From NCBI RefSeq assembly GCF_004916905.1, contig NZ_SDLV01000031.1, positions 124,001 through 188,000 on the forward strand: DNA of 64,000 nucleotides. The letters are read 5' to 3'. Below, one piece after another: positions 1 through 64,000 of this stretch. Both the position numbers and the translations under genes were made by a program. A model generated the notes under the pieces. It had not been told where the DNA came from. It searched no databases and saw only the letters and a list, made by a program, of their open reading frames with translations. The DNA is from Chryseobacterium candidae (GTDB taxonomy: Bacteria > Bacteroidota > Bacteroidia > Flavobacteriales > Weeksellaceae). How positions within the stretch are numbered: the stretch's first letter is position 1; every line of letters begins with the position of its first letter.

Positions 1-124
1 AAAAGGATTTGTAAATCCTTTGTTCATTTACCTTGCAATTCCGATTTTTTTAGGAGAACTATCTCTTTGTTTGTGGTTACTCATAAAAGGTATCGACATA
101 TCAAAACTAGAAAACAACAGATGA
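1..124 (+). CDS. DUF4386 family membrane protein, C-terminal end only
   Basis: The open frame starts before the window (first full codon at base 2) and stops with TGA at 122-124, leaving 40 residues. The piece is one hydrophobic segment that includes NPLFIYLAIPIFLGELSL followed by CLWLLIKGID and a short polar tail. The LWLLIKG ending after a conserved glycine/glutamate helix is what I know from the C-terminus of DUF4386 multi-pass membrane proteins, whose function is unknown. A reading on the opposite strand (28-231) covers the same bases but has no recognisable features. The family assignment rests on this short piece only. Confidence 0.6.
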   Translation, partial: KGFVNPLFIYLAIPIFLGELSLCLWLLIKGIDISKLENNR

Positions 125-329
125 AAATCAATACACTTGAAAATACCCGAACCATTATACCAAAAATGAGAAGGGCTTGAAACCCGAAACAATACTTTTG
201 AAGACATTTTGTAAGTTTCCCTGATTTCCACAATAAAATAAGTAATACGAAGTCTCCTGACTTCGTATTTTTATAATCTTCTCATCTAAAATACCCCACT
301 CTCGCATTTTCTATCCCCCAACTTTTACC

Positions 330-337
330 TATATTTG
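330..337 (+). promoter_or_regulatory. Putative Bacteroidota -7 box for the XRE regulator
   Basis: TATATTTG matches the TAnnTTTG -7 consensus of Bacteroidota housekeeping sigma factors and ends 20 bases before the ATG at 358. No TTG is seen at the expected -33 distance, only a T-run near 307-310, so this is a partial match. Confidence 0.4.
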
Positions 338-357
338 TTTCTATAACGTACACAAAT

Positions 358-765
358 ATGCAAAACAAAAAAATACATCAGGGGAGAAATATCAAGCGTT
401 TTCGGGAGATGCTGGGCATCAAGCAGGAGGCTTTGGCTTTTGATCTTGGTGAAGACTGGAACCAGAAGAAGATTTCGCTTTTGGAGCAGAAAGAAACTAT
501 TGAAGATCTTTTGTTGCAAAAGATTTCCGAAGTGTTGAAAATTCCGGTGGAAGCTTTTCAGAATTTTGATGAAGAGCAGGCAATTAATATTATTTCTAAC
601 ACTTTCGATAATTGTCAGCAACCAGCTTCTATTTTCTATAATTCTACACTTAACCCTGTAGATCAATTGATTAAAGTACACGAAGAAAAAATTGCGCTCT
701 ACGAAAGAATGCTGAAAGAAAAAGATGAGATGATGACCAGGCTGGAGCAGCTGATACAGAAATAA
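358..765 (+). CDS. XRE-family (Cro/CI-type HTH) transcriptional regulator
   Basis: This 135-residue protein has an HTH_3 domain at residues ~8-65. The sequence GRNIKRFREMLGIKQEALA gives helix 1 and the turn into helix 2, and KKISLLEQKETI corresponds to the recognition-helix region. After a linker, residues ~105-135 are charged and heptad-like (KVHEEKIALYERMLKEKDEM), suggesting a short coiled coil for dimerisation. The protein is probably cytoplasmic and DNA-binding, with target unknown. Start ATG 358 lies just downstream of a TAnnTTTG box. The following lipoprotein reading begins 20 bases after its stop and may be cotranscribed. The fold is clear; the role is not. Confidence 0.8.
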   Translation: MQNKKIHQGRNIKRFREMLGIKQEALAFDLGEDWNQKKISLLEQKETIEDLLLQKISEVLKIPVEAFQNFDEEQAINIISNTFDNCQQPASIFYNSTLNPVDQLIKVHEEKIALYERMLKEKDEMMTRLEQLIQK

Positions 766-784
766 AAAACAAAAACCACCCTTT

Positions 785-1234
785 ATGAAACTCTATACTT
801 TCATAGCAGTACTACTTTTGCTATCCTTCAGTTGTGCAAAAAAAGACAAATACAGTGTCGGCCAGGAATGGAATTACAAAACGCGTCCCACAGAAAAAAG
901 CTCCACCCTTAAAATTTTAAAGATTGAAGAATATCCTTAAACCGGAAAAGTGATCCATATTTCCATCAGTGGTTTGAAGATGAAAAATCCTGCCAGCCCT
1001 ACAGGGTATGCAGAAAACCTCAGCCATCTTCCCATATCGGAAGAAGCTTTGAACAAAAGTGTCACCAGTCTGAAAAAGGAGACTTACAAAAACCCTGACT
1101 CCCTTGAAATGGATGGATATTCTTACTGGAAAAAAGAGTTTGATAATGGAAATGCCGGGATATTTACCATTCAAGTTTCTGAGATTATAAGTACCATGGA
1201 AAAATCTATTGTTGCAGGGGATTATACTAAATAA
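785..1234 (+). pseudogene. Small lipoprotein interrupted by an in-frame TAA
   Basis: ATG 785 opens a lipoprotein: hydrophobic leader MKLYTFIAVLLLLSFSCAKK with lipobox FSC, then a polar mature part. Frame 2 is stopped by TAA at 938-940 after 51 residues but stays open afterwards without a frame change, from ACC 941 to TAA 1232-1234. Read through, the product would be about 148 residues; the segments on either side of the stop read naturally as one protein (KIEEYP / TGKVIHISISGLK). One base change (for example AAA to TAA) explains this. Candidates are a pseudogene by nonsense mutation, a strain polymorphism or a sequencing error. The downstream half could start weakly at GTG 950 but would lack a signal peptide. 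Confidence 0.65.
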
Positions 1235-1286
1235 AATTCGATACTTCAATACCTTTTTTCACCTATATAATCGCAACAACATATTA

Positions 1287-1856
1287 ATGAAATCAAGAAT
1301 TCTCTTTCTTCTTATGATTCTAATTTCTTATAGCTGCTCACTAAATAAATATGGCAATGTTCCTGTTAGAAATGAAATTGATCTTTCCTTTAAAAGCTTT
1401 AATGAAATTAAAAATGAAGAAGTTGATAAAGAATCAAAAGATATTACTCTTGGATATTTTTGGGGAATTGGAGAAGATATTTATCCCGCTTTTCAAAAAT
1501 ATAAGTTTGAAATTCCCAGATCATATCAACGAAACGAAAACAACTTCATTCTTAAAGTAGATTATTTTTTCACCAAAGATAAGCAAGTCAAATTCAAGTC
1601 TTATGAATGGAATGAAAATGAAAAAATTGAAACTTCGAATGAAATGTTTAACGAAAAATTCCACGAAATAAAAAAATATATAACTGAAAATCTTGGAAAA
1701 CCATCCCTTGAAATATATGAAGATTTAGAAAAATCTAAAGAAGAAACGGTAAGGGATGATGTAAAATGGCAAAGTAAAAATTTGAACGCCTACTTATTTC
1801 GTTTCAGAGGAAAAGGTGGATTTGATCAAATACGTTTGGCAATTTATTGTGATTAA
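1287..1856 (+). CDS. Lipoprotein of unknown function
   Basis: The product is 189 residues from ATG 1287. An upstream extension of the same frame to 1209 is rejected because it runs into the preceding reading and would bury the signal peptide. The N-terminus MKSRILFLLMILISYSCSL is a type II signal with lipobox SYSC, so a lipid-anchored periplasmic or surface protein is expected. The mature part is rich in Lys/Glu/Asn with scattered aromatics and no motif I recognise. It sits in a row of short accessory genes on the plus strand. No function assigned. Confidence 0.7.
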   Translation: MKSRILFLLMILISYSCSLNKYGNVPVRNEIDLSFKSFNEIKNEEVDKESKDITLGYFWGIGEDIYPAFQKYKFEIPRSYQRNENNFILKVDYFFTKDKQVKFKSYEWNENEKIETSNEMFNEKFHEIKKYITENLGKPSLEIYEDLEKSKEETVRDDVKWQSKNLNAYLFRFRGKGGFDQIRLAIYCD

Positions 1857-1899
1857 GAATATTGTTATGAACAGAAAAACATTAATAAAATAGCTATAC

Positions 1900-2532
1900 A
1901 TGAAAAAAAAATTACTATTTGGAATATTGTTCTCTGTTTCAATTTCTTTTCACATTAAAGCTCAGGATTTTTTACAAAAATTTGAAAAGGAATTTTGCAC
2001 TTGTTTATCTGGTAAAACAAATTATACTGATGAAACATTTAAAACTTGTTCCTATGAAGTAATGTCAAAACTTCAGAAAGATTTTGAAAACTTCCATAAC
2101 AGCACAGCTAACAAAAACAGAAATGATTTCATGAAAGACCTTATGATCAGATTAATAAATAATTGTGATCCTTTCTATATTCATATGGCTGATTTAAAGA
2201 AAACAGGAATGGACAAGTTTAGAAATGATTACAAAGAAATAAGTATCGATTCTCTAAAAAATAAATTTACTGAAACAAAGCTCTTAGCTGATTATTGGGA
2301 AATAGCCAACTGGTATTTTGCCCATAATGAAAATGAACAGGCTGAAAGGATGTATAAAGAAATTTTAAAAAATGAACCTGATCAAGTAGAAGCTGCTTAT
2401 ATGTTAGGTGCTCTTTATGATGAATTGGGAAAATACAAAGAGGCAAAGGTATTATATGACAAAGTGTATGAAAGTACAGGAAATATACAGTATAGATTAT
2501 ATTCGGAAATGGACTTGAAAAAGGTAAAATAA
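1900..2532 (+). CDS. Secreted protein with C-terminal TPR repeats
   Basis: This is a 210-residue protein with signal peptide MKKKLLFGILFSVSISFHIKAQ, probably cleaved after KAQ, giving a periplasmic protein. Residues ~22-110 contain four cysteines (FCTCL, KTCS, NNCDP) that could form disulfides. Residues ~125-205 form at least two tetratricopeptide units: LADYWEIANWYFAHNENEQA then AAYMLGALYDELGKYKEA, each with the W/L-G-Y-A spacing of TPRs. TPRs bind partner proteins; the partner is unknown. The gene lies 43 bases after the preceding lipoprotein stop. Confidence 0.75.
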   Translation: MKKKLLFGILFSVSISFHIKAQDFLQKFEKEFCTCLSGKTNYTDETFKTCSYEVMSKLQKDFENFHNSTANKNRNDFMKDLMIRLINNCDPFYIHMADLKKTGMDKFRNDYKEISIDSLKNKFTETKLLADYWEIANWYFAHNENEQAERMYKEILKNEPDQVEAAYMLGALYDELGKYKEAKVLYDKVYESTGNIQYRLYSEMDLKKVK

Positions 2533-2601
2533 TAATTACGTAATTCAGAAATAAAATTGGTATAAGTACTTCACTAATTCCATTTCATTCAACATAAAAT
2601 A

Positions 2602-3162
2602 ATGGATTTTATAACCAAAGATGAAAATGATGATTCTACTTTCATTGCCAACTGTGAAAAAATCATCAGAAAATATGTTCAGCTCTGGAAACCAAGAGAA
2701 TTATTTATTACCGGTGTAAATAATATTTTTGATAGCAGATGGGCAACTGAAGAAGAAAAATTATTTTCTTTTTGGAGTCATGGTAATGAACTCAGAATAT
2801 CTCTTTTTCACCCTAATATTATTTCTTCTACTTCTATTTATCAGGACTCTTACAGAGGCTATTACATTCCATGTAAGATTTCAGATTATATAAAAAAAAG
2901 AAAAGAAGGAGAATACCGTCTGTTTGAAGTACATTACTCTCCACTAAAACAATATTACTTTCCTGCCATCAATAATGGGCTTTTGGTTTGGTATAGTAAA
3001 AATTCATTAATTGATAATAAAGGTACTTTAATGTTTCATTATACCAACGGTATGGAAATTAAAATCCTGCATGTGACTTTGAGTAAAAGTGAAAACTGGA
3101 ATGTTTCTGATTCATTTGGTATTTCAAAATCCGAAAGTCAGGAAATAATTAACAATAATTAA
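2602..3162 (+). CDS. Hypothetical cytoplasmic protein
   Basis: The product is 186 residues without a signal peptide or membrane segment. The sequence is aromatic-rich (SFWSHGNELRISLFHP, YRGYYIPCKISDYI, FEVHYSPLKQYYFP), suggesting a compact beta-rich globular domain. I do not recognise the family. It is followed about 40 bases after its stop by the first copy of a repeat that also follows the 3499-4140 gene, so the two may be units of the same accessory cassette. An immunity-protein role is conceivable but nothing in the sequence proves it. Confidence 0.6.
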   Translation: MDFITKDENDDSTFIANCEKIIRKYVQLWKPRELFITGVNNIFDSRWATEEEKLFSFWSHGNELRISLFHPNIISSTSIYQDSYRGYYIPCKISDYIKKRKEGEYRLFEVHYSPLKQYYFPAINNGLLVWYSKNSLIDNKGTLMFHYTNGMEIKILHVTLSKSENWNVSDSFGISKSESQEIINNN

Positions 3163-3201
3163 ATGTAGCTACCGTACTATTGTATCCTGTGGCTTAGTTT
3201 T

Positions 3202-3272
3202 TTTTATATTATTGAAATGTTTAATTTATAATACTATAACCACACGAAGGATTCGTGCGGTAGCAGTGGGCA
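3202..3272 (+). repeat. Direct repeat copy 1 with hairpin core
   Basis: This copy matches 4159-4229. The 23 bases at 3236-3258 (ATAACCACACGAAGGATTCG then TGC) are identical to 4193-4215, and similarity continues upstream through an AT-rich TTTTATATTATT...TTTAATTTATAATA segment. The core folds as CACGAA-GGA-TTCGTG, extended in this copy by ACC/GGT around a single mismatch. It may be a 3'-UTR hairpin duplicated with a gene cassette or a dispersed element. Confidence 0.7.
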
Positions 3273-3376
3273 TCTATGACAAACTACCAGAAAGGGACAT
3301 TATAAGCCCATATATTCATCTGATCAAAATACTTGAAGCAGCGTACCTTCTTCTTGCAAGGAAAGGGAAAAAATAA
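3273..3376 (+). other. Open remnant after repeat copy 1
   Basis: The frame through 3263-3376 is open and ends in TAA 3374-3376, reading YDKLPERDIISPYIHLIK then an Ala/Leu-rich helix and a basic tail. It has no credible start codon because the repeat lies directly upstream. It looks like the tail of a lost gene. The rest of 3377-3498 is AT-rich without genes and holds a TAGATTTG -7-like box at 3462-3469 before the next ATG. Confidence 0.3.
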
Positions 3377-3498
3377 AACCTATTCTAAAAGAACAATTTT
3401 TGTTCAAATGCTCTCTATTCAAATTTGAACTTATAGATACTCTCATGTTAATTTAATATTCTAGATTTGGATGTTTGTAACAAAAAAACAAATTAAGA

Positions 3499-4140
3499 AT
3501 GAAAGTTAATTGCAACAAATGTAAAAATGAAGTTATTACCATAACCTTTTCTGAAGAACAAAAGCTTGATCTTTATATTTTGATGCAATACGATTTAAAA
3601 GTATTTACTGAAAAAAAAATAATTGACGAATTCAATTTAGACAAAAAAGAAGCAAAAATTATTATTCAACATTTAAACAATAGAAACGGCAGATGTGCAG
3701 AATGTGAATTTGAAAAATTGAATGGAGAATATATTGAGTGTCCAAATTGTGGTGCTTTTAATTATAATCTTAATGAACCAATGTTTAATTTAGAGTTTTG
3801 CAGTCATTTAGAATGGTCTCTGGATTTTAACAACATTGAAAATGAAAAGATAAAATATTATGCTAAGAATTTTTGGTGTGATGGTGTAAGTCATTTACCG
3901 GAAGACACAAAATCTTTACTGTATCATAATATTGAAAACAACAAGCAAATCATAACAAAAGCCTGGATTGGATATGGTGGCAATGAAATTTATGAAATGA
4001 AAATCAAGTTTGGGGAAAAAGCTATAGAAAATTATAAAAATAATAAAAGTTTAATCGAATGCATTCCAGGAAATAATGAAAATCCGAATTGGATAAAGTT
4101 ATTTATGGAAGATAAAAAGATTGAAATTCAATTAAAATAA
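3499..4140 (+). CDS. Putative zinc-ribbon protein of unknown function
   Basis: The 213-residue product has three CxxC knuckles: CNKC at residues 5-8, CAEC near 73-76 and CPNC near 87-90. The first could pair with either of the other two to bind structural zinc, as in rubredoxin-like or treble-clef folds. No signal peptide is present, so it is cytoplasmic. The C-terminal half (~120-213) is a mixed alpha/beta region with WIGYGGNEIYEMKIKFG. Copies of the same ~70 bp repeat lie about 230 bases upstream of the gene and directly downstream. Function is unknown; DNA or RNA binding is only one possibility. Confidence 0.65.
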   Translation: MKVNCNKCKNEVITITFSEEQKLDLYILMQYDLKVFTEKKIIDEFNLDKKEAKIIIQHLNNRNGRCAECEFEKLNGEYIECPNCGAFNYNLNEPMFNLEFCSHLEWSLDFNNIENEKIKYYAKNFWCDGVSHLPEDTKSLLYHNIENNKQIITKAWIGYGGNEIYEMKIKFGEKAIENYKNNKSLIECIPGNNENPNWIKLFMEDKKIEIQLK

Positions 4141-4158
4141 TAACTGTTGCTAACATGA

Positions 4159-4229
4159 TTTTATATTATTAGAATTTTTAATTTATAATATGATAACCAC
4201 ACGAAGGATTCGTGCAGCAGCGGGGAACA
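4159..4229 (+). repeat. Direct repeat copy 2 with hairpin core
   Basis: Second copy of the 3202-3272 repeat, 957 bases downstream, starting 18 bases after the stop of the zinc-ribbon gene. The CACGAA-GGA-TTCGTG hairpin is conserved exactly. The outer ACC/GGT pairing of copy 1 is lost here (CAGC follows). Confidence 0.7.
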
Positions 4230-4250
4230 TTCAACAGCCTCTAAAAAAAT

Positions 4251-4282
4251 AAGAACCCCGAAGTCCGGACTTCGGGGTTCTT
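4251..4282. terminator. Bidirectional intrinsic terminator, perfect 16-bp stem
   Basis: AAGAACCCCGAAGTCC is followed immediately by its exact reverse complement. An A-run lies to the left, which acts as a U-run for minus-strand transcripts; the right side is only moderately T-rich. It lies between the plus-strand zinc-ribbon gene and the minus-strand CBS gene, which converge here. Confidence 0.8.
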
Positions 4283-4368
4283 ATACCTATGCAATTTTCA
4301 ATTACTCTGAATTTGGAAAATTTAAGGAACTCAGTATAAATGGGCATTTAAAGTGAATACTGATCCAT

Positions 4369-4797
4369 TTAATACTGCTGCAATAAATACTTTAAAATAT
4401 CTGTAGTAGTTACAATACCTTTTAGGTCACCATTTTCTACCACCGGAACAGAATGAAAACTATGTTCGGATAAAATCTCTGCTACCTCTTTTATGGTAGT
4501 ATCAGGATTTACAGTGAGAGGAGCTTTTGTCATCACCTGCGAAATAGTAAATACGTCGTATACCACTGCTGACACAGGAACATCTTCCGCATCATCCGAT
4601 TGTTCTACATCCGCATAGCTGATTTTTAATAGATCACTATAACTTAATACTCCTAATAACTTTTGATTTTCTACAACCGGAATATGCCTGATTTTATTTT
4701 TTTTAAATAAACTTTCAGCCTCATACAATGATTGTGTAAGATTAAGTGTAATCAGTTCTTTGGTCATAATTTGGGAAATTGGAACTCTTTGTTTCAT
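4369..4797 (-). CDS. Stand-alone two-CBS-domain protein
   Basis: This 142-residue product has two tandem CBS motifs: residues ~7-60 (ISQIMTKELITLNLTQSL ... IRHIPVVE ... LLGVLSYSDLL) and ~85-142 (ISQVMTKAPLTVNPDTTI ... HSVPVVENGDLKGIVTTTDIL). Each has the G-(I/V)-(L/V)-(S/T)-x-x-D-(I/L)-L ending that contacts adenosyl ligands. No catalytic domain is attached, so it is probably a cytoplasmic AMP/ATP/SAM-sensing module acting on an unknown partner. An acidic linker (EQSDDAEDVP) separates the repeats. Monocistronic. Confidence 0.85.
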   Translation of the reverse strand: MKQRVPISQIMTKELITLNLTQSLYEAESLFKKNKIRHIPVVENQKLLGVLSYSDLLKISYADVEQSDDAEDVPVSAVVYDVFTISQVMTKAPLTVNPDTTIKEVAEILSEHSFHSVPVVENGDLKGIVTTTDILKYLLQQY

Positions 4798-5215
4798 ACC
4801 ATTTTTGTTTAGATTATTGTGAAAATTAACAATGAAAAACGAACCCTAAATCCCTTTTTCATACTCAAAGTTAGCGAAGAAACACCCGCCTTATCATACA
4901 ATTACGGCTGATATTTATCAATTTTTCCCGTTGTATGATATGTTAAATATCATGGTTGCATTTTTGTGATTTTTTAAAGGATTTTCTAATTTTAATAAAT
5001 CATTTTCAATACCTTACCAAAAATCAACCTGTTTTTTCCATGCAGGCAAAGCAGATCTTGATGCTGCCGGAAAATATCTCTGCCTGACCAAAAGCATATG
5101 GTAATTCTCTTCAACTTTTTCCTATCTTTAAACCACAAATATTCGCTTAAAACCGGTATTAAAAACAAACCTGAATCACTGAAAGAAAGTTAAACAGAAT
5201 CCAACACTGAAACGC
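4798..5215. other. 418-bp intergenic region between divergent genes
   Basis: This region separates the minus-strand CBS gene from the plus-strand Kelch gene and must hold both promoters. A near-consensus -7 box (TATCTTTA, 5123-5130) precedes the Kelch gene. No open frame with a credible start, no tRNA and no strong hairpin was seen. Confidence 0.5.
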
Positions 5216-6397
5216 ATGCCATTGAAAACAAAATTATTATTCCTGTCATTTTTAAGTTCACTGCTCGCCCATGCACAAACGCTTAACTTTAAAAGTCTCG
5301 CCAATATGTCTGTGGGCAGAGGTGCTGCAACCAGTATCATTGTGGATGATAATATCTATGTGATCAATGGATATCTGGCAAGCGGAGGTAACGCCAATTA
5401 TATTGAAAAATATAATATTACGGATAATAAATGGAGTGTTCTCACTGCTACTCTCAGTCCCAAAAAATTTGCTAATTCGGAGACTTACAATAATAAAATT
5501 TATATTTTTAACGGTTGGGGAAACAGCCATCTTGAAATTGTAGACCTTGCCACGCATAAGGTAACGAAAGGAGCTGTTAACCGTTCCTATACAGGAAATG
5601 CAGGTTCTGCTATTCATAATGGCAAAATATATGTGTTTGGTGGCAGCGGCCTAAACGGTGCTGCAACTACTGTATTTTCTAACAGATTCCAATATTACGA
5701 TATTGTTTCCAATACATGGCATCCATTACCTAATATGCCCACCGCCAGAGAAGCAAAAGGCAAAATAGTGAACGATAAGCTTTATGTTATTGGTGGTTTT
5801 AACGGCACCTCATCCCGCCTGATCAATGTTTATGACCTCAACACCAATCTGTGGACCGATCAATTTACGATGCCTGCCGGGATATCCGGACATTCATTAG
5901 CCGTATCCGGTGATAAGATTTTTATTGCCGGAGGTTACAATAATCAGACTTTTCTGGCCTATTTTGATACAACAACCCATAAATTCCATCAGCTATCATC
6001 CAATATGATTCCCCGAAGACACGCCGCAGCAGAGGTATATAATAATAAATTATACATCCTCGGCGGAAGTACAACGTCTATAACGAAATCAGCTATTAAA
6101 AGTATACAGGCAGCCGATATTACTGAGAATGCCCTCTCTTCAGATACAGCCAGTGAAGATCATGAAACTAAAACAAGAGTGTATACCAATGCACAAAGAG
6201 ATGGCTTTATCATCAGCAATAAAAATAACAGCAATCAATTTGAATTTACCGTTTACTCTTTAGATGGAAGGGAAATAAGTAAAGGTTTTGCTTACTATAA
6301 TAAAACGATAGATTTATCCAGAGTAAAACCCGGAAACTATATTTTCAGTTTTAAAAATGAGAAAGGGGTTTTACAGCAGATTAAAATTTACAGATAA
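5216..6397 (+). CDS. Kelch-repeat surface protein with T9SS sorting domain
   Basis: The 393-residue product begins with a signal peptide (LLFLSFLSSLLAHAQ). Residues ~28-295 form about six Kelch motifs, recognisable as N-K-(I/L)-Y-(I/V)-(I/F)-(G/N)-G blades: DDNIYVINGY, NNKIYIFNGW, NGKIYVFGGS, NDKLYVIGGF, GDKIFIAGGY and NNKLYILGGS, consistent with a beta-propeller. Residues ~315-393 end in YSLDGREISKG...PGNYIFSFKNEKGV, the hallmark of T9SS type A C-terminal sorting domains that route proteins across the outer membrane. It is therefore expected on the cell surface or outside. Ligand unknown. Confidence 0.85.
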   Translation: MPLKTKLLFLSFLSSLLAHAQTLNFKSLANMSVGRGAATSIIVDDNIYVINGYLASGGNANYIEKYNITDNKWSVLTATLSPKKFANSETYNNKIYIFNGWGNSHLEIVDLATHKVTKGAVNRSYTGNAGSAIHNGKIYVFGGSGLNGAATTVFSNRFQYYDIVSNTWHPLPNMPTAREAKGKIVNDKLYVIGGFNGTSSRLINVYDLNTNLWTDQFTMPAGISGHSLAVSGDKIFIAGGYNNQTFLAYFDTTTHKFHQLSSNMIPRRHAAAEVYNNKLYILGGSTTSITKSAIKSIQAADITENALSSDTASEDHETKTRVYTNAQRDGFIISNKNNSNQFEFTVYSLDGREISKGFAYYNKTIDLSRVKPGNYIFSFKNEKGVLQQIKIYR

Positions 6398-6416
6398 TAT
6401 CTCCTAAATATTCTTA

Positions 6417-6827
6417 ATGATACATCTCCGAATTGATAAAATTAAAGAGAAATGGGCAAGTGAAAATATAAAGCTTAGCCCACCCGCAACACGGAAAGCT
6501 ATAAAAGTATTCGAAGAAATCATTGATTTTCATTTTTCTGATGATTTTAAAGAATTTTATTTAAATCTGGATGGATTTGCAGATTGGGACTGGACAAAAA
6601 ATATGTTTTCTATCTGGCCACTAGCAAGAATTCTGGAGGAATATCATAATGAAAATGATAAGAGTTTCATTGTATTTGCAGACTATATGATTAACGCGCA
6701 TCATATCGGTTTTGTAAAAGGGAAAAACGGGATATTTAAAAATACAGATGAAATGCCTGTGAAGATAGCAAATACTTTTTCTGAAGCAATCTTTCTTATC
6801 CATATAGATGCAGATATTCTGTATTGA
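6417..6827 (+). CDS. SMI1/KNR4 (SUKH) family protein
   Basis: This 136-residue cytoplasmic protein fits the SUKH fold: an N-terminal helix, the typical FSDDFKEFYLNLDGFADWD motif at ~40-60, then the IWPLARILEEY strand/helix and IVFADYMINAHHIGFVKG. SUKH proteins are often immunity proteins of polymorphic toxin systems, but stand-alone members are common in flavobacteria and no toxin gene is visible beside it. It starts 19 bases after the Kelch gene and may be cotranscribed with it. Confidence 0.75.
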   Translation: MIHLRIDKIKEKWASENIKLSPPATRKAIKVFEEIIDFHFSDDFKEFYLNLDGFADWDWTKNMFSIWPLARILEEYHNENDKSFIVFADYMINAHHIGFVKGKNGIFKNTDEMPVKIANTFSEAIFLIHIDADILY

Positions 6828-6919
6828 GATCAATTACTTACAGATAAACATTCTGTAGGATCAACTTTGTCACTTATTTTATTTTGACTTATCATTAAAT
6901 AAAAAATTCCTACACTTTT

Positions 6920-7579
6920 ATGAAAAAAGCATTTGAATTTCTCACCCATTTAAAAGAAAATAACAATCGGGAATGGTTTGTTCAACACAAATCTGAATAC
7001 GATACTATTGTAAAGGAAAATAAAGTTTTATTTACCCAGATCTATCATGAGCTTCAGGAACATGATCAGCTTAAAGGAATCCATATTTTCAGGATTTACA
7101 ATGATGTTCGTTTTTCTAAAGACAAGACACCCTATAAAACCAATTTCGGCGTTGGATATTCGCGGTCGAAACCCATGCTGAGAGGCGGATATTATATTCA
7201 GCTGGAACCCGGCAACAGTTTTGTAGGAGGCGGTTTTTGGGGTCCGGAAGCCAAAGATTTACTTCGTATCCGTAAAGAATTTGAAATCAGCAGCTCAGAA
7301 ATTGAAAAAATTATCTCAGATAAGACTTTTATACAATATTTTGGAGAACTCAAAGGTGATGCTGTAAAAACAGCACCTCGTGGGTTTGATAAAAATCATC
7401 CGTCTATAGATTTAATCCGGAAAAAGCAATTTGTTGTAATGCGGAAATTTACAGACAAGGAGGTTTTATCAGACAATTTTCAAAAAGAAGCACTGCAAAC
7501 CTTACTTGCCATGAGACCTTTTTTTGATTATATGAGTGAAATTCTGACCACGGATTTGAACGGAGAGCCTTTATTTTAA
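6920..7579 (+). CDS. DUF2461 family protein
   Basis: The 219-residue product shows the DUF2461 hallmarks: FLTHLKENNNREWFVQHKSEY at the N-terminus, then RIYNDVRFSKDKTPYKTNFG at ~57-76, the glycine-rich YIQLEPGNSFVGGGFWGPE at ~91-110, and the late HPSIDLIRKKQFVVMRKF. The family (TIGR02453) is widespread with no settled biochemical function. Full length for the family. No signal peptide. Six bases separate it from the following lipoprotein gene, so the two probably share a transcript. Confidence 0.88.
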   Translation: MKKAFEFLTHLKENNNREWFVQHKSEYDTIVKENKVLFTQIYHELQEHDQLKGIHIFRIYNDVRFSKDKTPYKTNFGVGYSRSKPMLRGGYYIQLEPGNSFVGGGFWGPEAKDLLRIRKEFEISSSEIEKIISDKTFIQYFGELKGDAVKTAPRGFDKNHPSIDLIRKKQFVVMRKFTDKEVLSDNFQKEALQTLLAMRPFFDYMSEILTTDLNGEPLF

Positions 7580-7585
7580 AAAGTC

Positions 7586-8140
7586 ATGAAAAAAATGCTC
7601 TTATTCATTTTTACCTCTTTCATAATATTTGGTTGTTCTAAGAATTCTCAGAAAACAAAATCCATGGATTTTCGCAGTTTTAAACTTCAGGCTCCTAAAG
7701 ACTGGAGCAAGTTGAAACTGGGTACATATGATAGTAATGCCGGAATTATCATTACAAAAAATAATGATTCGATTTTTTATGATTACGGACCTTATTCCTA
7801 TTCATTAGAAGAAAATGTCACGATTATTAACAGAAAAGATTTCAACAAACTTCTAGCAGTGAATCCAAAGGCTGATACAACACAATTTATTGTCATTGAT
7901 AAAAATGTAAATAGAGAAGATTTTGTCAAAAGTAAAATAACCTATAAAAAAATTGATGGGTACAAGGTAAAAATATTAGAGCCCAAACAAGTGGGAAAAG
8001 GAATAACAGGATTTTATATTGACAGCCTCAAGACTGGACCAATAGGAAAAATCAGATTCAATCTATATGGTACAAATCTGAAAAAAGAAAGTCAGGTAGA
8101 ACTTTTAAAAGCAATTCATACATTACAGTTTACACAATAA
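7586..8140 (+). CDS. Lipoprotein of unknown function
   Basis: The 184-residue product has a type II signal (MKKMLLFIFTSFIIFGCSKN, lipobox FGC). The mature part starts with FRSFKLQAPKDWSKLKLG, resembling small lipoproteins whose opening describes a PsbP/DUF1795-like fold (a conserved Tyr/Trp after a hydrophobic strand), and ends in ALHTLQFT-like ILHTLQFTQ chemistry (AIHTLQFTQ). That resemblance is weak. It follows the DUF2461 gene by 6 bases. Membrane-anchored, function unknown. Confidence 0.65.
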   Translation: MKKMLLFIFTSFIIFGCSKNSQKTKSMDFRSFKLQAPKDWSKLKLGTYDSNAGIIITKNNDSIFYDYGPYSYSLEENVTIINRKDFNKLLAVNPKADTTQFIVIDKNVNREDFVKSKITYKKIDGYKVKILEPKQVGKGITGFYIDSLKTGPIGKIRFNLYGTNLKKESQVELLKAIHTLQFTQ

Positions 8141-8199
8141 TATTCAGGACACAGAAAAAATCAGATTTCCTTTTTTTATGTTACCCAATTAAAAAAAAC

Positions 8200-9168
8200 A
8201 TGAAAATAAAAATTCTTCTCATTTTTTTATTCTTCGTCAATGCTGTCAAAGCACAAATCACGGAGAAAATAACCATTCCCAATGGCATAGTTTATCATTA
8301 TGCAGATGATAAAATCAACGAAAAAGTAAAAAAATTACTTACCGAAAGCCTTACCAATACCAACAGTTATGATGTACTGGGAAATAATTTAATTATAGGA
8401 CCAACTCTGTGGAAAAGATTTAAAAATATAGAAAACTTAAAAAGTATTCCTAATAGTTTGATTTTCTATATAGATGATGTGGAAATTGAGGGGAAAATGG
8501 CCAAGAAACCGGATGACTCAAAAAAGATATGGAATGAATTTAAGAAAGAAGTTTCTGGAAATTATCAGATTAGAAAAGCCAATGAAGATGAATTAAAATA
8601 CTATTGGTCTACCATTTCATTTGACATCGAAGAGCCTTTATTCATTCTGCAAACCGAAAACCAGCGTTATATTTTAAACTTTCTGAAAAAAAATCAGACA
8701 TTATTCTGGCTTGATGAGTTCCCGTATAAAAACTCTTACAATAATCCTATTGATAACGGAACCTATACAACGGAAGGAACAATTAAAACCTATAAAAATG
8801 GCAATGAAGTGTATGTTACCGATAAAGGAAACAGAGAAACTAAACTGGAAAAGGTCATATTTTTGACCGGTGATTCTGAATTAAAGGCGAATTCTTCCAT
8901 TGAGGATATTAAGTCTGTTATTGACAAAACCAACAAGATATTTGAGAAATTGTTTAAAAATTCCAAAAGGGAAGGAAAAATAATGGTCCAATTTGAATTA
9001 GGAAAAAAGAAAAATGACATTCAGTTTGCAGTTAAAGATGATCTGGATCTGGAAATTATGAAAGAATTCGAAAAACAGGTAAATGAAGAAAAATATCCGA
9101 ATTCTAAAAAAGATACCATCAAGTTCCAGCTGCTTTATAAGGTTAATTCTTACAGCGAAACCGAATAA
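8200..9168 (+). CDS. Secreted hypothetical protein
   Basis: The 322-residue product has signal peptide KILLIFLFFVNAVKAQ, cleaved after KAQ. The body is charged and lysine-rich. The last ~70 residues (GKIMVQFELGKKKNDIQFAV...FQLLYKV) have the strand-helix-strand rhythm of TonB C-terminal domains, where a G-K-I-x-V start and a final F-x-L-x-Y-K-V strand are usual, but no proline-rich linker or N-terminal membrane anchor exists, so it is not a canonical TonB. It opens a group of three consecutive secreted small proteins with similar spacing. Function unknown. Confidence 0.6.
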   Translation: MKIKILLIFLFFVNAVKAQITEKITIPNGIVYHYADDKINEKVKKLLTESLTNTNSYDVLGNNLIIGPTLWKRFKNIENLKSIPNSLIFYIDDVEIEGKMAKKPDDSKKIWNEFKKEVSGNYQIRKANEDELKYYWSTISFDIEEPLFILQTENQRYILNFLKKNQTLFWLDEFPYKNSYNNPIDNGTYTTEGTIKTYKNGNEVYVTDKGNRETKLEKVIFLTGDSELKANSSIEDIKSVIDKTNKIFEKLFKNSKREGKIMVQFELGKKKNDIQFAVKDDLDLEIMKEFEKQVNEEKYPNSKKDTIKFQLLYKVNSYSETE

Positions 9169-9236
9169 ACTTTCTTTTTATTCTATTTTCGCTATCTACT
9201 TATTTGTAATTTAGCCGCTGAGAAAAAACAAAACCC

Positions 9237-9878
9237 ATGAAACTGTATATTTTATTTGCTCTTCTTTTTATTTCCAGCATAGTAACAGCACAAGAAAAAG
9301 AATATCCATCCATCAAAAAAGGAGATTTTCCGGAAGGCATTTATATGACTTTGGAAGATGTTTTAAATAAAAAGCCTTCTTCAACCGAAGAGGTCTATTT
9401 CAAATCCTGCCAGAAATGTGATTCTCTTGATCTGCCGGAAAAAGCATTCTTTTATTTCAAACAAAAAAATAAAAGAGTAAAAATTCCATTAGCTGTTTCG
9501 CATAAAGGAGAAATGTATTTTCAGACTTATCGGAAATATACCAACAAGAAAGACAATGGCTATGATCCTGACCAGTATTCAAGATTCTGCAAAGTTTTAA
9601 ACTATGGAAGATTCATTTATTTTGAAGAAAACATGAAAGGCTTATGGTCCAAGGCTTTTTGGGGAGCATTAAGTCCTCTTACCTACTCTATCAATGGGAA
9701 AACCAAAGGAATTGTTTTAGATTTAGACAATAAAGAATTTAATATTCTGCAAAATTGTGATGATTTAAATGATTTCTTATCCAAGCACGATATTCCTGAA
9801 TTCCAATGTAATTCAGAAACCTTTACCATTGGAGATTTGAGAACAAAAATTGAAGAAATCAATTTGCCTTATCGATAA
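9237..9878 (+). CDS. Secreted hypothetical protein with a CxxC motif
   Basis: The 213-residue product has signal peptide LYILFALLFISSIVTAQ. Mature features include SCQKCDSLDLPEKAFFYF at ~60-77 with a CxxC pair, CKVLNYGRFIYFEEN, and paired cysteines near the C-terminus (NCDDL, QCNS). This arrangement suggests a disulfide-stabilised periplasmic protein, not a thioredoxin, because no WCxxC is present. No family recognised. It follows the 8200-9168 gene by 68 bases. Confidence 0.6.
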   Translation: MKLYILFALLFISSIVTAQEKEYPSIKKGDFPEGIYMTLEDVLNKKPSSTEEVYFKSCQKCDSLDLPEKAFFYFKQKNKRVKIPLAVSHKGEMYFQTYRKYTNKKDNGYDPDQYSRFCKVLNYGRFIYFEENMKGLWSKAFWGALSPLTYSINGKTKGIVLDLDNKEFNILQNCDDLNDFLSKHDIPEFQCNSETFTIGDLRTKIEEINLPYR

Positions 9879-9899
9879 GCTGATGTTGACAATATATTG

Positions 9900-9935
9900 A
9901 AAGCTGTTCCGTTACAAGAGCGGCTTTATTTGTTT
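9900..9935 (+). terminator. Probable intrinsic terminator
   Basis: AAAGCTGTTC (9900-9909) pairs with GAGCGGCTTT (9918-9927) allowing two G-U pairs, followed by a T-rich tract ATTTGTTT. It sits 22 bases after the stop of the 9237-9878 gene. Confidence 0.5.
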
Positions 9936-9947
9936 AAAATTTAACCT

Positions 9948-10490
9948 ATGAAAAAAGCATTATTATTCATTCTACCCTTTATATTCAATCTTCTTACTGC
10001 TCAGAACAATGACAATATATGTAAATACTTATCTGAAAACCTTAAAGAAAAACCTTTAGAATGTATTGATAAATCGACCTTTAAAGAAAACAATGAAGTA
10101 TATCAGTTTTTCAAATGGTCTGCATTTCGAGATAATCATTTACTCAGGATAGAAAAAAAAGGACACAAATATATTCTTGTCAAAAAGAAAATATATACAA
10201 GTGAATACGATCAGAAGACAGGTGAAAAAAGAAATTCATTGTTTACCATTCTTGTACAGAAAAATTTAACTCAAAAACAATATGTACAATTCATGAAATT
10301 ACTATCTGAAAATCATTTTTGGCTCAATAACAATTATGATGTTCCTTCAAATTGTACAGACGGAAATGGAATATTTATTTATGCAATGAAGAAAAACAGT
10401 CTGTTAAAAATGAGCAATGGCAATTGCGCCCCTCATAATGAATATCTGAATGATCTGTATCAAAAAATAACCGAACTATTTAATGTATAG
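9948..10490 (+). CDS. Secreted hypothetical protein
   Basis: The 180-residue product has signal peptide KALLFILPFIFNLLTAQ. The mature part includes WSAFRDNHLLRIEKKGHKYILV (~49-70) and a C-terminal NCAPHNEYLNDLYQKITELF. Cysteines at the N-terminus (ICKYL, ECIDK) and late (NCTDG, NCAPH) may be paired. No family recognised. Third of three similar-size secreted genes in a row (8200-10490), each with the same signal-peptide style and no shared domain visible by eye. Confidence 0.6.
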   Translation: MKKALLFILPFIFNLLTAQNNDNICKYLSENLKEKPLECIDKSTFKENNEVYQFFKWSAFRDNHLLRIEKKGHKYILVKKKIYTSEYDQKTGEKRNSLFTILVQKNLTQKQYVQFMKLLSENHFWLNNNYDVPSNCTDGNGIFIYAMKKNSLLKMSNGNCAPHNEYLNDLYQKITELFNV

Positions 10491-10551
10491 AATAATAAAA
10501 ACATCAAATTGAAAACGATATCATGAACAAAGAAATTATTTCTTTATTGAA

Positions 10552-10911
10552 ATGAAAAATCAAAGCTTTACTCCAAAGATAATCTGTCATATTCTTCTTT
10601 ATATCCTGCTTTTCTTTTGTATATGTTGTACAGAAAAAATAAAGGAGGACAACCGTTTTGTTGCCTATCAGGTAAATCCTGAGAAACAAAATATACGGTT
10701 GTATTGGAAAAATAATAAAGGGGAAATTCTGAAAAGTCTTGATCATCTGAAGAATGATGTTCAGGCTAAACAAGAAAAATTAGTATTCGCTATGAACGGA
10801 GGTATGTTTGAGCCAGATAACTCTCCAAAAGGGCTGTATATTGAAAATTCTAAAATTACAGAAAAGAAAATCCGTTATCAGTTCAAAGGGAAGTACTTTA
10901 AAAAAATATAA
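10552..10911 (+). pseudogene. Truncated phosphodiester glycosidase-like lipoprotein
   Basis: The 119-residue reading has a lipoprotein-like leader ending LLFFCICCTEK. The segment KLVFAMNGGMFEPDNSPKGLYIEN at ~81-104 is the hallmark N-terminal block of phosphodiester glycosidases (NAGPA/YigE-like), where the FAMNGGMF strand is part of the active-site wall. Full-length relatives are roughly twice as long; here the frame ends after KGKYFKKI, only 15 residues past that block, and the catalytic C-terminal half is missing. The next gene begins 1 base after the stop. I infer a deletion remnant that is probably inactive. Confidence 0.6.
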
Positions 10912-10912
10912 C

Positions 10913-11428
10913 ATGAAAAAAATCATTGCAGCTACATCCCTGGTATTAGTTCTTACACTTTACAACTACCCTGTTTATGATGACAAAAAAATAACATTTG
11001 CTATTATTTTTCTTTGTTTTGTTGTTCTTGTATTTTCCATTGCTAAACTCTATTCTCTTGAAGAAAAAGGTTATGATACATTTGAAAAGGAAATGGATAG
11101 CCTGCATACATTTGATGGTATCTTTCAATACACAAAAGATGGATTTTATTTCAAGCAAAATAAGGAAACAGAGTTTATAAAATGGGATGAAATAATATCT
11201 GTATATTCTTTCATTATTCCGTCTCCGTTTGATAAAAAACAATCCGGACTGGAAATAATCACCAATGAAAAATGTTATGAATTTGATCATAAGGTAACCC
11301 CAGGAATAGTAAAATTAACAGATCAACTTTCCTCGAATCTTCCTACCTGGGAACTGGATTCGCTATCGGTTAGGATTAATAATTTCGGGCTTGAGAAAAC
11401 AAAGTTATATGAAAAAAGACTTGCTTAA
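10913..11428 (+). CDS. Small membrane protein with C-terminal cytosolic domain
   Basis: The 171-residue product starts at ATG 10913; an upstream frame extension to 10808 only overlaps the glycosidase remnant and is rejected. Two transmembrane segments occupy ~3-20 and ~25-45 (FAIIFLCFVVLVFSIAKL). The rest is soluble: IFQYTKDGFYFKQNKETEFIKWDEI, a layout often seen in bacterial PH-like domains (strand, turn, strand, then I-x-W-x-E-I). It is paired with the next gene, which has the same architecture, 12 bases downstream. Role unknown. Confidence 0.6.
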   Translation: MKKIIAATSLVLVLTLYNYPVYDDKKITFAIIFLCFVVLVFSIAKLYSLEEKGYDTFEKEMDSLHTFDGIFQYTKDGFYFKQNKETEFIKWDEIISVYSFIIPSPFDKKQSGLEIITNEKCYEFDHKVTPGIVKLTDQLSSNLPTWELDSLSVRINNFGLEKTKLYEKRLA

Positions 11429-11440
11429 AGATTGATAATT

Positions 11441-11944
11441 ATGCCCATCACCATTAAAATAAAAAATAAAACCAACTGGGTTGTAACCATTATATTGGGC
11501 TTAGGATTGCTCCTACTTACTTTTATTATCCTGATTATTATTTCTCTTACAAGCCTTCAGGAGCAAAGTTTCTTTTTTATTTTATATTATATTTCATTTA
11601 CAGCTCCCTTTGCAGCATTTTTTATACTATTCTTGTATATCTGGTTATGGAATACCTTTGGAAAAACAATACTTATTATTGAGCCAGAACAAATAACAGT
11701 ACGATATAAAAACAAGTTATTTGCAAGCCCAAAAATTTATGTAAAAAAAGAAATTGATCAGATTCAGATAAAAGATTTTCAGATAAAAAAATATAAATTC
11801 GGGGTTCGCTATCACTTTTCTCTGAGTGGCTCAACCTATTCTGTTGTTTTTATACAAAATCGCAACGAAATAAGAGTTATAGATTGGATCACCAACACCA
11901 AAGCTTATGAAATAACAGATGAAATAAAAAAAATGTGGTATTAA
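11441..11944 (+). CDS. Small membrane protein with PH-like C-terminus
   Basis: The 167-residue product starts from ATG 11441 (in-frame TTG 11432 is less likely). Two strong transmembrane segments: WVVTIILGLGLLLLTFIILI (~11-30) and the FFILYYISFTAPFAAFFILF region (~43-70). The soluble C-terminus (~80-167) has repeated beta strands (ILIIEPEQITVRYKNKL, VRYHFSLSGSTYSVVF), consistent with a PH-like fold. Architecture parallels the preceding gene, so the two may form a membrane pair. It precedes the zincin gene by 3 bases, making a likely three-gene operon (10913-12727). Confidence 0.6.
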   Translation: MPITIKIKNKTNWVVTIILGLGLLLLTFIILIIISLTSLQEQSFFFILYYISFTAPFAAFFILFLYIWLWNTFGKTILIIEPEQITVRYKNKLFASPKIYVKKEIDQIQIKDFQIKKYKFGVRYHFSLSGSTYSVVFIQNRNEIRVIDWITNTKAYEITDEIKKMWY

Positions 11945-11947
11945 AAA

Positions 11948-12727
11948 ATGTATAATCCAACCCGAAGAAATAGAAATATTGGCACAAAAAAACAGGGACA
12001 TGGCCAAAATAATAAATTGACAATTTCCTCTCCTTATGGAGATCTCAAATCTTTTTATGAAAAGCTCACTGATTATCGAAAAGAAGTACGGCTTATCAAC
12101 AATCATGAATTTGTATTTATAATTGAAAATACCCGTAAAAATTCAATGCATTCTTGCTCCATCAATGACATTCAAAAAATTATAGAAAATATCCCTGCAA
12201 ATGATTATGGAGAATTAAAGTATATCATTTTAAGGCAGCCCAAAAGAAAGGAAGAAATACTTTCGCCAGTGTGGGGAAGATTAATTTATAGTTACAATTT
12301 CGAAAATGAATATTTTCCCGCCATCATTCTAGACGCTATTGATTTGAAAAAACAATTATCATGGCCAAAGAAACAGACAATAGAAAATCAACAGGAATTT
12401 GAAAGGTTAAAAACAGATGGTCATACTTTTACGGAAACAAAAAGAAATTTCATAGCAGAATTCCAACCTCAAAATATTAGAAATACTCAGCTTTATAGAA
12501 CTTTGCCACATGAATTTGGACATTATGTTCATTATTTGGAAGTTGTTGAGAGACCAGGATACAAAGATAATGAAAAAGATATGGATGGTGATGCATGTGA
12601 CGAAAGAATGGATCTTTATTTCCGGATTCCCAAAAATGAAAAAGAAAAATTTGCTCACACTTACTCAGAGAAATTTAAAAACAAACTTATCGATGAAAAT
12701 AAAATTCCTTTTGATCCACTAGATTAA
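11948..12727 (+). CDS. Putative cytosolic zincin metalloprotease (HEFGH)
   Basis: The 259-residue product has no signal peptide or membrane segment. PHEFGHYVHYLE at ~187-198 contains an HExxH zinc site (H188, E189, H192). The third ligand is probably E233 in EKFAHTYSEKF, a pattern like the E-x-F-A-x-x-Y helix of small zincins, 41 residues after the second histidine. The N-terminal ~180 residues match nothing I know. It immediately follows two small membrane proteins with 3-base spacing, suggesting a joint function. The substrate is unknown; a toxin, regulatory protease or aminopeptidase-like role are all possible. Confidence 0.65.
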   Translation: MYNPTRRNRNIGTKKQGHGQNNKLTISSPYGDLKSFYEKLTDYRKEVRLINNHEFVFIIENTRKNSMHSCSINDIQKIIENIPANDYGELKYIILRQPKRKEEILSPVWGRLIYSYNFENEYFPAIILDAIDLKKQLSWPKKQTIENQQEFERLKTDGHTFTETKRNFIAEFQPQNIRNTQLYRTLPHEFGHYVHYLEVVERPGYKDNEKDMDGDACDERMDLYFRIPKNEKEKFAHTYSEKFKNKLIDENKIPFDPLD

Positions 12728-12826
12728 AAAACTTGAAGGAAAACTTACGAAAATACAGTTGTAAATATTTTTTAAAACCCCATGTAATATCATCACACTT
12801 AAAAGTGTCTTATTTAAAAAAATTAC

Positions 12827-14437
12827 ATGAAACCTATTCTCACCTGTATCGTTTTAATGCTTGCGGTACATCCTCTTTTTTCACAAAAATCCAAAAAACT
12901 GAAACAGTTATTTTCAACATATGAAAAAGCAGGATTGTTCAGTGGTTCTGTTTTGATTGCTGAAAAAGGAAAAATTATTTTTGAAAATAGCTACGGCTAT
13001 AGAAATGCTCCTAAAAAAGAGAAAAATACCAATAACAGTCTTTACAGAGTTTTCTCCACCACAAAAATGTTCACGACAACTGTTATTTTTCAGTTAGAAG
13101 AACAGGGAAAATTATCTTTAAACGACAAACTTTCCAAATACTATCCTGACTTTCCAAAAGGTGACAGCATTACCATTGCCCAGCTGCTTTCCCACACTTC
13201 AGGAATTCCCAATGATACCAACTCTGAATACACGATAGATGAAGAAACATTTTTAAAATATATTGCTGCAAAACCTTTGAATTTCTCCCCTGGTAAGGAT
13301 TGGGATTACTCCAATTCCGGGTATTATATTCTCGGCTATATCATTAGGAAAGTTACAGGTCTGAATTATGATCAGGTCATAGAAAATAATATCCTGAAAC
13401 CTCTGAAAATGAATCATAGTGGATTCAATTTCAATAATGTAACGGATGAAAACAAGGCATTTGGATATGAATTTTTATCAGCTAAAAGGTCTAACGAAGC
13501 ATTGCGCTTCAAAACCGATCATCCTTTTGCTGCCGGAGCGATGTATTCTACGGTAGAAGATCTTTTTAAATTTAATGAAGCGTTAAAAAACTATACCCTT
13601 TTTAAAAAAGAGACCACAGAAAAAGCTTTTACACCTTATCTTAAAGATCACTATGGCTTAGGTTTCCAGATCTCTACAACTTTTGATAAAAAAAGGGTTG
13701 GCCATGATGGTGGCGGACCTGGTTACAGAAGCCGATATTACAGAGTTCTGGATGATGATATTTGTGTGATTGTAATTTCCAATTCAGAACTTTCGCACTC
13801 CGATTTTATTATTCCTCAGGTAGAAAAAATACTGTACAATAAACCATATAGCATTCCGGCCATTGCAAAAGTGAGTGCCGAGGATTTAAAAAAGCTGGAA
13901 GGTGTTTATTCCACAGAAAATTCAAATTTTTATATCACCAGTAACGATGGACAACTTGTTTTCAAAGAAGGCAGCTATCCAAGAAATGCCTTATTGCCAA
14001 AAAGCAAAACATCTTTTCAGCTGGATGAAAAATTCACCTGTACGTTCCAACCGGATCAAAATGGAAAAATAAATACCGTTGTTATTCATTTCTGGGACGG
14101 AACTGTAAAAACGGCGAAAAGAAATACCAATACTCTTACGTGGGGAATTATTGGAAACGCCACTCCAAACGGTTGGGAAGGAAAAGATATTCCGTTACAG
14201 ACAGATCTTAAAAATCCGAATATTTATTTTCTGAAAAACTATACATTGAAAAAAGGTAATTTAAAATTCAGGTTTAATAATGACTGGGGATACAGCCTTG
14301 GTCTGAATAATGATAATAAAAGTATTGCCTTTGATGCTTATGATTTCCCAATCCATGAAGATGGAATTTATGATATTGTTCTTGACATGACCAACGCCAT
14401 AATACCACAATACAGCATCCAAAAATCGAATCCGTAA
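12827..14437 (+). CDS. Serine hydrolase, beta-lactamase/class C family
   Basis: The 536-residue product has signal peptide ILTCIVLMLAVHPLFSQ. The beta-lactamase (class C/DD-peptidase) domain spans ~25-335 with all three motifs: STTK at 77-80 (nucleophile S77), YSN at 161-163, and HDGGG at 293-297 in place of KTG. LSHTSGIP at ~121-128 is also typical. Residues ~340-536 form a C-terminal beta-rich extension with CTFQPDQNGKINTVVIHFWDG. Such enzymes include D-amino-peptide hydrolases and esterases; true beta-lactam resistance is not implied. Periplasmic. Confidence 0.85.
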   Translation: MKPILTCIVLMLAVHPLFSQKSKKLKQLFSTYEKAGLFSGSVLIAEKGKIIFENSYGYRNAPKKEKNTNNSLYRVFSTTKMFTTTVIFQLEEQGKLSLNDKLSKYYPDFPKGDSITIAQLLSHTSGIPNDTNSEYTIDEETFLKYIAAKPLNFSPGKDWDYSNSGYYILGYIIRKVTGLNYDQVIENNILKPLKMNHSGFNFNNVTDENKAFGYEFLSAKRSNEALRFKTDHPFAAGAMYSTVEDLFKFNEALKNYTLFKKETTEKAFTPYLKDHYGLGFQISTTFDKKRVGHDGGGPGYRSRYYRVLDDDICVIVISNSELSHSDFIIPQVEKILYNKPYSIPAIAKVSAEDLKKLEGVYSTENSNFYITSNDGQLVFKEGSYPRNALLPKSKTSFQLDEKFTCTFQPDQNGKINTVVIHFWDGTVKTAKRNTNTLTWGIIGNATPNGWEGKDIPLQTDLKNPNIYFLKNYTLKKGNLKFRFNNDWGYSLGLNNDNKSIAFDAYDFPIHEDGIYDIVLDMTNAIIPQYSIQKSNP

Positions 14438-14471
14438 AATCACATTCATAAAGTAAAAAATACACATTTTC

Positions 14472-14502
14472 AAACCATTCTGTTTAAGAGTGGTTTTTTA
14501 TT
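14472..14502 (+). terminator. Intrinsic terminator of the serine hydrolase gene
   Basis: AAACCATTCT (14472-14481) pairs with AGAGTGGTTT (14487-14496) around a 5-base loop with one wobble pair, followed by TTTTATTTT. Confidence 0.7.
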
Positions 14503-14567
14503 TTAACTATTCATTAATATTTTTATTATTTTTATCTCACACAAAATCAAACCACAAAATATAGTCT

Positions 14568-14951
14568 ATGCCTCATTTTATTATAGATTGTTCACAGGAT
14601 ATTCTTCAGCGGAGAATTCCCGATGAATTGATGGATGCCGTTTACGGAGTGGCTGGCGCTACTGGTTTGTTTGCTCCCAATGATATCAAAATAAGAATCC
14701 AGCCTTATCAGTATTACAGATTAAGAGAAGGCAAAAAAAATTTTCTTCATGTATTCGGGTACATCATGCAGGGACGAAATACAGAACAAAAAGCCAGTCT
14801 GTCAAAACAAATCAGTATCCGGCTTTCAGAATTGCTGCCTGATATTTCTTTTCTTTCTGTAAACATTAGTGATTTTGAAGCAGCAACCTACAGCAACAAA
14901 GCACTCATCAATCCTGAAAACATTAATAAAGACCGGCATTTCGGATTATAG
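14568..14951 (+). CDS. 5-carboxymethyl-2-hydroxymuconate isomerase-like protein
   Basis: The 127-residue product starts MPHFIIDCSQDIL, with the N-terminal proline (after Met removal) that is the catalytic base in the tautomerase superfamily. DIKIRIQPYQYYRLREGKKNFLHVFGYIMQGR at ~44-76 matches the CHMI (HpaF/HpcD) subfamily, in which a conserved Arg and the FLHV strand line the active site. Length is usual for CHMI. No other homoprotocatechuate catabolic gene is present, so the physiological substrate is uncertain. It lies 32 bases before the DinB-fold gene. Confidence 0.82.
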   Translation: MPHFIIDCSQDILQRRIPDELMDAVYGVAGATGLFAPNDIKIRIQPYQYYRLREGKKNFLHVFGYIMQGRNTEQKASLSKQISIRLSELLPDISFLSVNISDFEAATYSNKALINPENINKDRHFGL

Positions 14952-14983
14952 CACATTCTTAAAACCTACAAAATATTAATACT

Positions 14984-15487
14984 ATGAGCCTAAAAACATT
15001 AGTCAACAAAAGCGTACAGTACAACAACTGGGTAGTCAATAAATACATTGACTGGTTATCCACAAAGTCTGACGAACAGCTGAATCAGGAGACAATCTCC
15101 AGTTTCCCGACTATCTTAAAAACCCTGCATCATATCTGGCAGACCCAGGAATACTGGTGGAGTCATATTTCAGAGAATAATGATTTTGATTTTACCCAAA
15201 CGACAGAAACCAGCAGTAAAGAAGATATTTTTAATGCGATAAAAAACAATTCTCAAAAACTGGTGGATTATGTGGAAAGCTTATCTGAAGAAGATCTTGC
15301 AAAAAATGTAAAGATAGAATCCCAATGGTTTCAGTGCAATTTTTCAAAATACGAATATATCCAGCATGCTATTCTTCACGGAACATATCACAGAGGACAA
15401 ATTGTAACAATGGGAAGAAATATCGGAATCACGGATGCACCCATGACCGATTTTAATTTCTGGAATATTTACAAAGAGCAGCAATAA
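14984..15487 (+). CDS. DinB-fold (DfsB) putative metal-dependent transferase
   Basis: The 167-residue four-helix protein has the DinB/DfsB metal triad: H49-H50 in TILKTLHHIWQTQEYWW, and H134 and H138 in HAILHGTYHRGQIVTMGR near the C-terminus (the HxxxHRGQ motif). Relatives include thiol-dependent S-transferases and mycothiol/bacillithiol enzymes. It is unrelated to DNA polymerase IV, also called dinB. It probably shares a transcript with the upstream CHMI-like gene. The gene ends just left of the DnaA-box cluster. Confidence 0.85.
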   Translation: MSLKTLVNKSVQYNNWVVNKYIDWLSTKSDEQLNQETISSFPTILKTLHHIWQTQEYWWSHISENNDFDFTQTTETSSKEDIFNAIKNNSQKLVDYVESLSEEDLAKNVKIESQWFQCNFSKYEYIQHAILHGTYHRGQIVTMGRNIGITDAPMTDFNFWNIYKEQQ

Positions 15488-15499
15488 AACCAATCAATT

Positions 15500-15788
15500 T
15501 GTGGATAAGTCTGATAAAGAATTTCACATCATCAACTTAAATACTATTAAATTACTGATTTAAAACAATTTAAATCAAAAACAAACCGTTATCCACATAT
15601 CAAAATATCTGTGGATAACTTTTCATCCTTGAATATACCCCTGTGGATAAATTATGGATAACTTTTTAATGAATTAAAAAGTTATCCATAATCACCTGTA
15701 TTTCTTTAATTTACAATAAATATAAATTTTCGCAAAATTTCCATAATACAAGATCATGTTGATAAGTTTTGTGGATAACTTATCCGCA
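15500..15788. other. DnaA-box cluster, candidate replication origin (oriC)
   Basis: Five perfect DnaA boxes (TTATCCACA or complement) lie at 15500-15508(-), 15589-15597(+), 15610-15618(-), 15642-15650(-) and 15770-15778(-). Four one-mismatch boxes are at 15653-15661(-), 15682-15690(+), 15757-15765(-) and 15780-15788(+). An AT-rich stretch at 15538-15585 (TTTAAAACAATTTAAATC and similar) could unwind. The 399-base gap between genes holds no coding frame. In Bacteroidota oriC need not adjoin dnaA. Against it: rpoBC and ribosomal genes 30-47 kb to the right are on the minus strand and would be read head-on to a fork leaving here. A DnaA-titration locus is the alternative. Confidence 0.6.
15651..15692. 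repeat. Perfect 19-bp inverted repeat inside the DnaA-box cluster
   Basis: ATTATGGATAACTTTTTAA (15651-15669) and its exact complement (15674-15692) flank a 4-base loop TGAA. Each arm carries one TTATCCATA DnaA-like box, so two boxes face each other symmetrically. It could be an origin structural element or, less likely, a terminator. Confidence 0.75.
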
Positions 15789-15886
15789 TTTTTAGAGTGA
15801 GTTTCCATTTATCTGCGGTAACAATTCTTATATGATCACTGCGATTTGTAAATTTGATTTATAATAACCAATACTCACAATTTTAA

Positions 15887-16666
15887 ATGGAAAAACACAC
15901 AGTATCATCAGACGGTCAGAAAATATGTTACAAAGAATCCGGAAGCGGAAAAACAACCCTAATCTTCATTCATGGATGGCTTGGGAATACTGAATGGTGG
16001 GACGCTCAGCAAAAATATTTAAACAGTCAGTATCACATTGTACTAATGGATCTCGCAGGGCACGGAAAATCTGATTCCTCAAGAAAGGAATGGACGAGCG
16101 CCGGATATGCTGATGACATTAAAGCAGTTGCCGATACTGTGAAATCAGATGCAATCATTCTTATAGGACATTCTATGTCCGGCGCCTATGTACTTGAAGC
16201 TTCTTTGAAAATACCAAAGGTAAAAGCTCTGATTCTGATTGATACCCTGAAAAATCTGGATGAAGCTTTCACAGAACAACAGGCTGAAGAAATTTTATTC
16301 ACACAGTATATGACGGATTTTAAATATGCGGTGGAAAACTTTTTGCCTCAATACCTGTTTGTTGAGCAAACTCCTGCTAACGTAAAAGAAAGACTGCAGT
16401 ACGAATTTCTTCAGAATAAGCCTGAACTAGCCATCAACCTTCTCAGACCTCTATATAAAACGGATTTCAATACCATTGCGAAACAAGTTCAAATACCAGT
16501 TATTGCCATCAATTCTGATACCTCTCCTACTGATCTGGAAGCAAACCGTAAATATTTGAAAAACTATGATTATGTTATTATCGAAGGAGTCGGACATTAT
16601 CCTATGCTGGAAAAACCGGATGAGTTCAATGCTATTTTAGATAATGTCCTGAAAAGACTGATTTGA
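15887..16666 (+). CDS. Alpha/beta-hydrolase
   Basis: The 259-residue product begins without a signal peptide. The core alpha/beta hydrolase fold is complete: oxyanion-hole motif FIHGWLGN (~27-34), nucleophile elbow GHSMSG at 94-99 (S96), an acid candidate in INSDTSP (~203-209), and a C-terminal catalytic His in EGVGHYPMLEKP. The lid region ~125-175 is short and helical. Related enzymes include esterases, lactonases and C-C hydrolases; the substrate cannot be told. The gene starts about 98 bases right of the last DnaA box. Confidence 0.88.
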   Translation: MEKHTVSSDGQKICYKESGSGKTTLIFIHGWLGNTEWWDAQQKYLNSQYHIVLMDLAGHGKSDSSRKEWTSAGYADDIKAVADTVKSDAIILIGHSMSGAYVLEASLKIPKVKALILIDTLKNLDEAFTEQQAEEILFTQYMTDFKYAVENFLPQYLFVEQTPANVKERLQYEFLQNKPELAINLLRPLYKTDFNTIAKQVQIPVIAINSDTSPTDLEANRKYLKNYDYVIIEGVGHYPMLEKPDEFNAILDNVLKRLI

Positions 16667-16705
16667 AATATATGATAAAAATGATAACTAAAAAAATGGG
16701 AAACC

Positions 16706-17146
16706 ATGGCTAAAGCAAATAAAACTAACGAAACTGACGTAAACGTAACTGATTTCATTAACTCATTTGTAGAAAAAAATGAAAAAAAATCGGATAGCTT
16801 TCAATTAATACAATTGATGAGTGAATGGTCGGGATTTGAGCCTAAAATGTGGGGACCAACCATTATCGGATTTGGAAGTTATCATTATAAATATACAAGC
16901 GGACATGAAGGCGATATGCCGCTCATAGGCTTTTCACCACGTAAAGCAGAGTTTTCACTGTATGTTTATTCGCCTACCGAAGAAAGCAAGCGGTTATTGG
17001 ATGACTTTGGAAAATTTAAAATGGGAAAATCCTGCATTTACATCAAGAAGCTTTCTGACATCAATATTGACATCTTAGAAAAAATATGCAGGACAACCAT
17101 TGCTTATTTAAATGAAAATCATGAATGTGCCTGTAGAGAAAAATAA
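16706..17146 (+). CDS. DUF1801 family protein
   Basis: The 146-residue cytoplasmic product has the DUF1801 (YdhG-like) pattern: VTDFINSFVEKNEKKSDSFQL at the N-terminus, then MSEWSGFEPKMWGPTIIGFGSYHYKY at ~45-70, and PLIGFSPRKAEFSLYVY at ~77-93, closing with GKSCIYIKKLSDINIDIL. The W-G-x-x-I-x-G-F-G core is the most conserved part of the family. Function is not established. It follows the alpha/beta-hydrolase by 39 bases and is separated from ribB by the riboswitch. Confidence 0.88.
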   Translation: MAKANKTNETDVNVTDFINSFVEKNEKKSDSFQLIQLMSEWSGFEPKMWGPTIIGFGSYHYKYTSGHEGDMPLIGFSPRKAEFSLYVYSPTEESKRLLDDFGKFKMGKSCIYIKKLSDINIDILEKICRTTIAYLNENHECACREK

Positions 17147-17274
17147 TGTAAGCTGATTCGTCATCAATTTCTTCTCCAATTCAAAAAACTTCCCGAAATT
17201 AGCAGTCTGTGCGTTAAATACTATTCAATGAAATAAAAATTTAAATTACAACATACAGCAAAACTTAGTATAAG

Positions 17275-17396
17275 TTTTCTTCGGGGCAGGGTGTAATTCC
17301 CTACCGGCGGTTACAGTCCGCGACTCCTTTCTTCTGAAAGGACTGATCTGGTGAAATTCCGGAACCGACAGTTAAAGTCTGGATGGGAGAAGAAAA
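17275..17396 (+). promoter_or_regulatory. FMN riboswitch (RFN element)
   Basis: The RFN consensus is visible in order: TCTTCGGGGCAGGGTG, AATTCCCTACCGGCGGT, AGTCCGCGAC, a variable hairpin (CCTTTC/GAAAGG), GATCTGGTGAAATTCCGG, ACCGACAGT, and AAAGTCTGGATGGGAGA. Closing stem P1 pairs 17275-17282 with 17389-17396. It lies 94 bases upstream of ribB and is expected to bind FMN and lower ribB expression. How it acts (termination or start-site masking) cannot be told by eye; no obvious U-tract terminator stands between it and ribB, which favours translational control. Confidence 0.93.
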
Positions 17397-17490
17397 TGAG
17401 ATGACCAATAAGAGTCCTAATGGATTCTTGTTGCGTTGTATTTCATTTCCATGTACCGAAGAGTATTTTAACTTTTAAAAGTAAAATAAC

Positions 17491-18138
17491 ATGGAAAAAT
17501 TATTAGAACAATTCGGAGCTAGCTCCAGAGAACGTGTAGAAAAAGCACTTCAAACATTACAAAAGGGAAAAGGTATTCTTTTAGTAGATGACGAAAACCG
17601 TGAAAACGAAGGTGACATCATCTTTCCCGCTTCCACGATTACAGAACAGGACATGGCACTTCTAATCCGTGAATGCAGCGGGATCGTCTGCTTATGCATT
17701 TCTGAAGAGAAAAGCCGCCACCTCAACCTTCGCCCTATGGTGGAAAACAACAATTCAAAAAATCAAACTGCCTTTACCATTTCCATTGAAGCTAAAGAAG
17801 GTGTGGAATCAGGAGTTTCAGCAAAAGATCGTATAACCACAATCAAAACAGCGATAGCATCAGGCGCACAGGCAGAGCATATTGCCAGCCCCGGGCATGT
17901 TTTCCCGCTGATTGCCAGAAAAGGTGGTGTATTTGAAAGACGTGGACATACCGAAGGAAGTGTAGACCTTGTAAAAATGGCCAACCTGGGTGAAGATGCT
18001 GTACTTTGCGAACTGACTAATGAAGATGGTTCTATGGCAAGACTTCCGGAAATTGCAGACTTTGCTCTCAAAAAAGGAATGAGTGTGGTAACCATTGAAG
18101 ATATTTATGCTTACCGTAAAATGGTAATGAGTAACTAG
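17491..18138 (+). CDS. ribB: 3,4-dihydroxy-2-butanone 4-phosphate synthase
   Basis: The 215-residue cytoplasmic enzyme converts ribulose 5-phosphate to 3,4-dihydroxy-2-butanone 4-phosphate and formate, the four-carbon precursor of riboflavin. Signature [19 protein letters not shown] at ~32-50 holds the acidic metal site; later blocks GVCLCIS-like [19 protein letters not shown] and the H-T-E-G-S segment [13 protein letters not shown] match DHBP synthase. No GTP cyclohydrolase II domain follows, so this is stand-alone RibB and not fused RibBA. Control by the upstream FMN riboswitch is very likely. A terminator lies 26 bases after the stop. Confidence 0.95.
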
Positions 18139-18164
18139 ACCTAAACATTTTTTAACGCACAGAC

Positions 18165-18196
18165 CGCCTGTTGAACCGATCAACAGGCGTTTTTTA
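18165..18196 (+). terminator. Intrinsic terminator of ribB
   Basis: CGCCTGTTGA (18165-18174) pairs perfectly with TCAACAGGCG (18180-18189) around ACCGA, followed by TTTTTTATT. Confidence 0.9.
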
Positions 18197-18274
18197 TTAA
18201 AAATCCAATCAAAAGGCAATTAATTTGATAATTGAATGCCATTTTTTATTTACATTTAACAAAAATTTTTGACT

Positions 18275-19273
18275 ATGAGAAAATCTTTACTCCTTTTATT
18301 AGGAGCTTCTGCCATGTTTTCTGCGCAGATTACGCTTACAAAAGCAGCCAATGATCCTATTTCCGGAAATATTGTTAATTACAATATTGCAAACGGAGGC
18401 GTAAACAACTCTGCTACAGGAGCCAACGCTACATTCTCAAACGCGGGACTTACGATGGGGGCAGCATCACAAACAACCTATGCAACTCCTACCTCTACTG
18501 AAATAGCAACATTTCCAGGTTCCACCATTAAGATGATAGACGGTTCTACAACCGTTTATTACAAAGCTTCATCCACTAAACTGGAAATTACAGGAATTGT
18601 AAATACCCAGGCAACTTTAAACTTTAATGTGGACAATGGAACTTATATCAATTATCCAACAACTTACGGACCGGCACAAAACGACACCGCTAAAGGTACT
18701 TTCTCCTCATCTTCTGCCAGCGGATTGTTCAGTGGCACAATGACAGCTATTGCTGATGCTTACGGAACTTTAATTATAGGTAATCAAACATACAGTAATG
18801 TTCTCAGAGTAAAATTCACACAGAATTTCAATCTGTATTCATCTCTGGATGTTATTTATTCTAACCCTATCGGAACCATTACCAATACAGCTTATGGTTA
18901 TTACGATGCATCTCACAGATATGCTTTGCTAAATTCTACAACCGGAAATATCAGTGTTCCAATATTGAGTATCAACCAGACAGTAGCAACTTCACTGGCT
19001 TTAAACGAAACATTTCTGGCGGTAAACAATGCAGTGAAAAAAGAAAACCTAGTGGTTTATCCAAATCCTGCACAGGATTTTATCAGTTTCAAAGGAAATA
19101 CAGATCATTATTCCAAAGCAAATATTTACAGTCTGGATGGTAAACTGGTTAAAACTTCAGACGTAAAATCCGGAAATATACAGATCTCAGATCTTCCTCC
19201 TGCATCCTATTTCATTCAGATCAATGGAAAAAATGCTGCTGACACAAAGAACACGAAATTCATTAAGAAATAA
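18275..19273 (+). CDS. T9SS-exported surface protein of unknown function
   Basis: The 332-residue product starts from ATG 18275, two codons inside the longer frame. Signal peptide KSLLLLLGASAMFSAQ. The body (~20-250) is rich in Thr, Ser, Asn and Gly in short beta-like repeats, like many secreted flavobacterial proteins. The end, from VVYPNPAQDFISFKGN (~265) to the final basic IKK, is a type A T9SS sorting domain: NP motif, IYSLDGKLVKT, and PPASYFIQI. It is expected to be exported through the type IX system. Body function unrecognised. Confidence 0.82.
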   Translation: MRKSLLLLLGASAMFSAQITLTKAANDPISGNIVNYNIANGGVNNSATGANATFSNAGLTMGAASQTTYATPTSTEIATFPGSTIKMIDGSTTVYYKASSTKLEITGIVNTQATLNFNVDNGTYINYPTTYGPAQNDTAKGTFSSSSASGLFSGTMTAIADAYGTLIIGNQTYSNVLRVKFTQNFNLYSSLDVIYSNPIGTITNTAYGYYDASHRYALLNSTTGNISVPILSINQTVATSLALNETFLAVNNAVKKENLVVYPNPAQDFISFKGNTDHYSKANIYSLDGKLVKTSDVKSGNIQISDLPPASYFIQINGKNAADTKNTKFIKK

Positions 19274-19280
19274 TAAAGCA

Positions 19281-19312
19281 AAATCCCCGCTCCTACAAAT
19301 GAGCGGGGATTT
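19281..19312. terminator. Bidirectional terminator
   Basis: AAATCCCCGCTC (19281-19292) pairs exactly with GAGCGGGGATTT (19301-19312) around an 8-base loop. It lies between the plus-strand T9SS gene and the minus-strand TonB-dependent receptor, which converge here. Confidence 0.85.
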
Positions 19313-19335
19313 CTTATTAACATTCAAAATAGCTT

Positions 19336-21420
19336 CTAAAAGGTAGCTGCAGGAGCAGTTTCGTTATTAAGCTTTCGCTGAATTTCTGTTTTTTTTCCTT
19401 TCGAGAAATCATAACTCAGCCCTAATACAAACATGGATTTATTGTTCATAATCTGTGTATGTACCTTATAATCTACCAGGCTTTCCGATAAACTTTTTGT
19501 TTTATACTCTGAAGGCATTCCTATCCAATACATCCCTGTGGAAAAGGTCCAGTTTTTATGTTTATAGCTCACAAAAATATTATTTTGGTTTTCATTCGTA
19601 TTCAGGAATGCTCCACTAAGGCTATACACCGGAATATTAAACTGGTACTGAACGGAGAAAGATTTATATTCTGAAGAAATCGAAAAATAATTTCCCAAAT
19701 AATCATTCTTTATCAAAACACCTTTACTTGTTTTCACAGTTTCGGAAGTAGGTGTGATCACAGCCTTTATAACCAAAAGGCTATTCCCGAAAGGTTTATA
19801 AGAACCTGTTAACTGAACTCCATATCTCTGAGCATTTTTTCCGTTTTCGTAAGTTAATGCATATCCATTCAACACCTCATCCTGAACATAGTACTGATTG
19901 ATCACCCTGTTGGTATATCGGTAAAATAAACCTGCATTAAAATCAAAATACTTATTATTAAAAGAATAGATAAGGTTATTAGAAAAAACCTGTTGGGATT
20001 CTAAAAAAGGATTTCCCCTCTGAACAATATTAGGTACCAACTGTACCACATTACTACTCAAAGCATTACTCCATGGACTTACCGGATTATAACTTGCCGT
20101 AAAACGAAGGTTGTGATTTCCTTTAATCTGATAGGCTAAAATAACCTTTGGAGTAAAAGTCCATTCATCAAAAGTATTTTCTGCACTTTTATTGTGAATA
20201 TTGGTAAGCCCTGCTCCGATACGATAGCTAAATTGATCAACTTTTCCGGCAAATTCACTATAAAAATACTGTTCCAGATAGTTGACATTGTATTGGGAAT
20301 ATCCTGCAAGATTATTCAAATCATTGGATATAGAAGACCTTGAAATACGATATCCGGATGAAAGTTTTCCTGCCTTGAAATCATGTATATGCGCCAGCTC
20401 TCCAACCCAGCTCGTTTGTTTTGCTTTCAATACCATATCATTATCATACACAGACAATCCTGAACCTACTATCCATTCTTTGGCTGTTTCTGTAGTATTG
20501 GTAGTATAATGAGAACCTAATACATTAATACTTAACTCATCTTTTTCACCAATTTTTTTAGAAAAATAAAGATCCAGCTTAGGAATCACATAATCCGAAC
20601 CATTATTTTTGAACATATTATGTTCTTCCTTCAGATTATCTTCAGTAAAGACACTTTGTCCTACTCCTTTCGAAAATCTGCTGAAAATATCCATATTCAG
20701 CTTTGTCTGAAAAGCATAATCGTCAGGAACAAATCTCGTATAACGCAAAGCAATATTCTGGAAAGTATATCCAAAATGATCTTTGCGGTTTTCATCAGAG
20801 CGGTAATGCTTCCCGTTCAGCTGATAATCATAGATACTGTTGACTCTTCTGTCATTATAATCTCTGAGGTTGAGGGAATACTCAAGTCCGAAATTATTTT
20901 TTCCTTTTGTATAATTAGCATAAGCAGAACCATTCACAAAACCGGTATTCAAAGCCGCAGACACATCTGCCCCGAACATATACCCTGTTTCTGTAGATTT
21001 TGTCAGAATATTCACTATCGTATCTGCTCTTGTCGCCCATCTTGCAGGAGGAATATCATAGTACTCTACTTTCAAAACCTCGTTGGGCGCAACACTACGG
21101 ATCTGCATATCTGTAGCTTCAATCCCGTTGATAAGAAATAGTATGGTTCCTCCTTTAGTACTCGTAATGGTGTTTTCTACCGGATTCAGCTGCAATTCCG
21201 GAAGGGTACGAAGCAGATCTTTTGCATACCGGGCCTTTTCCAGTGCTTCTTTATCAAAAGTATAAACGGCTTTGTCTGCAAATTGCTTTTTACGCTGTGA
21301 TTTCAAAATAACTTCCTGAATTTCTTTAGTGGCTGCTGCATCCATTGTATCATTCTTCTTCTCTTGTGAAAATATAAAAGCACTGCAAAGAAAGAAAATG
21401 GTATATATAGTTTTTTTCAT
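19336..21420 (-). CDS. TonB-dependent receptor, outer-membrane beta-barrel family
   Basis: The 694-residue product has signal peptide TIYTIFFLCSAFIFSQ. A plug-like domain covers ~30-135 (IQEVILKSQRKKQFADKAVY ... ARYAKDLLRTLPELQLNP ... LFLINGIEATDMQIRSVAPNEVLKVEYYDIPPARW), the rest being alternating beta-barrel strands to a terminal hydrophobic strand. No carboxypeptidase-like N-terminal domain is seen before the plug, unlike many SusC proteins, and no SusD partner is adjacent. Energy-coupled uptake through the outer membrane is the family role; the ligand is unknown. Monocistronic, closed by a bidirectional terminator. Confidence 0.85.
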   Translation of the reverse strand: MKKTIYTIFFLCSAFIFSQEKKNDTMDAAATKEIQEVILKSQRKKQFADKAVYTFDKEALEKARYAKDLLRTLPELQLNPVENTITSTKGGTILFLINGIEATDMQIRSVAPNEVLKVEYYDIPPARWATRADTIVNILTKSTETGYMFGADVSAALNTGFVNGSAYANYTKGKNNFGLEYSLNLRDYNDRRVNSIYDYQLNGKHYRSDENRKDHFGYTFQNIALRYTRFVPDDYAFQTKLNMDIFSRFSKGVGQSVFTEDNLKEEHNMFKNNGSDYVIPKLDLYFSKKIGEKDELSINVLGSHYTTNTTETAKEWIVGSGLSVYDNDMVLKAKQTSWVGELAHIHDFKAGKLSSGYRISRSSISNDLNNLAGYSQYNVNYLEQYFYSEFAGKVDQFSYRIGAGLTNIHNKSAENTFDEWTFTPKVILAYQIKGNHNLRFTASYNPVSPWSNALSSNVVQLVPNIVQRGNPFLESQQVFSNNLIYSFNNKYFDFNAGLFYRYTNRVINQYYVQDEVLNGYALTYENGKNAQRYGVQLTGSYKPFGNSLLVIKAVITPTSETVKTSKGVLIKNDYLGNYFSISSEYKSFSVQYQFNIPVYSLSGAFLNTNENQNNIFVSYKHKNWTFSTGMYWIGMPSEYKTKSLSESLVDYKVHTQIMNNKSMFVLGLSYDFSKGKKTEIQRKLNNETAPAATF

Positions 21421-21586
21421 GTCTGAAGATGAATTATACTATCAGGACAATCAATTCCCGGTAAATATTACATTTATAAAAGCAAACAAATAAATAATTG
21501 ACCTATTTTTCTTTAAATTCAAATTATTATGTTAAATCCAGCCCGTTTTTTGCTGGTACTTTTTTTACATCACAAAATATTGAGTC

Positions 21587-22339
21587 ATGAAAAAAGCATT
21601 TCTATTAATTCCGTGCTTCCTGTTTTCTGTTCTGGGAGCTCAGGAAATTCATAACAGCGCGGCAGAGAAGATGAATATCATCAAGACCAATGGTACGGCT
21701 TATGCATTCAGAAATATCAATCTGTCTTATGAAAGAGCCATTAACCAATGGTTTTCTGTGAATATCGGATTCGGGACTATGACTGAAGGGAAAGTCCCTT
21801 TTATCAATGCTTTTCTGAAAGATAAAGATGAAGAAAGATTCCAGAATCTGAGAGTAAAAGTTACCAATTTCACCATAGAACCCCGGTTTTATATTGGAAA
21901 AGGCTATGGGAAAGGTTTCTATTTTGCACCGTATTACCGTTATTCAAGTGTTACCTCAAATACTTTTAATTTTTATTATGACTACAATGGTCCTGACGGG
22001 AATACCTATCCAATTCCTCTAAGAGGCCAGGGAGACACCAAAGGAAACAGCGGTGGATTAATGGTAGGCGTACAGTTCTTTCTGACCAGAAGTCAGAATC
22101 TTGTCCTTGATTTCTGGATCGCAGGAGCTCATTATGGAAGTGGAAAAGGTGATTTTACCATGACCTCAGATTATGTGCTGACACCTGATATGCAGGCTGA
22201 GCTTAAAAAAGAAATTGAAAATCTGGATATTCCATTTGTTAAGTATACCGTAGAAACCAATGCCAATGGTGCCAGAATAAAAGTGGACGGGCCGTGGGCT
22301 GGTTTCAGAAGCGGACTTTCCATTGGATATAGGTTTTAG
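21587..22339 (+). CDS. Outer-membrane beta-barrel protein (DUF3575-like)
   Basis: The 250-residue product has signal peptide KAFLLIPCFLFSVLGAQ. INLSYERAINQWFSVNIGFG (~45-64) followed by FTIEPRFYIGKGYGKGFYFAPYYRY (~85-109) is the pattern of small 8-strand barrels such as DUF3575: SYERxxxxxxSV and EPRYY. Later strands (GGLMVGVQFFL, GAHYGSGKG) and a terminal GLSIGYRF aromatic strand fit outer-membrane insertion. It is divergent from the TonB-dependent receptor. Role unknown; DUF3575 members are often structural or stress-linked. Confidence 0.8.
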   Translation: MKKAFLLIPCFLFSVLGAQEIHNSAAEKMNIIKTNGTAYAFRNINLSYERAINQWFSVNIGFGTMTEGKVPFINAFLKDKDEERFQNLRVKVTNFTIEPRFYIGKGYGKGFYFAPYYRYSSVTSNTFNFYYDYNGPDGNTYPIPLRGQGDTKGNSGGLMVGVQFFLTRSQNLVLDFWIAGAHYGSGKGDFTMTSDYVLTPDMQAELKKEIENLDIPFVKYTVETNANGARIKVDGPWAGFRSGLSIGYRF

Positions 22340-22361
22340 AAAAATCATTCTTATTTGGGAT

Positions 22362-22393
22362 TAAACCGCTCTTTTAAGAACGGTTTATTTTTT
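22362..22393 (+). terminator. Intrinsic terminator after the barrel gene
   Basis: TAAACCG (22362-22368) pairs with CGGTTTA (22381-22387), continued by TCT/AGA after one mismatch, then a T-rich tract TTTTTTCC. Confidence 0.7.
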
Positions 22394-22446
22394 CCTGAAA
22401 TTTGTATCTTGGATGCCATTATTAAAAACTTTCTGGAAATACTTCT

Positions 22447-23739
22447 ATGGACTCACACTCAATCACCACAGGCCAAAGGATCAAAGCCATCATTGGCGGA
22501 TCTATCGGAAATCTTGTTGAATGGTATGACTGGTATGCGTATGCAGCCTTTGCCATTTATTTCTCCCATTCATTTTTCCCGGATTCTGACCTGAATGCCC
22601 AACTGATGAATACCGCAGGAATATTTGCTGTCGGTTTTTTAATGCGCCCAATCGGCGGATGGATGTTCGGAAGTATTGCAGATAAAATCGGAAGAAAAAA
22701 AGCAATGACGCTTTCCGTTCTGCTGATGTCTTTTGGATCTCTGCTGATTGCTCTTACACCTACTTATCAGTCCATAGGTATTCTCGCTCCTTTATTACTT
22801 TTACTGGCAAGGTTACTTCAGGGATTAAGTGTTGGCGGTGAATATGGGGTTTCTGCAACTTACCTCAGCGAAATGGCCACGCAGGACAGAAGGGGATTTT
22901 ATTCAAGTTTTCAATATGTCACTTTAATTGGCGGTCAGCTTATTGCTTTAGGTATTCAGCTTATTTTACAAAAACTATTACTCACAGAGGCTCAGCTTGA
23001 GGAATGGGGATGGAGAATTCCGTTTGTGATTGGAGCAATGCTTTCTATTATTGCATTATATCTTCGCGCCAACCTCCATGAAACCGAAGCTTTTGAGAAT
23101 AAAAAAGAAGTCAGCGAAAAGAAAAAAGGAACAGTGAAAGAACTGATGAAACACCCAAGAGCATTACTTACCGTTGTAGGGCTGACATTAGGAGGAACAC
23201 TGGCATTTTATACCTATACAACGTATATGCAGAAATTCCTGGTGAATACCGTACACCTTACAAAGGAAGAATCTACATTAGTCTCTTTTATTTCACTCTT
23301 TATATTTGCATGCCTTCAGCCTGTATTTGGAGGTTTATCTGACAGGATCGGAAGAAGACCACTTCTTTTAGGCTTTGGTATTTTGGGTACTTTGTGTACC
23401 GTTCCGCTTCTTACAGCACTAAGTACAACCACATCAATCTGGGGTGCATTTTTCCTGATTATAGCAGCTTTGATTATTGTAAGCGGCTACACATCCATCA
23501 ATGCAGTAGTAAAAGCAGAACTTTTTCCTTCTGAAATCAGGGCACTTGGCGTTGGTTTGCCGTATGCAATAACAGTTGCGGTATTTGGTGGAACAGCAGA
23601 ATATATTGCACTCTGGTTTAAAAAGATGGGTTCTGAAGAATACTTTTATTGGTACATTACCGGATGTATTCTTTTTTCACTGGTTGTTTATATCGGAATG
23701 AAAGACACCAAAAAAACGTCAGCACTGGATAAAGATTAG
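22447..23739 (+). CDS. MFS transporter, metabolite:H+ symporter type
   Basis: The 430-residue inner-membrane protein is predicted to have 12 segments. The opening GGSIGNLVEWYDWYAYAAFAI (~17-37) is the G-N-x-x-E-W-Y-D-x-x-x-Y motif of the metabolite:H+ symporter (MHS) branch, which includes KgtP, ShiA, ProP and CitA. MFS motif A is GSIADKIGRKKAM (~76-88) and its repeat GGLSDRIGRRPLL (~296-308). GLSVGGEYG (~125-133) is also MHS-type. It should import a carboxylate or similar metabolite with protons; the exact substrate is not readable. Monocistronic. Confidence 0.88.
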   Translation: MDSHSITTGQRIKAIIGGSIGNLVEWYDWYAYAAFAIYFSHSFFPDSDLNAQLMNTAGIFAVGFLMRPIGGWMFGSIADKIGRKKAMTLSVLLMSFGSLLIALTPTYQSIGILAPLLLLLARLLQGLSVGGEYGVSATYLSEMATQDRRGFYSSFQYVTLIGGQLIALGIQLILQKLLLTEAQLEEWGWRIPFVIGAMLSIIALYLRANLHETEAFENKKEVSEKKKGTVKELMKHPRALLTVVGLTLGGTLAFYTYTTYMQKFLVNTVHLTKEESTLVSFISLFIFACLQPVFGGLSDRIGRRPLLLGFGILGTLCTVPLLTALSTTTSIWGAFFLIIAALIIVSGYTSINAVVKAELFPSEIRALGVGLPYAITVAVFGGTAEYIALWFKKMGSEEYFYWYITGCILFSLVVYIGMKDTKKTSALDKD

Positions 23740-23759
23740 TATCAGAAAATTATAAAAAG

Positions 23760-23788
23760 CGAGCGCCACAGATTTTCTGTGGCGCTCG
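23760..23788. terminator. Bidirectional terminator, 13-bp perfect stem
   Basis: CGAGCGCCACAGA (23760-23772) and TCTGTGGCGCTCG (23776-23788) flank TTT. T-rich on the right, A-rich on the left. It serves the plus-strand MFS gene and the minus-strand 71-residue gene. Confidence 0.88.
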
Positions 23789-23796
23789 TTCTATTT

Positions 23797-24012
23797 TTAA
23801 TGATAGGCCTGTTTAAATTTTTCAATCATACTATCCAGATTATGACGCTGGACGTATATGCTTTTTATCTCTTCATACCTCGGTGATTTGTAGAAAACCT
23901 CGTGAAAATCCATACTACCGTTTCCTACTTTTACCACTTTCTGTACTTCGATATTCAACTTTCTTAATTCGTCTTTGAAGACTTTAAATTCATCTTGGAT
24001 ACTACTGCTCAT
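23797..24012 (-). CDS. Small hypothetical protein
   Basis: The 71-residue acidic/basic helical protein has no signal peptide: MSSSIQDEFKVFKDELRKL then VGNGSMDFHEVFYKSPRYEE. A conserved-looking central block of aromatic and charged residues and its own terminator support a real gene. I do not recognise the family; it looks like a short lineage-specific cytoplasmic protein. A ~218-base region with no other feature follows up to the divergent gene at 24231. Confidence 0.6.
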   Translation of the reverse strand: MSSSIQDEFKVFKDELRKLNIEVQKVVKVGNGSMDFHEVFYKSPRYEEIKSIYVQRHNLDSMIEKFKQAYH

Positions 24013-24230
24013 TAATATTTATAGTTTTTTAGTTAAAAATTCCTTTTACCCCTTCAAATGTCAGGGGTAACATCTCAAATTCCGAATAAAGTTAGTAAAT
24101 TTATCAACACAAAGTAACACTCTGGTAATATTTTATTGTTTTTTTTATAAATAGCTAATCGATATTATTCAATTGATGTATATTTCGTATTTTTAACCTT
24201 ACAGAAAATTGTCACAACCTTATACAAACC

Positions 24231-24905
24231 ATGAATATTAAAGCATTTTTCTCTTTATTCTTTTTCACGCTGCTTACTTTCCTTCATGGTCAGAAAATGG
24301 AATTTAAAGCACCGGATTATGCTGTCATTCAAAAAAATATTGAAGATAAAAATTCAGAATTCTATTATCCGAAACTTTTAAAAAGATTAAAACAGAACGA
24401 TACGCTCCTTACCAGGAATCAATATCGTCATCTTTATTTCGGATATACATTTCAAAAAGCATATCAGCCTTATAAAACAGGAAAGAAAGCTGAAGAAGTT
24501 GCCAAGTATTACCGAGGCGAGGGTATTTCACAAAAAGATCTGTCCAAAGGAATCCAGTTATTTCTCGATGCTTTGGATGAAAATCCACTGGATCTGCGTG
24601 CTATGAATTATCTGGCTTATTTATATCATTTAAATAAAGATGATGCCACCGCAGAAAAAATTGCAGGAAATTTTCATGGATTATTAAATGCTATTCTTAC
24701 CTCCGGTGACGGACTTACATGTGAAACAGGTTTTCATGTTATTTCCGTTACAGATGAATATGCCCTTTTAAACAGATTTCAAATGGAAACAAAATCACAA
24801 AGTCTGAAAGGAAAATGTGACTATCAGGAGTTCGAAAAGGACAAATACAAAGTTGAAGGATTTTATTTTGACATCAGCAGATTCTACGGAAGAATATTAG
24901 ATTAA
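24231..24905 (+). CDS. DUF4919 family secreted protein
   Basis: The 224-residue product has signal peptide AFFSLFFFTLLTFLHGQ. DYAVIQKNIEDKNSEFYYPKLLKRL (~25-49) and LTRNQYRHLYFGYTFQKAYQPY (~57-78) match DUF4919, followed by a TPR-like pair (LSKGIQLFLDALDENPLDL, AMNYLAYLYHLNKDDATAEKI) and GLTCETGFHVISVTDEYALL. Periplasmic, function unknown. No operon partner: the next reading on the same strand is a decayed fragment and then a methyltransferase. Confidence 0.85.
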   Translation: MNIKAFFSLFFFTLLTFLHGQKMEFKAPDYAVIQKNIEDKNSEFYYPKLLKRLKQNDTLLTRNQYRHLYFGYTFQKAYQPYKTGKKAEEVAKYYRGEGISQKDLSKGIQLFLDALDENPLDLRAMNYLAYLYHLNKDDATAEKIAGNFHGLLNAILTSGDGLTCETGFHVISVTDEYALLNRFQMETKSQSLKGKCDYQEFEKDKYKVEGFYFDISRFYGRILD

Positions 24906-24954
24906 TCATTTTCCGGGAATGTGTTTTTTATGTATGAATATACTTCAGGAATGA

Positions 24955-25113
24955 CGGTTTGGATCAGGTATTCTCACTTATGCAGTAACGCTTTTCTGGA
25001 CTCGCTTCAATTGGTTCTATCTGAAACCACTAACCATAAAGAAACAGCAGGATAAACTTGGCGAATTAATTAATAAATTTGAAGAGATCAATAATCAATT
25101 AAAAGAATCATGA
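24955..25113 (+). pseudogene. Remnant of a small membrane protein
   Basis: The frame ending in TGA 25111-25113 is open from 24955 and reads GSGILTYAVTLFWTRFNWFY followed by a heptad-like tail KKQQDKLGELINKFEEINNQL. That is a membrane segment with an aromatic border plus a coiled coil, typical of a real short membrane protein. No ATG, GTG or TTG start exists after the upstream stop at 24952-24954; a different frame just upstream reads MYEYTSGMTVW, which could be the original N-terminus before a frameshift. The stop overlaps the methyltransferase ATG (ATGA). Probably a frameshifted gene. Confidence 0.4.
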
Positions 25114-25724
25114 TATCTTCAGACAACAAAAATCATTGGGAAAATGTATATGAAACCAAAAGTCCGGATCAGGTAAGCTGGACTCAGAAAAAGCCTCAGA
25201 GATCACTTGATTTTATAAGATCTTCCGGATTGGGAAAAGAAGCCAGCATCATTGATATTGGCGGCGGAGACAGTAACCTTGTTGATTTTCTTCTTGAGGA
25301 TGGTTACGAAAATATTACCGTACTTGATATTTCTGCCAAAGCTCTGGAAAAAGCACAGCAAAGACTGGGTGATTCTGCAGGTAAAGTAAAATGGATTGTC
25401 ACTGATATTACGGATTTCGAGCCTACAGAAAAGTATGATATCTGGCATGACAGGGCTGCTTTTCATTTTCTCACAACCCCGGAACAGGTTTCCAGATATA
25501 TTGGTATTGCAGAAAAAAATGTGAACAATTTTATAATCGTCGGAACTTTTTCGAAAAACGGTCCAACGAAATGCAGTGGATTGGATATTCAACAGTATGA
25601 CGAGGAATCATTATCAGAAAAATTTGAAAAAAGTTTTAAAAAATTACAATGTATTACTGAAGATCACACGACTCCTTTCGAGACCATTCAGAATTTCATA
25701 TTCTGTAATTTTAAAAAGCAGTAA
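25110..25724 (+). CDS. Class I SAM-dependent methyltransferase
   Basis: The 204-residue product starts NKNHWENVYETKSPDQVSW, a motif shared with small thiopurine/tellurite-type methyltransferases. SAM motif I is SIIDIGGGDSNLVDFLL (~46-62), acidic motif II is ITVLDISAKALEKA, motif III is KVKWIVTDITDF. Motif IV contains DIWHDRAAFHFLT. The fold is clear; the target is not. DIWHDRAAFHF is found in many annotated as methylating thiols or in biotin-like branches, so no symbol is given. ATG 25110 overlaps the preceding stop. Confidence 0.85.
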   Translation: MISSDNKNHWENVYETKSPDQVSWTQKKPQRSLDFIRSSGLGKEASIIDIGGGDSNLVDFLLEDGYENITVLDISAKALEKAQQRLGDSAGKVKWIVTDITDFEPTEKYDIWHDRAAFHFLTTPEQVSRYIGIAEKNVNNFIIVGTFSKNGPTKCSGLDIQQYDEESLSEKFEKSFKKLQCITEDHTTPFETIQNFIFCNFKKQ

Positions 25725-25743
25725 CGAGTGTATTATTTAGATA

Positions 25744-25775
25744 AAAAAAGAGAATCATTACTGGCTCTCTTTTTT
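25744..25775. terminator. Bidirectional terminator, A/T-bordered stem
   Basis: AAAAAAGAGA (25744-25753) pairs with TCTCTTTTTT (25766-25775) around 12 bases. It lies between the plus-strand methyltransferase and the minus-strand ABC transporter. Confidence 0.7.
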
Positions 25776-25812
25776 GTTTATCTCATTTCAAAGGAATGAT
25801 TATTCTTCCTGA

Positions 25813-27564
25813 TTATAATTCTTTTTCTTCTTCCACTTCTACTCGCAGCTGGGCTTTGTAAAGAGTGGCATAGTAACCGTTCTTATCCAGAAGTTCAAGG
25901 TGCTTGCCTTCTTCCACAATTTTACCATGCTCCATCACAATAATCTTATCTGCTTTTTCAATAGTGGAAAGTCTGTGGGCAATAATAATGGAGGTTCTGT
26001 TTTTGGTAATTTTCTCTGTTGCTCTCTGAATCAGTTTTTCACTTTCGTGGTCAATAGAAGATGTGGCTTCATCCAGAATTAAAATTTTCGGATCTGACAG
26101 ATAAGCTCTCAGGAAAGACAGCAATTGTCTTTGTCCTAAAGAGATGGATGAACCTCTTTCACTTACTACATAATCATATCCGCCGGGAAGCTGCTGGATG
26201 AATTCGTCTACTTCAATTTCCCGTGCACCTGCTTTTATTTTATCCAGTGTTATACTGTCATCCCCGAAGGCAAGATTTTCAAAAATACTTCCATGGAAAA
26301 GGAATACATCCTGCAATACCACTCCGATATGGCTTCTCAGATTATACAATTCATAATCCTTTAAATCCACATCATCAATGAGAATATTTCCGGAGTTGAT
26401 ATCATATAATCTTGTAATCAGGCTGATGATGGTAGATTTTCCGGCACCAGTTGCCCCTACAATCGCTACCGTTTCTCCCGGGTTTACTTTAAAATCTATT
26501 CCTTTCAGCACTTCCTGCTTTTCATCGTAAGCAAAGTGTACTTTTTGGAATTCAATTTTTCCGTCAAAGTGATCTTTCTTCACGGTGCCGTTATTCGGCA
26601 TTGAGTTTTCTTCATCCATTAATCCCAGTACTCTTTCCGCTCCTACAATTCCCCGCTGGATATTGTTAAAGCGGTCTGCAATCTGTCTTAATGGACGGAT
26701 CAGCATTGAAATATACTGGATAAATGCAATTACAACTCCTGCACTGATGGTAATATATCCTCCATAGAAAAGAATAAACCCTATGAATAATGAAGAAATA
26801 AGTTCCACTACAGGAAAGAACAGTGAGAAAATAAATACCGTTCTCAGTAATGCTCCTTTCAGCGTAATATTGATATCATCAAATTTCTTAAACTCAGATT
26901 CCTGTCTGTTGAAGACCTGAATGATCGACATTCCTGCCAGTCTTTCCTGAACAAAAGAGTTCTGATTGGCCGTCCAGTTTCTCTCATCCCCGAAAGCTTT
27001 TTTCAGTCTTTTCTGGAAGAATCTTGTAATCACAACCATTAAAGGTAAAATGGCCAGCGTAATATAACTCAGGTGAACATTGGTACTGAACATCATAATC
27101 AGTACAAACAAAATTCTCAGAATATCCCCAAATACCATCAGGAAACCATCTGTGTATACCGTTGCAATGGTCTCCACATCTCCTACAGCACGCGTTACCA
27201 GCTGCCCGATAGGCGTTTTATCAAAAAATGAGGTCTTAAAATAAATCAGCTTGGCATATAAACGCTCTCTGATATCCCTGATTACATTCTGCGAAATGAA
27301 ATTTGAAAAATAAACCAGGAAAAAGTTTAAAACTGTTTCAGCAAAGACCAATCCAACAAGGATATAGATATGTTTCATCATCAAAGCCTTATCATGCAGC
27401 TTTGTAATATCATTATCCACCACCTGCATGGTAAGATAAGGCCTGTAAGTAGAAACGATAGAAAGGAATATGGAAATGATAAGGGTAAGGATGAACCATG
27501 AACGAAATTTCATTCCGATAAAGAACAGCCTTTTTATAATTCCCCAGGTATCTTGTTTTTTCAT
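25813..27564 (-). CDS. ABC transporter, fused permease/ATPase half-transporter
   Basis: The 583-residue product is one polypeptide: six-helix ABC type 1 membrane domain at ~18-305 and nucleotide-binding domain at ~335-575. Walker A is GATGAGKST (370-378), the signature is SLGQRQ (475-480), Walker B is ILILDEA (494-500) and the switch His lies in IAHRLST. This is the MsbA/YheI-like exporter group, probably a homodimer or a heterodimer with a partner elsewhere, moving lipids, peptides or drugs out of the cytoplasm. Substrate unknown. Monocistronic; no second half-transporter is adjacent. Confidence 0.93.
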   Translation of the reverse strand: MKKQDTWGIIKRLFFIGMKFRSWFILTLIISIFLSIVSTYRPYLTMQVVDNDITKLHDKALMMKHIYILVGLVFAETVLNFFLVYFSNFISQNVIRDIRERLYAKLIYFKTSFFDKTPIGQLVTRAVGDVETIATVYTDGFLMVFGDILRILFVLIMMFSTNVHLSYITLAILPLMVVITRFFQKRLKKAFGDERNWTANQNSFVQERLAGMSIIQVFNRQESEFKKFDDINITLKGALLRTVFIFSLFFPVVELISSLFIGFILFYGGYITISAGVVIAFIQYISMLIRPLRQIADRFNNIQRGIVGAERVLGLMDEENSMPNNGTVKKDHFDGKIEFQKVHFAYDEKQEVLKGIDFKVNPGETVAIVGATGAGKSTIISLITRLYDINSGNILIDDVDLKDYELYNLRSHIGVVLQDVFLFHGSIFENLAFGDDSITLDKIKAGAREIEVDEFIQQLPGGYDYVVSERGSSISLGQRQLLSFLRAYLSDPKILILDEATSSIDHESEKLIQRATEKITKNRTSIIIAHRLSTIEKADKIIVMEHGKIVEEGKHLELLDKNGYYATLYKAQLRVEVEEEKEL

Positions 27565-27807
27565 TGTACGAATCGAAAGAAAGAATTAAAATAAAATTCT
27601 ATGCAAAAATAAGACATTATAACCGGACCGCCTTTACAACTTCTGCAAATCGTAATAGAAAATATAAGATACCTACTATTTACAATATGAATATATTAAA
27701 CACTTTTTTCCATTCAGACCAGTATATATTTTTCATCAATTGCAAACCTCTATTGATAGTAAAACTCTTTTTATTAAAGGATAATCTTAATTTCCAATAC
27801 TCAGATC

Positions 27808-28152
27808 TTACTTATCCGAGATCTTTCCTATTTCTTCAATTTCGATGATTGGTTTTACAGATCTTTCTTTGACAAATTTATTTTCAAGGAATTTATAAAC
27901 ACCCCAAACAGCGACAATAGAGATTAACCAGCCAATGATATTCACGGCGGAAAATCCTGTATAATTAACATTTTCTGCGGATTCAGGATCTGTTAATCCC
28001 ATATACATACCATAACCGAAACCTAATAAAAGCTGAGTACCCAGATAAATACCGATGGCCAGAATACCATACTGCCACTTTGTTTTTCCAAACCTTTCTG
28101 CTAATTGCGCATAATATCGGTAAGCGCCGATAAGAATAAAAATTGATAACAT
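27808..28152 (-). CDS. Small membrane protein of unknown function
   Basis: The 114-residue product has three predicted transmembrane segments: MLSIFILIGAYRYY (~1-14), QYGILAIGIYLGTQLLLGFG (~27-46) and VNIIGWLISIVAVWGVYKFL (~70-89), with a charged C-terminal tail. FGKTKWQYG between the first two is probably cytoplasmic. Related proteins are widespread in flavobacteria as unnamed membrane proteins. It ends 27 bases from the truA stop on the same strand, so both may be on one transcript (truA first). Confidence 0.7.
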   Translation of the reverse strand: MLSIFILIGAYRYYAQLAERFGKTKWQYGILAIGIYLGTQLLLGFGYGMYMGLTDPESAENVNYTGFSAVNIIGWLISIVAVWGVYKFLENKFVKERSVKPIIEIEEIGKISDK

Positions 28153-28179
28153 GATTATTATTTTGTTTTTAGTTTTTAT

Positions 28180-28932
28180 TTAAAATTCATATCCCACATC
28201 TACAAGATACAGCCCGTGCCCTGGTGCTGAAGTTCCTGCAGCGTTCCGGTTTTTATCTTCAATTACTTTACGAAGATCTTCAGGTTTCAGTTTTCCTGTT
28301 CCAATTTCCACCATCGTTCCGACAATAGCACGAACCATATTTCTCAGGAAACGATTGGCAGAAACGGTGAATTTCAGCTCTGAACCATTCTGTTCCCACT
28401 CTGCTTTGTATATTTTACAGATATTGGTTTTGTTGTCGGTTTTTAATTTGGCAAAGCTGGTGAAATCTTCATATTCAAAAAGAATTTTGCAGGCCTCATT
28501 CATCGCATCCATATCCAGCCCTCTTTTCCAGTGCTGCCATGCAGATTCCTGAGTGAACGGATTTTTTTCCAAGGAGATATAATATTCGTAGGTTCTGTAA
28601 GTCGCATCAAAACGGGCATGAAAATCATCTTTTACCGGAAAAATCCTTTTAATGGAAATATCGGATGGAAGAAAACTGTTCAGTCTGCGTGTAAGCTGAT
28701 CATCCAACTCTTTTCCGGTATCAAAATGGGCAAATATTTTTTTGGCGTGAACTCCTGTATCTGTTCTTCCTGCTCCTGTTGTTTTAATCTCTTCGCGCAA
28801 AATTGTAGACAGCGCTTTTTCCAGTTCTTCCTGTACAGAAATAGCATCCGGCTGTATCTGGTAGCCGAAATAATTCTTCCCGTTGTAAGAAAATTCAATA
28901 AAGTATCTCAATGTATTGTAATAACTCCACAA
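28180..28932 (-). CDS. truA: tRNA pseudouridine(38-40) synthase
   Basis: The 250-residue enzyme isomerises uridine to pseudouridine at positions 38-40 in the tRNA anticodon arm. The catalytic aspartate is D58 in AGRTDTGVHA, the family hallmark; YNGKNYFGYQIQPDAISVQEELEKAL at ~16-41 and FLRNMVRAIVGTMVEIGTGK near the C-terminus are also typical. Length is usual. Start ATG 28932 gives MWSYYNTLRYFIEFSY; a slightly later start cannot be excluded because the conserved part begins at LRYF. It is divergent from lpxK with 87 bases between. Confidence 0.95.
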   Translation of the reverse strand: MWSYYNTLRYFIEFSYNGKNYFGYQIQPDAISVQEELEKALSTILREEIKTTGAGRTDTGVHAKKIFAHFDTGKELDDQLTRRLNSFLPSDISIKRIFPVKDDFHARFDATYRTYEYYISLEKNPFTQESAWQHWKRGLDMDAMNEACKILFEYEDFTSFAKLKTDNKTNICKIYKAEWEQNGSELKFTVSANRFLRNMVRAIVGTMVEIGTGKLKPEDLRKVIEDKNRNAAGTSAPGHGLYLVDVGYEF

Positions 28933-29004
28933 AAATACTTTAATTTAACGAAATATTTGTTGAAAAGTCTTCGAGAATATTACATCAATGCTTATGAAAA
29001 TTCC

Positions 29005-29012
29005 TATTTTTG
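29005..29012 (+). promoter_or_regulatory. Putative -7 box of lpxK
   Basis: TATTTTTG matches TAnnTTTG and ends 7 bases before the lpxK ATG at 29020. The predicted transcript would have almost no 5' leader. No clear -33 TTG at the expected spacing. Confidence 0.45.
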
Positions 29013-29019
29013 CAATCGT

Positions 29020-30045
29020 ATGAAAAGATGGTACCTTTATCCTTTTTCCCTTGGTTATCATTTGGTAACGGGTATCCGGAACACAATGTATGATCTGGGA
29101 ATTTTTAAGTCGACGAAATTCAAAACACCGATAATCAATGTCGGAAACCTTTCTGTGGGCGGAAGCGGAAAGTCACCCATGGTGATGTATCTTGCTCAGC
29201 TCCTATCCAAACATTACAGAACCGGAGTGCTTTCACGTGGCTACGGAAGGCTTACCAAAGGCTATGAAGTAACGAATTACGAAAGCAACTACAAAATGGT
29301 AGGTGATGAAGCAATGCAGCTTTTTGAACGCTTTAAAAACCGTTTCGTAATTGCCGTTTCCGAAGAACGTGTTCCCGGAGCCAAAAAAGTGATTGATGAC
29401 ATGGATCTTGAAGTTCTTGTACTGGATGATGCTATGCAGCACAGAGCCATTAAGGCCGGATTCAATATTCTGATGACTGATTTTAATGATCCTTTTTTCA
29501 AGGATTATATTCTTCCTGCCGGAGATCTTAGAGAATCAAGAGCAGGTTATAAAAGAGCAAACATCATCATGGTCAGCAAATGTCCTGATGAACTCACAGA
29601 AGAAACAAAAAGGTATTATATCTCAAGAATAAGACCTTCTTACGGACAAAAAGTATTCTTTTCATCCATCGGCTATGACGAAAATATATACGGAAAAGAT
29701 AAAATGCTTCCGGATAACAACCTGAATTATTATGATATTTTACTCATTACCGGAATTGCCAATCCTAAACCGCTTCTGGAACATCTGGCAAAATTTTCAA
29801 AAAGGGTGAAACATTTAAAGTTCAGAGATCATCATAATTTCACAGATGATGATATTAAAAAAATTATTGCTGAATACAAAAAACTCGGAGAATATAAACT
29901 GATATTAACCACGGAGAAAGATTATGTACGTCTGAAAACTTTTGACTATCTTAGAGATATTGTTTACTACTGGCCTATCAATGTACTTATTGATAAGAAA
30001 GAAGAATTCAACCAAATCATCTTAGATTATGTTAGAAAAAATTAA
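29020..30045 (+). CDS. lpxK: Tetraacyldisaccharide 4'-kinase
   Basis: The 341-residue product phosphorylates the 4' position of the tetraacyl disaccharide in lipid A synthesis at the inner membrane. The P-loop is VGNLSVGGSGKSP (~44-56), with the LpxK motifs VLSRGYGR (~75-82) and VGDEAMQLF. DDAMQH (~130-135) is the second-shell acidic patch. Start ATG 29020 is used: an upstream extension of this frame to 28531 only reads antisense through truA. The last 17 bases overlap the next gene's start, implying translational coupling with purine nucleoside phosphorylase. Confidence 0.95.
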   Translation: MKRWYLYPFSLGYHLVTGIRNTMYDLGIFKSTKFKTPIINVGNLSVGGSGKSPMVMYLAQLLSKHYRTGVLSRGYGRLTKGYEVTNYESNYKMVGDEAMQLFERFKNRFVIAVSEERVPGAKKVIDDMDLEVLVLDDAMQHRAIKAGFNILMTDFNDPFFKDYILPAGDLRESRAGYKRANIIMVSKCPDELTEETKRYYISRIRPSYGQKVFFSSIGYDENIYGKDKMLPDNNLNYYDILLITGIANPKPLLEHLAKFSKRVKHLKFRDHHNFTDDDIKKIIAEYKKLGEYKLILTTEKDYVRLKTFDYLRDIVYYWPINVLIDKKEEFNQIILDYVRKN

Positions 30046-30844
30046 AGAGACCGCAGATTTCATTAAAAATATCATTCAGGAAACTCCTGATTTTGCAGTT
30101 GTTTTAGGATCCGGTCTTGGAAAGTTACAAAATGAAGTAGACCCCATCCACGTTTTAGAGTACAAAGACATTCCCCATTTCCCACAAACTACTGTTGCCG
30201 GACACACCGGAAAACTGATTTATGGACTTCTGGAAGGAAAAAAAGTACTGATGATGAGCGGACGTTTCCATTATTACGAAGGACATTCAATGGAGACGGT
30301 CACTTTCCCGATAAGAGTTTTTCATCTGCTGGGAATTCAAAATCTTATTCTTTCCAATGCCTGCGGCGGGGTAAACACTGCCTATAGCGTGGCAGATATT
30401 GTTATTCTGAAAGATCATATCAATATGATGCCCGAGCATCCGTTACGCGGAAAAAATATAGATGAGCTTGGACCACGTTTTGTGGATATGAGTGAGCCTT
30501 ACAACAAAAAAATGATTGCTACTGCGGAACAGGCAGCAGCAGATCATCAGATTAAAATCCATCAGGGAGTTTACGTGGCATTACAAGGTCCAACTTTCGA
30601 AACTCCTGCCGAATACGGAATGATTAAAGCCATTGGTGGTGATATGGTAGGAATGAGTACTGTTCCCGAAGTCATCGTTGCCCGACATATGGGGATGGAT
30701 GTATTCTGTATTTCTGTCATCACCGATCTTGGCGGGCCAGATGTGGCTTTTGCCGTTTCTCACGAAGAAGTTCTGAATGCAGCCAACAAAGCAATGCCGA
30801 ATGTAATTGCTGTTGTCAAAGGTTTGATTAAAAACTATCGGTAA
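30029..30844 (+). CDS. Purine-nucleoside phosphorylase, trimeric type
   Basis: The 271-residue enzyme cleaves purine nucleosides with phosphate to ribose 1-phosphate and base. Family motifs: VVLGSGLGKL (~25-34) binds phosphate; FPQTTVAGHTGKLIYG (~51-66); MMSGRFHYYEGH (~75-86); NACGGVN (~110-116) and GPTFETPAEYGMIKAIGGDMVGMSTVPEV (~186-214) form the base site with its catalytic Glu/Asn set. It is similar in layout to class I (PunA/inosine-guanosine) enzymes, not the hexameric DeoD. Start overlaps lpxK by 17 bases. Salvage role expected. Confidence 0.93.
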   Translation: MLEKIKETADFIKNIIQETPDFAVVLGSGLGKLQNEVDPIHVLEYKDIPHFPQTTVAGHTGKLIYGLLEGKKVLMMSGRFHYYEGHSMETVTFPIRVFHLLGIQNLILSNACGGVNTAYSVADIVILKDHINMMPEHPLRGKNIDELGPRFVDMSEPYNKKMIATAEQAAADHQIKIHQGVYVALQGPTFETPAEYGMIKAIGGDMVGMSTVPEVIVARHMGMDVFCISVITDLGGPDVAFAVSHEEVLNAANKAMPNVIAVVKGLIKNYR

Positions 30845-30879
30845 AAATAACCTAATACTACAACTGAAGACGTAACATT

Positions 30880-30931
30880 CCCATCCTCTGGAGGGGTGGC
30901 AAAAATTCAAAGAATTTTTGACGGGGTGGTT
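30880..30931. repeat. Intergenic palindromic element
   Basis: CCCATCCTCTGGAGGGGTGG precedes an imperfect unit AAAAATTC-AAA-GAATTTTT (30901-30919), then GACGGGGTGG. The same bounded end occurs reversed as AACCACCCCGT at 35281-35291. Such elements are dispersed in this kind of genome; here it lies in a 176-base gap between PNP and the TlpA-like gene. Confidence 0.55.
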
Positions 30932-31025
30932 TTCACACTCCCACTCTCCCATCCCATAGAATCCATCAATATTATAAATTTTTCCTAATTCCAGAGAAAT
31001 CAATCCCAGATTGCAATTCATTGTT

Positions 31026-31033
31026 TAGATTTG
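31026..31033 (+). promoter_or_regulatory. Putative -7 box of the TlpA-like gene
   Basis: TAGATTTG is an exact TAnnTTTG. A start of transcription just after it would exclude earlier in-frame starts and supports ATG 31054 for the gene. Confidence 0.45.
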
Positions 31034-31053
31034 TACAAATGAAATTGTACGGG

Positions 31054-31569
31054 ATGAGAAAGTTGATATTATTATTTATGATAGGTATTTTTGGAATAAG
31101 CTATTCACAAAAAGCGCCTTCAGTCCTTAAAACAGGATTTTCAAAAGAAGCTTTACAACAGAAACTGGAAGATGAAGAAGGAAAAGCCATTACCATTCAG
31201 CAGATACTGGATCAGCATAAAGGAAAAGTTTTAGTGATTGATTTTTGGGCAGGATGGTGCCGAGACTGTTTAAATGCTCTTCCAAAAGCCAAGGAATTAG
31301 AAGAACACAACAAAAATATTGATTTTGTATTTCTGTCATTAGACCGTTCAAAAGAAGGGTTTGAAAAAAGTCTGGAAAGATTTGATATGAAACACAAAGA
31401 AAATTACTGGTTTTCTACGGGCTGGAAAAACGATTTTAATAATTATGTAGATCTTAACTGGATCCCAAGATATATGGTGATTGATCAGAAATCTTCTATT
31501 GCCAAATATTATGCAATCTCCCCTGACGATCCTGAAATTCAGCAAACCATAGACAGACTTTTAAAATAG
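31054..31569 (+). CDS. TlpA-like periplasmic thiol-disulfide oxidoreductase
   Basis: The 171-residue product from ATG 31054 has a clean signal peptide KLILLFMIGIFGISYSQ. Two upstream in-frame starts (TTG 31021, ATG 31039) are less likely because a -7 box overlaps them. Thioredoxin-like fold: GKVLVIDFWAGWCRDCLNALP with CxxC at C69 and C72, then LDRSKEGFEKSLERF and the cis-proline strand WIPRYMVID (~140-148). Members of the TlpA/ResA branch reduce specific periplasmic proteins or apo-cytochromes. The partner here is unknown; no cytochrome maturation gene is next to it. Confidence 0.87.
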   Translation: MRKLILLFMIGIFGISYSQKAPSVLKTGFSKEALQQKLEDEEGKAITIQQILDQHKGKVLVIDFWAGWCRDCLNALPKAKELEEHNKNIDFVFLSLDRSKEGFEKSLERFDMKHKENYWFSTGWKNDFNNYVDLNWIPRYMVIDQKSSIAKYYAISPDDPEIQQTIDRLLK

Positions 31570-31598
31570 TTGCCATTTATTTTTAATTCGAAAAACAT

Positions 31599-31637
31599 AA
31601 AACTCATTGGAACTCATCTGCTTTCAATGAGTTTTTA
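31599..31637 (+). terminator. Intrinsic terminator of the TlpA-like gene
   Basis: AAAACTCATTG (31599-31609) pairs with CAATGAGTTTT (31625-31635) around a 15-base loop, followed by T and A-rich sequence. Confidence 0.65.
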
Positions 31638-31654
31638 AAATTTTATTAAACACC

Positions 31655-32110
31655 ATGATCACAAGACAAGCCACAGAACAGGATTTAGAAATTCTTTTAG
31701 AATTTGAACAGGGAGTTGTTACTGCAGAAAGACCTTTCAACAGTACATTGATTGATGGAGAGATTCATTATTATGATTTAAAATCTCTGATACAATCTCC
31801 GGAAGCAACCTTAATTGTTGCCGAAGAGAATAATGAAATCATTGCATCAGGCTATGCCCTGATCAAAAAAGCAGAGAAGAACTATTACCGGTTTAAAGAA
31901 TATGCCTATCTCGGTTTTATGTATGTAAAGCCTGAGTACAGAGGAAAAGGAATCAATAAAGTGATTACCGATGAACTCATTGCCTGGGCAAAATCAAGAG
32001 GAATCAATGAGGTAAGACTAGAGGTATATGCTCAAAATGAATCCGCTATAAAAGCTTATGAAAAAGCAGGTTTTGAACCTCATATTCTTCTGATGAGATT
32101 AAAACCATAA
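31655..32110 (+). CDS. GNAT family N-acetyltransferase
   Basis: The 151-residue protein has a GNAT fold: N-terminal ITRQATEQDLEILLEFEQG, acetyl-CoA motif A in LGFMYVKPEYRGKGINKVITDELIAWAKSRGI (~86-117, with R/Q-G-x-G-x-N/K), and motif B in LEVYAQNESAIKAYEKAGFEP. It probably acetylates an amine of a small molecule or protein; the target is unknown. Monocistronic between a terminator and the 175-base gap before DNA polymerase IV. That gap contains partly complementary CTGGAAG/CTTCCAG words (32114-32235) and nothing else seen. Confidence 0.85.
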   Translation: MITRQATEQDLEILLEFEQGVVTAERPFNSTLIDGEIHYYDLKSLIQSPEATLIVAEENNEIIASGYALIKKAEKNYYRFKEYAYLGFMYVKPEYRGKGINKVITDELIAWAKSRGINEVRLEVYAQNESAIKAYEKAGFEPHILLMRLKP

Positions 32111-32280
32111 AAGGCTGGAAGATGGGATATGGAAGTAATCTTAATGCGTTAAATAATCCGTTATTTTTTTAATTCATTTTCAATAAACAGGTCATCAATT
32201 TCCATATTATCCTCATTACCTTCCAGTCTCCAGCTTCAAACTTCCCTTCTATAAAAATTTACCGTAAATAAAGGAATCCA

Positions 32281-32288
32281 TATCTTTG
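32281..32288 (+). promoter_or_regulatory. Putative -7 box directly before the DNA polymerase IV start
   Basis: TATCTTTG matches TAnnTTTG and ends 3 bases before ATG 32292, implying a leaderless or nearly leaderless transcript if used. No SOS-like operator was recognised. Confidence 0.4.
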
Positions 32289-32291
32289 TAT

Positions 32292-33389
32292 ATGGATTTT
32301 TCTTTGCCTCTTCGTAAAATTATTCATGTGGATATGGATGCATTCTATGCTTCTGTGGAGCAGCATGATAATCCTGAGTTGAAAGGAAAACCAATAGCCG
32401 TAGGAGGGCAGCACCGGGGTGTAGTGGCAGCCGCAAGTTATGAAGCCAGAAAATATGGCGTGCGTTCTGCAATGCCCAGTAAGACGGCCAAAGAAAAGTG
32501 TCCTCAGCTCATTTTTGTTCCCCCCCGGTTTAGCAGATATAAAGAAATTTCCAAAAAAATCCGGGAAATTTTCTATGAATATACCGATCTGGTAGAACCC
32601 TTATCACTCGATGAAGCTTATCTGGATGTTACTGAAAATAAAAAAGGAATGGAATCGGCTAACCTCATCGCCAAAGAAATACGTCAGAAAATTTTTGAAC
32701 AGACCGGTCTGACGGCTTCTGCAGGTATTTCAGTTAATAAGTTTCTGGCTAAAGTAGCTTCTGATATTAATAAACCGAATGGCCAGAAAACCATTCATCC
32801 TGATAAAATGGAGCATTTTCTGGAAGAACTGCCTGTGGAAAAATTTTATGGTGTTGGAAAGGTAACAGCCAACAAAATGTTTAGTTTAGGAATTTATAAA
32901 GGAAAAGATCTAAAGAAAAGATCGCTTGAAGATCTGGTAAGGCTTTTTGGAAAGTCCGGTCAGCATTATTACAATGTGGTGCGCGGGATTCATACTTCTG
33001 AAGTAAAGCCTCATCGTATTCAGAAAAGTGTGGCTGTGGAAAGAACATTTTTTGAGGATCTTCTGGATGAACAGCAGATCAATGAAAAGCTGGAAAGCCT
33101 TGCAGAGGAAATCCACCAAAGATTACAGAAGAATAATATTCTCGGAAGGACTTTAACTTTAAAGATAAAATATAAAGATTTCTCTCTTTTCACAAGAAGT
33201 ATAACCAGCGAAGATTATTTTTCGTCTCCTGAGCAGTATTATAATACCGGAAAAAAACTTTGGGAACTTCGTCCTTTTGATAAAGCGGTACGTCTGCTCG
33301 GATTATCCCTCTCTCAACTGAATACGGAAGAAAAAAAACAGGTTTCAGTTCAACTAAAAATCCCGTTTGAAGAATTCGAAAATGAATAG
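32292..33389 (+). CDS. dinB: DNA polymerase IV (Y-family translesion polymerase)
   Basis: The 365-residue enzyme performs error-prone bypass synthesis. Palm catalytic residues are in IIHVDMDAFYASVE (~10-23) and SLDEAYLDVTE (~101-111), both metal-binding acids present. GISVNKFLAKVASDINKPNG (~145-164) is typical, followed by the HhH thumb ELPVEKFYGVGKVTANKMFSLGI and the little-finger domain (~240-345). Start ATG 32292 gives MDFSLPLRKIIHVDMDAF; the in-frame TTG 32286 is less likely. Not to be confused with the DinB-fold gene at 14984. Confidence 0.94.
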   Translation: MDFSLPLRKIIHVDMDAFYASVEQHDNPELKGKPIAVGGQHRGVVAAASYEARKYGVRSAMPSKTAKEKCPQLIFVPPRFSRYKEISKKIREIFYEYTDLVEPLSLDEAYLDVTENKKGMESANLIAKEIRQKIFEQTGLTASAGISVNKFLAKVASDINKPNGQKTIHPDKMEHFLEELPVEKFYGVGKVTANKMFSLGIYKGKDLKKRSLEDLVRLFGKSGQHYYNVVRGIHTSEVKPHRIQKSVAVERTFFEDLLDEQQINEKLESLAEEIHQRLQKNNILGRTLTLKIKYKDFSLFTRSITSEDYFSSPEQYYNTGKKLWELRPFDKAVRLLGLSLSQLNTEEKKQVSVQLKIPFEEFENE

Positions 33390-33433
33390 GTCATATTTTT
33401 TCGCTATCTTGTATCAACCAAATCAGCAAATTT

Positions 33434-34906
33434 ATGAACCCAACCATGATCCAATTTTTTCACTGGTATTCTGAAGGTGACGGAAAATTGTGGAAAGAAG
33501 CCGAAAAACAGGCCGGATACCTGGCAAAACTTGGAATTACTTCTGTATGGTTTCCTCCAGCCTATAAAGGAACAAATGGCGGTTATTCTACCGGATATGA
33601 TGCTTACGATCTTTATGATCTGGGAGAGTTTGATCAAAAAGGCACGCTTCCTACCAAATACGGCACGAAAAACGAGTATACAAAAGCCATTAAAGCCTTA
33701 AAGAAAAAAAATATACAAGTCATTGTAGATATTGTTCTCGGGCATAAAGCCGGTGGTGACGAACTGGAAAAATTTAAAGTCGTAAAAGTAGATGAAGAGA
33801 ACAGGGAAAAAATAATTTCCGATGTCATCGAAATAGAATCTTATACAAAATTCACTTTTCCCGGAAGAGGAAAAAAATATTCTGATTTTGAATGGAATTT
33901 CACCTGTTTCAGCGGTGTGGATTATGCAGAAGGGATGGATTCCCATATCTTTAAAATACAGTCAGAATACGGAAATGACTGGGAGGAAATGATAGATGAT
34001 GAAAAAGGAAATTATGATTACCTGATGTATAATGATATTGAGCACCGGAATCCTTTTGTACGGGAAGAGCTCAACAATTGGGCTAAATGGTATTTTGACG
34101 AGACCGATTTTGATGGAGTGAGACTGGATGCTTTAAAACATATTTCTTTTGATTTTTATAAAGAATGGCTTATGCTGCTCCGTTCTAATTCCGGAAAAGA
34201 CATTTTCGCCGTTGGAGAATACTGGGCTCCCGGATATCTCCATCTTCTCCAAAAATATATTGAAGTGACGGAAGGATGCATGAGTCTTTTTGACAGTTCC
34301 CTGCAGAATAATTTTCATACAGCCTCCAGGGAAGGAGCTTCTTATGATCTCAGACGAATTTTTGATGAAACGCTTACCCAGGCAGATCCTATACACTCTG
34401 TCAGTTTAGTAGCCAATCATGATACACAGCCTTTACAGGATCTTGAAGCCCCTGTTGAGCCATGGTTCAAACCTATTGCTTATGCCCTTATTTTATTGAG
34501 AAAAGATGGCTACCCATGTATATTTTATCCTGATCTCTATGGTGCTCATTATGTGGATAAAGACAGAGAAGGCAATGATCAGGAAATATTCATGCCCAAA
34601 GTAGACGGTATTGAAGAGTTACTAAAAGCAAGGAAAGATCATGCCTATGGAGACCAGCATGATTATTTTGAGGATGCGAACTGCCTCGGCTGGGTACGTA
34701 TGGGAGATGATCAATATAGCGGATGTGCTGTTGTTCTGAGCAATAAAGATTCTTACAACAAGCCCATGGAAATGGGAACATTGTATGCAGGAAAAAAATT
34801 CAAAGATGTGTTGAAAAGATTCAAAGAAAAAGTAACCATTGATGAAAACGGGTGGGGAGATTTTCCTGCTCCGGCAGGAAACGTGAGCGTCTGGATTCCT
34901 GAATAA
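33434..34906 (+). CDS. Cytoplasmic alpha-amylase (GH13)
   Basis: The 490-residue product lacks a signal peptide, as in AmyA-type cytoplasmic amylases that act on internal maltodextrin or glycogen. GH13 regions: VIVDIVLGHKAGGDE (~96-110, region I with H104), FDGVRLDALKH (~227-236, nucleophile D232), FAVGEYW (~258-264, acid/base E262) and VANHDTQP (~327-334, transition-state D330). The C-terminal domain C (~400-490) ends in AGNVSVWIP. All catalytic residues are intact. Monocistronic; no glycogen operon is adjacent. Confidence 0.92.
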   Translation: MNPTMIQFFHWYSEGDGKLWKEAEKQAGYLAKLGITSVWFPPAYKGTNGGYSTGYDAYDLYDLGEFDQKGTLPTKYGTKNEYTKAIKALKKKNIQVIVDIVLGHKAGGDELEKFKVVKVDEENREKIISDVIEIESYTKFTFPGRGKKYSDFEWNFTCFSGVDYAEGMDSHIFKIQSEYGNDWEEMIDDEKGNYDYLMYNDIEHRNPFVREELNNWAKWYFDETDFDGVRLDALKHISFDFYKEWLMLLRSNSGKDIFAVGEYWAPGYLHLLQKYIEVTEGCMSLFDSSLQNNFHTASREGASYDLRRIFDETLTQADPIHSVSLVANHDTQPLQDLEAPVEPWFKPIAYALILLRKDGYPCIFYPDLYGAHYVDKDREGNDQEIFMPKVDGIEELLKARKDHAYGDQHDYFEDANCLGWVRMGDDQYSGCAVVLSNKDSYNKPMEMGTLYAGKKFKDVLKRFKEKVTIDENGWGDFPAPAGNVSVWIPE

Positions 34907-34981
34907 GATTAAATTTCAGCAAAACAAAAGGCATACCTGGCCAGACGATCAGTTATGCCTTGTTCTTATCAGAAGTATATT

Positions 34982-35149
34982 TTAGCAATAGATATACTGG
35001 CAGTACCAAATATCTTTAGCCCATTCACAGCATTGACCGTCTTCGTTGGAAGTACAGCACACCTTACCTCTGTTAATATCTCCGGCTTTTAAACTCTTTA
35101 ATTCCTGTCGATTCAGTTTTCTCACTTTGTAATCTTTGTTTGTTTTCAT
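34982..35149 (-). CDS. Cysteine-rich bacteriocin-like precursor peptide
   Basis: A 55-residue reading too short for most gene callers. The leader-like half MKTNKDYKVRKLNRQELKSL then KAG matches the K-L-x-R-x-E-L-K-x-(I/L)-x-(A/G)-G pattern of Bacteroidota bacteriocin-like/GG-leader peptides. The other half DINRGKVCCTSNEDGQCCEW ... ends WYCQYIYC and holds six cysteines (C31, C32, C40, C41, C50, C55) in CC-x7-CC-x8-C-x4-C spacing. That suggests a secreted, disulfide-bonded or modified peptide cleaved after AG. No maturase, radical SAM enzyme or peptidase-ABC transporter adjoins, so export machinery would be elsewhere. A downstream role as toxin or signal is inferred. Confidence 0.6.
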   Translation of the reverse strand: MKTNKDYKVRKLNRQELKSLKAGDINRGKVCCTSNEDGQCCEWAKDIWYCQYIYC

Positions 35150-35517
35150 AATTACTATTTTTTGGGTTTAATTACTAAATATACATTAAAAAATACAATT
35201 ATGGATAAACATTAAGTATTATTTATTGATTTAACATACACAATTTATATAATAAAAATATAAATATTGGAAATATGATGAACCACCCCGTTTAAGGATG
35301 TCAATGTTTGCCTCTTCAGTTGGAATATTGATTAAGGTAAGAGGTTTTAAAATTTTGATGACCAGCTACATCTTTCGGAGCTCCAGATTTGGTGTCATCT
35401 TTACAACGGTGAAAACTTTTAATTATTTAAACACCAATCTCATCCATGATCTCACAAATATCCACGAACCATCATTGTGCCATTTGTGAAAAAATTAGTG
35501 TTATTAGTGTTTAAAAA
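35150..35517. other. 368-bp intergenic region
   Basis: The left part (35150-35275) is very AT-rich and probably holds the promoter of the minus-strand peptide gene. AACCACCCCGT at 35281-35291 is a half copy of the element at 30880-30931. A 63-codon reading on the plus strand (35298-35489) has no recognisable features and is not counted. Nothing else seen. Confidence 0.45.
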
Positions 35518-36420
35518 CTAGTTCAGTACTTTATACTCACTCGGAGAAACACCTACTTTGGTTTTAAACAGTCTTGTAAAATGCTGCGGATATTTAAAGC
35601 CTAAATCATAGGAAATTTCACTGATTGTCTTTCCCTGATCCAGAATCTGTTCTTTAGCTATATCAATAAGCTTATTGTGGATAAATTCCTGAGCAGAAAT
35701 TCCCAGTTCTTTTTTGATCAGGTCTCCGAAATAATTGGCAGACAGGTTCAGCTTCTCTGCAAAATAATTAACCATGGGAAAACCTATATTTTTTGGATTT
35801 TCAGATTTCAGATAATCATCTACCAGATTTTCAAATTTCCCGATGACTCCCTGGTTAATATGATCTCTTGTAATAAACTGACGGTCATAAAAACGCATAC
35901 AGTAATTCAAAAACAGTTCAATATTATTAACAATTAAAGACTTGCTGTGTTTATCTATAGCCTGTTCCAGCTCGAGTTTAATATTTTTAAAGCAGTCCAG
36001 CACCACTTCCCTTTCTTTTTCCGAGAGATGTAATGCTTCATGTACATCATAAGAGAAAAAAGAATAGTCTTTCATATTCTTCCCCAGGTTAGTTCCTTTT
36101 ATTAAATCCGGATGAAAAATCAGAGCAAAACCTGCAGGCTGAACAGATCTGTCTTTATTATAAATTCCATACGTCTGTCCGGGAGCAATAAAAACCAAAG
36201 TTCCTTCCTGATAATCGTAGCTGTGTTTCCCGTATTGCATGTCTCCACACATCACATCTTTCAGGAAAACGGTATAAAACCCAAATTTCCTTCTATACTG
36301 GCAAATAGGATCAGATTTGGAAAAATCAATAATACTCACCAGCGGGTGCAGGGTTTCATGATTCGCCATTTTATTATATTCCGAGACCGTGTTATAGATT
36401 TCAACCTCCTGATTTTCCAT
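35518..36420 (-). CDS. AraC family transcriptional regulator
   Basis: The 300-residue product has an N-terminal cupin-like sensor (~25-130, with GTLVFIAPGQTYGIYN) and a C-terminal AraC DNA-binding domain (~195-300) with two HTH motifs: FAEKLNLSANYFGDLIKKELGIS and ISEISYDLGFKYPQHFTRLFK then KVGVSPSEYK, the last being the signature. It is divergent from the alcohol dehydrogenase gene (190-base gap) and most likely controls it. A TAATTTTG -7-like box (minus strand, 36450-36443) precedes its start. Confidence 0.9.
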   Translation of the reverse strand: MENQEVEIYNTVSEYNKMANHETLHPLVSIIDFSKSDPICQYRRKFGFYTVFLKDVMCGDMQYGKHSYDYQEGTLVFIAPGQTYGIYNKDRSVQPAGFALIFHPDLIKGTNLGKNMKDYSFFSYDVHEALHLSEKEREVVLDCFKNIKLELEQAIDKHSKSLIVNNIELFLNYCMRFYDRQFITRDHINQGVIGKFENLVDDYLKSENPKNIGFPMVNYFAEKLNLSANYFGDLIKKELGISAQEFIHNKLIDIAKEQILDQGKTISEISYDLGFKYPQHFTRLFKTKVGVSPSEYKVLN

Positions 36421-36610
36421 GAAGTATATTTTTATTGCTATTCAAAATTACCATTTTCATTTGTAACTGAAATGATGTCTGTAAAATTGGTAAGTAATTC
36501 GGTAATCTGTATAAGCACGATTTACAATAAAGTATCGATTTTTGTAATGTTTTGGAAACCATTATCAAAAACACAATCATTAAAAACCTAAATAAACTAA
36601 ATATAAAAAA

Positions 36611-37666
36611 ATGAGTACAATCACAGTAAAAGCTTATGGTGCAGAGTCTACCACAGCAGATCTGAAAGAAATGAATATTGAAAGAAGAGAAGTAACCGCA
36701 AAGGATGTAGAAATTGAAATTCTCTACTGCGGGGTATGCCACTCTGATCTTCATACAGCAAGAAACGACTGGGGAGGATCTTTATATCCTGTAGTTCCGG
36801 GACATGAAATTGTAGGAAGAATTACAAAGGTAGGAAGCGAAGTCTCCAAATTTAAAGCAGGAGATCTTGCAGCAGTAGGATGTATGGTAGATTCTTGCGG
36901 ACATTGCAACAGCTGCAAACACGATTTGGAGCAATATTGTCAAAATGGATTTACAGGAACTTATAACGGAAAAGATAAGCACCTTGGAGGCCACACTTTC
37001 GGAGGATATTCTCAAAAAGTAGTCGTTGATGAGCATTTTGTACTAAGTGTTCCTGAAAATTTAGATCTGGCAGCAGTAGCGCCCCTTCTATGTGCAGGAA
37101 TTACCACTTGGTCACCATTAAGACACTGGAATGCCGGGCCGGGTTCAAAAGTGGCAGTTGTAGGATTAGGTGGATTAGGCCACATGGCTATTAAACTGGC
37201 AAAAGGACTGGGAGCTGAAGTTACTTTATTCTCAAGAACTCCTGGAAAGACTGATGATGCCAAACAACTTGGAGCAGATCATGTAGTGATCTCTACGGAT
37301 GATTCACAGATGGACGCTGTAAAGGGTAAATTTGATCTTATCATTGATACTGTACCTTATGAGCATGACATCAACCCTTATATGCAAACTCTTTCTTTGA
37401 ACGGAACTTTGGTTCTTGTAGGATTCGTAGGTGAGTTTCAGGAAACCGAAGTAAGCACAAGACCGATGATCTTCCAACGCCGTTCTGTAGCAGGATCTTT
37501 AATCGGAGGTATTGCAGAAACACAGGAATTGTTAGATTTCTGTGGAAAACATAATATTGTTTCTGATATTGAACTGATTAAAATGCAGGATATCAACAGC
37601 GCGTATGAAAGAATGCTGAAAAGTGATGTAAAATATCGTTTTGTAATTGATATGCAGTCTTTGTAA
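36611..37666 (+). CDS. NAD(P)-dependent zinc alcohol dehydrogenase (YahK/CAD type)
   Basis: The 351-residue medium-chain dehydrogenase reduces aldehydes/oxidises alcohols with Zn. Catalytic zinc ligands: C43 in YCGVCHSDLH and H65-E66 in VPGHEIVG; structural zinc cysteines: CGHCNSCKHDLEQYC (~95-109). Rossmann motif GLGGLGHMAIKLAKGLGAEV (~181-200). ENGKDKHLGGHTFGGYS-like GKDKHLGGHTFGGYS (~119-133) marks the cinnamyl-alcohol/YahK subgroup, usually NADPH-dependent with broad aldehyde substrates. Next to a divergent AraC regulator, which suggests induction by its substrate. Ends at a strong terminator. Confidence 0.93.
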   Translation: MSTITVKAYGAESTTADLKEMNIERREVTAKDVEIEILYCGVCHSDLHTARNDWGGSLYPVVPGHEIVGRITKVGSEVSKFKAGDLAAVGCMVDSCGHCNSCKHDLEQYCQNGFTGTYNGKDKHLGGHTFGGYSQKVVVDEHFVLSVPENLDLAAVAPLLCAGITTWSPLRHWNAGPGSKVAVVGLGGLGHMAIKLAKGLGAEVTLFSRTPGKTDDAKQLGADHVVISTDDSQMDAVKGKFDLIIDTVPYEHDINPYMQTLSLNGTLVLVGFVGEFQETEVSTRPMIFQRRSVAGSLIGGIAETQELLDFCGKHNIVSDIELIKMQDINSAYERMLKSDVKYRFVIDMQSL

Positions 37667-37688
37667 TTCTTCTATAGAATATTAACAG

Positions 37689-37730
37689 AAACAGGTTCTT
37701 CGGATTGAAGAGCCTGTTTTTATTTTTTCA
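37689..37730 (+). terminator. Intrinsic terminator of the alcohol dehydrogenase
   Basis: AAACAGGTTCTTC (37689-37701) pairs with GAAGAGCCTGTTT (37707-37719) around GGATT (one wobble), followed by TTATTTTTT. The T-tract overlaps the 3' end of the convergent HxlR gene. Confidence 0.85.
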
Positions 37731-38148
37731 GGTTTTGGCTAAAAGTATCTTGATCCTGATTCAGCATATATCTGTTTCCTTTGGCATATTTATTATCATT
37801 CCTTTCCATATCCTGAAAAGCCCATGCTGCCATTGCATCAATCACAGGAGCCAATTCATTACCTGCTTCACTCAGTTTATAAGTCACATGAGGCGGTACA
37901 ACAGGCTTTGCTGTTCTGATAATCAATCCATCTGATTCCAGTTGCTTCAAATGCTGGATGAGCATTTTTTCTGTTACTGCAGGAATTGCTTTCTTCAACT
38001 CGCTGTACCTTTTTTCTCCTGTGGAAAGATTAAACAGAATAATAGGTTTCCAGAATCCGCCAATTCTTTCCATAACGTACATTACAGGACAATCCTGCAC
38101 TGTTTTCTTATTTTCCTGAATGGTTGAGCTTTCTTTGATGGCTGTCAT
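37720..38148 (-). CDS. HxlR family winged-helix regulator
   Basis: The 142-residue product has the HxlR opening DCPVMYVMERIGGFWKPIILFNL (~19-41), where the Cys next to Pro can sense oxidants or electrophiles, and the winged helix RYSELKKAIPAVTEKMLIQHLKQLESDGLIIRT (~47-79). VPPHVTYKLSEAGNELAPVIDAMAAWA follows. Such proteins repress a divergent oxidoreductase gene. It is divergent from the NAD(P)-binding protein gene (81-base gap holding direct GTAAGTAC repeats). Confidence 0.9.
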   Translation of the reverse strand: MTAIKESSTIQENKKTVQDCPVMYVMERIGGFWKPIILFNLSTGEKRYSELKKAIPAVTEKMLIQHLKQLESDGLIIRTAKPVVPPHVTYKLSEAGNELAPVIDAMAAWAFQDMERNDNKYAKGNRYMLNQDQDTFSQNLKK

Positions 38149-38164
38149 ATCTACATACTTTAGG

Positions 38165-38203
38165 GTAAGTACTTGTATAAAAGTAAGTACAAATATAACT
38201 TTG
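38165..38203 (+). promoter_or_regulatory. Promoter with overlapping HxlR-type operator repeats
   Basis: TTG at 38173-38175, a 20-base spacer and TAACTTTG at 38196-38203 give a full Bacteroidota promoter for the gene at 38230. Two GTAAGTAC words (38165-38172 and 38183-38190) sit 18 bases apart, one against -33 and one in the spacer. This placement would let a bound HxlR dimer block RNA polymerase. Confidence 0.7.
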
Positions 38204-38229
38204 TTCCCGGAAATAAAAAAATATTTATT

Positions 38230-39108
38230 ATGAAAATTGTAATCACAGGATCATTAGGAAATGTAGCTAAACCATTAGCACAACAATTAATTGCCCAAGG
38301 GCATGATATTACAGTAGTAAGCAGCAGTAATGCAAGAAAACAGGATATTGAATCTCTGGGAGCAACACCGGCTATAGGATCTATCACTGATATTAATTTT
38401 TTAACGCAAACTTTTGAAGGAGCTGATGCTGTTTTTGTCATGACACCTCCTGCCATCAGTCCGGATAAGATTGTGGAAAATACTACCAATGCAGGAAAAA
38501 ATTATGCTAAAGCTTTAAAAAATGCAAATATAAAAAGAGCTGTAATGTTAAGCAGCGTAGGAGCGGAATCCCCGGTAGAAAACGGACCCATCGCAGGTCT
38601 TCACAATATTGAAAAAATATACAACGAGGTAGAGAATACTTCTTTTACTTTTTTAAGAGCCGGATATTTTTATAATAACTTCTTCAATGATATTCCGATG
38701 ATTCAAAATGCAGGAATCATCGGAGGAAATTATCCTGCAAGTATTGAAGTACCCGTAGTACACCCTACTGATATTGCCAAAGCCGCTGCTGAAGAACTGA
38801 TAAAAGACGGAAATGCCAACAATATCAGATATATAGTAAGTGATGTAAGAAAAGCTGCAGATTTTGCAAAGGTTTTAGGAATTGCAGTGAATAATCCTGA
38901 ACTTCCATGGGTAGAATTCTCTGATGAAGATTCTTTAAACGGAATGCTTCAGGCAGGATTACCTGAAGATATGGCTAAACTGTATGTTGAAATGGGTAGG
39001 GGAATAAGAACAGGAGTTGTACAGAAAGATTTTATTGATCATGGTTCTCCTGTTACGGGAAGCGTTAAGTTAGAAGATTTTGCAAAGGAATTTTCTTCTA
39101 AGTTTTAA
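38230..39108 (+). CDS. NmrA-like NAD(P)-binding oxidoreductase
   Basis: The 292-residue product starts from ATG 38230; an in-frame extension to 38173 runs through the promoter and is rejected. Rossmann signature VITGSLGNVAKPLAQQLIAQGH (~4-25) with G-x-x-G-x-x-x-x. SVGAESPVENGPI (~113-125) and LRAGYFYNNFF (~142-152) are typical of the NmrA/atypical SDR group, in which the usual YxxxK is absent. Quinone reduction or redox sensing is a common role. Probably repressed by the divergent HxlR protein. Confidence 0.88.
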   Translation: MKIVITGSLGNVAKPLAQQLIAQGHDITVVSSSNARKQDIESLGATPAIGSITDINFLTQTFEGADAVFVMTPPAISPDKIVENTTNAGKNYAKALKNANIKRAVMLSSVGAESPVENGPIAGLHNIEKIYNEVENTSFTFLRAGYFYNNFFNDIPMIQNAGIIGGNYPASIEVPVVHPTDIAKAAAEELIKDGNANNIRYIVSDVRKAADFAKVLGIAVNNPELPWVEFSDEDSLNGMLQAGLPEDMAKLYVEMGRGIRTGVVQKDFIDHGSPVTGSVKLEDFAKEFSSKF

Positions 39109-39109
39109 T

Positions 39110-39202
39110 TTCTTTTGTTTCAAGACAAAAGAAACAAAAGTTCAAGACTGGAATTAAAATAAGTTTCGGCGCACCTTTGGTGCGCCGAAACTTATTTTAA
39201 TT
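39110..39202. terminator. Tandem hairpins, including a 24-bp perfect stem
   Basis: A small stem TTCTTTTGT/ACAAAAGAA (39110-39133) is followed by a 24-bp perfect stem: arms 39152-39175 and 39179-39202 (start AATTAAAATAAGTTTCGGCG) around TTT. It stands between the convergent NmrA-like and phosphodiesterase genes and can end transcripts from both sides. Confidence 0.85.
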
Positions 39203-39223
39203 ATTATATGGTAAACCTTCAGA

Positions 39224-40507
39224 CTATTTCTTGTCTTTCAGGGTTTTCTTTAAAACTTTCAGTTTTCCATCGATAGGCTGATCAATTTTTAATCCTAAAA
39301 CCTCAGCAACCAAAGGATAAACATTAATGTTGGCAAATTCACTGATCACCAGATTATTTTTAAATTCAGGTCCCCAGGCAAAGAAAGTAGCTTTCATTTC
39401 CGGAACAACTTTAGGATTATAGCCATGCTTTCCCACCGATGATTTTTTACCTTTTTCCAGAAAAATTTTCGGAGCATTCGGAATGAGAAGAATCTGCCCT
39501 ATTCTGTTGTATTGATCGTCTCTTGTAGCGAAGTGCAGATATTTAGGAAGCTTTTTGTCAAGATATACTTCGTAATCATCTGTTTTATGAGCTTTCAGTT
39601 CTTTGTAAACCTTTTTTATCTCATTCGGGTTTTTAACGTAAACTCTTAACAAAGTCTGGGAATTATAAAAATCAAATCTGTTTTTATCAAAAAGAACAGC
39701 CGGAATCTCCAACGGTGTGCCTCCGTCTACTTTAATCATTCCGTGATCAGAAACAAAAACATAGTTGACATTTTTTAATCCTAAATCATTTACTTTCTGA
39801 ACAAGATCACCAACAGCCTGGTCTATCAAATGAACAGCTGTTGCCGTTTCTTTGGTATCCGGACCATAATGATGCCCGCTTCCATCTACTTCCGGGAAAT
39901 ATAATGAAATAAAGTGTGGTCTTTTATCTTCCGGTAATTTCAGCCAGTTGACCACTTTTTCTACTTTTTCTGAAGGGGTAAATTTTTCGTGATAAGGATA
40001 ATAATAAGTGGGTCTTATTCCTCCGGCATCACTGGCAGAACCTACCCACATTAAAGAGGCTGATACCATTCCCTGCTTTTCAGCAAGACCCCAAAGCGGA
40101 GTTCCTCCGTACCAGCTTCCGTCCTCAGCATTTTTTTTGTTACTCATTGCATAGCCTTCTTTTCGCTCGTAATCGTAAAAAAAGTTATCAATCAAACCAT
40201 GATGAGAAGGGTAAAGTCCGGTAATTAGACTCCAGTGGTTGGGGAAAGTAATACTTGGATAGCTTGGAATCATTGCTTCGGCCTTCACCCCGCCGTTAGA
40301 CAGTTTTAAAAGATTCTCAGTATTATATTTCCGGGCATAGTCATAACGGAAACCATCCGTTGAAATCATAATCACATAAGGTTTCGACTGTGCTTCCGTG
40401 CTGTTTTGTCTTCCTGGTATAACCACCTGGGCAGTGTCAATATTGACTTGTTGTGCAAAAGCCGTAAAGGAAATGAACAGCAGTAAAAAATGGATTCCTC
40501 GCTTCAT
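39224..40507 (-). CDS. NPP-type nucleotide pyrophosphatase/phosphodiesterase
   Basis: The 427-residue product has signal peptide IHFLLLFISFTAFAQ. Alkaline-phosphatase superfamily metal site: D51 in MISTDGFRYDY; nucleophile T87 in PSYPSITFPNHW; further ligands in PEVDGSGHHYGPD (~211-223) and VSDHGM (~260-265), and HGYN near ~360. This is the NPP (ENPP) pattern, with Thr nucleophile and two zinc ions. It hydrolyses nucleotide pyrophosphate or phosphodiester bonds in the periplasm. Monocistronic. Confidence 0.9.
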   Translation of the reverse strand: MKRGIHFLLLFISFTAFAQQVNIDTAQVVIPGRQNSTEAQSKPYVIMISTDGFRYDYARKYNTENLLKLSNGGVKAEAMIPSYPSITFPNHWSLITGLYPSHHGLIDNFFYDYERKEGYAMSNKKNAEDGSWYGGTPLWGLAEKQGMVSASLMWVGSASDAGGIRPTYYYPYHEKFTPSEKVEKVVNWLKLPEDKRPHFISLYFPEVDGSGHHYGPDTKETATAVHLIDQAVGDLVQKVNDLGLKNVNYVFVSDHGMIKVDGGTPLEIPAVLFDKNRFDFYNSQTLLRVYVKNPNEIKKVYKELKAHKTDDYEVYLDKKLPKYLHFATRDDQYNRIGQILLIPNAPKIFLEKGKKSSVGKHGYNPKVVPEMKATFFAWGPEFKNNLVISEFANINVYPLVAEVLGLKIDQPIDGKLKVLKKTLKDKK

Positions 40508-40616
40508 TATTTAAAATTTTCAGCAAAGTTACATCCTATCCTTCTCCCTGAAAAGTTTAAGAGATTAAAAGTATATTAAAACCCCCTAATTTTTTTTGAA
40601 TCAAAATGAATACCTG

Positions 40617-41465
40617 TTAAATAGACCTTTTCATCTCAAACTGTGACAGCCAGTTGTTCAGTCCTACTCTTTCACTAAGAAACTTACTTGTATTTTCTGA
40701 GGAATCATCCACATTATTCAGGGCTATAGTCTGTCCGTTATTTTTTTCTCTAATTGCATTAAACAGCTTTGTGCCTATTCCTTGATTTCTGTAATTCTTA
40801 TCTACAGCAAACTGATATATTTTTCTAGAAGCAGGACCATAAACAATATATCCAACCAGATTTTCATCTTTATAAGCCCCTAAAGTCACATAATTTTCCG
40901 GCATCGGTTTCAATACGAAAACTGATCCCTGCCATGAAGGTTCAATATCCCAGAAAGAACATAATACATTCCATTGGAAGTCTTTTAAGTCTCGTATAGA
41001 TACTTCAGTATTTTCTTTTCCATTCTGCTTAATACTTCCGTTAAAGCAAAGCAGTCTTCTGACAATCTTAAAACCTAAATTTTCATAAGCCCTTATAGCA
41101 GGCTGGTTTCCTTCAATAACTTCAAGCAGCAATGTATTGGCATTTCTTTCTTTTAAAACAGGAATGATAAAATCATACATTTTTCTCACCAATCCTTTGC
41201 CTCTGCTTTCCGGAACAACTCCTGTACCTCCGTTGTAGATAATCTTTTCTCCATTTTCAATTTTTTCAGACTGAAGAATAAAAGCTACCAGTTTACCCTC
41301 TTCAAATGCTCCGGCAGAAATATTCATATCCAGTTTTTCGGCAGCTATTTTTGCAACAAGCACTTCTTTTGTTAAGTGAAAAGGAACAACATAATCAGAA
41401 AATGAATGATTGAACACAAATAAAAGCTCATCTGTTGTGATATCAGCTAAAGTTTTAAATTCCAT
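40617..41465 (-). CDS. Tandem GNAT acetyltransferase
   Basis: The 282-residue product contains two GNAT modules. The first (~1-135) has GGTGVVPESRGKGLVRKMYDFIIPVLKER and LLEVIEGNQPAIRAYENLGFK. The second (~150-282) is shorter, with YQFAVDKNYRNQGIGTKLFNAIREK, which retains the R/Q-x-x-G-x-G acetyl-CoA loop. Both loops look intact. Substrates unknown. Minus strand, own transcript. Confidence 0.88.
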   Translation of the reverse strand: MEFKTLADITTDELLFVFNHSFSDYVVPFHLTKEVLVAKIAAEKLDMNISAGAFEEGKLVAFILQSEKIENGEKIIYNGGTGVVPESRGKGLVRKMYDFIIPVLKERNANTLLLEVIEGNQPAIRAYENLGFKIVRRLLCFNGSIKQNGKENTEVSIRDLKDFQWNVLCSFWDIEPSWQGSVFVLKPMPENYVTLGAYKDENLVGYIVYGPASRKIYQFAVDKNYRNQGIGTKLFNAIREKNNGQTIALNNVDDSSENTSKFLSERVGLNNWLSQFEMKRSI

Positions 41466-41577
41466 TGGTTATAAAAATTGTAAGATCAGGAAATTTCTTT
41501 TTGTTAAAAATCAGGATATTCACAAATATATAAATTTTAAAGCAAACTCCCTGAAATTGGGACTTTAAGAAAAAAAT

Positions 41578-41603
41578 GATACCCCTGAAAGATCAGAGGT
41601 ATC
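41578..41603 (-). terminator. Intrinsic terminator of the DOMON operon
   Basis: Read on the minus strand: GATACCTCTGA (41603-41593), loop TCTT, TCAGGGGTATC (41588-41578) with one wobble, then a T-rich tract. It follows the last operon gene. Confidence 0.7.
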
Positions 41604-41641
41604 TGTTAAAAAAAATATTAAGGTGGGTTCTCTGCGAAAAA

Positions 41642-42391
41642 TTATTCTTTAATCAGTTTTTCATAAGATTTACTTCCATCTTTAAACTGAATTTCAAGAT
41701 AATAACTTCCTGATCTCAGATCTTCAACACTGATACTTTCGCCTTCAGGTTTTACTGATTTCACTTTTCTTCCTGTTGCTTCATAGATATCAACAGACTT
41801 TATTTTATCAGAGTTTTTGAAATTAACGGTTGATTTTGCCGGATTAGGATATAGATTTACCTTCTTGCTATCTGCTGTAATTTCATGGGTAGATAAAGTG
41901 GCTGCCGTCATCGTTAATGTTGCATATCCTCTTCCTGCATCATGATATCCTAAAGAAGTTCCTCCACTTTTACGGGAATAGAAAATATTGATTGTTCCGG
42001 CAGCGTTGGCAATCGCAAAATCTCCTGCTCCACCTGCAAGTGATCTTGTTGCTACTACAGTTCTTGTAGATCCCGATACGGTGTTCGAAGTTTCTGTCCA
42101 GTCCTGAGATGCATCAGCTGAAGGTGTATTGGGAACTCCATTAAAAGAATAATCTCTATTGGCAGAAGCGTTATAAATAAAACCATCTGCACCGACTGCC
42201 ATTCCTATAGTTCCAAAACCTATTCCCATCATAGAGTTGCTGTCACCAGTCACTGTCATTGTTACACCTGAAGGAGTTGTATCTAATTTCACCGTCATGG
42301 AAGTTGCCGGTAGGGTTACCGTTCCTGATGAAAACTGCGCCAATGCAAAATTGGCAAGAAGTACGCTAAGCGCTAGTAGAGTTTTTTTCAT
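41642..42391 (-). CDS. DOMON-domain protein exported by T9SS
   Basis: The 249-residue product has signal peptide LLALSVLLANFALAQ. Residues ~20-165 resemble a DOMON domain: GWIGFG-like MMGIGFGTIGM, a D-x-Q-D-W segment (ADASQDWTE), TRTVVATRSLAGGAGDFAIA and a late YHDAGRGYA, the H being a plausible heme axial ligand as in other DOMON proteins. Residues ~178-249 form a T9SS type A sorting domain (LYPNPAKSTVNF, YEATGRKVKSV, GSYYLEIQFKDG). So a heme- or sugar-binding domain is displayed on the cell surface. It is last of a five-gene operon; its ATG lies 1 base after the ankyrin gene stop. Confidence 0.8.
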   Translation of the reverse strand: MKKTLLALSVLLANFALAQFSSGTVTLPATSMTVKLDTTPSGVTMTVTGDSNSMMGIGFGTIGMAVGADGFIYNASANRDYSFNGVPNTPSADASQDWTETSNTVSGSTRTVVATRSLAGGAGDFAIANAAGTINIFYSRKSGGTSLGYHDAGRGYATLTMTAATLSTHEITADSKKVNLYPNPAKSTVNFKNSDKIKSVDIYEATGRKVKSVKPEGESISVEDLRSGSYYLEIQFKDGSKSYEKLIKE

Positions 42392-42392
42392 A

Positions 42393-42917
42393 TCAATTTT
42401 TTAAAAGATTTATAATTTCCCTGTTGTTAGTTTGTAATGCATATTCGAAAGGGGTCATTCCCATTGAATCCTTCTTTGTTTTATCTGCTTTATATTTCAG
42501 CAGCTGTTCCACCAGGTCTTTATTTCCGGATTTTACAGCCCAGAATAAAGGCGTATATCCTGTTTCATCTGCAATATTGGGATCTGCTTTTTTCTTCAGC
42601 AGATGTTCTACCAGATCTTTGTTGTATTTAATGGCTAAACCTGCCAACGCTGTTCCTTCACGGCTTTTGTAGTTGACGTCTTTCACATTCTCAATCAGAA
42701 AATCTGCAACGTCTGTATTTCCTCTGTAACAGGCTAAAATAAGGGGTGAAAATCCGTTTTCGTTAACCTGATTAATAACATCCGGATTTTGTTTCATCAG
42801 TTCCTGTACTTCCGCAACCGTTCCGCTTCTGGCAACATCAAATATTGATTTTGCTTTTTCCTGAGCAGATATGAATGAGCTCAGAAAGAGTCCTAATACT
42901 AAGATTATATTTCTCAT
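42393..42917 (-). CDS. Periplasmic ankyrin-repeat protein
   Basis: The 174-residue product has signal peptide NIILVLGLFLSSFISAQ. Four ankyrin repeats follow: NENGFSPLILACYRGNTDVADFLI, REGTALAGLAIKYNKDLVEHLL, DETGYTPLFWAVKSGNKDLVEQLL and DSMGMTPFEYALQTNNREIINLL, each with the G-x-T/S-P-L-x-x-A pattern. They usually bind partner proteins. Periplasmic ankyrin proteins such as AnkB assist heme enzymes, so a chaperone role for the neighbouring heme proteins is plausible. Its start overlaps the yceI stop by 4 bases (ATGA type). Confidence 0.85.
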   Translation of the reverse strand: MRNIILVLGLFLSSFISAQEKAKSIFDVARSGTVAEVQELMKQNPDVINQVNENGFSPLILACYRGNTDVADFLIENVKDVNYKSREGTALAGLAIKYNKDLVEHLLKKKADPNIADETGYTPLFWAVKSGNKDLVEQLLKYKADKTKKDSMGMTPFEYALQTNNREIINLLKN

Positions 42918-43459
42918 TGTTTTACCATGATGTAGTTGTACTCAATATTGACATTTTCTGCCACTTTTTTGGTAACCATTTTGGGAATAGTCACTTTATA
43001 ATCTACAGGTCTTGCTACAAACCCTCCCTGCATATAGATTTTCCCGTCTTTTGCATATAAAGTGGCAGCGGAGGTAACAGCTTTGTCTACTCCATGAAAG
43101 TTTAACGTTCCCTGCACAGTATATTTCTGAGGGCTTGTGGTAAGCTTTGTTTTATCAAAGTTGACAATCTTCCCTTTAAAAGTTGTTTTTGGATATTTTG
43201 CAGATTCAGCATAGCTTTCATTGAAATGCTCTTCCATTAATTTTGTTTTAAAATGAAAGTTTTTGACATTTGAGACTGATGCCATCTCACCATTGTCTGC
43301 ATTGAGAATGACAACATTATTATCATCCTGAGCAAAAATATCATCAAACAGAGGTACTGAAGCTTCAAAAGTTACTTTCCCTGTTTTGGAGCTATATTTT
43401 TGTGCTGAAGCGTACCCGGCAGAAAGGAGTAATACGCTTAATAATGCTAATTTTTTCAT
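42914..43459 (-). CDS. YceI family lipocalin-like protein
   Basis: The 181-residue product has signal peptide KLALLSVLLLSAGYASAQ. The YceI pattern is clear: KTGKVTFEASVPLFDDIFAQ near the N-terminus, then MEEHFNESYAESAKYPKTTFKG (~74-95), YTVQGTLNFHGVDKAVT (~111-127) and VARPVDYKV near the end. YceI proteins form an extended lipocalin-like barrel that binds isoprenoid quinones or other lipids in the periplasm. Beside a cytochrome c lipoprotein it could carry or sense a quinone. Spacing to the cytochrome gene is 9 bases. Confidence 0.92.
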   Translation of the reverse strand: MKKLALLSVLLLSAGYASAQKYSSKTGKVTFEASVPLFDDIFAQDDNNVVILNADNGEMASVSNVKNFHFKTKLMEEHFNESYAESAKYPKTTFKGKIVNFDKTKLTTSPQKYTVQGTLNFHGVDKAVTSAATLYAKDGKIYMQGGFVARPVDYKVTIPKMVTKKVAENVNIEYNYIMVKQ

Positions 43460-43468
43460 ATCAATTTT

Positions 43469-43816
43469 TTAATTTTCATTTAATCCGTCGGTTTTCCATT
43501 TGATGAAAATATTGATTTGGGCAGCGGACAGAGATCCTCCCTGCGGCATTTTCCCGGGATCACCATTAGGCCTTTGAATACGATCCAGAATTCCGTCTAT
43601 ATTATTTTTTACCTGACCATAGGTAACCAGCGGTTTAAAACTCCCTGCAGAATGACAGCTTATACAGTTGTTATCTACAATTGGTTTTACATCTGCAGTA
43701 TATTTTACGGGTGTTGTAATGGGTGTATTGTCAGAAATCTCTTCATACGTTCTGCTGTCACAAGCCGTCAGTATGATTGCTGACGACAATATCAATAAGG
43801 ATGTTAGCTTTTTCAT
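43469..43816 (-). CDS. Mono-heme cytochrome c lipoprotein
   Basis: The 115-residue product from ATG 43816; an in-frame extension to 43882 only overlaps the preceding gene. Lipoprotein leader KKLTSLLILSSAIILTACDS, lipid anchor at C19. Heme c site CISCH (C51, C54, H55); the distal ligand is probably M90 in PGKMPQGGSLS, and the closing helix INIFIKWKTDGL is usual. This is the small cytochrome type with K-x-x-x-x-NCISCHS and M-P-x-G-G. It is a membrane-anchored electron carrier in the operon, facing periplasm or surface. The upstream gene stop is 1 base away. Confidence 0.9.
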   Translation of the reverse strand: MKKLTSLLILSSAIILTACDSRTYEEISDNTPITTPVKYTADVKPIVDNNCISCHSAGSFKPLVTYGQVKNNIDGILDRIQRPNGDPGKMPQGGSLSAAQINIFIKWKTDGLNEN

Positions 43817-43817
43817 T

Positions 43818-44660
43818 TTAAAAGACTCTGTAAAGGTTAAATCCAAAGAAAATATGTCCCTTTCCCCATGCTCCTGTGGCATTGGTAAGATATCCGATAT
43901 CTGAATTGATCTGGGAGTTCGTTAGTAAAAGCTGGAACACATGTCCCCCTGTTTCTATATCAACCCCTAGTGACAGTGGGTTTTTGTAAAAACTGTGATC
44001 GTCGAAATTCACAAAGTATTCTGCATTCACAGAAACTCTTTTTGAGATTTTGTAGCGTCCTCCCAACCCTGCCAGAAACTGATTCTTGTTTTCTATAGTA
44101 GGTTCGTAAAGGTTTTTATGAACGAAAGATGGTGTAAGCTGTACAGAGAGCTTATTACTGAATCTTCTTGAGATCAGTGCCTGTGTTAGATAAGAAAGCC
44201 TGTCACTGAATTTCAGATGAGGATAAGTATCTTTATCCAGTTCAGTATTGGCCCCCATTACATTGTACCCCACAATATCCACCGGGAAGTTTTCATTTTG
44301 TCTTACCAGTCTGTATTTCACGGCTCCTTCAAAGGTTTTCATATTCGTTTCTCTGGAAAGGCTTACAGATACTGCGTCTGAAATACCATAGATAACGCCT
44401 AATTTGGTGGAAGCATGATCCAGACCGAAAAAATCTTTAAATCCTGCGCTTATATCTCCAAATCTGTGGGCTACGATAATGTACCATTCTTTTTTAGCTG
44501 CCAGTTTTGTAGATTGTCCTGTTACAATCTGAAGGGCTTTAAAGGCGGGTTGTGAGGTTTCTGTATTGGTTTTAACAGTGTCAATATCTTTCAGCAGATC
44601 TTCCTGTGCAAAGACAAGACCTGATGAAAACATTGACAAAAATAAGAGAGTTTTTGTCAT
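43818..44660 (-). CDS. DUF5777-like outer-membrane beta-barrel protein
   Basis: The 280-residue product from ATG 44660 (an in-frame TTG two codons earlier is unlikely). Signal peptide TLLFLSMFSSGLVFAQ. Residues ~30-280 alternate in barrel-like strands: KEWYIIVAHRFGDIS, KLGVIYGISDAVSVSLSRE, GGRYKISKRVSVNAEYFVNF, VDIETGGHVFQLLLTNS, ending in HIFFGFNLYRVF with a terminal Phe. WYIIVAHRFGDI plus HVFQLLLTNSQ is what I know of DUF5777. First gene of the operon, directly behind a Crp/Fnr-type site; the barrel may carry the exported redox proteins or a ligand. Confidence 0.82.
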   Translation of the reverse strand: MTKTLLFLSMFSSGLVFAQEDLLKDIDTVKTNTETSQPAFKALQIVTGQSTKLAAKKEWYIIVAHRFGDISAGFKDFFGLDHASTKLGVIYGISDAVSVSLSRETNMKTFEGAVKYRLVRQNENFPVDIVGYNVMGANTELDKDTYPHLKFSDRLSYLTQALISRRFSNKLSVQLTPSFVHKNLYEPTIENKNQFLAGLGGRYKISKRVSVNAEYFVNFDDHSFYKNPLSLGVDIETGGHVFQLLLTNSQINSDIGYLTNATGAWGKGHIFFGFNLYRVF

Positions 44661-44688
44661 ATACAATTTGAATTAAATTATGATATGA

Positions 44689-44734
44689 CAAACTTATTGA
44701 GTTCTCAATTCAAAAACAGGTGATAAAAGTCACC
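44689..44734 (-). promoter_or_regulatory. Operon promoter with a Crp/Fnr-type operator
   Basis: On the minus strand, TAAGTTTG (44696-44689) is an exact -7 box; TTG at 44713-44711 lies only 14 bases from it, so the -33 element is poor. A perfect palindrome GGTGA-N6-TCACC (44719-44734) is centred about 42 bases upstream of the expected start, the class II activator position. A weak -33 plus a site there is what an activator-dependent promoter looks like. The regulator gene is adjacent. Confidence 0.72.
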
Positions 44735-44785
44735 AGTCAAATTGTTTTTATCAATAATAGAAATAAACTTTCCAAACAATTAAAA

Positions 44786-45436
44786 TTAGATCGTTCTAAC
44801 ATTTTCATTTACAGCAACTTTTATTCCTTCTTTAGTCTGAATAATTTCACCTTCGCTTTCAATTTTTTTCAAAACCCGGCTCACAACTTCTCTGGAAGTT
44901 CCCAGACTGCTGGCTATTTCCCGATGAGTGATCTTAATAGGATTGTTTCCTGTGGATGAAATCTGCTGTTTGATATAATTGAGGACTCTTTTATCCAGTT
45001 TATGAAAAACAGCATCATTCACCATATTCATCACTTCTGAAAATCTTCGGTCATATTCATGGTAAAAGAGTTTATTGATTTCCGGAAATCTGATAAGCCA
45101 TTCATGCATAATAGAGACGGGAATAAGAATTGCTTCCGAGTCTTCTTCTGCAATGGCATATACCCTGCTGATATAGTCCGTCAGAATAGATGAAAAGGTC
45201 ATGAGACAGCTATCCTTAGGTTTAATATAATAGTAGATGAGCTCTCTTCCATCATTAAGGGTAAATACCTTGATTGATCCTTTTATCAGGAAAGGAACAA
45301 ACTTATTTTTTTGTCCTTCCCTTATGATTTCAGTTTTTGCTTTTATATCAATAGCAACAGCATGTTTTTCAAGCTCAGATAAAAATTCGGCACCTAAAAA
45401 GCCAAATTTACTTATAGCGAACGAGTTATCAATCAT
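44786..45436 (-). CDS. Crp/Fnr family transcriptional regulator
   Basis: The 216-residue product has a cyclic-nucleotide-binding-like domain (~15-130; IIREGQKNKFVPFLIKGSIKVFTLNDGRELI) and a C-terminal winged HTH (~150-210; ITHREIASSLGTSREVVSRVLKKIESEG). The PGE-type ERA/SA motif for cAMP phosphate binding is not seen, and the N-terminal four-cysteine cluster of FNR is absent, so its signal is not obvious. It lies just upstream of the DUF5777-cytochrome operon, whose promoter has a matching palindrome. An own -7-like box TATATTTG precedes it (45481-45474, minus). Confidence 0.9.
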   Translation of the reverse strand: MIDNSFAISKFGFLGAEFLSELEKHAVAIDIKAKTEIIREGQKNKFVPFLIKGSIKVFTLNDGRELIYYYIKPKDSCLMTFSSILTDYISRVYAIAEEDSEAILIPVSIMHEWLIRFPEINKLFYHEYDRRFSEVMNMVNDAVFHKLDKRVLNYIKQQISSTGNNPIKITHREIASSLGTSREVVSRVLKKIESEGEIIQTKEGIKVAVNENVRTI

Positions 45437-45565
45437 ATGTTATGTTTTCTGCTTTTTCTTAAACAAATATATAAAATTGATATGTTATTACTACACATTT
45501 TTACCTTATTAAATATAATTAACAATTTAACAAGTGCTCACTATTATTCCTCAAAGTGCAAAAAA

Positions 45566-45589
45566 ATGCCCTGGTTTTTACCAGGGCAT
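45566..45589 (-). terminator. Intrinsic terminator of the DUF3467 gene
   Basis: Minus strand: ATGCCCTGG and CCAGGGCAT arms (45566-45574, 45581-45589) around a 6-base loop, followed by a T-run (plus-strand A at 45561-45566). Confidence 0.88.
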
Positions 45590-45614
45590 CCTTTATTTTA
45601 TTGTAAAAGAAATC

Positions 45615-45920
45615 TTACGCTTGAACGTTGTTTCCTCCTAATACGAAAGGCTCAACTTCTTTGATTTCTCCGAACTGCTGCTCGTAGTTAGCGATGTTCT
45701 GTTGAAGAGCATTTAATACTCTTTTAGCGTGAAGTGGAGCAAGAATTACTCTTGATCTTACTTTTGCCTGCTGAACACCTGGCATCAACTGAATAAAGTC
45801 TACTACAAATTCAGATGGAGAGTGGTTTACTAAAGCTAGGTTAGCATAGATACCAGCAGCTACCATTTCGTTTAATTCGATGTTGATGTTTCCGTCTTGT
45901 GGATTTTGATTGTTGTCCAT
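45615..45920 (-). CDS. DUF3467 family protein
   Basis: The 101-residue cytoplasmic product matches DUF3467: NIELNEMVAAGIYANLALVNHSPSEFVVDFIQLMPG (~13-48) then VRSRVILAPLHAKRVLNALQQNIANYEQQFGEI. The family has no established function but regularly lies after rpoC in Bacteroidota, suggesting a link to transcription or shared expression. It is 87 bases after the rpoC stop on the same strand; that gap holds complementary GAAATTTGAGATT/AATCCCAAATTTC words. Confidence 0.93.
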   Translation of the reverse strand: MDNNQNPQDGNINIELNEMVAAGIYANLALVNHSPSEFVVDFIQLMPGVQQAKVRSRVILAPLHAKRVLNALQQNIANYEQQFGEIKEVEPFVLGGNNVQA

Positions 45921-46007
45921 TGTTATAAATTATGTTTTTAAAATTCGAAATTTGAGATTGTGAAAATATAAAAATAATTTCAAATCCCAAATTTCAAATC
46001 ATTAATT

Positions 46008-49000
46008 TTAGTTAAGGTCTTCGAATTCTTTCTTAGAACCAACAATAACGTTTTGATACTCTTTAAGACCTGTACCTGCAGGGATTCTGTGACCTACAAT
46101 TACATTTTCTTTAAGACCGTTAAGATCGTCTATCTTACCAGCAACTGCTGCTTCGTTAAGAACTTTAGTTGTTTCCTGGAACGATGCTGCAGACATGAAT
46201 GACTTAGTCTGAAGGGCAGCTCTTGTAATACCTTGCAGTACAGGAGTTGCAGTAGCTGGAAGAGCTTCTCTTACTTCTACCAATGCTAAATCTTCACGCT
46301 TCAACTTAGAGTTTTCATCTCTTAATTCTCTTGCAGTAATCATCTGACCTGGTTTGAATTCTTTAGAATCACCAGCATCTACTACTACTTTAAGACCGAA
46401 TACTCTGTTGTTTTCTTCCAAGAAATCAAACTTGTGTTCAAGAGCTCCTTCAAGGAATTGAGTATCACCTCCATCTACGATAGATACTTTCGTCATCATC
46501 TGTCTTACGATAATTTCGAAGTGCTTGTCGTCGATTTTTACCCCCTGTAGACGGTAAACTTCCTGAATTTCGTTTACTAAGTATTCCTGAACGGCTGTTG
46601 GACCTTTAATTCTTAAGATATCTTCCGGTGTGATAGAACCGTCAGAAAGTGGAGAACCTGCTCTTACGAAGTCATTCTCCTGAACAAGAATCTGGTTAGA
46701 AAGTTTTACTAAGTAAATTTTTCTTTCTCCAGTTTTAGCCTCAACAATAAGTTCACGGTTACCTCTCTTAATTTTTCCGTAAGAAACTACCCCGTCGATT
46801 TCAGTAACAACCGCTGGGTTTGAAGGGTTTCTTGCTTCGAATAATTCGGTAACTCTCGGAAGACCTCCGGTGATATCCCCTGCTTTTGCAGATTTTCTTG
46901 GGATCTTGATTAAGACTTTACCAGCCTTAATTTTTTCACCATCGTTTACCATTAAGTGGGCTCCTACCGGTAAGTTGTAAGCTTTCTGCTCAACTCCTTT
47001 AGAGTCTACCACCTTCAAGGTAGGTACGGCTTTCTTATTTCTTGATTCAGAGATTACTTTCTCTTCAAATCCTGTCTGTTCGTCAATTTCAAGCTGGAAT
47101 GAAATACCCTGGATGATATCCTCGTATTCTACCTTACCTGAAGTTTCAGCAATAATAACCGCGTTATACGGATCCCATCTACAGATGGTATCTCCTTTCT
47201 TCACTTTATCACCTGGTTTTACAGATAATATGGATCCGTAAGGTACGTTAGCTACCATTAATGGAGTTCTGGACTCATTATCAGCAACTAATCTGAATTC
47301 TGTTGAACGGGAAACTACAACCTCAGCTGTATTACCGTTTTCATCTTCAGAAGTAATTGTTCTTACTTCATCCATTTCTACGATACCATCTCTTCTTGCA
47401 ACGATAGATGGGTTTTCTGATACGTTACCTGCAGTACCCCCTTGGTGGAAGGTTCTCAACGTAAGCTGAGTACCCGGTTCCCCAATTGACTGTGCTGCAA
47501 TTACACCTACCGCTTCACCCATGTGGATCACTTTACCTGTTGCTAAGTTTCTACCGTAACATTTCGCACAGATCCCTTTCTTAGCTTCACAAGTTAATGG
47601 TGAACGAACCTCCACAGCTTCTAATCCTGCTTCTTCGATTCTTTTCGCCAAAGATTCAATAATCACCTGATCTGCACTTGCAATAAGCTCGTCAGTTTCA
47701 GGATCATAAATATTATGAAGAGATACTCTACCTAAGATTCTTTCAGAGATTCTTTCAACGATCTCGTCATTTTTCTTAAGTGCAGTAACTTCTGTACCTC
47801 TTAATGTTCCACAGTCGTCTTCTGTAACGATAACGTCCTGTGCAACGTCTACCAGTCTTCTCGTTAAGTAACCGGCATCGGCTGTCTTAAGAGCGGTATC
47901 CGCAAGACCCTTACGCGCACCGTGGGTAGAGATAAAGTACTCTAGGATCGAAAGACCTTCCTTAAAGTTGGCAAGAATCGGGTTTTCAATGATCTCCGCA
48001 CCGGTAGAACCGGCTTTCTGCGGTTTTGCCATCAAACCTCTCATCCCTGATAACTGACGGATCTGTTCCTTAGAACCCCTCGCTCCAGAGTCAAGCATCA
48101 TGTATACAGAATTGAAACCACCTTGGTCAGTTTTCATTCTGCTCATGATCATTTCAGTTAATCCGGCGTTGGTGTTTGTCCAAACGTCGATTACCTGGTT
48201 ATAACGTTCTGTATCGGTAATCAGACCCATGTTATAGTTGGCTCTAATTTCGTCTACAGTTTCGATTGATTGTGCAATCATCTGCTTTTTCTCAACAGGA
48301 ACTACAATATCCCCTAGTGAGAAAGAAAGACCTCCTTTGAATGCATTTGAATACCCTAGGTCTTTCATTGCATCAAGGAACTTCACAGTGGTAGGGAAAT
48401 CTGTATCAGCAAGGATCTTACCGATAACATTTCTCAATGATTTCTTTGTAAGAAGTTCATTGATATATCCTACCTGCTTAGGTACAATCTGGTTGAACAG
48501 GATTCTACCTACAGAAGTTTCGATTAATCTTGTTACGATTTCTCCATCTTCTTTGATAGGTAGTCTACATCTTACTTTAGCATTTAAAGATACTCTGCCT
48601 TCAGCGTAAGCAATTTCTGCTTCTTCAGGAGAATAGAATGCAAGACCTTCTCCTTTCACTTTCATATCTTCTGTAGAGCTCAATTCTTTAGTCATGAAAT
48701 AAAGACCAAGAACCATGTCCTGAGATGGTACTGTAATTGGAGAACCGTTTGCAGGGTTCAAGATGTTTTGAGAACCTAACATCAATAACTGAGCTTCAAG
48801 GATTGCTTCTGGTCCTAACGGCAAGTGTACTGCCATCTGGTCACCATCGAAATCGGCGTTGAAGGCCGTAGTTACTAACGGGTGTAGCTGGATTGCCTTA
48901 CCTTCGATCATCTTAGGTTGGAAAGCCTGAATACCCAGTCTGTGAAGCGTAGGTGCTCTGTTCAATAGAACAGGGTGACCTTTCATCACGTTTTCAAGGA

Positions 49001-50273
49001 TATCATATACTACCGGTTCTTTTCTGTCGATAATTCTCTTTGCAGATTTTACTGTTTTTACAATACCTCTTTCAATTAGTTTTCTAATGATGAACGGTTT
49101 GTACAATTCAGCTGCCATATCCTTAGGAATACCACATTCGTGAAGCTGTAAGTTTGGACCTACAACAATTACCGAACGCGCAGAGTAGTCAACCCTTTTT
49201 CCTAGTAGGTTCTGACGGAAACGACCTTGCTTACCTTTCAATGAATCAGAAAGTGATTTCAATGGTCTGTTTGATTCAGATTTTACTGCAGAAGATTTTC
49301 TTGTGTTATCGAATAATGAATCTACTGATTCCTGAAGCATACGCTTCTCGTTTCTCAAGATTACTTCAGGAGCTTTGATCTCCAATAATCTCTTCAAACG
49401 GTTATTTCTGATGATAACTCTTCTATAAAGGTCATTCAGGTCAGAAGTAGCGAAACGTCCTCCATCCAATGGAACCAATGGTCTTAGTTCTGGCGGGATA
49501 ACAGGAAGTACACGCATGATCATCCACTCTGGTCTGTTGATCATTCTTGTATTAGCACCTCTTAATGCTTCTACAACGTTCAATCTCTTAAGAGCTTCAG
49601 TTCTTCTTTGTTTTGAACCTTCGTTGTGAGCTTTGTGTCTCAAGTCGAAAGACAATGCATCAAGATCGATTCTTTTTAACAGATCTTCTACAGCTTCAGC
49701 ACCCATTCTGGCGATGAATTTGTTGGGATCAGAATCATCAAGATACTGGTTTTCTACAGGAAGAGTTTCCATGATGTCAAGGTACTCTTCTTCTGTAAGG
49801 AATTCCATGCTTTCAAAATCAGAACCGTCTAATTTTTTAGCAATACCCTGCTGAATCACTACATATCTTTCGTAGTAGATGATCATATCTAATTTCTTAG
49901 AAGGAATTCCTAAAAGGTATCCGATTTTGTTTGGTAATGAACGGAAATACCAGATGTGTGCAATTGGAACTACAAGGTTGATGTGCCCGATTCTCTCTCT
50001 TCTTACTTTTTTCTCAGTAACTTCTACTCCACAACGGTCACAAACGATTCCTTTGTAACGAATTCTCTTGTATTTACCACAAGCACATTCGTAATCCTTT
50101 ACAGGACCAAAGATTTTCTCACAGAATAGCCCGTCTCTTTCAGGCTTGTGAGTTCTGTAGTTAATAGTTTCCGGCTTTAAAACCTCCCCTCTTGAGTCTT
50201 GTAAAATAGACTCCGGTGAAGCTAAACCGATGGTTATTTTATTAAATCTACTTGATTTATTTTTATTTGACAT
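46008..50273 (-). CDS. rpoC: DNA-directed RNA polymerase subunit beta'
   Basis: The 1421-residue product is usual for Bacteroidota beta'. The active-site Mg loop is [15 protein letters not shown]; the N-terminal zinc finger is [23 protein letters not shown] (first at ~64-86) and the second zinc site holds [16 protein letters not shown]. The trigger-loop region reads [15 protein letters not shown]. It forms the catalytic core with RpoB. Transcribed after rpoB with a 122-base spacer carrying tandem repeats. DUF3467 follows. Confidence 0.98.
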
Positions 50274-50283
50274 AATTTTTTTT

Positions 50284-50390
50284 AGATTTTAGATTTCAGA
50301 TTTCAGATTTCAGAAGAAATCATCATTCCAAATTCAAGGATTATAAAATTCTTAGAGTGTCATAGTCTGACATCTTGTGTCTGACATCTG
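50284..50390. repeat. Two short tandem repeat sets in the rpoB-rpoC spacer
   Basis: A 7-base unit AGATTTC is repeated three times at 50291-50311 after one variant at 50284-50290. Then TCTGACATCT occurs at 50366-50375 and 50380-50389 with GATATCT following. These are 5' of rpoC on the minus strand. Slippage-prone; may alter spacing. Confidence 0.7.
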
Positions 50391-50395
50391 ATATC

Positions 50396-53300
50396 TTACT
50401 CCTCCAATCTTACGTCTAATCCAAGACCTTGTAACTCGTGAAGTAATACGTTGAATGATTCCGGAATACCTGGTTCAGGCATAGATTCACCTTTTGCAAT
50501 TGCTTCATAAGTTTTTGCTCTACCAATCACGTCATCCGACTTCACAGTTAAGATCTCTCTCAGGATGTTAGATGCACCGAATGCTTCAAGTGCCCAAACC
50601 TCCATCTCTCCGAATCTCTGACCTCCGAACTGAGCTTTACCTCCTAACGGCTGCTGAGTAATCAATGAGTAAGGACCAATAGAACGTGCGTGCATCTTAT
50701 CATCTACCATGTGTCCTAGTTTCAACATGTAAATGATACCTACTGTTGCAGCCTGAGTAAATCTTTCTCCGGTACCCCCATCATAAAGGTGAGTGTGACC
50801 GAATTTAGGAAGACCTGCTTTCTCAGTGTATTCAGTAATCTGATCAAGAGTTGCTCCGTCAAAGATTGGCGTAGCGAACTTCATACCCAGTTTCTGACCT
50901 GCCCATCCAAGAACTGTTTCATAGATCTGACCAATGTTCATACGGGAAGGTACCCCTAGTGGATTCAATACTATATCTACTGGTGTTCCGTCTTCAAGGA
51001 ATGGCATATCTTCTTCACGAACGATTCTTGAAACAATACCTTTGTTACCGTGACGTCCTGCCATTTTATCCCCTACATTCAGTTTACGTTTCTTAGCGAT
51101 ATAAACTTTAGCCAGCTTCATGATACCTGCCGGAAGCTCATCTCCGATTGAAATTGCGAATTTCTCACGGTTTTTAACTCCCTGGATGTCGTTATATTTG
51201 ATTTTGTAATTGTGAATCAATTGTTTGATCAATTCATTCTTGTCAGCGTCTACTGTCCAGTCTGAACCGCTAACGTTTACATAATCTTCAACTGAAGTTA
51301 ATAACTTGTGAGTAAATTTCACACCTTTACCGATGATTTCCTCGTCCAGGTCATTTTGTACCCCTTGAGAAGTTTTACCGCTTACCAGTGTATTTAATTT
51401 TTCAATTAACGTATTTCTCAACTCGTCAAACTTAGCCTTGTAAGTGTTTTCAATTTCTTCAAGTTTAAGTTTTTCTTCAGTTCTTTTCTTTTTGTCTTTA
51501 ATGTTTCTTGAGAACAGTTTCTTGTTGATAACAACACCTCTTAATGAAGAGTCAGCTTTCAGTGAAGCATCCTTCACATCACCAGCTTTATCACCGAAGA
51601 TTGCTCTAAGAAGTTTTTCTTCAGGCGTCGGGTCAGATTCACCTTTTGGAGTAATTTTACCAATCATGATATCTCCAGGCTTCACTTCAGCACCGATTCT
51701 GATCATACCGTTCTCGTCAAGATCTTTAGTAGCTTCTTCAGATACGTTTGGAATATCTGCTGTAAGCTCTTCCATACCTAATTTAGTATCACGAACTTCA
51801 AGAGAATATTCATCCACGTGAATTGAAGTAAACCAGTCTTCACGTACCACTTTTTCGTTGATTACGATTGCATCCTCGAAGTTGTACCCTTTCCAAGGCA
51901 TGAACGCTACCACTAAGTTTCTACCAAGAGCCAATTCTCCTTTTTCAGTAGCATAACCGTCGCAAAGTACCTGTCCCTTTTCCACTACATCACCTACTCT
52001 TACGTTTGGTCTTAGGGTAATGGTTGTACTCTGGTTTGTTTTTCTGAACTTAGTAAGGTTGTATGTTTTAGTAGCAGACTCGAATTGTACTAAATCTTCG
52101 TCTTCGCTTCTTTCATATTTAATAACGATTCTGTCAGCATCTACGTACTGTACTGTACCTGTACCTTCAGCGTTAATTAAGATTCTTGAATCTCTTGCAA
52201 CTTGCTGCTCAAGCCCTGTACCCACGATTGGAGCCTGTGGCTTCAATAGAGGAACGGCCTGACGCATCATGTTCGATCCCATCAATGCACGGTTCGCATC
52301 ATCATGCTCAAGGAACGGAATTAATGATGCAGAAATACCAGAGATCTGGTTTGGTGCAACATCAATAAGGTTAACCTGAGATGGCTCTACTACAGGGTAG
52401 TCACCATCTAATCTTGCAATAATTCTGTCTGTCAAGAAATCACCGTTATCGCTCAATTCAACGTTTGCCTGAGCAATTACTTTGTCTTCTTCATCTTCTG
52501 CATTAAGGTAAATAGGATCAGCATTAAGATTAATCTTACCTTCTTCTACTTTTCTATATGGAGTTTCGATGAAACCTAGTCTGTTGATTTTAGCATAAAT
52601 ACCAAGGGATGAAATCAAACCGATGTTTGGTCCTTCCGGAGTTTCAATCGGGCAAATTCTTCCGTAGTGAGTATGGTGAACGTCTCGAACCTCGAAACCT
52701 GCTCTTTCTCTTGATAAACCACCAGGCCCTAGTGCAGATAATCTTCTCTTGTGAGTAATTTCTGATAGAGGGTTGGTTTGGTCCATGAACTGAGAAAGCT
52801 GGTTGGTACCAAAGAATGAGTTGATTACAGATGTTAATGTCTTAGCATTTACAAGGTCAAGTGGAGTAAAGATTTCGTTATCTCTAACGTTCATTCTTTC
52901 CTTGATTGTTCTTGCAATTCTTGAAAGACCTACTCCGAACTGTCCTGCTAATTGCTCACCAACAGTTTTAATTCTTCTGTTTGATAAGTGGTCAATATCA
53001 TCCACTTCAGCTTTAGAGTTGACAAGCTCGATTAGGTGTCTTACGATAGCAATGATATCTTCTTTGGTAAGAACCTCAGTGGTAGTTGGAATATTAAGAC
53101 CTAACTTTTTGTTCAATCTGTAACGCCCTACTTCACCTAATGAATATCTTTGCTCGGAGAAGAATAATTTTTCAATGATTCCTCTTGCTGTTTCCTCATC
53201 TGGCGGATCTGCATTTCTTAACTGACGATAAATATACTCTACTGCTTCTTTTTCAGAGTTAGTAGGGTCTTTTTGTAATGTATTCTGGATGATCGAGAAT

Positions 53301-54217
53301 TCGTTGCTGTTTTCTTTGTGAATCAGGATTGATTTCACACCAGCATCAAGAATAAGATCTAAATGTTCTTTTTCAAGAATAGTTTCTCTGTCCAGGATGA
53401 TCTCATTTCTTTCGATAGAAACTACTTCACCTGTATCTTCGTCTACGAAGTCTTCGAACCAGGTGTTCAATACTCTCGCAGCCAATGTTCTCCCTTCCAC
53501 TTTTTTAAGGGCAGCTTTAGAAACTTTCACTTCTTCAGCAAGGTCGAAGATCTGAAGGATATCCTTGTCAGATTCATAACCAATCGCTCTTAATAGAGTT
53601 GTTAATGGTAATTTTTTCTTACGGTCGATATACGCGTACATTACGCTGTTGATATCTGTTGTAAATTCCATCCAAGATCCTTTGAAAGGAATAATTCTTG
53701 AATAGTAAAGTTTGGTTCCGTTGGCATGGTAAGTTTGTCCGAAGAATACACCAGGTGAACGGTGAAGCTGCGTAACGATAACTCTTTCAGCACCATTGAT
53801 GATAAAAGAACCACTTGGCGTCATATAAGGAACCGGACCTAAGTATACGTCCTGAACCACTGTTTGGAAATCTTCGTGTTCCGGGTCAGTACAATACAGT
53901 TTAAGTCTTGCTTTTAGAGGAACTGAATAGGTAAGTCCTCTTTCCACACACTCATCGATTGAATAACGTGGAGAATCTACCAGATAGTCTAAGAATTCTA
54001 ATACGAATTGGTTTCTTGAATCCGTAATCGGGAAATTCTCTTGGAAAGTCTTGTAAAGAGCTTCTGTCTTTCTGGCTTCAGGAAGTGTATCAAGCTGGAA
54101 AAATTCTCTGAAAGACTCAATTTGGATATCCAAAAAGTCAGGAGTGATGATTTTTCCTTTCGCTGATGAGAAATTAATTCTCGGATTTCCTTGAGTTGTT
54201 GATTTTGTTTTACTCAT
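50396..54217 (-). CDS. rpoB: DNA-directed RNA polymerase subunit beta
   Basis: The 1273-residue product carries the rifampicin pocket region [34 protein letters not shown] and the catalytic-side block [55 protein letters not shown] and [21 protein letters not shown] toward the C-terminus are near invariant. Length is usual for Bacteroidota. It heads rpoB-rpoC, but unusually rplL is not adjacent: 1.66 kb with a pseudogene and an orphan reading intervene, and a predicted promoter lies about 325 bases before its ATG. Confidence 0.98.
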
Positions 54218-54541
54218 AAAACTTTTAAGAAAGGGTTAAAAAATATTTTGATTCATTAAAAAATATCAGAAAAGAACAAGAAACAAGATAAAAGTAAAAG
54301 GTAAAAGTGTTTTTGGCGCTCACAAAGGACCTCAGGTTCTTTTAAACTTTGTACTTGGTTCTTTCTAACTGCAACACTGGTATATCTTTTCACAGCGTAA
54401 TGCAAAATATTTTTATTACTTTTGAGGCAGTATTACCGCAGTATTTATATACACAAAATCCCTTCCATGTTTTACACAATGAAAGAGTTGATTTTCAGTA
54501 TTTTATAAATTTACAAACAATTTTTCGCGCCAAAAGAGGGG

Positions 54542-54573
54542 CAAATATACAAAAAGTTATCCACAATAACAAA
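54542..54573 (-). promoter_or_regulatory. Predicted rpoB promoter with a DnaA box in its spacer
   Basis: On the minus strand, TTTG (54573-54570), a 20-base spacer and TATATTTG (54549-54542) fit the full Bacteroidota promoter. A perfect DnaA box (TTATCCACA, 54557-54565 plus strand) lies inside the spacer. The transcript would carry a leader of about 320 bases (54218-54536), in which no gene was seen. Because rplL ends at its own terminator, rpoBC need such a promoter. Confidence 0.6.
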
Positions 54574-54682
54574 TAAATCATCTCATTTTGAGGCTCTTAA
54601 AATAAGAGAGGCTGCCCAAATTTGAGCAACCCCTCCGCAACACAAGCTAATCTTATGATTATTTTACAATAATCTTATAAGA

Positions 54683-55196
54683 TTATATCGTCGATTTGAT
54701 TTCTATCTTAATCATACTTACTCCTTTTGGAAATGAAGAAGTATCAATGTCCATATGAGCTTTAAATCCATCCCTCTTAACTTCCTGTCCTTATGTTGAG
54801 AACTCCATTTTTATGAGTAGCCAAACTAAGTTATGACCGTCATGTATTCTCAAATAATTTCCAGTTCCAATGTATATTCCTAAAGCTACCGTAGTTGCTA
54901 TTATGCACGCATTCCCATTTGTTCTAATACCTTCACTTAAGTTTTCCCCGGTATCATCAAAATAATAATACAACGTCATGGTTTGTCCTGCAAGTGCAGT
55001 TTCAGCGGCTGTAGCATGCACTAATGCTCCGATTTGGCAAGCAGTGTGGTTTTTAGCTTTTTAATTGTACTCCTGCAAGCATTGAGACTATCTTACCGTC
55101 AAGTCTGCTTGTATTAGAAACCCATCCAATAATATCAAAGCTTGCCTGAGGTTCCATTATATTGATGCCTACCTGTGCGTAATGGATACCCCTCAT
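54683..55196 (-). pseudogene. Broken (A)QVGIN-family secreted protein gene
   Basis: Read right to left: YAQVGINIMEPQASFDIIG, VSNTSRLDGKIVSMLAGVQLK up to a stop at 55055-55053; with one base removed from the AAAAA run at ~55058-55063 the frame continues as AKNHTACQIGALVHATAAE then TALAGQTMTLYYYFDDTGEN and on to MEFST, TAA 54793-54791; the same frame then resumes as GQEVKRDGFKAHMDIDTSSF and ends at TAA 54685-54683. So one frameshift and one nonsense codon interrupt a gene. The start resembles the intact paralogues at 58317-60272. No signal peptide is visible before YAQVGIN, which is further decay. Confidence 0.7.
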
Positions 55197-55215
55197 AACC
55201 AGTTTAAAGGAATTA

Positions 55216-55632
55216 CTATAGTAATTTTTTAACTTCTCTAAACGTCATACAAATATTCTCCATATGTTTTTGGCACGAATAAATCAATTTATTCGATATA
55301 GCACCAAGTTTTATCTTATTAAAGGAAAAGAGATTATATAGGAAATTTTTGCCATAGAATGTATGAGTTCCTTTTTTATGAGCAAAAAGCCTGTTAATGG
55401 CATGCCAAATATTTTTTGCTTCAGAACACATATAAACGAAAACATCAGCTAAAACAACCTGCGGATAATTTTTAATATCTGCAGAATATGACAACACAGG
55501 TTTTGCTCTCATTACAGATATCAATTTAGTGTTTGGAGTTACTGCAGCTACCGGAAGTAACAAAAATTTAATCTTATAGCCGTAAGAAAGAAAATAATTT
55601 TTATCCAATATGTTGTGTTTTTTCAGACACAA
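55216..55632 (-). CDS. Orphan hypothetical protein, possibly decayed
   Basis: The 138-residue reading is basic and Lys/Asn/Phe-rich, with AKPVLSYSADIKNYPQVVLADVF (~44-66) and a C-terminal SCQKHMENICMTFREVKKLL. The last part faintly recalls the end of a LuxR-type HTH (K-x-H-x-x-N-I-x-x-K-L), and VVLADV a response-regulator strand, but neither is convincing. It lies in the insertion between rpoB and rplL next to a clear pseudogene. It could be a remnant of a regulator or noncoding. Confidence 0.3.
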   Translation of the reverse strand: MCLKKHNILDKNYFLSYGYKIKFLLLPVAAVTPNTKLISVMRAKPVLSYSADIKNYPQVVLADVFVYMCSEAKNIWHAINRLFAHKKGTHTFYGKNFLYNLFSFNKIKLGAISNKLIYSCQKHMENICMTFREVKKLL

Positions 55633-55832
55633 ATATAATATTTTCTCAATAAAAAGAACAATTTATTAGTGAAAAATTACACAAAATAAACAAACAATAC
55701 GACACAATCAAAATATTATGTTAATTTGAAATAAATAGTTAATCATAAAAAAATATATCAGAATTGAAAATAATAATATTAAAATACTGTTACAAAATAA
55801 AAGACAGATTTACAAGGGCTTACATAAGAAAA

Positions 55833-55854
55833 AGCCCGGGCTATTGCCCGGGCT
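55833..55854 (-). terminator. Intrinsic terminator of rplKAJL
   Basis: AGCCCGGGC (55833-55841) and GCCCGGGCT (55846-55854) flank TATT. On the minus strand a T-run follows (plus AAAA at 55829-55833). It cuts the ribosomal operon from rpoBC. Confidence 0.9.
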
Positions 55855-55878
55855 CCTATATTTATAATACAATTGAAA

Positions 55879-56247
55879 TTATTTCAATTCTACTTCAGCA
55901 CCAGCTTCTTCTAATTGCTTCTTAAGAGCTTCAGCTTCGTCTTTAGAAACACCTTGCTTAATTGCAGCAGGAGCTCCGTCTACGATATCTTTAGCTTCTT
56001 TAAGACCAGCACCAGTTAAATCTTTTACTAATTTAACGATAGCTAATTTAGAAGCACCCGCAGACTTAAGAATTACATCGAATTCAGTCTTTTCTTCAGC
56101 AGCATCACCTGCACCACCTGCAGCAACAACTACAGCAGCAGCAGCTGGCTCAATTCCGTACTCATCCTTAAGGATAGCAGCTAATTCGTTTACGTCTTTT
56201 ACAGTTAGGTTTACTAGCGTTTCAGCTAAATTTTTTAAATCTGACAT
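55879..56247 (-). CDS. rplL: 50S ribosomal protein L7/L12
   Basis: The 122-residue product has the standard N-terminal dimerisation domain ([20 protein letters not shown]), an Ala/Gly hinge ([17 protein letters not shown]) and the factor-binding C-terminal domain ([20 protein letters not shown] ... [13 protein letters not shown] ... [24 protein letters not shown]). It recruits translation GTPases to the stalk. Directly after rplJ. Confidence 0.97.
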
Positions 56248-56293
56248 TGTTGTAATGTTTTTGTTGATTATTTATTTAATTTTTTGAGTGTAA

Positions 56294-56881
56294 TTATTCA
56301 GCACTTGTTTCTTCAGTGCTTTCTGCAGCAGCTTCCGGAGCTTCAGCAGCAGGAGTTTCTTCTACCGCAGGAGCAGCTTCTTCAGCTTTAGCTTCTACAG
56401 TTTCAGGTTTGTTTTGAAGAGCAGAAACAACTCTCTGGATTGGAGACTGAAGTAATCCGATGATTTCACCGATCATTTCTTCTCTAGACTTGATGTTAGC
56501 CAACATGTCTAGGTTGTTGTCACCAACATAGAAAGTTTCTTGAACAAAAGCAGACTTTAAAGCTGGCTTTTCTTCTTTCTTTCTGAATCCTTGGATCAAT
56601 TTCGCAGGAGCATTTGCTGTTTCAGCAATCATTAATGCTGAGTTTCCTTTGAAAGATGGGAACATTTCAGAGTAATCTACTCCTTCAATTTGTTCCATTG
56701 CTTTTTGTAAAAGTGTGTTTTTTACAACTTTTACTTTGATATTTTGCTTGAAAGCCTGTCTTCTGAAATCTGAAGATTTACCAGCGTTCAAACCTTCTAA
56801 ATCTGCTACGTATACTACTTTTGCATCCTGAAGCAAATCTTTGATCTCTTGTATTGCTACAACTTTTTGGTCTTTTGTCAT
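56294..56881 (-). CDS. rplJ: 50S ribosomal protein L10
   Basis: The 195-residue product has the L10 N-terminal rRNA-binding part (VVAIQEIKDLLQDAKVVYVADL ... KVVKNTLLQKAM) and the helix that holds L7/L12 dimers (IIGLLQSPIQRVVSALQNK). It ends in a 35-residue Ala/Glu-rich tail (EAKAEEAAPAVEETPAAEAP...), longer than the usual ~165 residues. Such tails are seen in Bacteroidota. Attaches L7/L12 to the large subunit. Confidence 0.96.
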   Translation of the reverse strand: MTKDQKVVAIQEIKDLLQDAKVVYVADLEGLNAGKSSDFRRQAFKQNIKVKVVKNTLLQKAMEQIEGVDYSEMFPSFKGNSALMIAETANAPAKLIQGFRKKEEKPALKSAFVQETFYVGDNNLDMLANIKSREEMIGEIIGLLQSPIQRVVSALQNKPETVEAKAEEAAPAVEETPAAEAPEAAAESTEETSAE

Positions 56882-56898
56882 TGTCTTAAGGATTATTA

Positions 56899-57591
56899 TT
56901 AGTTAACAGATTTAGTATCAATTGCAATACCAGGGCTCATTGTAGAAGACAAATAGATGCTCTTCACATAAGTTCCTTTAGCAGCAGTTGGTTTCATTTT
57001 GATCAATGTCTGGATTAATTCCTGAGCATTTTCTTTGATCTTAGCAGCATCGAAAGATACTTTACCAATACCTGCATGGATAATACCATACTTGTCTACT
57101 TTGAAATCAATTTTACCTGCTTTTACTTCAGTTACTGCTTTACCAATTTCCATTGTTACAGTTCCTGATTTAGGGTTTGGCATTAAGCCTCTTGGACCTA
57201 ATACTCTACCTAACGGACCTAATTTACCCATTACAGCTGGCATAGTAACGATAACGTCAACATCTGTCCAACCTTCTTTGATTTTTTGTAAATATTCGTC
57301 AAGACCTACATAGTCAGCACCAGCAGCTTTAGCTTCTGCTTCTTTATCTGGAGTTACAAGAGCTAATACTTTAACATCTTTACCAGTACCGTGAGGAAGA
57401 GATACAACACCTCTTACCATTTGGTTTGCTTTTCTAGGGTCTACACCTAATCTTACAGCGATATCTACAGAAGCATCAAACTTTGTAGTGTTCACTTCTT
57501 TTACAAGAGCTGAACCTTCTTCAAGGTTATAGATTCTTCCTTTTTCTACTTTGCTTAAAGCTTCCTTTTGCTTTTTAGTTAATTTTGCCAT
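56899..57591 (-). CDS. rplA: 50S ribosomal protein L1
   Basis: The 230-residue product carries the L1 motif [36 protein letters not shown]-type block ([15 protein letters not shown] then [20 protein letters not shown]) and [16 protein letters not shown] near the N-terminus. It binds 23S rRNA at the stalk base and, in many bacteria, its own mRNA to repress L11-L1 expression. Eleven bases after rplK. Confidence 0.97.
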
Positions 57592-57602
57592 TTCTTTAAG
57601 TT

Positions 57603-58046
57603 TTAAGCGTTAGTTGGTTTAGTTCCTGTTACTCTTAATCCCATAGATCTGGCAGTACCTGCAACCATAGAAAGAGCAGAGTCCATTGTAAAACAGTTAA
57701 GATCCGCCATTTTATCTTCAGCGATTTTCTTTACTTGTTCCCAAGTTACAGAACCTACTTTGTTTCTGTTTGGTTCACCAGAACCTCCCTTGATCTTAGC
57801 TGCATCCATTAACTGGATTGCTGCAGGTGGAGTTTTAATAACGAATTCAAAAGATTTGTCTTCGTATACTGTAATTACTACAGGTAAAACTTGCCCTGGC
57901 TTATCTTGGGTTCTTCCGTTAAATTGCTTACAAAACTCCATGATGTTCACACCTGCAGAACCCAATGCTGGACCTACTGGTGGAGAAGGGTTAGCTGCGC
58001 CACCTTTCACCTGAAGCTTTACCATTTTAAAGACTTTCTTAGCCAT
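57603..58046 (-). CDS. rplK: 50S ribosomal protein L11
   Basis: The 147-residue product has the proline-rich N-terminal switch [30 protein letters not shown] and the C-terminal rRNA-binding [22 protein letters not shown] ... [14 protein letters not shown]. It belongs to the GTPase-associated centre. First gene of rplKAJL with a good own promoter at 58174-58144; nusG is not adjacent because three inserted genes separate it. Confidence 0.97.
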
Positions 58047-58143
58047 TGTTTGTTTTTTAAATTTGAATAATTAATGAGTTTGGAAGCATTTATTATTCAG
58101 TAGGTTATGCACTCACATAACAATAAACCTACTTTTTGGACTG

Positions 58144-58174
58144 CAAAAGTATAAAATATTTTTGAATTAGCAAA
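58144..58174 (-). promoter_or_regulatory. Promoter of rplKAJL
   Basis: On the minus strand, TTTG (58174-58171), a 19-base spacer and TACTTTTG (58151-58144) match the Bacteroidota consensus (TTTG, ~19, TAnnTTTG). The leader to ATG 58046 would be about 90 bases. Confidence 0.72.
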
Positions 58175-58258
58175 CGGAAATTACTGATTTTTAAAAGTTT
58201 TAGAAAAAAAACAAATCATGCCCTATTATTATATCATTAAAAATAATGCCAGAAAAAC

Positions 58259-58291
58259 AAAAATGCTCATTTACTGTAAATGAGCATTTTT
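58259..58291 (-). terminator. Terminator of the three-gene secreted-protein operon
   Basis: AAAAATGCTCATTTA (58259-58273) and TAAATGAGCATTTTT (58277-58291) flank CTG; both sides have A/T borders, so it also works in reverse. Confidence 0.85.
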
Positions 58292-58316
58292 AAATATTTT
58301 TGAAAGAAAAGATTTA

Positions 58317-58985
58317 CTAGAAACCTGTAGGTTTATTAATTGTTTTTGTAGAACCGTCATTTCCTCCAAGATCATCATTGATATCGTTTATATTTTGTTT
58401 TTCAATCAATCTTCTGTAGGCCATCAGATAAAGATCAACGGTAAAGTTGTTGTATGTTCTTGATGGTGTAGTAGAATTGGTAGCAATAATTCTGCTGTCT
58501 ACAAATCTTGCTTTGACGTGCCAAGTCCCATTACTCTTGAAGGCAATTACTTCCGGCGATCCCTGCTTGTTGTCGTTCACTCCGTTATCACCATAATCAA
58601 GCATTACGTTGGTAGTTCCGTCATTCAGCTTGAATGAATAGTTGTGAAGTATAACCAGAAAATTGGTTGCATCAATTTTGGTATCATAATCTGCAATTCC
58701 GGTTCCGGGTACTCCGGTAAGGGTAAGCTTAAGATAATTAAACAGTCCGCTGCTTTCGAGAGCAGGATCATACAGCTGCAAAGCATTCTGTGAGGTTGCC
58801 AAAAAGCTGCCTCCTGTCATCGTAGGTTCTCCAGGATTTCTTAAATACAGAGAATTCGTATAGGTTTTTCCATTTACATCAAGTGTTTCTGTAGGATTGG
58901 CTGTGTTCACCCCTACTTTTCCTTTCTGGGCATTCAAAAATATCCCAAAGCACATGATTAATGTGATATAAATTTTTCTTTTCAT
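58317..58985 (-). CDS. VGVN-type secreted protein, third paralogue
   Basis: The 222-residue product has signal peptide KIYITLIMCFGIFLNAQ, then KGKVGVNTANPTETLDVNGK, the G-(I/V)-N-T-x-x-P-x-x-x-L-D-V-x-G opening shared with the two genes upstream. The middle has ATNFLVILHNYSF and ends with FTVDLYLMAYRRLIE, which align with the same spots in the paralogues. A charged tail (NINDINDDLGGNDGS) closes it. Probably exported and surface or envelope-located; no enzymatic motif. Starts 6 bases after the second paralogue's stop. Confidence 0.75.
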   Translation of the reverse strand: MKRKIYITLIMCFGIFLNAQKGKVGVNTANPTETLDVNGKTYTNSLYLRNPGEPTMTGGSFLATSQNALQLYDPALESSGLFNYLKLTLTGVPGTGIADYDTKIDATNFLVILHNYSFKLNDGTTNVMLDYGDNGVNDNKQGSPEVIAFKSNGTWHVKARFVDSRIIATNSTTPSRTYNNFTVDLYLMAYRRLIEKQNINDINDDLGGNDGSTKTINKPTGF

Positions 58986-58991
58986 AGTTTT

Positions 58992-59639
58992 TTATTGAAG
59001 CCCTAAAGGCGTATTGGTTGATACTCCTGAATATACCGGTGAAGCAGATGCTGAAACAGAACCATTAAAAGTTCCCCAGTCTTTAACTAATGATTTTTCA
59101 AAGACATTTAAGGTAAGTGTCCAGGTTCCATTTTGAGAAGAAACAGTTCCGGCCCCTTTAAAAGCCAAATTAATAGCATGGTATTTTTTACCTCCACTGG
59201 TTACCTGTGTAATTTCAGTTGCGTAGGAACCATAAGATTTGGGAGTGGTAGTGGTATTGGCTGCCGAAACCGCTCCTGTAAAAACAGCACCTGTAATAGC
59301 CACAACATATTTACTGGCATCTAATCCTGTATTAAGATTCACCACTTCATCCTGTCTCACATTTTTTAGTATAACATTATACATATTTACAGGTGCTACA
59401 TTACGGAGCGATATATCCAACAGCTTCACCTTACCTACCGGTGAAGTATCTTTTGATCGGGTAAGAAGAAGATAGTTTCCGCCTGCCTTTGTATTTTCAG
59501 TATCTATTAAATAGGATTCCACTAATGTTTCACCTTCAACATCCAATGTCCCTTTAGGTGTGTTAGTGTTTATTCCTACTTGGGCATTCATGCTTAAAGC
59601 AGCAAAACCCATCAAGAGTATCGCAATATTTTTTTTCAT
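58992..59639 (-). CDS. QVGIN-type secreted protein, second paralogue
   Basis: The 215-residue product has signal peptide NIAILLMGFAALSMNAQ, then VGINTNTPKGTLDVEGETL. A long middle domain with ASKYVVAITGAVFTG, HAINLAFKGAG and TWTLTLNVFEKSLVKDWGTF matches the third and first paralogues by position. The VGINT...LDV-G opening occurs before tail-fibre-like domains in other Bacteroidota proteins; here it is attached to a private domain. Adhesion or envelope role is a guess. Confidence 0.75.
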   Translation of the reverse strand: MKKNIAILLMGFAALSMNAQVGINTNTPKGTLDVEGETLVESYLIDTENTKAGGNYLLLTRSKDTSPVGKVKLLDISLRNVAPVNMYNVILKNVRQDEVVNLNTGLDASKYVVAITGAVFTGAVSAANTTTTPKSYGSYATEITQVTSGGKKYHAINLAFKGAGTVSSQNGTWTLTLNVFEKSLVKDWGTFNGSVSASASPVYSGVSTNTPLGLQ

Positions 59640-59651
59640 AGAGTTTATGTT

Positions 59652-60272
59652 TTATTGAATTAATGGAGCAGCAGCAGCACCAGTAGTTGAACCGCTAAGG
59701 TTTTGTGTTGAATTAAAATCTTTGGCATATGATCTGTCAAATACCAATAAGTTCAGTGTCCAGACTCCTGTAGGGAAAGAATTATCAGGAGCGAATCCCT
59801 CGTAATCTGCCTTAAGCTTCCATGTTCCTCCCGAAGAATAAGCAAAAATCTGAGGTACCGGAGTAAGCCAATCAGCAGAATATGTTCTTGTAGGCTGTGT
59901 AAATCCGAAAGAAGAAATAACGACCAGAAACTTACTGGAATTGATCTTTGTGTCAAATTGATTTACCCAATCCTTGTCTGTAGGATCACAGGTAATCTTG
60001 AATTGAATAAGGTTGATAGGTGCCGGTGAATTAGGTACAAAAGAATCATTGTACGCTGTAATTTTGTTTTCCGGAGACGGAGACTTAATAATGAAAGTGT
60101 AATTCTCGTCTGCAGTCAGTTTTTCAAGGGGCTGCTTGAAAACTATTCCTGATGTCTTCATTGTACCGTTCACGGTAAGTTCTTTTTCCGGCGTTGTGGT
60201 ATTAATACCAACCTGTGCGTTTATGAACACAGATGCACCTACCAGAGTGATCATCGAGATAATTTTTGTCAT
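59652..60272 (-). CDS. QVGIN-type secreted protein, first paralogue
   Basis: The 206-residue product has signal peptide ISMITLVGASVFINAQ, then VGINTTTPEKELTVNGTMKT. Shared blocks: SSKFLVVISSFGFTQ, SGGTWKLKADYEGF and VWTLNLLVFDRSYAKDFNS. First gene of a three-gene operon (12 and 6 bases between genes) set between nusG and rplK. Exported; function unknown. Confidence 0.75.
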   Translation of the reverse strand: MTKIISMITLVGASVFINAQVGINTTTPEKELTVNGTMKTSGIVFKQPLEKLTADENYTFIIKSPSPENKITAYNDSFVPNSPAPINLIQFKITCDPTDKDWVNQFDTKINSSKFLVVISSFGFTQPTRTYSADWLTPVPQIFAYSSGGTWKLKADYEGFAPDNSFPTGVWTLNLLVFDRSYAKDFNSTQNLSGSTTGAAAAPLIQ

Positions 60273-60707
60273 TGGGTTATGTGTTTATATAAAGCTTGTG
60301 TTTATGGATAGTTGATCCGAATTTGACATTTATTTTAAACATAAAATATCCATACCTCTGTATTGTCTGAAATAAAAAGATATAAAATTTTAAGAATTAG
60401 TTAACAGCTTGTTTGCAAGAACTATGCCATCTGAAAGTGAATCAAACAATTAAAAAAAGCTTAATGCTTAAAATGAAAATTTAATCACAAAACGGTGATA
60501 TTTCAATTAAAGCAAAGTACACTATAGAGGCAATCAACAGAGTTATGATATTTTGAGGATCAATAAAATAATATCATTAAATTAAAAAAACTCTAACAAC
60601 AGGGAAAAAGTGTAAAAGTAAAATTCAAAATTTCATTATGAATTAATAGGAGTACAGAATTAATTATTTCAAAAGAAGTCATTGAAAAATATAAAAAGAT
60701 ACAAATG
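60273..60707. other. Long AT-rich region upstream of the paralogue operon
   Basis: It holds no open frame worth calling. It must contain the promoter of the minus-strand secreted-protein operon, but no exact TAnnTTTG with a spaced TTG was found on the minus strand. Poly-A/T tracts are frequent. Confidence 0.5.
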
Positions 60708-60736
60708 AAAAAGACCGTTTTTAAAACGGTCTTTTT
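60708..60736. terminator. Terminator after nusG
   Basis: AAAAAGACCGTTT (60708-60720) pairs with AAACGGTCTTTTT (60724-60736); TT plus one A form the small loop. T/A borders suit both strands. It closes the tuf-side secE-nusG unit. Confidence 0.85.
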
Positions 60737-60755
60737 ATATTTTATAAGTAATGTA

Positions 60756-61298
60756 TTATACTTTTTCTACTTGCATGTAGCTCAGTTCCATTGGAGTTTT
60801 TCTACCGAAGATCAATACAGAAACCTCAATTTTCTTTTTGTCTTCAAGAATCTTCTCAACTGTACCATTGAATCCGTTGAAAGGTCCGTCGATCACTTTA
60901 ACGTTTTCACCTACTACATAAGGAATTTCAACATCGCTTGCGAATTCTGAAAGTTCATCCATTCTTCCAAGCATTCTGTTAACCTCTGATTTTCTCATTG
61001 GAACAGGATCACCTCCTTTTGTTAAACTTAAGAAAGAGATAACTCCAGGAATATTTTTAATAACGTGAGGAATCTCTCCCATCAGGTCTGCTTCAATCAT
61101 CAAGTAGCCAGGATAGTAAGGTCTTTCTTTAGGAACTTTTTTACCATTTCTAATCTGAATCACCTTTTCCATAGGAATAACCACTTGAGTAACGTACTGT
61201 TCAAAACCTAAACGTTTGATTTCTGTCTCAATATAGTTTTTCACTTTATTTTCCTGTCCGCTGATTGCTTTCAGCACATACCATTTCAATTCGCTCAT
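60756..61298 (-). CDS. nusG: Transcription termination/antitermination factor NusG
   Basis: The 180-residue product opens KWYVLKAISGQENKVKNYIE (NGN domain, ~5-24), with RPYYPGYLMIEADLMGE and PGVISFLSL, and ends in a KOW domain: GENVKVIDGPFNGFNGTVEKI (~129-149). It binds RNA polymerase and links it to Rho or ribosomes. Nineteen bases after secE. The usual neighbour rplK is displaced by an insertion. Confidence 0.96.
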   Translation of the reverse strand: MSELKWYVLKAISGQENKVKNYIETEIKRLGFEQYVTQVVIPMEKVIQIRNGKKVPKERPYYPGYLMIEADLMGEIPHVIKNIPGVISFLSLTKGGDPVPMRKSEVNRMLGRMDELSEFASDVEIPYVVGENVKVIDGPFNGFNGTVEKILEDKKKIEVSVLIFGRKTPMELSYMQVEKV

Positions 61299-61317
61299 TA
61301 TGGAAAATACTTAATTA

Positions 61318-61524
61318 TTAATTGAACAAGTTGATTAGCATTCCTATTATGTTGCTGATTGCCTTTGAAAACAATTCATCAACTCCAAAGGTAAATAAAG
61401 CCAGAATAACTGTCGCTATAGTCACTACAATTGTAGAAGACTGAAGGTCAGCCCATTTTGGCCATTCAACTTTATGTCTGAATTCGTTATAAGAACCTTT
61501 TAAAAAATCGACAAATGAACTCAT
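61318..61524 (-). CDS. secE: Preprotein translocase subunit SecE
   Basis: The 68-residue product has the conserved amphipathic stretch GSYNEFRHKVEWPKWADLQSS (~10-30) followed by one transmembrane helix IVVTIATVILALFTFGVDELF (~32-52). The short, single-helix form is typical outside gammaproteobacteria. Clamps SecY in the Sec translocon. Between tRNA-Trp and nusG. Confidence 0.95.
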   Translation of the reverse strand: MSSFVDFLKGSYNEFRHKVEWPKWADLQSSTIVVTIATVILALFTFGVDELFSKAISNIIGMLINLFN

Positions 61525-61536
61525 AATTTATATTTG

Positions 61537-61607
61537 CACGGGCACAAGGATTCGAACCCTGATCAACGGTTTTGGAGACCGGTATCCTACCATTGGACGA
61601 TGCCCGT
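61537..61607 (-). tRNA. tRNA-Trp (anticodon CCA)
   Basis: Minus strand: acceptor arms ACGGGCA (61607-61601) and TGCCCGT (61544-61538) pair fully. Anticodon loop CTCCAAA with CCA lies in GGTCTCCAAAACC, and the T arm has AGGGTTCGAATCCTT. No 3' CCA is encoded. It sits between tuf and secE, as commonly seen in Bacteroidota. Its expression must pass the tuf terminator or use a promoter not seen here. Confidence 0.93.
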
Positions 61608-61614
61608 AGTTAAA

Positions 61615-61652
61615 AAAAGCTCCGTAAAGAATGTTCCTTACGGAAGCTTTTT
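61615..61652 (-). terminator. Intrinsic terminator of tuf
   Basis: On the minus strand AAAAAGCTTCCGTAAGGA (from 61652) pairs imperfectly with TCTTTACGGAGCTTTTT (ending 61615), followed by more T. Stem about 15 pairs with one bulge. Confidence 0.8.
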
Positions 61653-61670
61653 ATATGTTTTAGATGTGGA

Positions 61671-62858
61671 TTAGTCGATGATTTCAGTTACCTGACCTGC
61701 ACCTACAGTTCTACCACCTTCTCTGATCGCGAATCTAAGACCCTCGTTAAGAGCGATTGGCTGAAGTAATTCAACAGTGATTGTTAAGTTATCACCAGGC
61801 ATTACCATTTCTACACCTTCTGGTAAGAAGATCTCACCTGTAACGTCAGTAGTTCTTACATAGAACTGAGGACGGTACTTGTTGTGGAATGGAGTGTGAC
61901 GTCCACCTTCTTCTTTAGAAAGGATATAAACCTCAGCTTTGAATTTTTTGTGTGGCTTAACTGAATCTTTCTTAGCGATAACCATACCTCTCTTGATGTC
62001 AGTTTTTTCAATACCTCTCAACAATAGACCTACGTTATCACCAGCTTCACCTCTGTCTAGGATTTTTCTGAACATTTCAACCCCTGTAATAGTAGAAGTT
62101 AATTTTTCATCACCCATACCTACGATATCAACCGGATCACCAGTGTTGATAACACCAGCCTCGATTCTACCAGTTGCTACAGTACCTCTACCTGTAATAG
62201 AGAATACGTCTTCGATTGGCATCAAGAATGGCTTATCCTGATCTCTAACAGGCTGCTCGATCCATGTATCAACTGCATCCATCAATTCTTCAACAGTCTT
62301 AACCCACTTCTCGTCTCCGTTAAGAGCACCAAGAGCAGATCCTTGGATCACTGGAGAGTTATCTCCGTCATATTCGTAAGTAGATAATAAATCTCTAAGT
62401 TCAAGTTCAACAAGCTCTAAAAGCTCAGCATCATCCACCATATCAACTTTGTTCATGAAAACAACGATTCTTGGTACATTTACCTGACGGCAAAGTAGGA
62501 TGTGCTCTCTAGTTTGAGGCATTGGTCCATCAGTTGCAGCACATACTAAGATCGCTCCATCCATCTGAGCAGCACCAGTTACCATGTTCTTAACATAGTC
62601 GGCGTGACCTGGACAGTCAACGTGTGCATAGTGTCTGTTTTCAGTTTCGTACTCGATGTGAGCTGTATTAATAGTGATACCTCTTTCTTTTTCTTCTGGA
62701 GCAGAGTCAATAGCAGAGAAGTCTTTTTTCTCAGCAAGACCTTTGTTCGCTAATACACTACTGATAGCTGCAGTAAGTGTAGTTTTACCATGGTCAACGT
62801 GACCAATAGTACCAATGTTCAAGTGTGGTTTGTTACGATTAAACGTTTCCTTTGCCAT
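61671..62858 (-). CDS. tuf: Translation elongation factor Tu
   Basis: The 395-residue GTPase has G1 GHVDHGKTT (~18-26), switch I with [14 protein letters not shown]3 DCPGHADY (~81-88), G4 NKVD (~136-139) and G5 SALGAL. Domains 2 and 3 are complete ([27 protein letters not shown]). It delivers aminoacyl-tRNA to the ribosome. Own terminator and a likely promoter upstream. Confidence 0.98.
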
Positions 62859-62901
62859 GATTTAAAATTATTTATTTATTGTTTTTCAAATTTTCGGTGT
62901 G

Positions 62902-62928
62902 CAAATATAATGAATTTTTAAATACCAA
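62902..62928 (-). promoter_or_regulatory. Probable tuf promoter
   Basis: On the minus strand TATATTTG (62909-62902) is an exact -7 box; TTG at 62928-62926 lies 16 bases upstream of it, a little short of the usual ~19. Leader about 40 bases to ATG 62858. The rest of the 322-base gap up to 63180 holds no gene. Confidence 0.5.
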
Positions 62929-63180
62929 AAACTTTTTATTAAAAAAACTTTCAATATTCTCATCCAGTGAAGGACAAACCTTATATTTCAACGTATTGAG
63001 ACTGCAAATTTACAAATTTTTCCCAATAGAAAAAATCCTTAGAAACGTTTTATTAAAAATATAAACTATCTTACTAATTATGAATACAATATACTGAAAA
63101 AAAATCCAGAGAATTAATTTGTGTACATCCAGCTTTATTTTTTTCTCGTAAATATAAAAACAACAACTAAAATCAATATT

Positions 63181-64000
63181 ATGAGAAAACTATTACCCAT
63201 GTATTTGGCTTTGTTTGCCATTACAACCTTATTTTCATGTGATAATTCAGATGAAAATATCATGACTGAAAATATGACATCTCAAGGGCCTGATCTTATG
63301 GTGTATGGAATAACAGCCATGAACGAGCTTGTTTATTTTAATTCCAACAATCCAAAAAATTTCACCTCAAAAACATCTGTAACAGGTGTTGCATCAGGCG
63401 AAAAGCTGTTAAGTATAGATTTCAGACCTGCCACAGGAGAATTGTATGCATTATCAAATGCCAGCAAATTATATATTATCAATACAGCCAATGCCTCCGC
63501 AAGAGTGGTAAGTTCAACGGCATTTACTCCTATGATCTCCGGAACAATTGCTTCTATTGATTTCAACCCTACTGTTGACAGAATTCGTTTGGTAAGTAAT
63601 TCTGGCCAAAATCTACGCTTACATCCGGAAACCGGAGCTGTTGCGGCCACAGACATCAATATTAACGGCACAGGAAGCCCGTCCATAACCGGATTGGCAT
63701 ATACCAACAGCAAAGCAGGTGCCTCTACAACTGTTTTATACGATATCGATCCTACTTTGGGGAAATTATATAAGCAGGACCCTCCCAACAATGGAACTTT
63801 AGTAGAGGTTGGAAGTCTTGGAACGACTTTTACGGGACAGTCTGCTTTTGACATCAAATATGATAACAGTACTGCTCTTCTAGCTTTCAATGATAAATTA
63901 CATGTTCTGGACCTGAATAATGGTAAAACAACCTCAATAGGATCACTTCAGCAGGGAATTATTGATATTGCCATCCCTACAGAACCGGTAGCTTACGCTA
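63181..64000 (+). CDS. DUF4394 lipoprotein, right end cut by the window
   Basis: ATG 63181 opens a lipoprotein leader RKLLPMYLALFAITTLFSCDN with lipobox FSC, and the frame is open to base 64000 (273 codons). LMVYGITAMNELVYFNSNNP and VASGEKLLSIDFRPATGELYALSN (~77-100), then IASIDFNPTVDRIRLVSNSGQNLRL-type block (SIDFNPTVDRIRLVSNSGQ), match DUF4394, a beta-propeller-like family with repeated I-D-F/x-R-P and G-x-L-Y. Periplasmic or surface; function unknown. A reading on the opposite strand (63333-63890) is its shadow. Confidence 0.88.
   Translation, partial: MRKLLPMYLALFAITTLFSCDNSDENIMTENMTSQGPDLMVYGITAMNELVYFNSNNPKNFTSKTSVTGVASGEKLLSIDFRPATGELYALSNASKLYIINTANASARVVSSTAFTPMISGTIASIDFNPTVDRIRLVSNSGQNLRLHPETGAVAATDININGTGSPSITGLAYTNSKAGASTTVLYDIDPTLGKLYKQDPPNNGTLVEVGSLGTTFTGQSAFDIKYDNSTALLAFNDKLHVLDLNNGKTTSIGSLQQGIIDIAIPTEPVAYA

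Follow-up and report, generated by a model that had tools for sequence, protein, structure and literature searches.

A conserved Chryseobacterium operon that could pass electrons between the envelope interior and the cell surface

Genes and signals at the locus

The window, i.e. the whole stretch of DNA analysed here (64,000 nucleotides of a Chryseobacterium candidae contig), contains on its minus strand a predicted operon of five tightly packed genes that extends from position 44660 to position 41642, as revealed by an ORF scan. Counted from the DUF5777 gene downward, the intergenic gaps are +1, +9, -4 and +1 bases. A preliminary description made from the letters of the window had proposed five minus-strand genes with gaps of 1, 9, -4 and 1 bases, closed by a terminator. 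The ORF coordinates reproduce the genes and gaps, a terminator-like hairpin with a T-run lies at 41603-41578, and the families proposed at the time (barrel, cytochrome c, YceI, ankyrin, DOMON-T9SS) were confirmed by profiles, relatives and fold. The features are, in the direction of transcription:

44786-45436, minus strand: Crp-family regulator with a cNMP-binding-like domain and a Crp HTH
44719-44734, minus strand: operator, GGTGACTTTTATCACC, with the palindrome GTGA-N6-TCAC
44689-44696, minus strand: sigma-A -7 box TAnnTTTG, TAAGTTTG
43818-44660, minus strand: DUF5777 outer-membrane beta-barrel (PF19089), ATG start
43469-43816, minus strand: monoheme cytochrome c lipoprotein with a CISCH motif
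42914-43459, minus strand: YceI lipocalin-like protein (PF04264), exported (signal peptide by eye)
42393-42917, minus strand: ankyrin-repeat protein (Ank_2), exported (signal peptide by eye)
41642-42391, minus strand: heme-type DOMON with a T9SS type A sorting domain, assigned by fold, relatives' profile and tail profile
41578-41603, minus strand: intrinsic terminator-like hairpin of 11 pairs, 5 of them G-C, followed by a T-run

The hairpin scan yielded 7 terminator-like sites, compared with 4.7 expected from shuffles. An alternative TTG start of the DUF5777 gene is open at 44666. The start of the cytochrome gene is an inner ATG; the longer ORF begins at 43882.

Conservation of the gene set

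Most of the loci compared were fetched because of DUF5777 and the remainder (L064-L083, L099, L325-L338) through DOMON, such that all co-occurrence rates are conditional on fetching by one of these two genes. In four cases two collections contributed the same DNA, and each such pair was treated as one in the counts of distinct loci. L239 and L261, in which no DUF5777 ORF was picked, were left out of the neighbourhood counts, and L099 was excluded from the Flavobacteriales set.

All six genes occur together in 35/35 distinct loci of the genus and in 11/11 related loci; within the family the genes are not scattered. C. defluvii DSM 14219 (locus L132) is one of the strains that possess all six. 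In L083 and L141 the cytochrome was dropped by ORF picking and is present by six-frame search. Of 39 family genomes covered by both the DUF5777 and the DOMON search, 30 encode both proteins and 9 encode neither. DUF5777 was found in 181 of 296 genomes of the order and in 82 of 198 sampled Bacteroidota genomes. The cytochrome and YceI both lie at most four genes from DUF5777 in 76 of 89 distinct loci of other Flavobacteriales, in 10/19 loci of the same class and in 14/19 of other classes, whereas at most 1% of the more distant genes of these loci bear such labels. The core consists of DUF5777, the cytochrome and YceI and reaches other Bacteroidota classes. Ankyrin and DOMON, which are near the core in only 15 of the 89 loci outside the family, form a separable cassette.

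These patterns bear on the view that the operon is merely a co-regulated set of unrelated surface proteins. Gene order is variable outside the family, and 13 of the 89 loci have no cytochrome or YceI near the barrel according to the ORF calls. Set against this are the near absence of the cytochrome and YceI families elsewhere in the same loci, the all-or-none presence in the family and the natural cytochrome-DUF5777 fusions described below. We regard this view as the least probable of all those considered.

The barrel, the cytochrome and YceI

The DUF5777 protein matches PF19089 with an E value of 1.1e-85. Pfam gives no function for DUF5777, and a search of an open-licence library retrieved no paper naming it. 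Solved relatives were sought by sequence profile and none was found below E 0.4. An AlphaFold2 model (pLDDT 82.3, pTM 0.78) predicts 12 strands, and its Foldseek neighbours are NanC, OmpG, FapF and KdgM, of which NanC and KdgM, the closest folds, are anion/sugar channels. According to strand parity, the conserved residues R66, K115, Q160, R202, D234, Q243 and N275 point into the lumen, where they would also suit an anion/sugar channel. The invariant His65 and His240 were considered as heme ligands of the barrel, an idea that was dropped because strand parity places both on the lipid side.

The operon cytochrome contains one CXXCH motif and, judged by eye, a candidate Met ligand in the motif KMPQ. 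Taken alone, its sequence gives a weak assignment, with 21.4 bits to Cytochrome_CBB3 (cut-off 27) and 32 bits to NF045774, cytochrome c551, likewise below the cut-off of 118. A heme c motif is present in 182/182 cytochrome-profile genes of the fetched loci, as C-X2-CH in 163 and as C-X3/4-CH in 19. In L246 and L309, which belong to two families, a CX4CH cytochrome domain is placed N-terminally to DUF5777 within a single ORF. These two natural fusions, the only ones among the ORFs examined, are new; the L309 protein matches the cytochrome profile at 9.6e-6 and the cytochrome part of L246 matches weakly, at 12 bits. In L267 a cytochrome-DUF5777 pair lies beside a six-CXXCH protein, a 4Fe-4S protein, NrfD and an ethylbenzene-dehydrogenase-like b-heme lipoprotein; among the loci looked at closely, a six-heme neighbour occurs only there. 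The YceI protein matches PF04264 with an E value of 2.7e-10 and 41.3 bits (cut-off 23.7), and for a relative of its domain the cited passages report the binding of quinone or polyisoprenoid (PMC8981238).

The main rival to the redox gate favoured below is that DUF5777 is a channel for solutes or metal chelates and that the cytochrome, YceI and the surface protein aid uptake by metal reduction or ligand binding, which would make the operon an acquisition system. The nearest folds, NanC, OmpG and KdgM, are channels, and the conserved lumen is polar and largely basic by strand parity. Moreover, in many Flavobacterium-type loci the module is preceded by a sigma-factor-like gene (by eye), FecR and an 844-aa TonB-dependent receptor, and a DOMON-cytochrome b561 protein acts as a ferric/cupric reductase according to the cited passages of PMC10784544. 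However, many loci keep the linkage of the cytochrome and YceI although no such receptor lies close by, and the cytochrome-barrel fusions as well as the multiheme/NrfD context of L267 point to redox. An acquisition system appears unlikely to us, albeit less so than any other rival.

The surface DOMON protein and its neighbours

The last gene encodes a domain at about residues 20-165 of the model and a T9SS type A sorting domain at about residues 177-249. The window protein alone matches the DOMON profile weakly (E 0.014, 16.0 bits, cut-off 32.7). With relatives included, 26 of the 33 sequences compared match PF03351 at E <= 0.01, the window protein not being among the 26. When solved relatives were sought with the DOMON sequence profile, all matches below 0.01 belonged to the T9SS tail. 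Structure comparison yielded Z scores of 13.8 to the DBH DOMON, 12.8 to the CDH cytochrome (1d7b), 12.6 to pyranose-dehydrogenase cytochrome b and 10.8 to ethylbenzene dehydrogenase gamma. The DOMON fold postulated for this gene was thereby found, together with a conserved Met/His pair of the heme type: M64 and H150, along with D69, are invariant in 16/16 DOMON domain sequences, and all 33 full-length proteins have H150, at least 90% of them also M64. M64 and H150 are candidate heme ligands, their equivalence to those of CDH being one of region and not of residue-level superposition. According to the cited part of PMC10691727, neither the sugar-binding DOMONs nor DBH have the Met/His pair. The tail matches Por_Secre_tail at 1.7e-11 and TIGR04183 with 42 bits (cut-off 23), its fold compares to the T9SS cargo domain 8glk with a Z score of 10.5, and the genome encodes a T9SS component (SprA_N, E 3e-151).

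The ankyrin protein of the operon matches Ank_2 (E 1.8e-29). Of the 63 distinct DOMON genes in the main sample, 62 have an ankyrin gene next to them, as do 7 of 14 in a second sample that was fetched through DOMON alone; this adjacency is new. One proposal is a heme-handling or oxidative-stress module that acts on heme or peroxide instead of electrons, with ankyrin and DOMON as scavengers or buffers of heme. The near-constant pairing in the main sample is in line with this proposal, as is the ankyrin protein Cj1386 of Campylobacter, reported in the cited passages to traffic heme to catalase (PMC9426514). By contrast, none of the Pfam matches of the operon is to HmuY, a peroxidase or a catalase, and what is conserved outside the family is the cytochrome/YceI/barrel core rather than this pair, which renders such a module improbable.

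Still less probable is that the surface DOMON serves as electron donor for LPMOs or other secreted enzymes, YceI and the cytochrome forming the relay, as has been proposed for Cbp2D/E of Cellvibrio. Cbp2D joins YceI-like ubiquinone-binding and c-type cytochrome domains, according to the cited parts of PMC8981238 and PMC12542752, and the Chryseobacterium genome itself encodes one LPMO10. Yet LPMO10 occurs in only 4 of 55 genomes, for which reason a general function as LPMO donor was rejected, and is absent from 42 of the 46 with the DOMON protein.

RNA-seq data on iron limitation in Riemerella were considered as evidence and set aside. Ankyrin- and YceI-labelled genes rise in the cited part of that study (PMC5429918), but their locus numbers are far apart, so the data say nothing on the operon.

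Other T9SS proteins near the barrel do not amount to an interchangeable slot. A comparison of 30/455 near genes on the same strand with 13/594 far genes on either strand (p 4e-4) mixed strand rules. Counted on both strands, genes with a T9SS tail number 44/688 near and 13/594 far (p 2e-4), or 29/673 and 12/593 (p 0.025) without DOMON. On the same strand they number 30/455 near and 9/274 far (p 0.06), or 17/442 and 9/274 with DOMON left out (p 0.84), upon which the slot was rejected. A same-strand T9SS neighbour is absent in 59 of 89 loci, and in 4 loci that have one it carries a lamin-tail, not a redox, domain. As the same-strand rates do not differ significantly without DOMON, only a positional fact was kept: DUF5777 has a cupredoxin or lamin-tail protein as its immediate same-strand neighbour in 10 loci.

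Regulation

The regulator matches cNMP_binding (E 2.9e-07, 30.8 bits, cut-off 27.5) and HTH_Crp_2 (E 2.1e-09, 37.7 bits, cut-off 27), which bears out the Crp/Fnr regulator previously placed upstream of the operon. An FNR oxygen sensor requires an iron-sulfur cysteine cluster; the regulator has a single Cys in 216 residues and hence no FNR-type iron-sulfur site. It lies directly upstream of DUF5777 in every fetched genus locus except L083, where two genes intervene, and a Crp gene is at most four genes away in 46/46 distinct loci of the genus and related genera.

The 125 bases that separate the Crp gene from the operon contain the conserved operator and promoter. The 14-base operator core, counted without L083, is identical in 37 of 39 genus intergenics and has one change in 2 of 39; the variant of L077 and L079, TGTGACTTTTATCACA, is altered on both sides. 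The spacing from the operator to the -7 box is exactly 22 bp in 39/39 genus promoters, likewise a new finding, whereas mononucleotide shuffles, which preserve base composition only, match at 20-24 bp in 0.7%. Of the 38 non-window operator/promoter sequences, 34 are distinct. Among 50 upstream regions compared, the 11 from other genera do not have the same operator core, and some of them contain related palindromes. TAnnTTTG is the sigma-A -7 box in the transcriptome of F. psychrophilum (PMC9723704), in the cited part of which nothing was found on the genes of the operon. The operator centre would lie near -42. The proposed control by the regulator gains from this geometry, with Crp binding being predicted, and the operon is probably switched by its own neighbouring regulator.

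The frequency of the operator provides no evidence, since exact GGTGA-N6-TCACC occurs once in the Chryseobacterium genome, the same as the control pattern, and is not enriched. A wider Crp regulon, derived from the motif alone, was rejected: in five genomes GTGACNNNNRTCAC has 27 matches and the control pattern 32, so the extra sites are not significant. In 3 of the 5 genomes a TonB receptor gene is preceded by one recurring palindrome, which is a lead only.

A proposed redox gate

The operon looks like a small, undescribed machine that could pass electrons between the envelope interior and the cell surface. From the computed gene set, conservation, folds, conserved candidate ligands, fusions and operator/promoter geometry we infer heme occupancy, YceI cargo, complex formation, electron flow and its direction, the substrate and the sensed signal. 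The best reading, to which we assign a probability of about 0.5, is a split, Cyc2-like porin-cytochrome redox gate equipped with YceI, a surface b-heme DOMON and an ankyrin helper. YceI, as a lipocalin-like binder of quinone or polyisoprenoid, would link the periplasm to the outer-membrane cytochrome c lipoprotein, which would dock at the periplasmic mouth of the 12-stranded barrel; the fusions of L246 and L309 hint at the geometry of this docking. Exported by the T9SS, the b-heme DOMON protein would exchange electrons at the cell surface, both with the cytochrome/barrel and with a partner outside the cell; its most likely role is that of a reductase of ferric or cupric chelates or of a diffusible oxidant. 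Judging from gene adjacency, the exported ankyrin protein may transfer heme to DOMON, which it would help to load or hold before export, and the neighbouring Crp-type activator would turn the operon on from the operator at about -42.

A cytochrome does not fit inside a barrel of only 12 strands, and from a single heme at the periplasmic opening the distance to the surface exceeds the range of direct tunnelling; a diffusible carrier or a substrate in the pore would therefore be needed. Because Chryseobacterium are aerobes, dissimilatory extracellular respiration is not expected.

The earlier interpretation is partly supported, with regard to the conserved set, the DOMON fold and regulator control; it had missed the phylum-wide core, the separable cassette and the fusions. 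More tentatively than for the operon itself, we propose that DUF5777 and a monoheme cytochrome c, usually with YceI, form a redox gate throughout the Bacteroidota that is independent of Cyc2 and Mtr, to which some lineages add a T9SS-delivered surface redox cap (b-heme DOMON, elsewhere cupredoxin), with ankyrin loading the heme of the surface cytochrome. If the redox gate is true, a large environmental phylum has its own outer-membrane electron route, and surface redox proteins are delivered by way of the T9SS. With so few genes, and with two natural fusions available, the idea lends itself to direct testing.

Comparison with known systems

The following comparisons refer to the cited passages of each source. 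Cyc2, the fused monoheme cytochrome-porin of iron oxidizers, has a cytochrome that is presumed to occupy the periplasmic mouth (PMC8406198). The DUF5777 system likewise places one c-type heme beside an outer-membrane barrel, in L246 and L309 even N-terminally in one chain. It differs in its predicted 12 rather than 16 strands, the separate genes of the window, the barrel family PF19089 and the additional YceI, ankyrin and T9SS parts. With MtrCAB/MtoAB (PMC8406198) the DUF5777 system shares an outer-membrane barrel combined with periplasmic and surface heme proteins, but the operon has neither a multiheme protein nor a 26-strand barrel. The CYBDOM ferric reductases and the CDH cytochrome domain (PMC10784544, PMC10691727) resemble the DOMON protein in fold, Met/His pair and location at the cell exterior; unlike them, the operon contains no cytochrome b561 or flavin partner and uses T9SS export. 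Cbp2D/Cbp2E of Cellvibrio (PMC8981238, PMC12542752) also combine YceI-like and c-type cytochrome domains, theirs in a secreted redox protein tied to cellulose, for which those passages describe no barrel or DOMON, whereas LPMO10 is rare among the genomes studied here. As in Cj1386-KatA (PMC9426514), an ankyrin gene adjoins the gene of a heme protein, with the differences that the partner here is a surface DOMON and that the ankyrin protein carries an export signal, as judged by eye.

Gene arrangement and the DOMON protein

Six minus-strand ORFs make up the region under study, and their coordinates bear out, as far as DNA can be read, the preliminary description of five packed genes preceded by a regulator.

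45436-41642, minus strand: in 5' to 3' order, Crp-family regulator, DUF5777 barrel, cytochrome c lipoprotein, YceI, ankyrin protein, DOMON/T9SS protein
41603-41578: hairpin of the closing terminator
17273-17398, plus strand: FMN riboswitch (121 bits), elsewhere in the window

The Crp gene is separated from the DUF5777 gene by 125 bases; the gaps reported for the genes from DUF5777 to DOMON/T9SS (+1, +9, -4 and +1) and the terminator were likewise found. Pfam and NCBIfam confirmed the labels DUF5777, YceI, ankyrin, Crp and T9SS tail, whereas the cytochrome and DOMON labels fell below the cut-off with the window sequence alone. The DOMON label was settled by three lines of evidence: relatives, fold and ligands. 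PF03351 matched 26 of 33 DOMON sequences at E <= 0.01, with the window's own among the seven without a match. The DOMON fold proposed for the last gene was recovered in an AlphaFold2 model (pLDDT 85.2, pTM 0.60), whose residues ~20-170 resemble the dopamine beta-hydroxylase (DBH) DOMON (Z 13.8), the CDH cytochrome domain (Z 12.8), pyranose dehydrogenase cytochrome b (Z 12.6) and ethylbenzene dehydrogenase gamma (Z 10.8); residues 177-249 resemble T9SS cargo domains (Z 10.5), and the lowest Foldseek E-value for the model was 2e-4. Met64 and His150, the candidate heme ligands, show no variation across the domain sequences (16/16). According to the sections consulted of PMC10691727, such a Met/His pair coordinates the heme of CDH, sugar-binding DOMONs and DBH are without it, and the motif SXDXXMGXD surrounds the ligand Met, which the M-x-x-G-x-D of the window protein partially resembles. 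A plant ferric/cupric reductase also has the pair (PMC10784544, in part).

Conservation of the gene set

The named relatives of the barrel at 79-98% identity all belong to Chryseobacterium. Counting distinct loci, with "near" meaning within four genes of DUF5777, Crp, YceI, ankyrin and DOMON were all near in 35/35 loci of the genus; the cytochrome was ORF-called in 33/35 and recovered by six-frame search in the other two. All five neighbours are present in 11/11 loci of related genera. A further 89 loci came from other members of the Flavobacteriales and from named records outside Chryseobacterium; in these the cytochrome was near DUF5777 in 85, YceI in 78, both in 76, and ankyrin plus DOMON in 15. 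The corresponding numbers for cytochrome, YceI and both were 16, 13 and 10 in 19 same-class loci and 16, 16 and 14 in 19 other-class loci; more than four places from DUF5777, these labels occurred in <=1% of cases. A small OB-fold-like membrane protein, PF12869 (tRNA_anti-like), lies close by in 77/89 loci outside the family; this membrane-anchored protein of ~130 aa (e.g. 899-1291 of locus L202) is a steady core partner there.

DUF5777 matches occur in 181/296 genomes of the order and 82/198 of the phylum. Thirty of 39 family genomes scored for both contain DUF5777 and DOMON and nine contain neither, and 15/16 genomes with DOMON outside the family also have DUF5777, counts that are not independent events because the genomes are related. 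The own genome holds a second, weak DUF5777 match (contig C51:21812-22228, locus L003; 28.5 bits).

In the main sample ankyrin adjoins DOMON in 66/67 loci (62/63 distinct genes). It was adjacent in 7/14 additional non-family loci fetched through DOMON alone. Five of these seven (L327, L328, L331, L332, L338) lack DUF5777 up to a distance of four genes, and in L331 and L332 the ankyrin and DOMON genes are on opposite strands. Since the Campylobacter ankyrin protein Cj1386 is reported, in the part of PMC9426514 consulted, to traffic heme to catalase, we propose that the ankyrin protein may load heme into DOMON.

In 30/89 loci a T9SS-tailed protein is encoded on the same strand as DUF5777 and no more than four genes from it (DOMON 13, cupredoxin 6, DUF2271 6, lamin-tail 4, other 1), and in ten of the 30 a cupredoxin or lamin-tail protein directly adjoins the barrel gene. 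Under one strand rule T9SS tails numbered 30/455 in near genes versus 9/274 in far ones (p 0.06); without DOMON the enrichment was gone (17/442 versus 9/274, p 0.84), and with both strands counted, again without DOMON, p was 0.025. The link of DOMON to the module is solid; a general T9SS surface slot beside the barrel is only a suggestion, because T9SS-tailed genes are common and the enrichment depends on DOMON. PF03640-type secreted-repeat lipoproteins occur near the module in L103, L111, L119 and L155 (Pfam run on L155 only), that of L119 with a C-terminal stretch that looks cupredoxin-like by eye.

Regulation

The Crp-DUF5777 intergenic region contains a predicted operator, GGTGACTTTTATCACC, whose 14-base core is identical in 37/39 genus sequences and has one change in 2/39. 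The variant TGTGACTTTTATCACA, found in two genomes, is changed on both sides of the operator. The start of a TAnnTTTG box follows the operator by exactly 22 bp in 39/39 (shuffles 0.7%), and the 38 sequences other than that of the window include 34 distinct ones. In a flavobacterium, TAnnTTTG serves as the sigma-A -7 box and spans -12 to -5 (PMC9723704, in part). The operator centre would therefore lie near -42, where class II Crp activators bind. The regulator has a single Cys and is therefore not an FNR-type sensor, which requires an iron-sulfur cysteine cluster. The Crp gene is replaced in many loci of the Flavobacterium type by FecR, a TonB receptor and a gene that by eye looks sigma-like.

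A perfect palindrome, GTGACATATGTCAC, occurs upstream of a TonB-dependent receptor in 3/5 genomes scanned (L277:1501-1514, which is C40:88888-88901 of the own genome, L289 and L285), and may represent an additional target of the Crp-type regulator. Extra genes for a ~720-aa TonB-receptor-like protein, a ~187-aa protein and, in most of the loci, a ~156-aa one sit between DUF3467 and Crp in L064, L066, L067, L068, L070, L073, L077 and L078; the window interval (45437-45614) is without them.

Proposed mechanism and relation to known systems

The DUF5777 model (12 strands, pLDDT 82.3) folds like NanC, OmpG, FapF and KdgM. Strand parity places the invariant residues R66, K115, Q160, R202, D234, Q243 and N275 towards the lumen, and H65, H240 and R278 on the lipid side. 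In loci L246 and L309, from two families, a CX4CH cytochrome domain precedes DUF5777 within a single ORF; the L309 fusion matches the cytochrome profile (9.6e-6), and the cytochrome part of L246 is known mainly by its motif (profile 12 bits).

The most likely path runs from YceI through the cytochrome and DUF5777 to the surface DOMON. YceI, by way of a bound quinone, would supply reducing equivalents to a cytochrome c lipoprotein seated where the barrel opens to the periplasm, DUF5777 would pass electrons or a small carrier across, and the DOMON heme would meet an outside partner. The distance from heme to surface is the weakest link of this path: tunnelling from one heme beneath 12 strands does not reach the surface, and a pore-borne carrier or substrate is therefore required. 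The chief alternative is a channel or a system for metal acquisition, with the hemes serving to reduce the metal. As a general role, LPMO supply was rejected, LPMO10 occurring in only 4/55 genomes; the own genome encodes one (C15:23969-24490, L339).

Cytochrome-DUF5777 pairs also lie inside redox operons (L267, L312, L315 of genome G112, and L237, L252 and L253, which by eye hold parts of the L267 set), with partners that include a hexaheme or ethylbenzene-dehydrogenase-like b-heme protein, a 4Fe-4S protein, NrfD and a class I cytochrome. In L267 the pair stands beside a six-CXXCH protein, an EB_dh b-heme protein, a 4Fe-4S protein and NrfD; the six-CXXCH protein has Cytochrom_c3_2 as top Pfam match (9.9e-8) and scores 28.5 bits against the MtrC/MtrF domain model, slightly below the cut-off of 30. 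L250 encodes a heme-copper-oxidase-family protein (PF00115) and a small cytochrome c, look-alikes of NorBC. The L267-type operons possibly encode an undescribed respiratory complex.

In the open-licence PubMed Central literature we found no mention of DUF5777 and no account joining YceI, cytochrome c, outer membrane, Bacteroidetes and electron transfer; one paper there mentions DOMON, type IX secretion and cytochrome together. A close comparison is Cyc2, which has the cytochrome-then-barrel order of the L246 and L309 fusions; in the portion of PMC8406198 consulted, its cytochrome is proposed to act as a plug at the barrel's periplasmic opening, and dissolved iron is the predicted substrate of Cyc2, which likewise has a single heme. 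By the features tested the module falls outside both Cyc2 and Mtr, though it may work like a porin-cytochrome.
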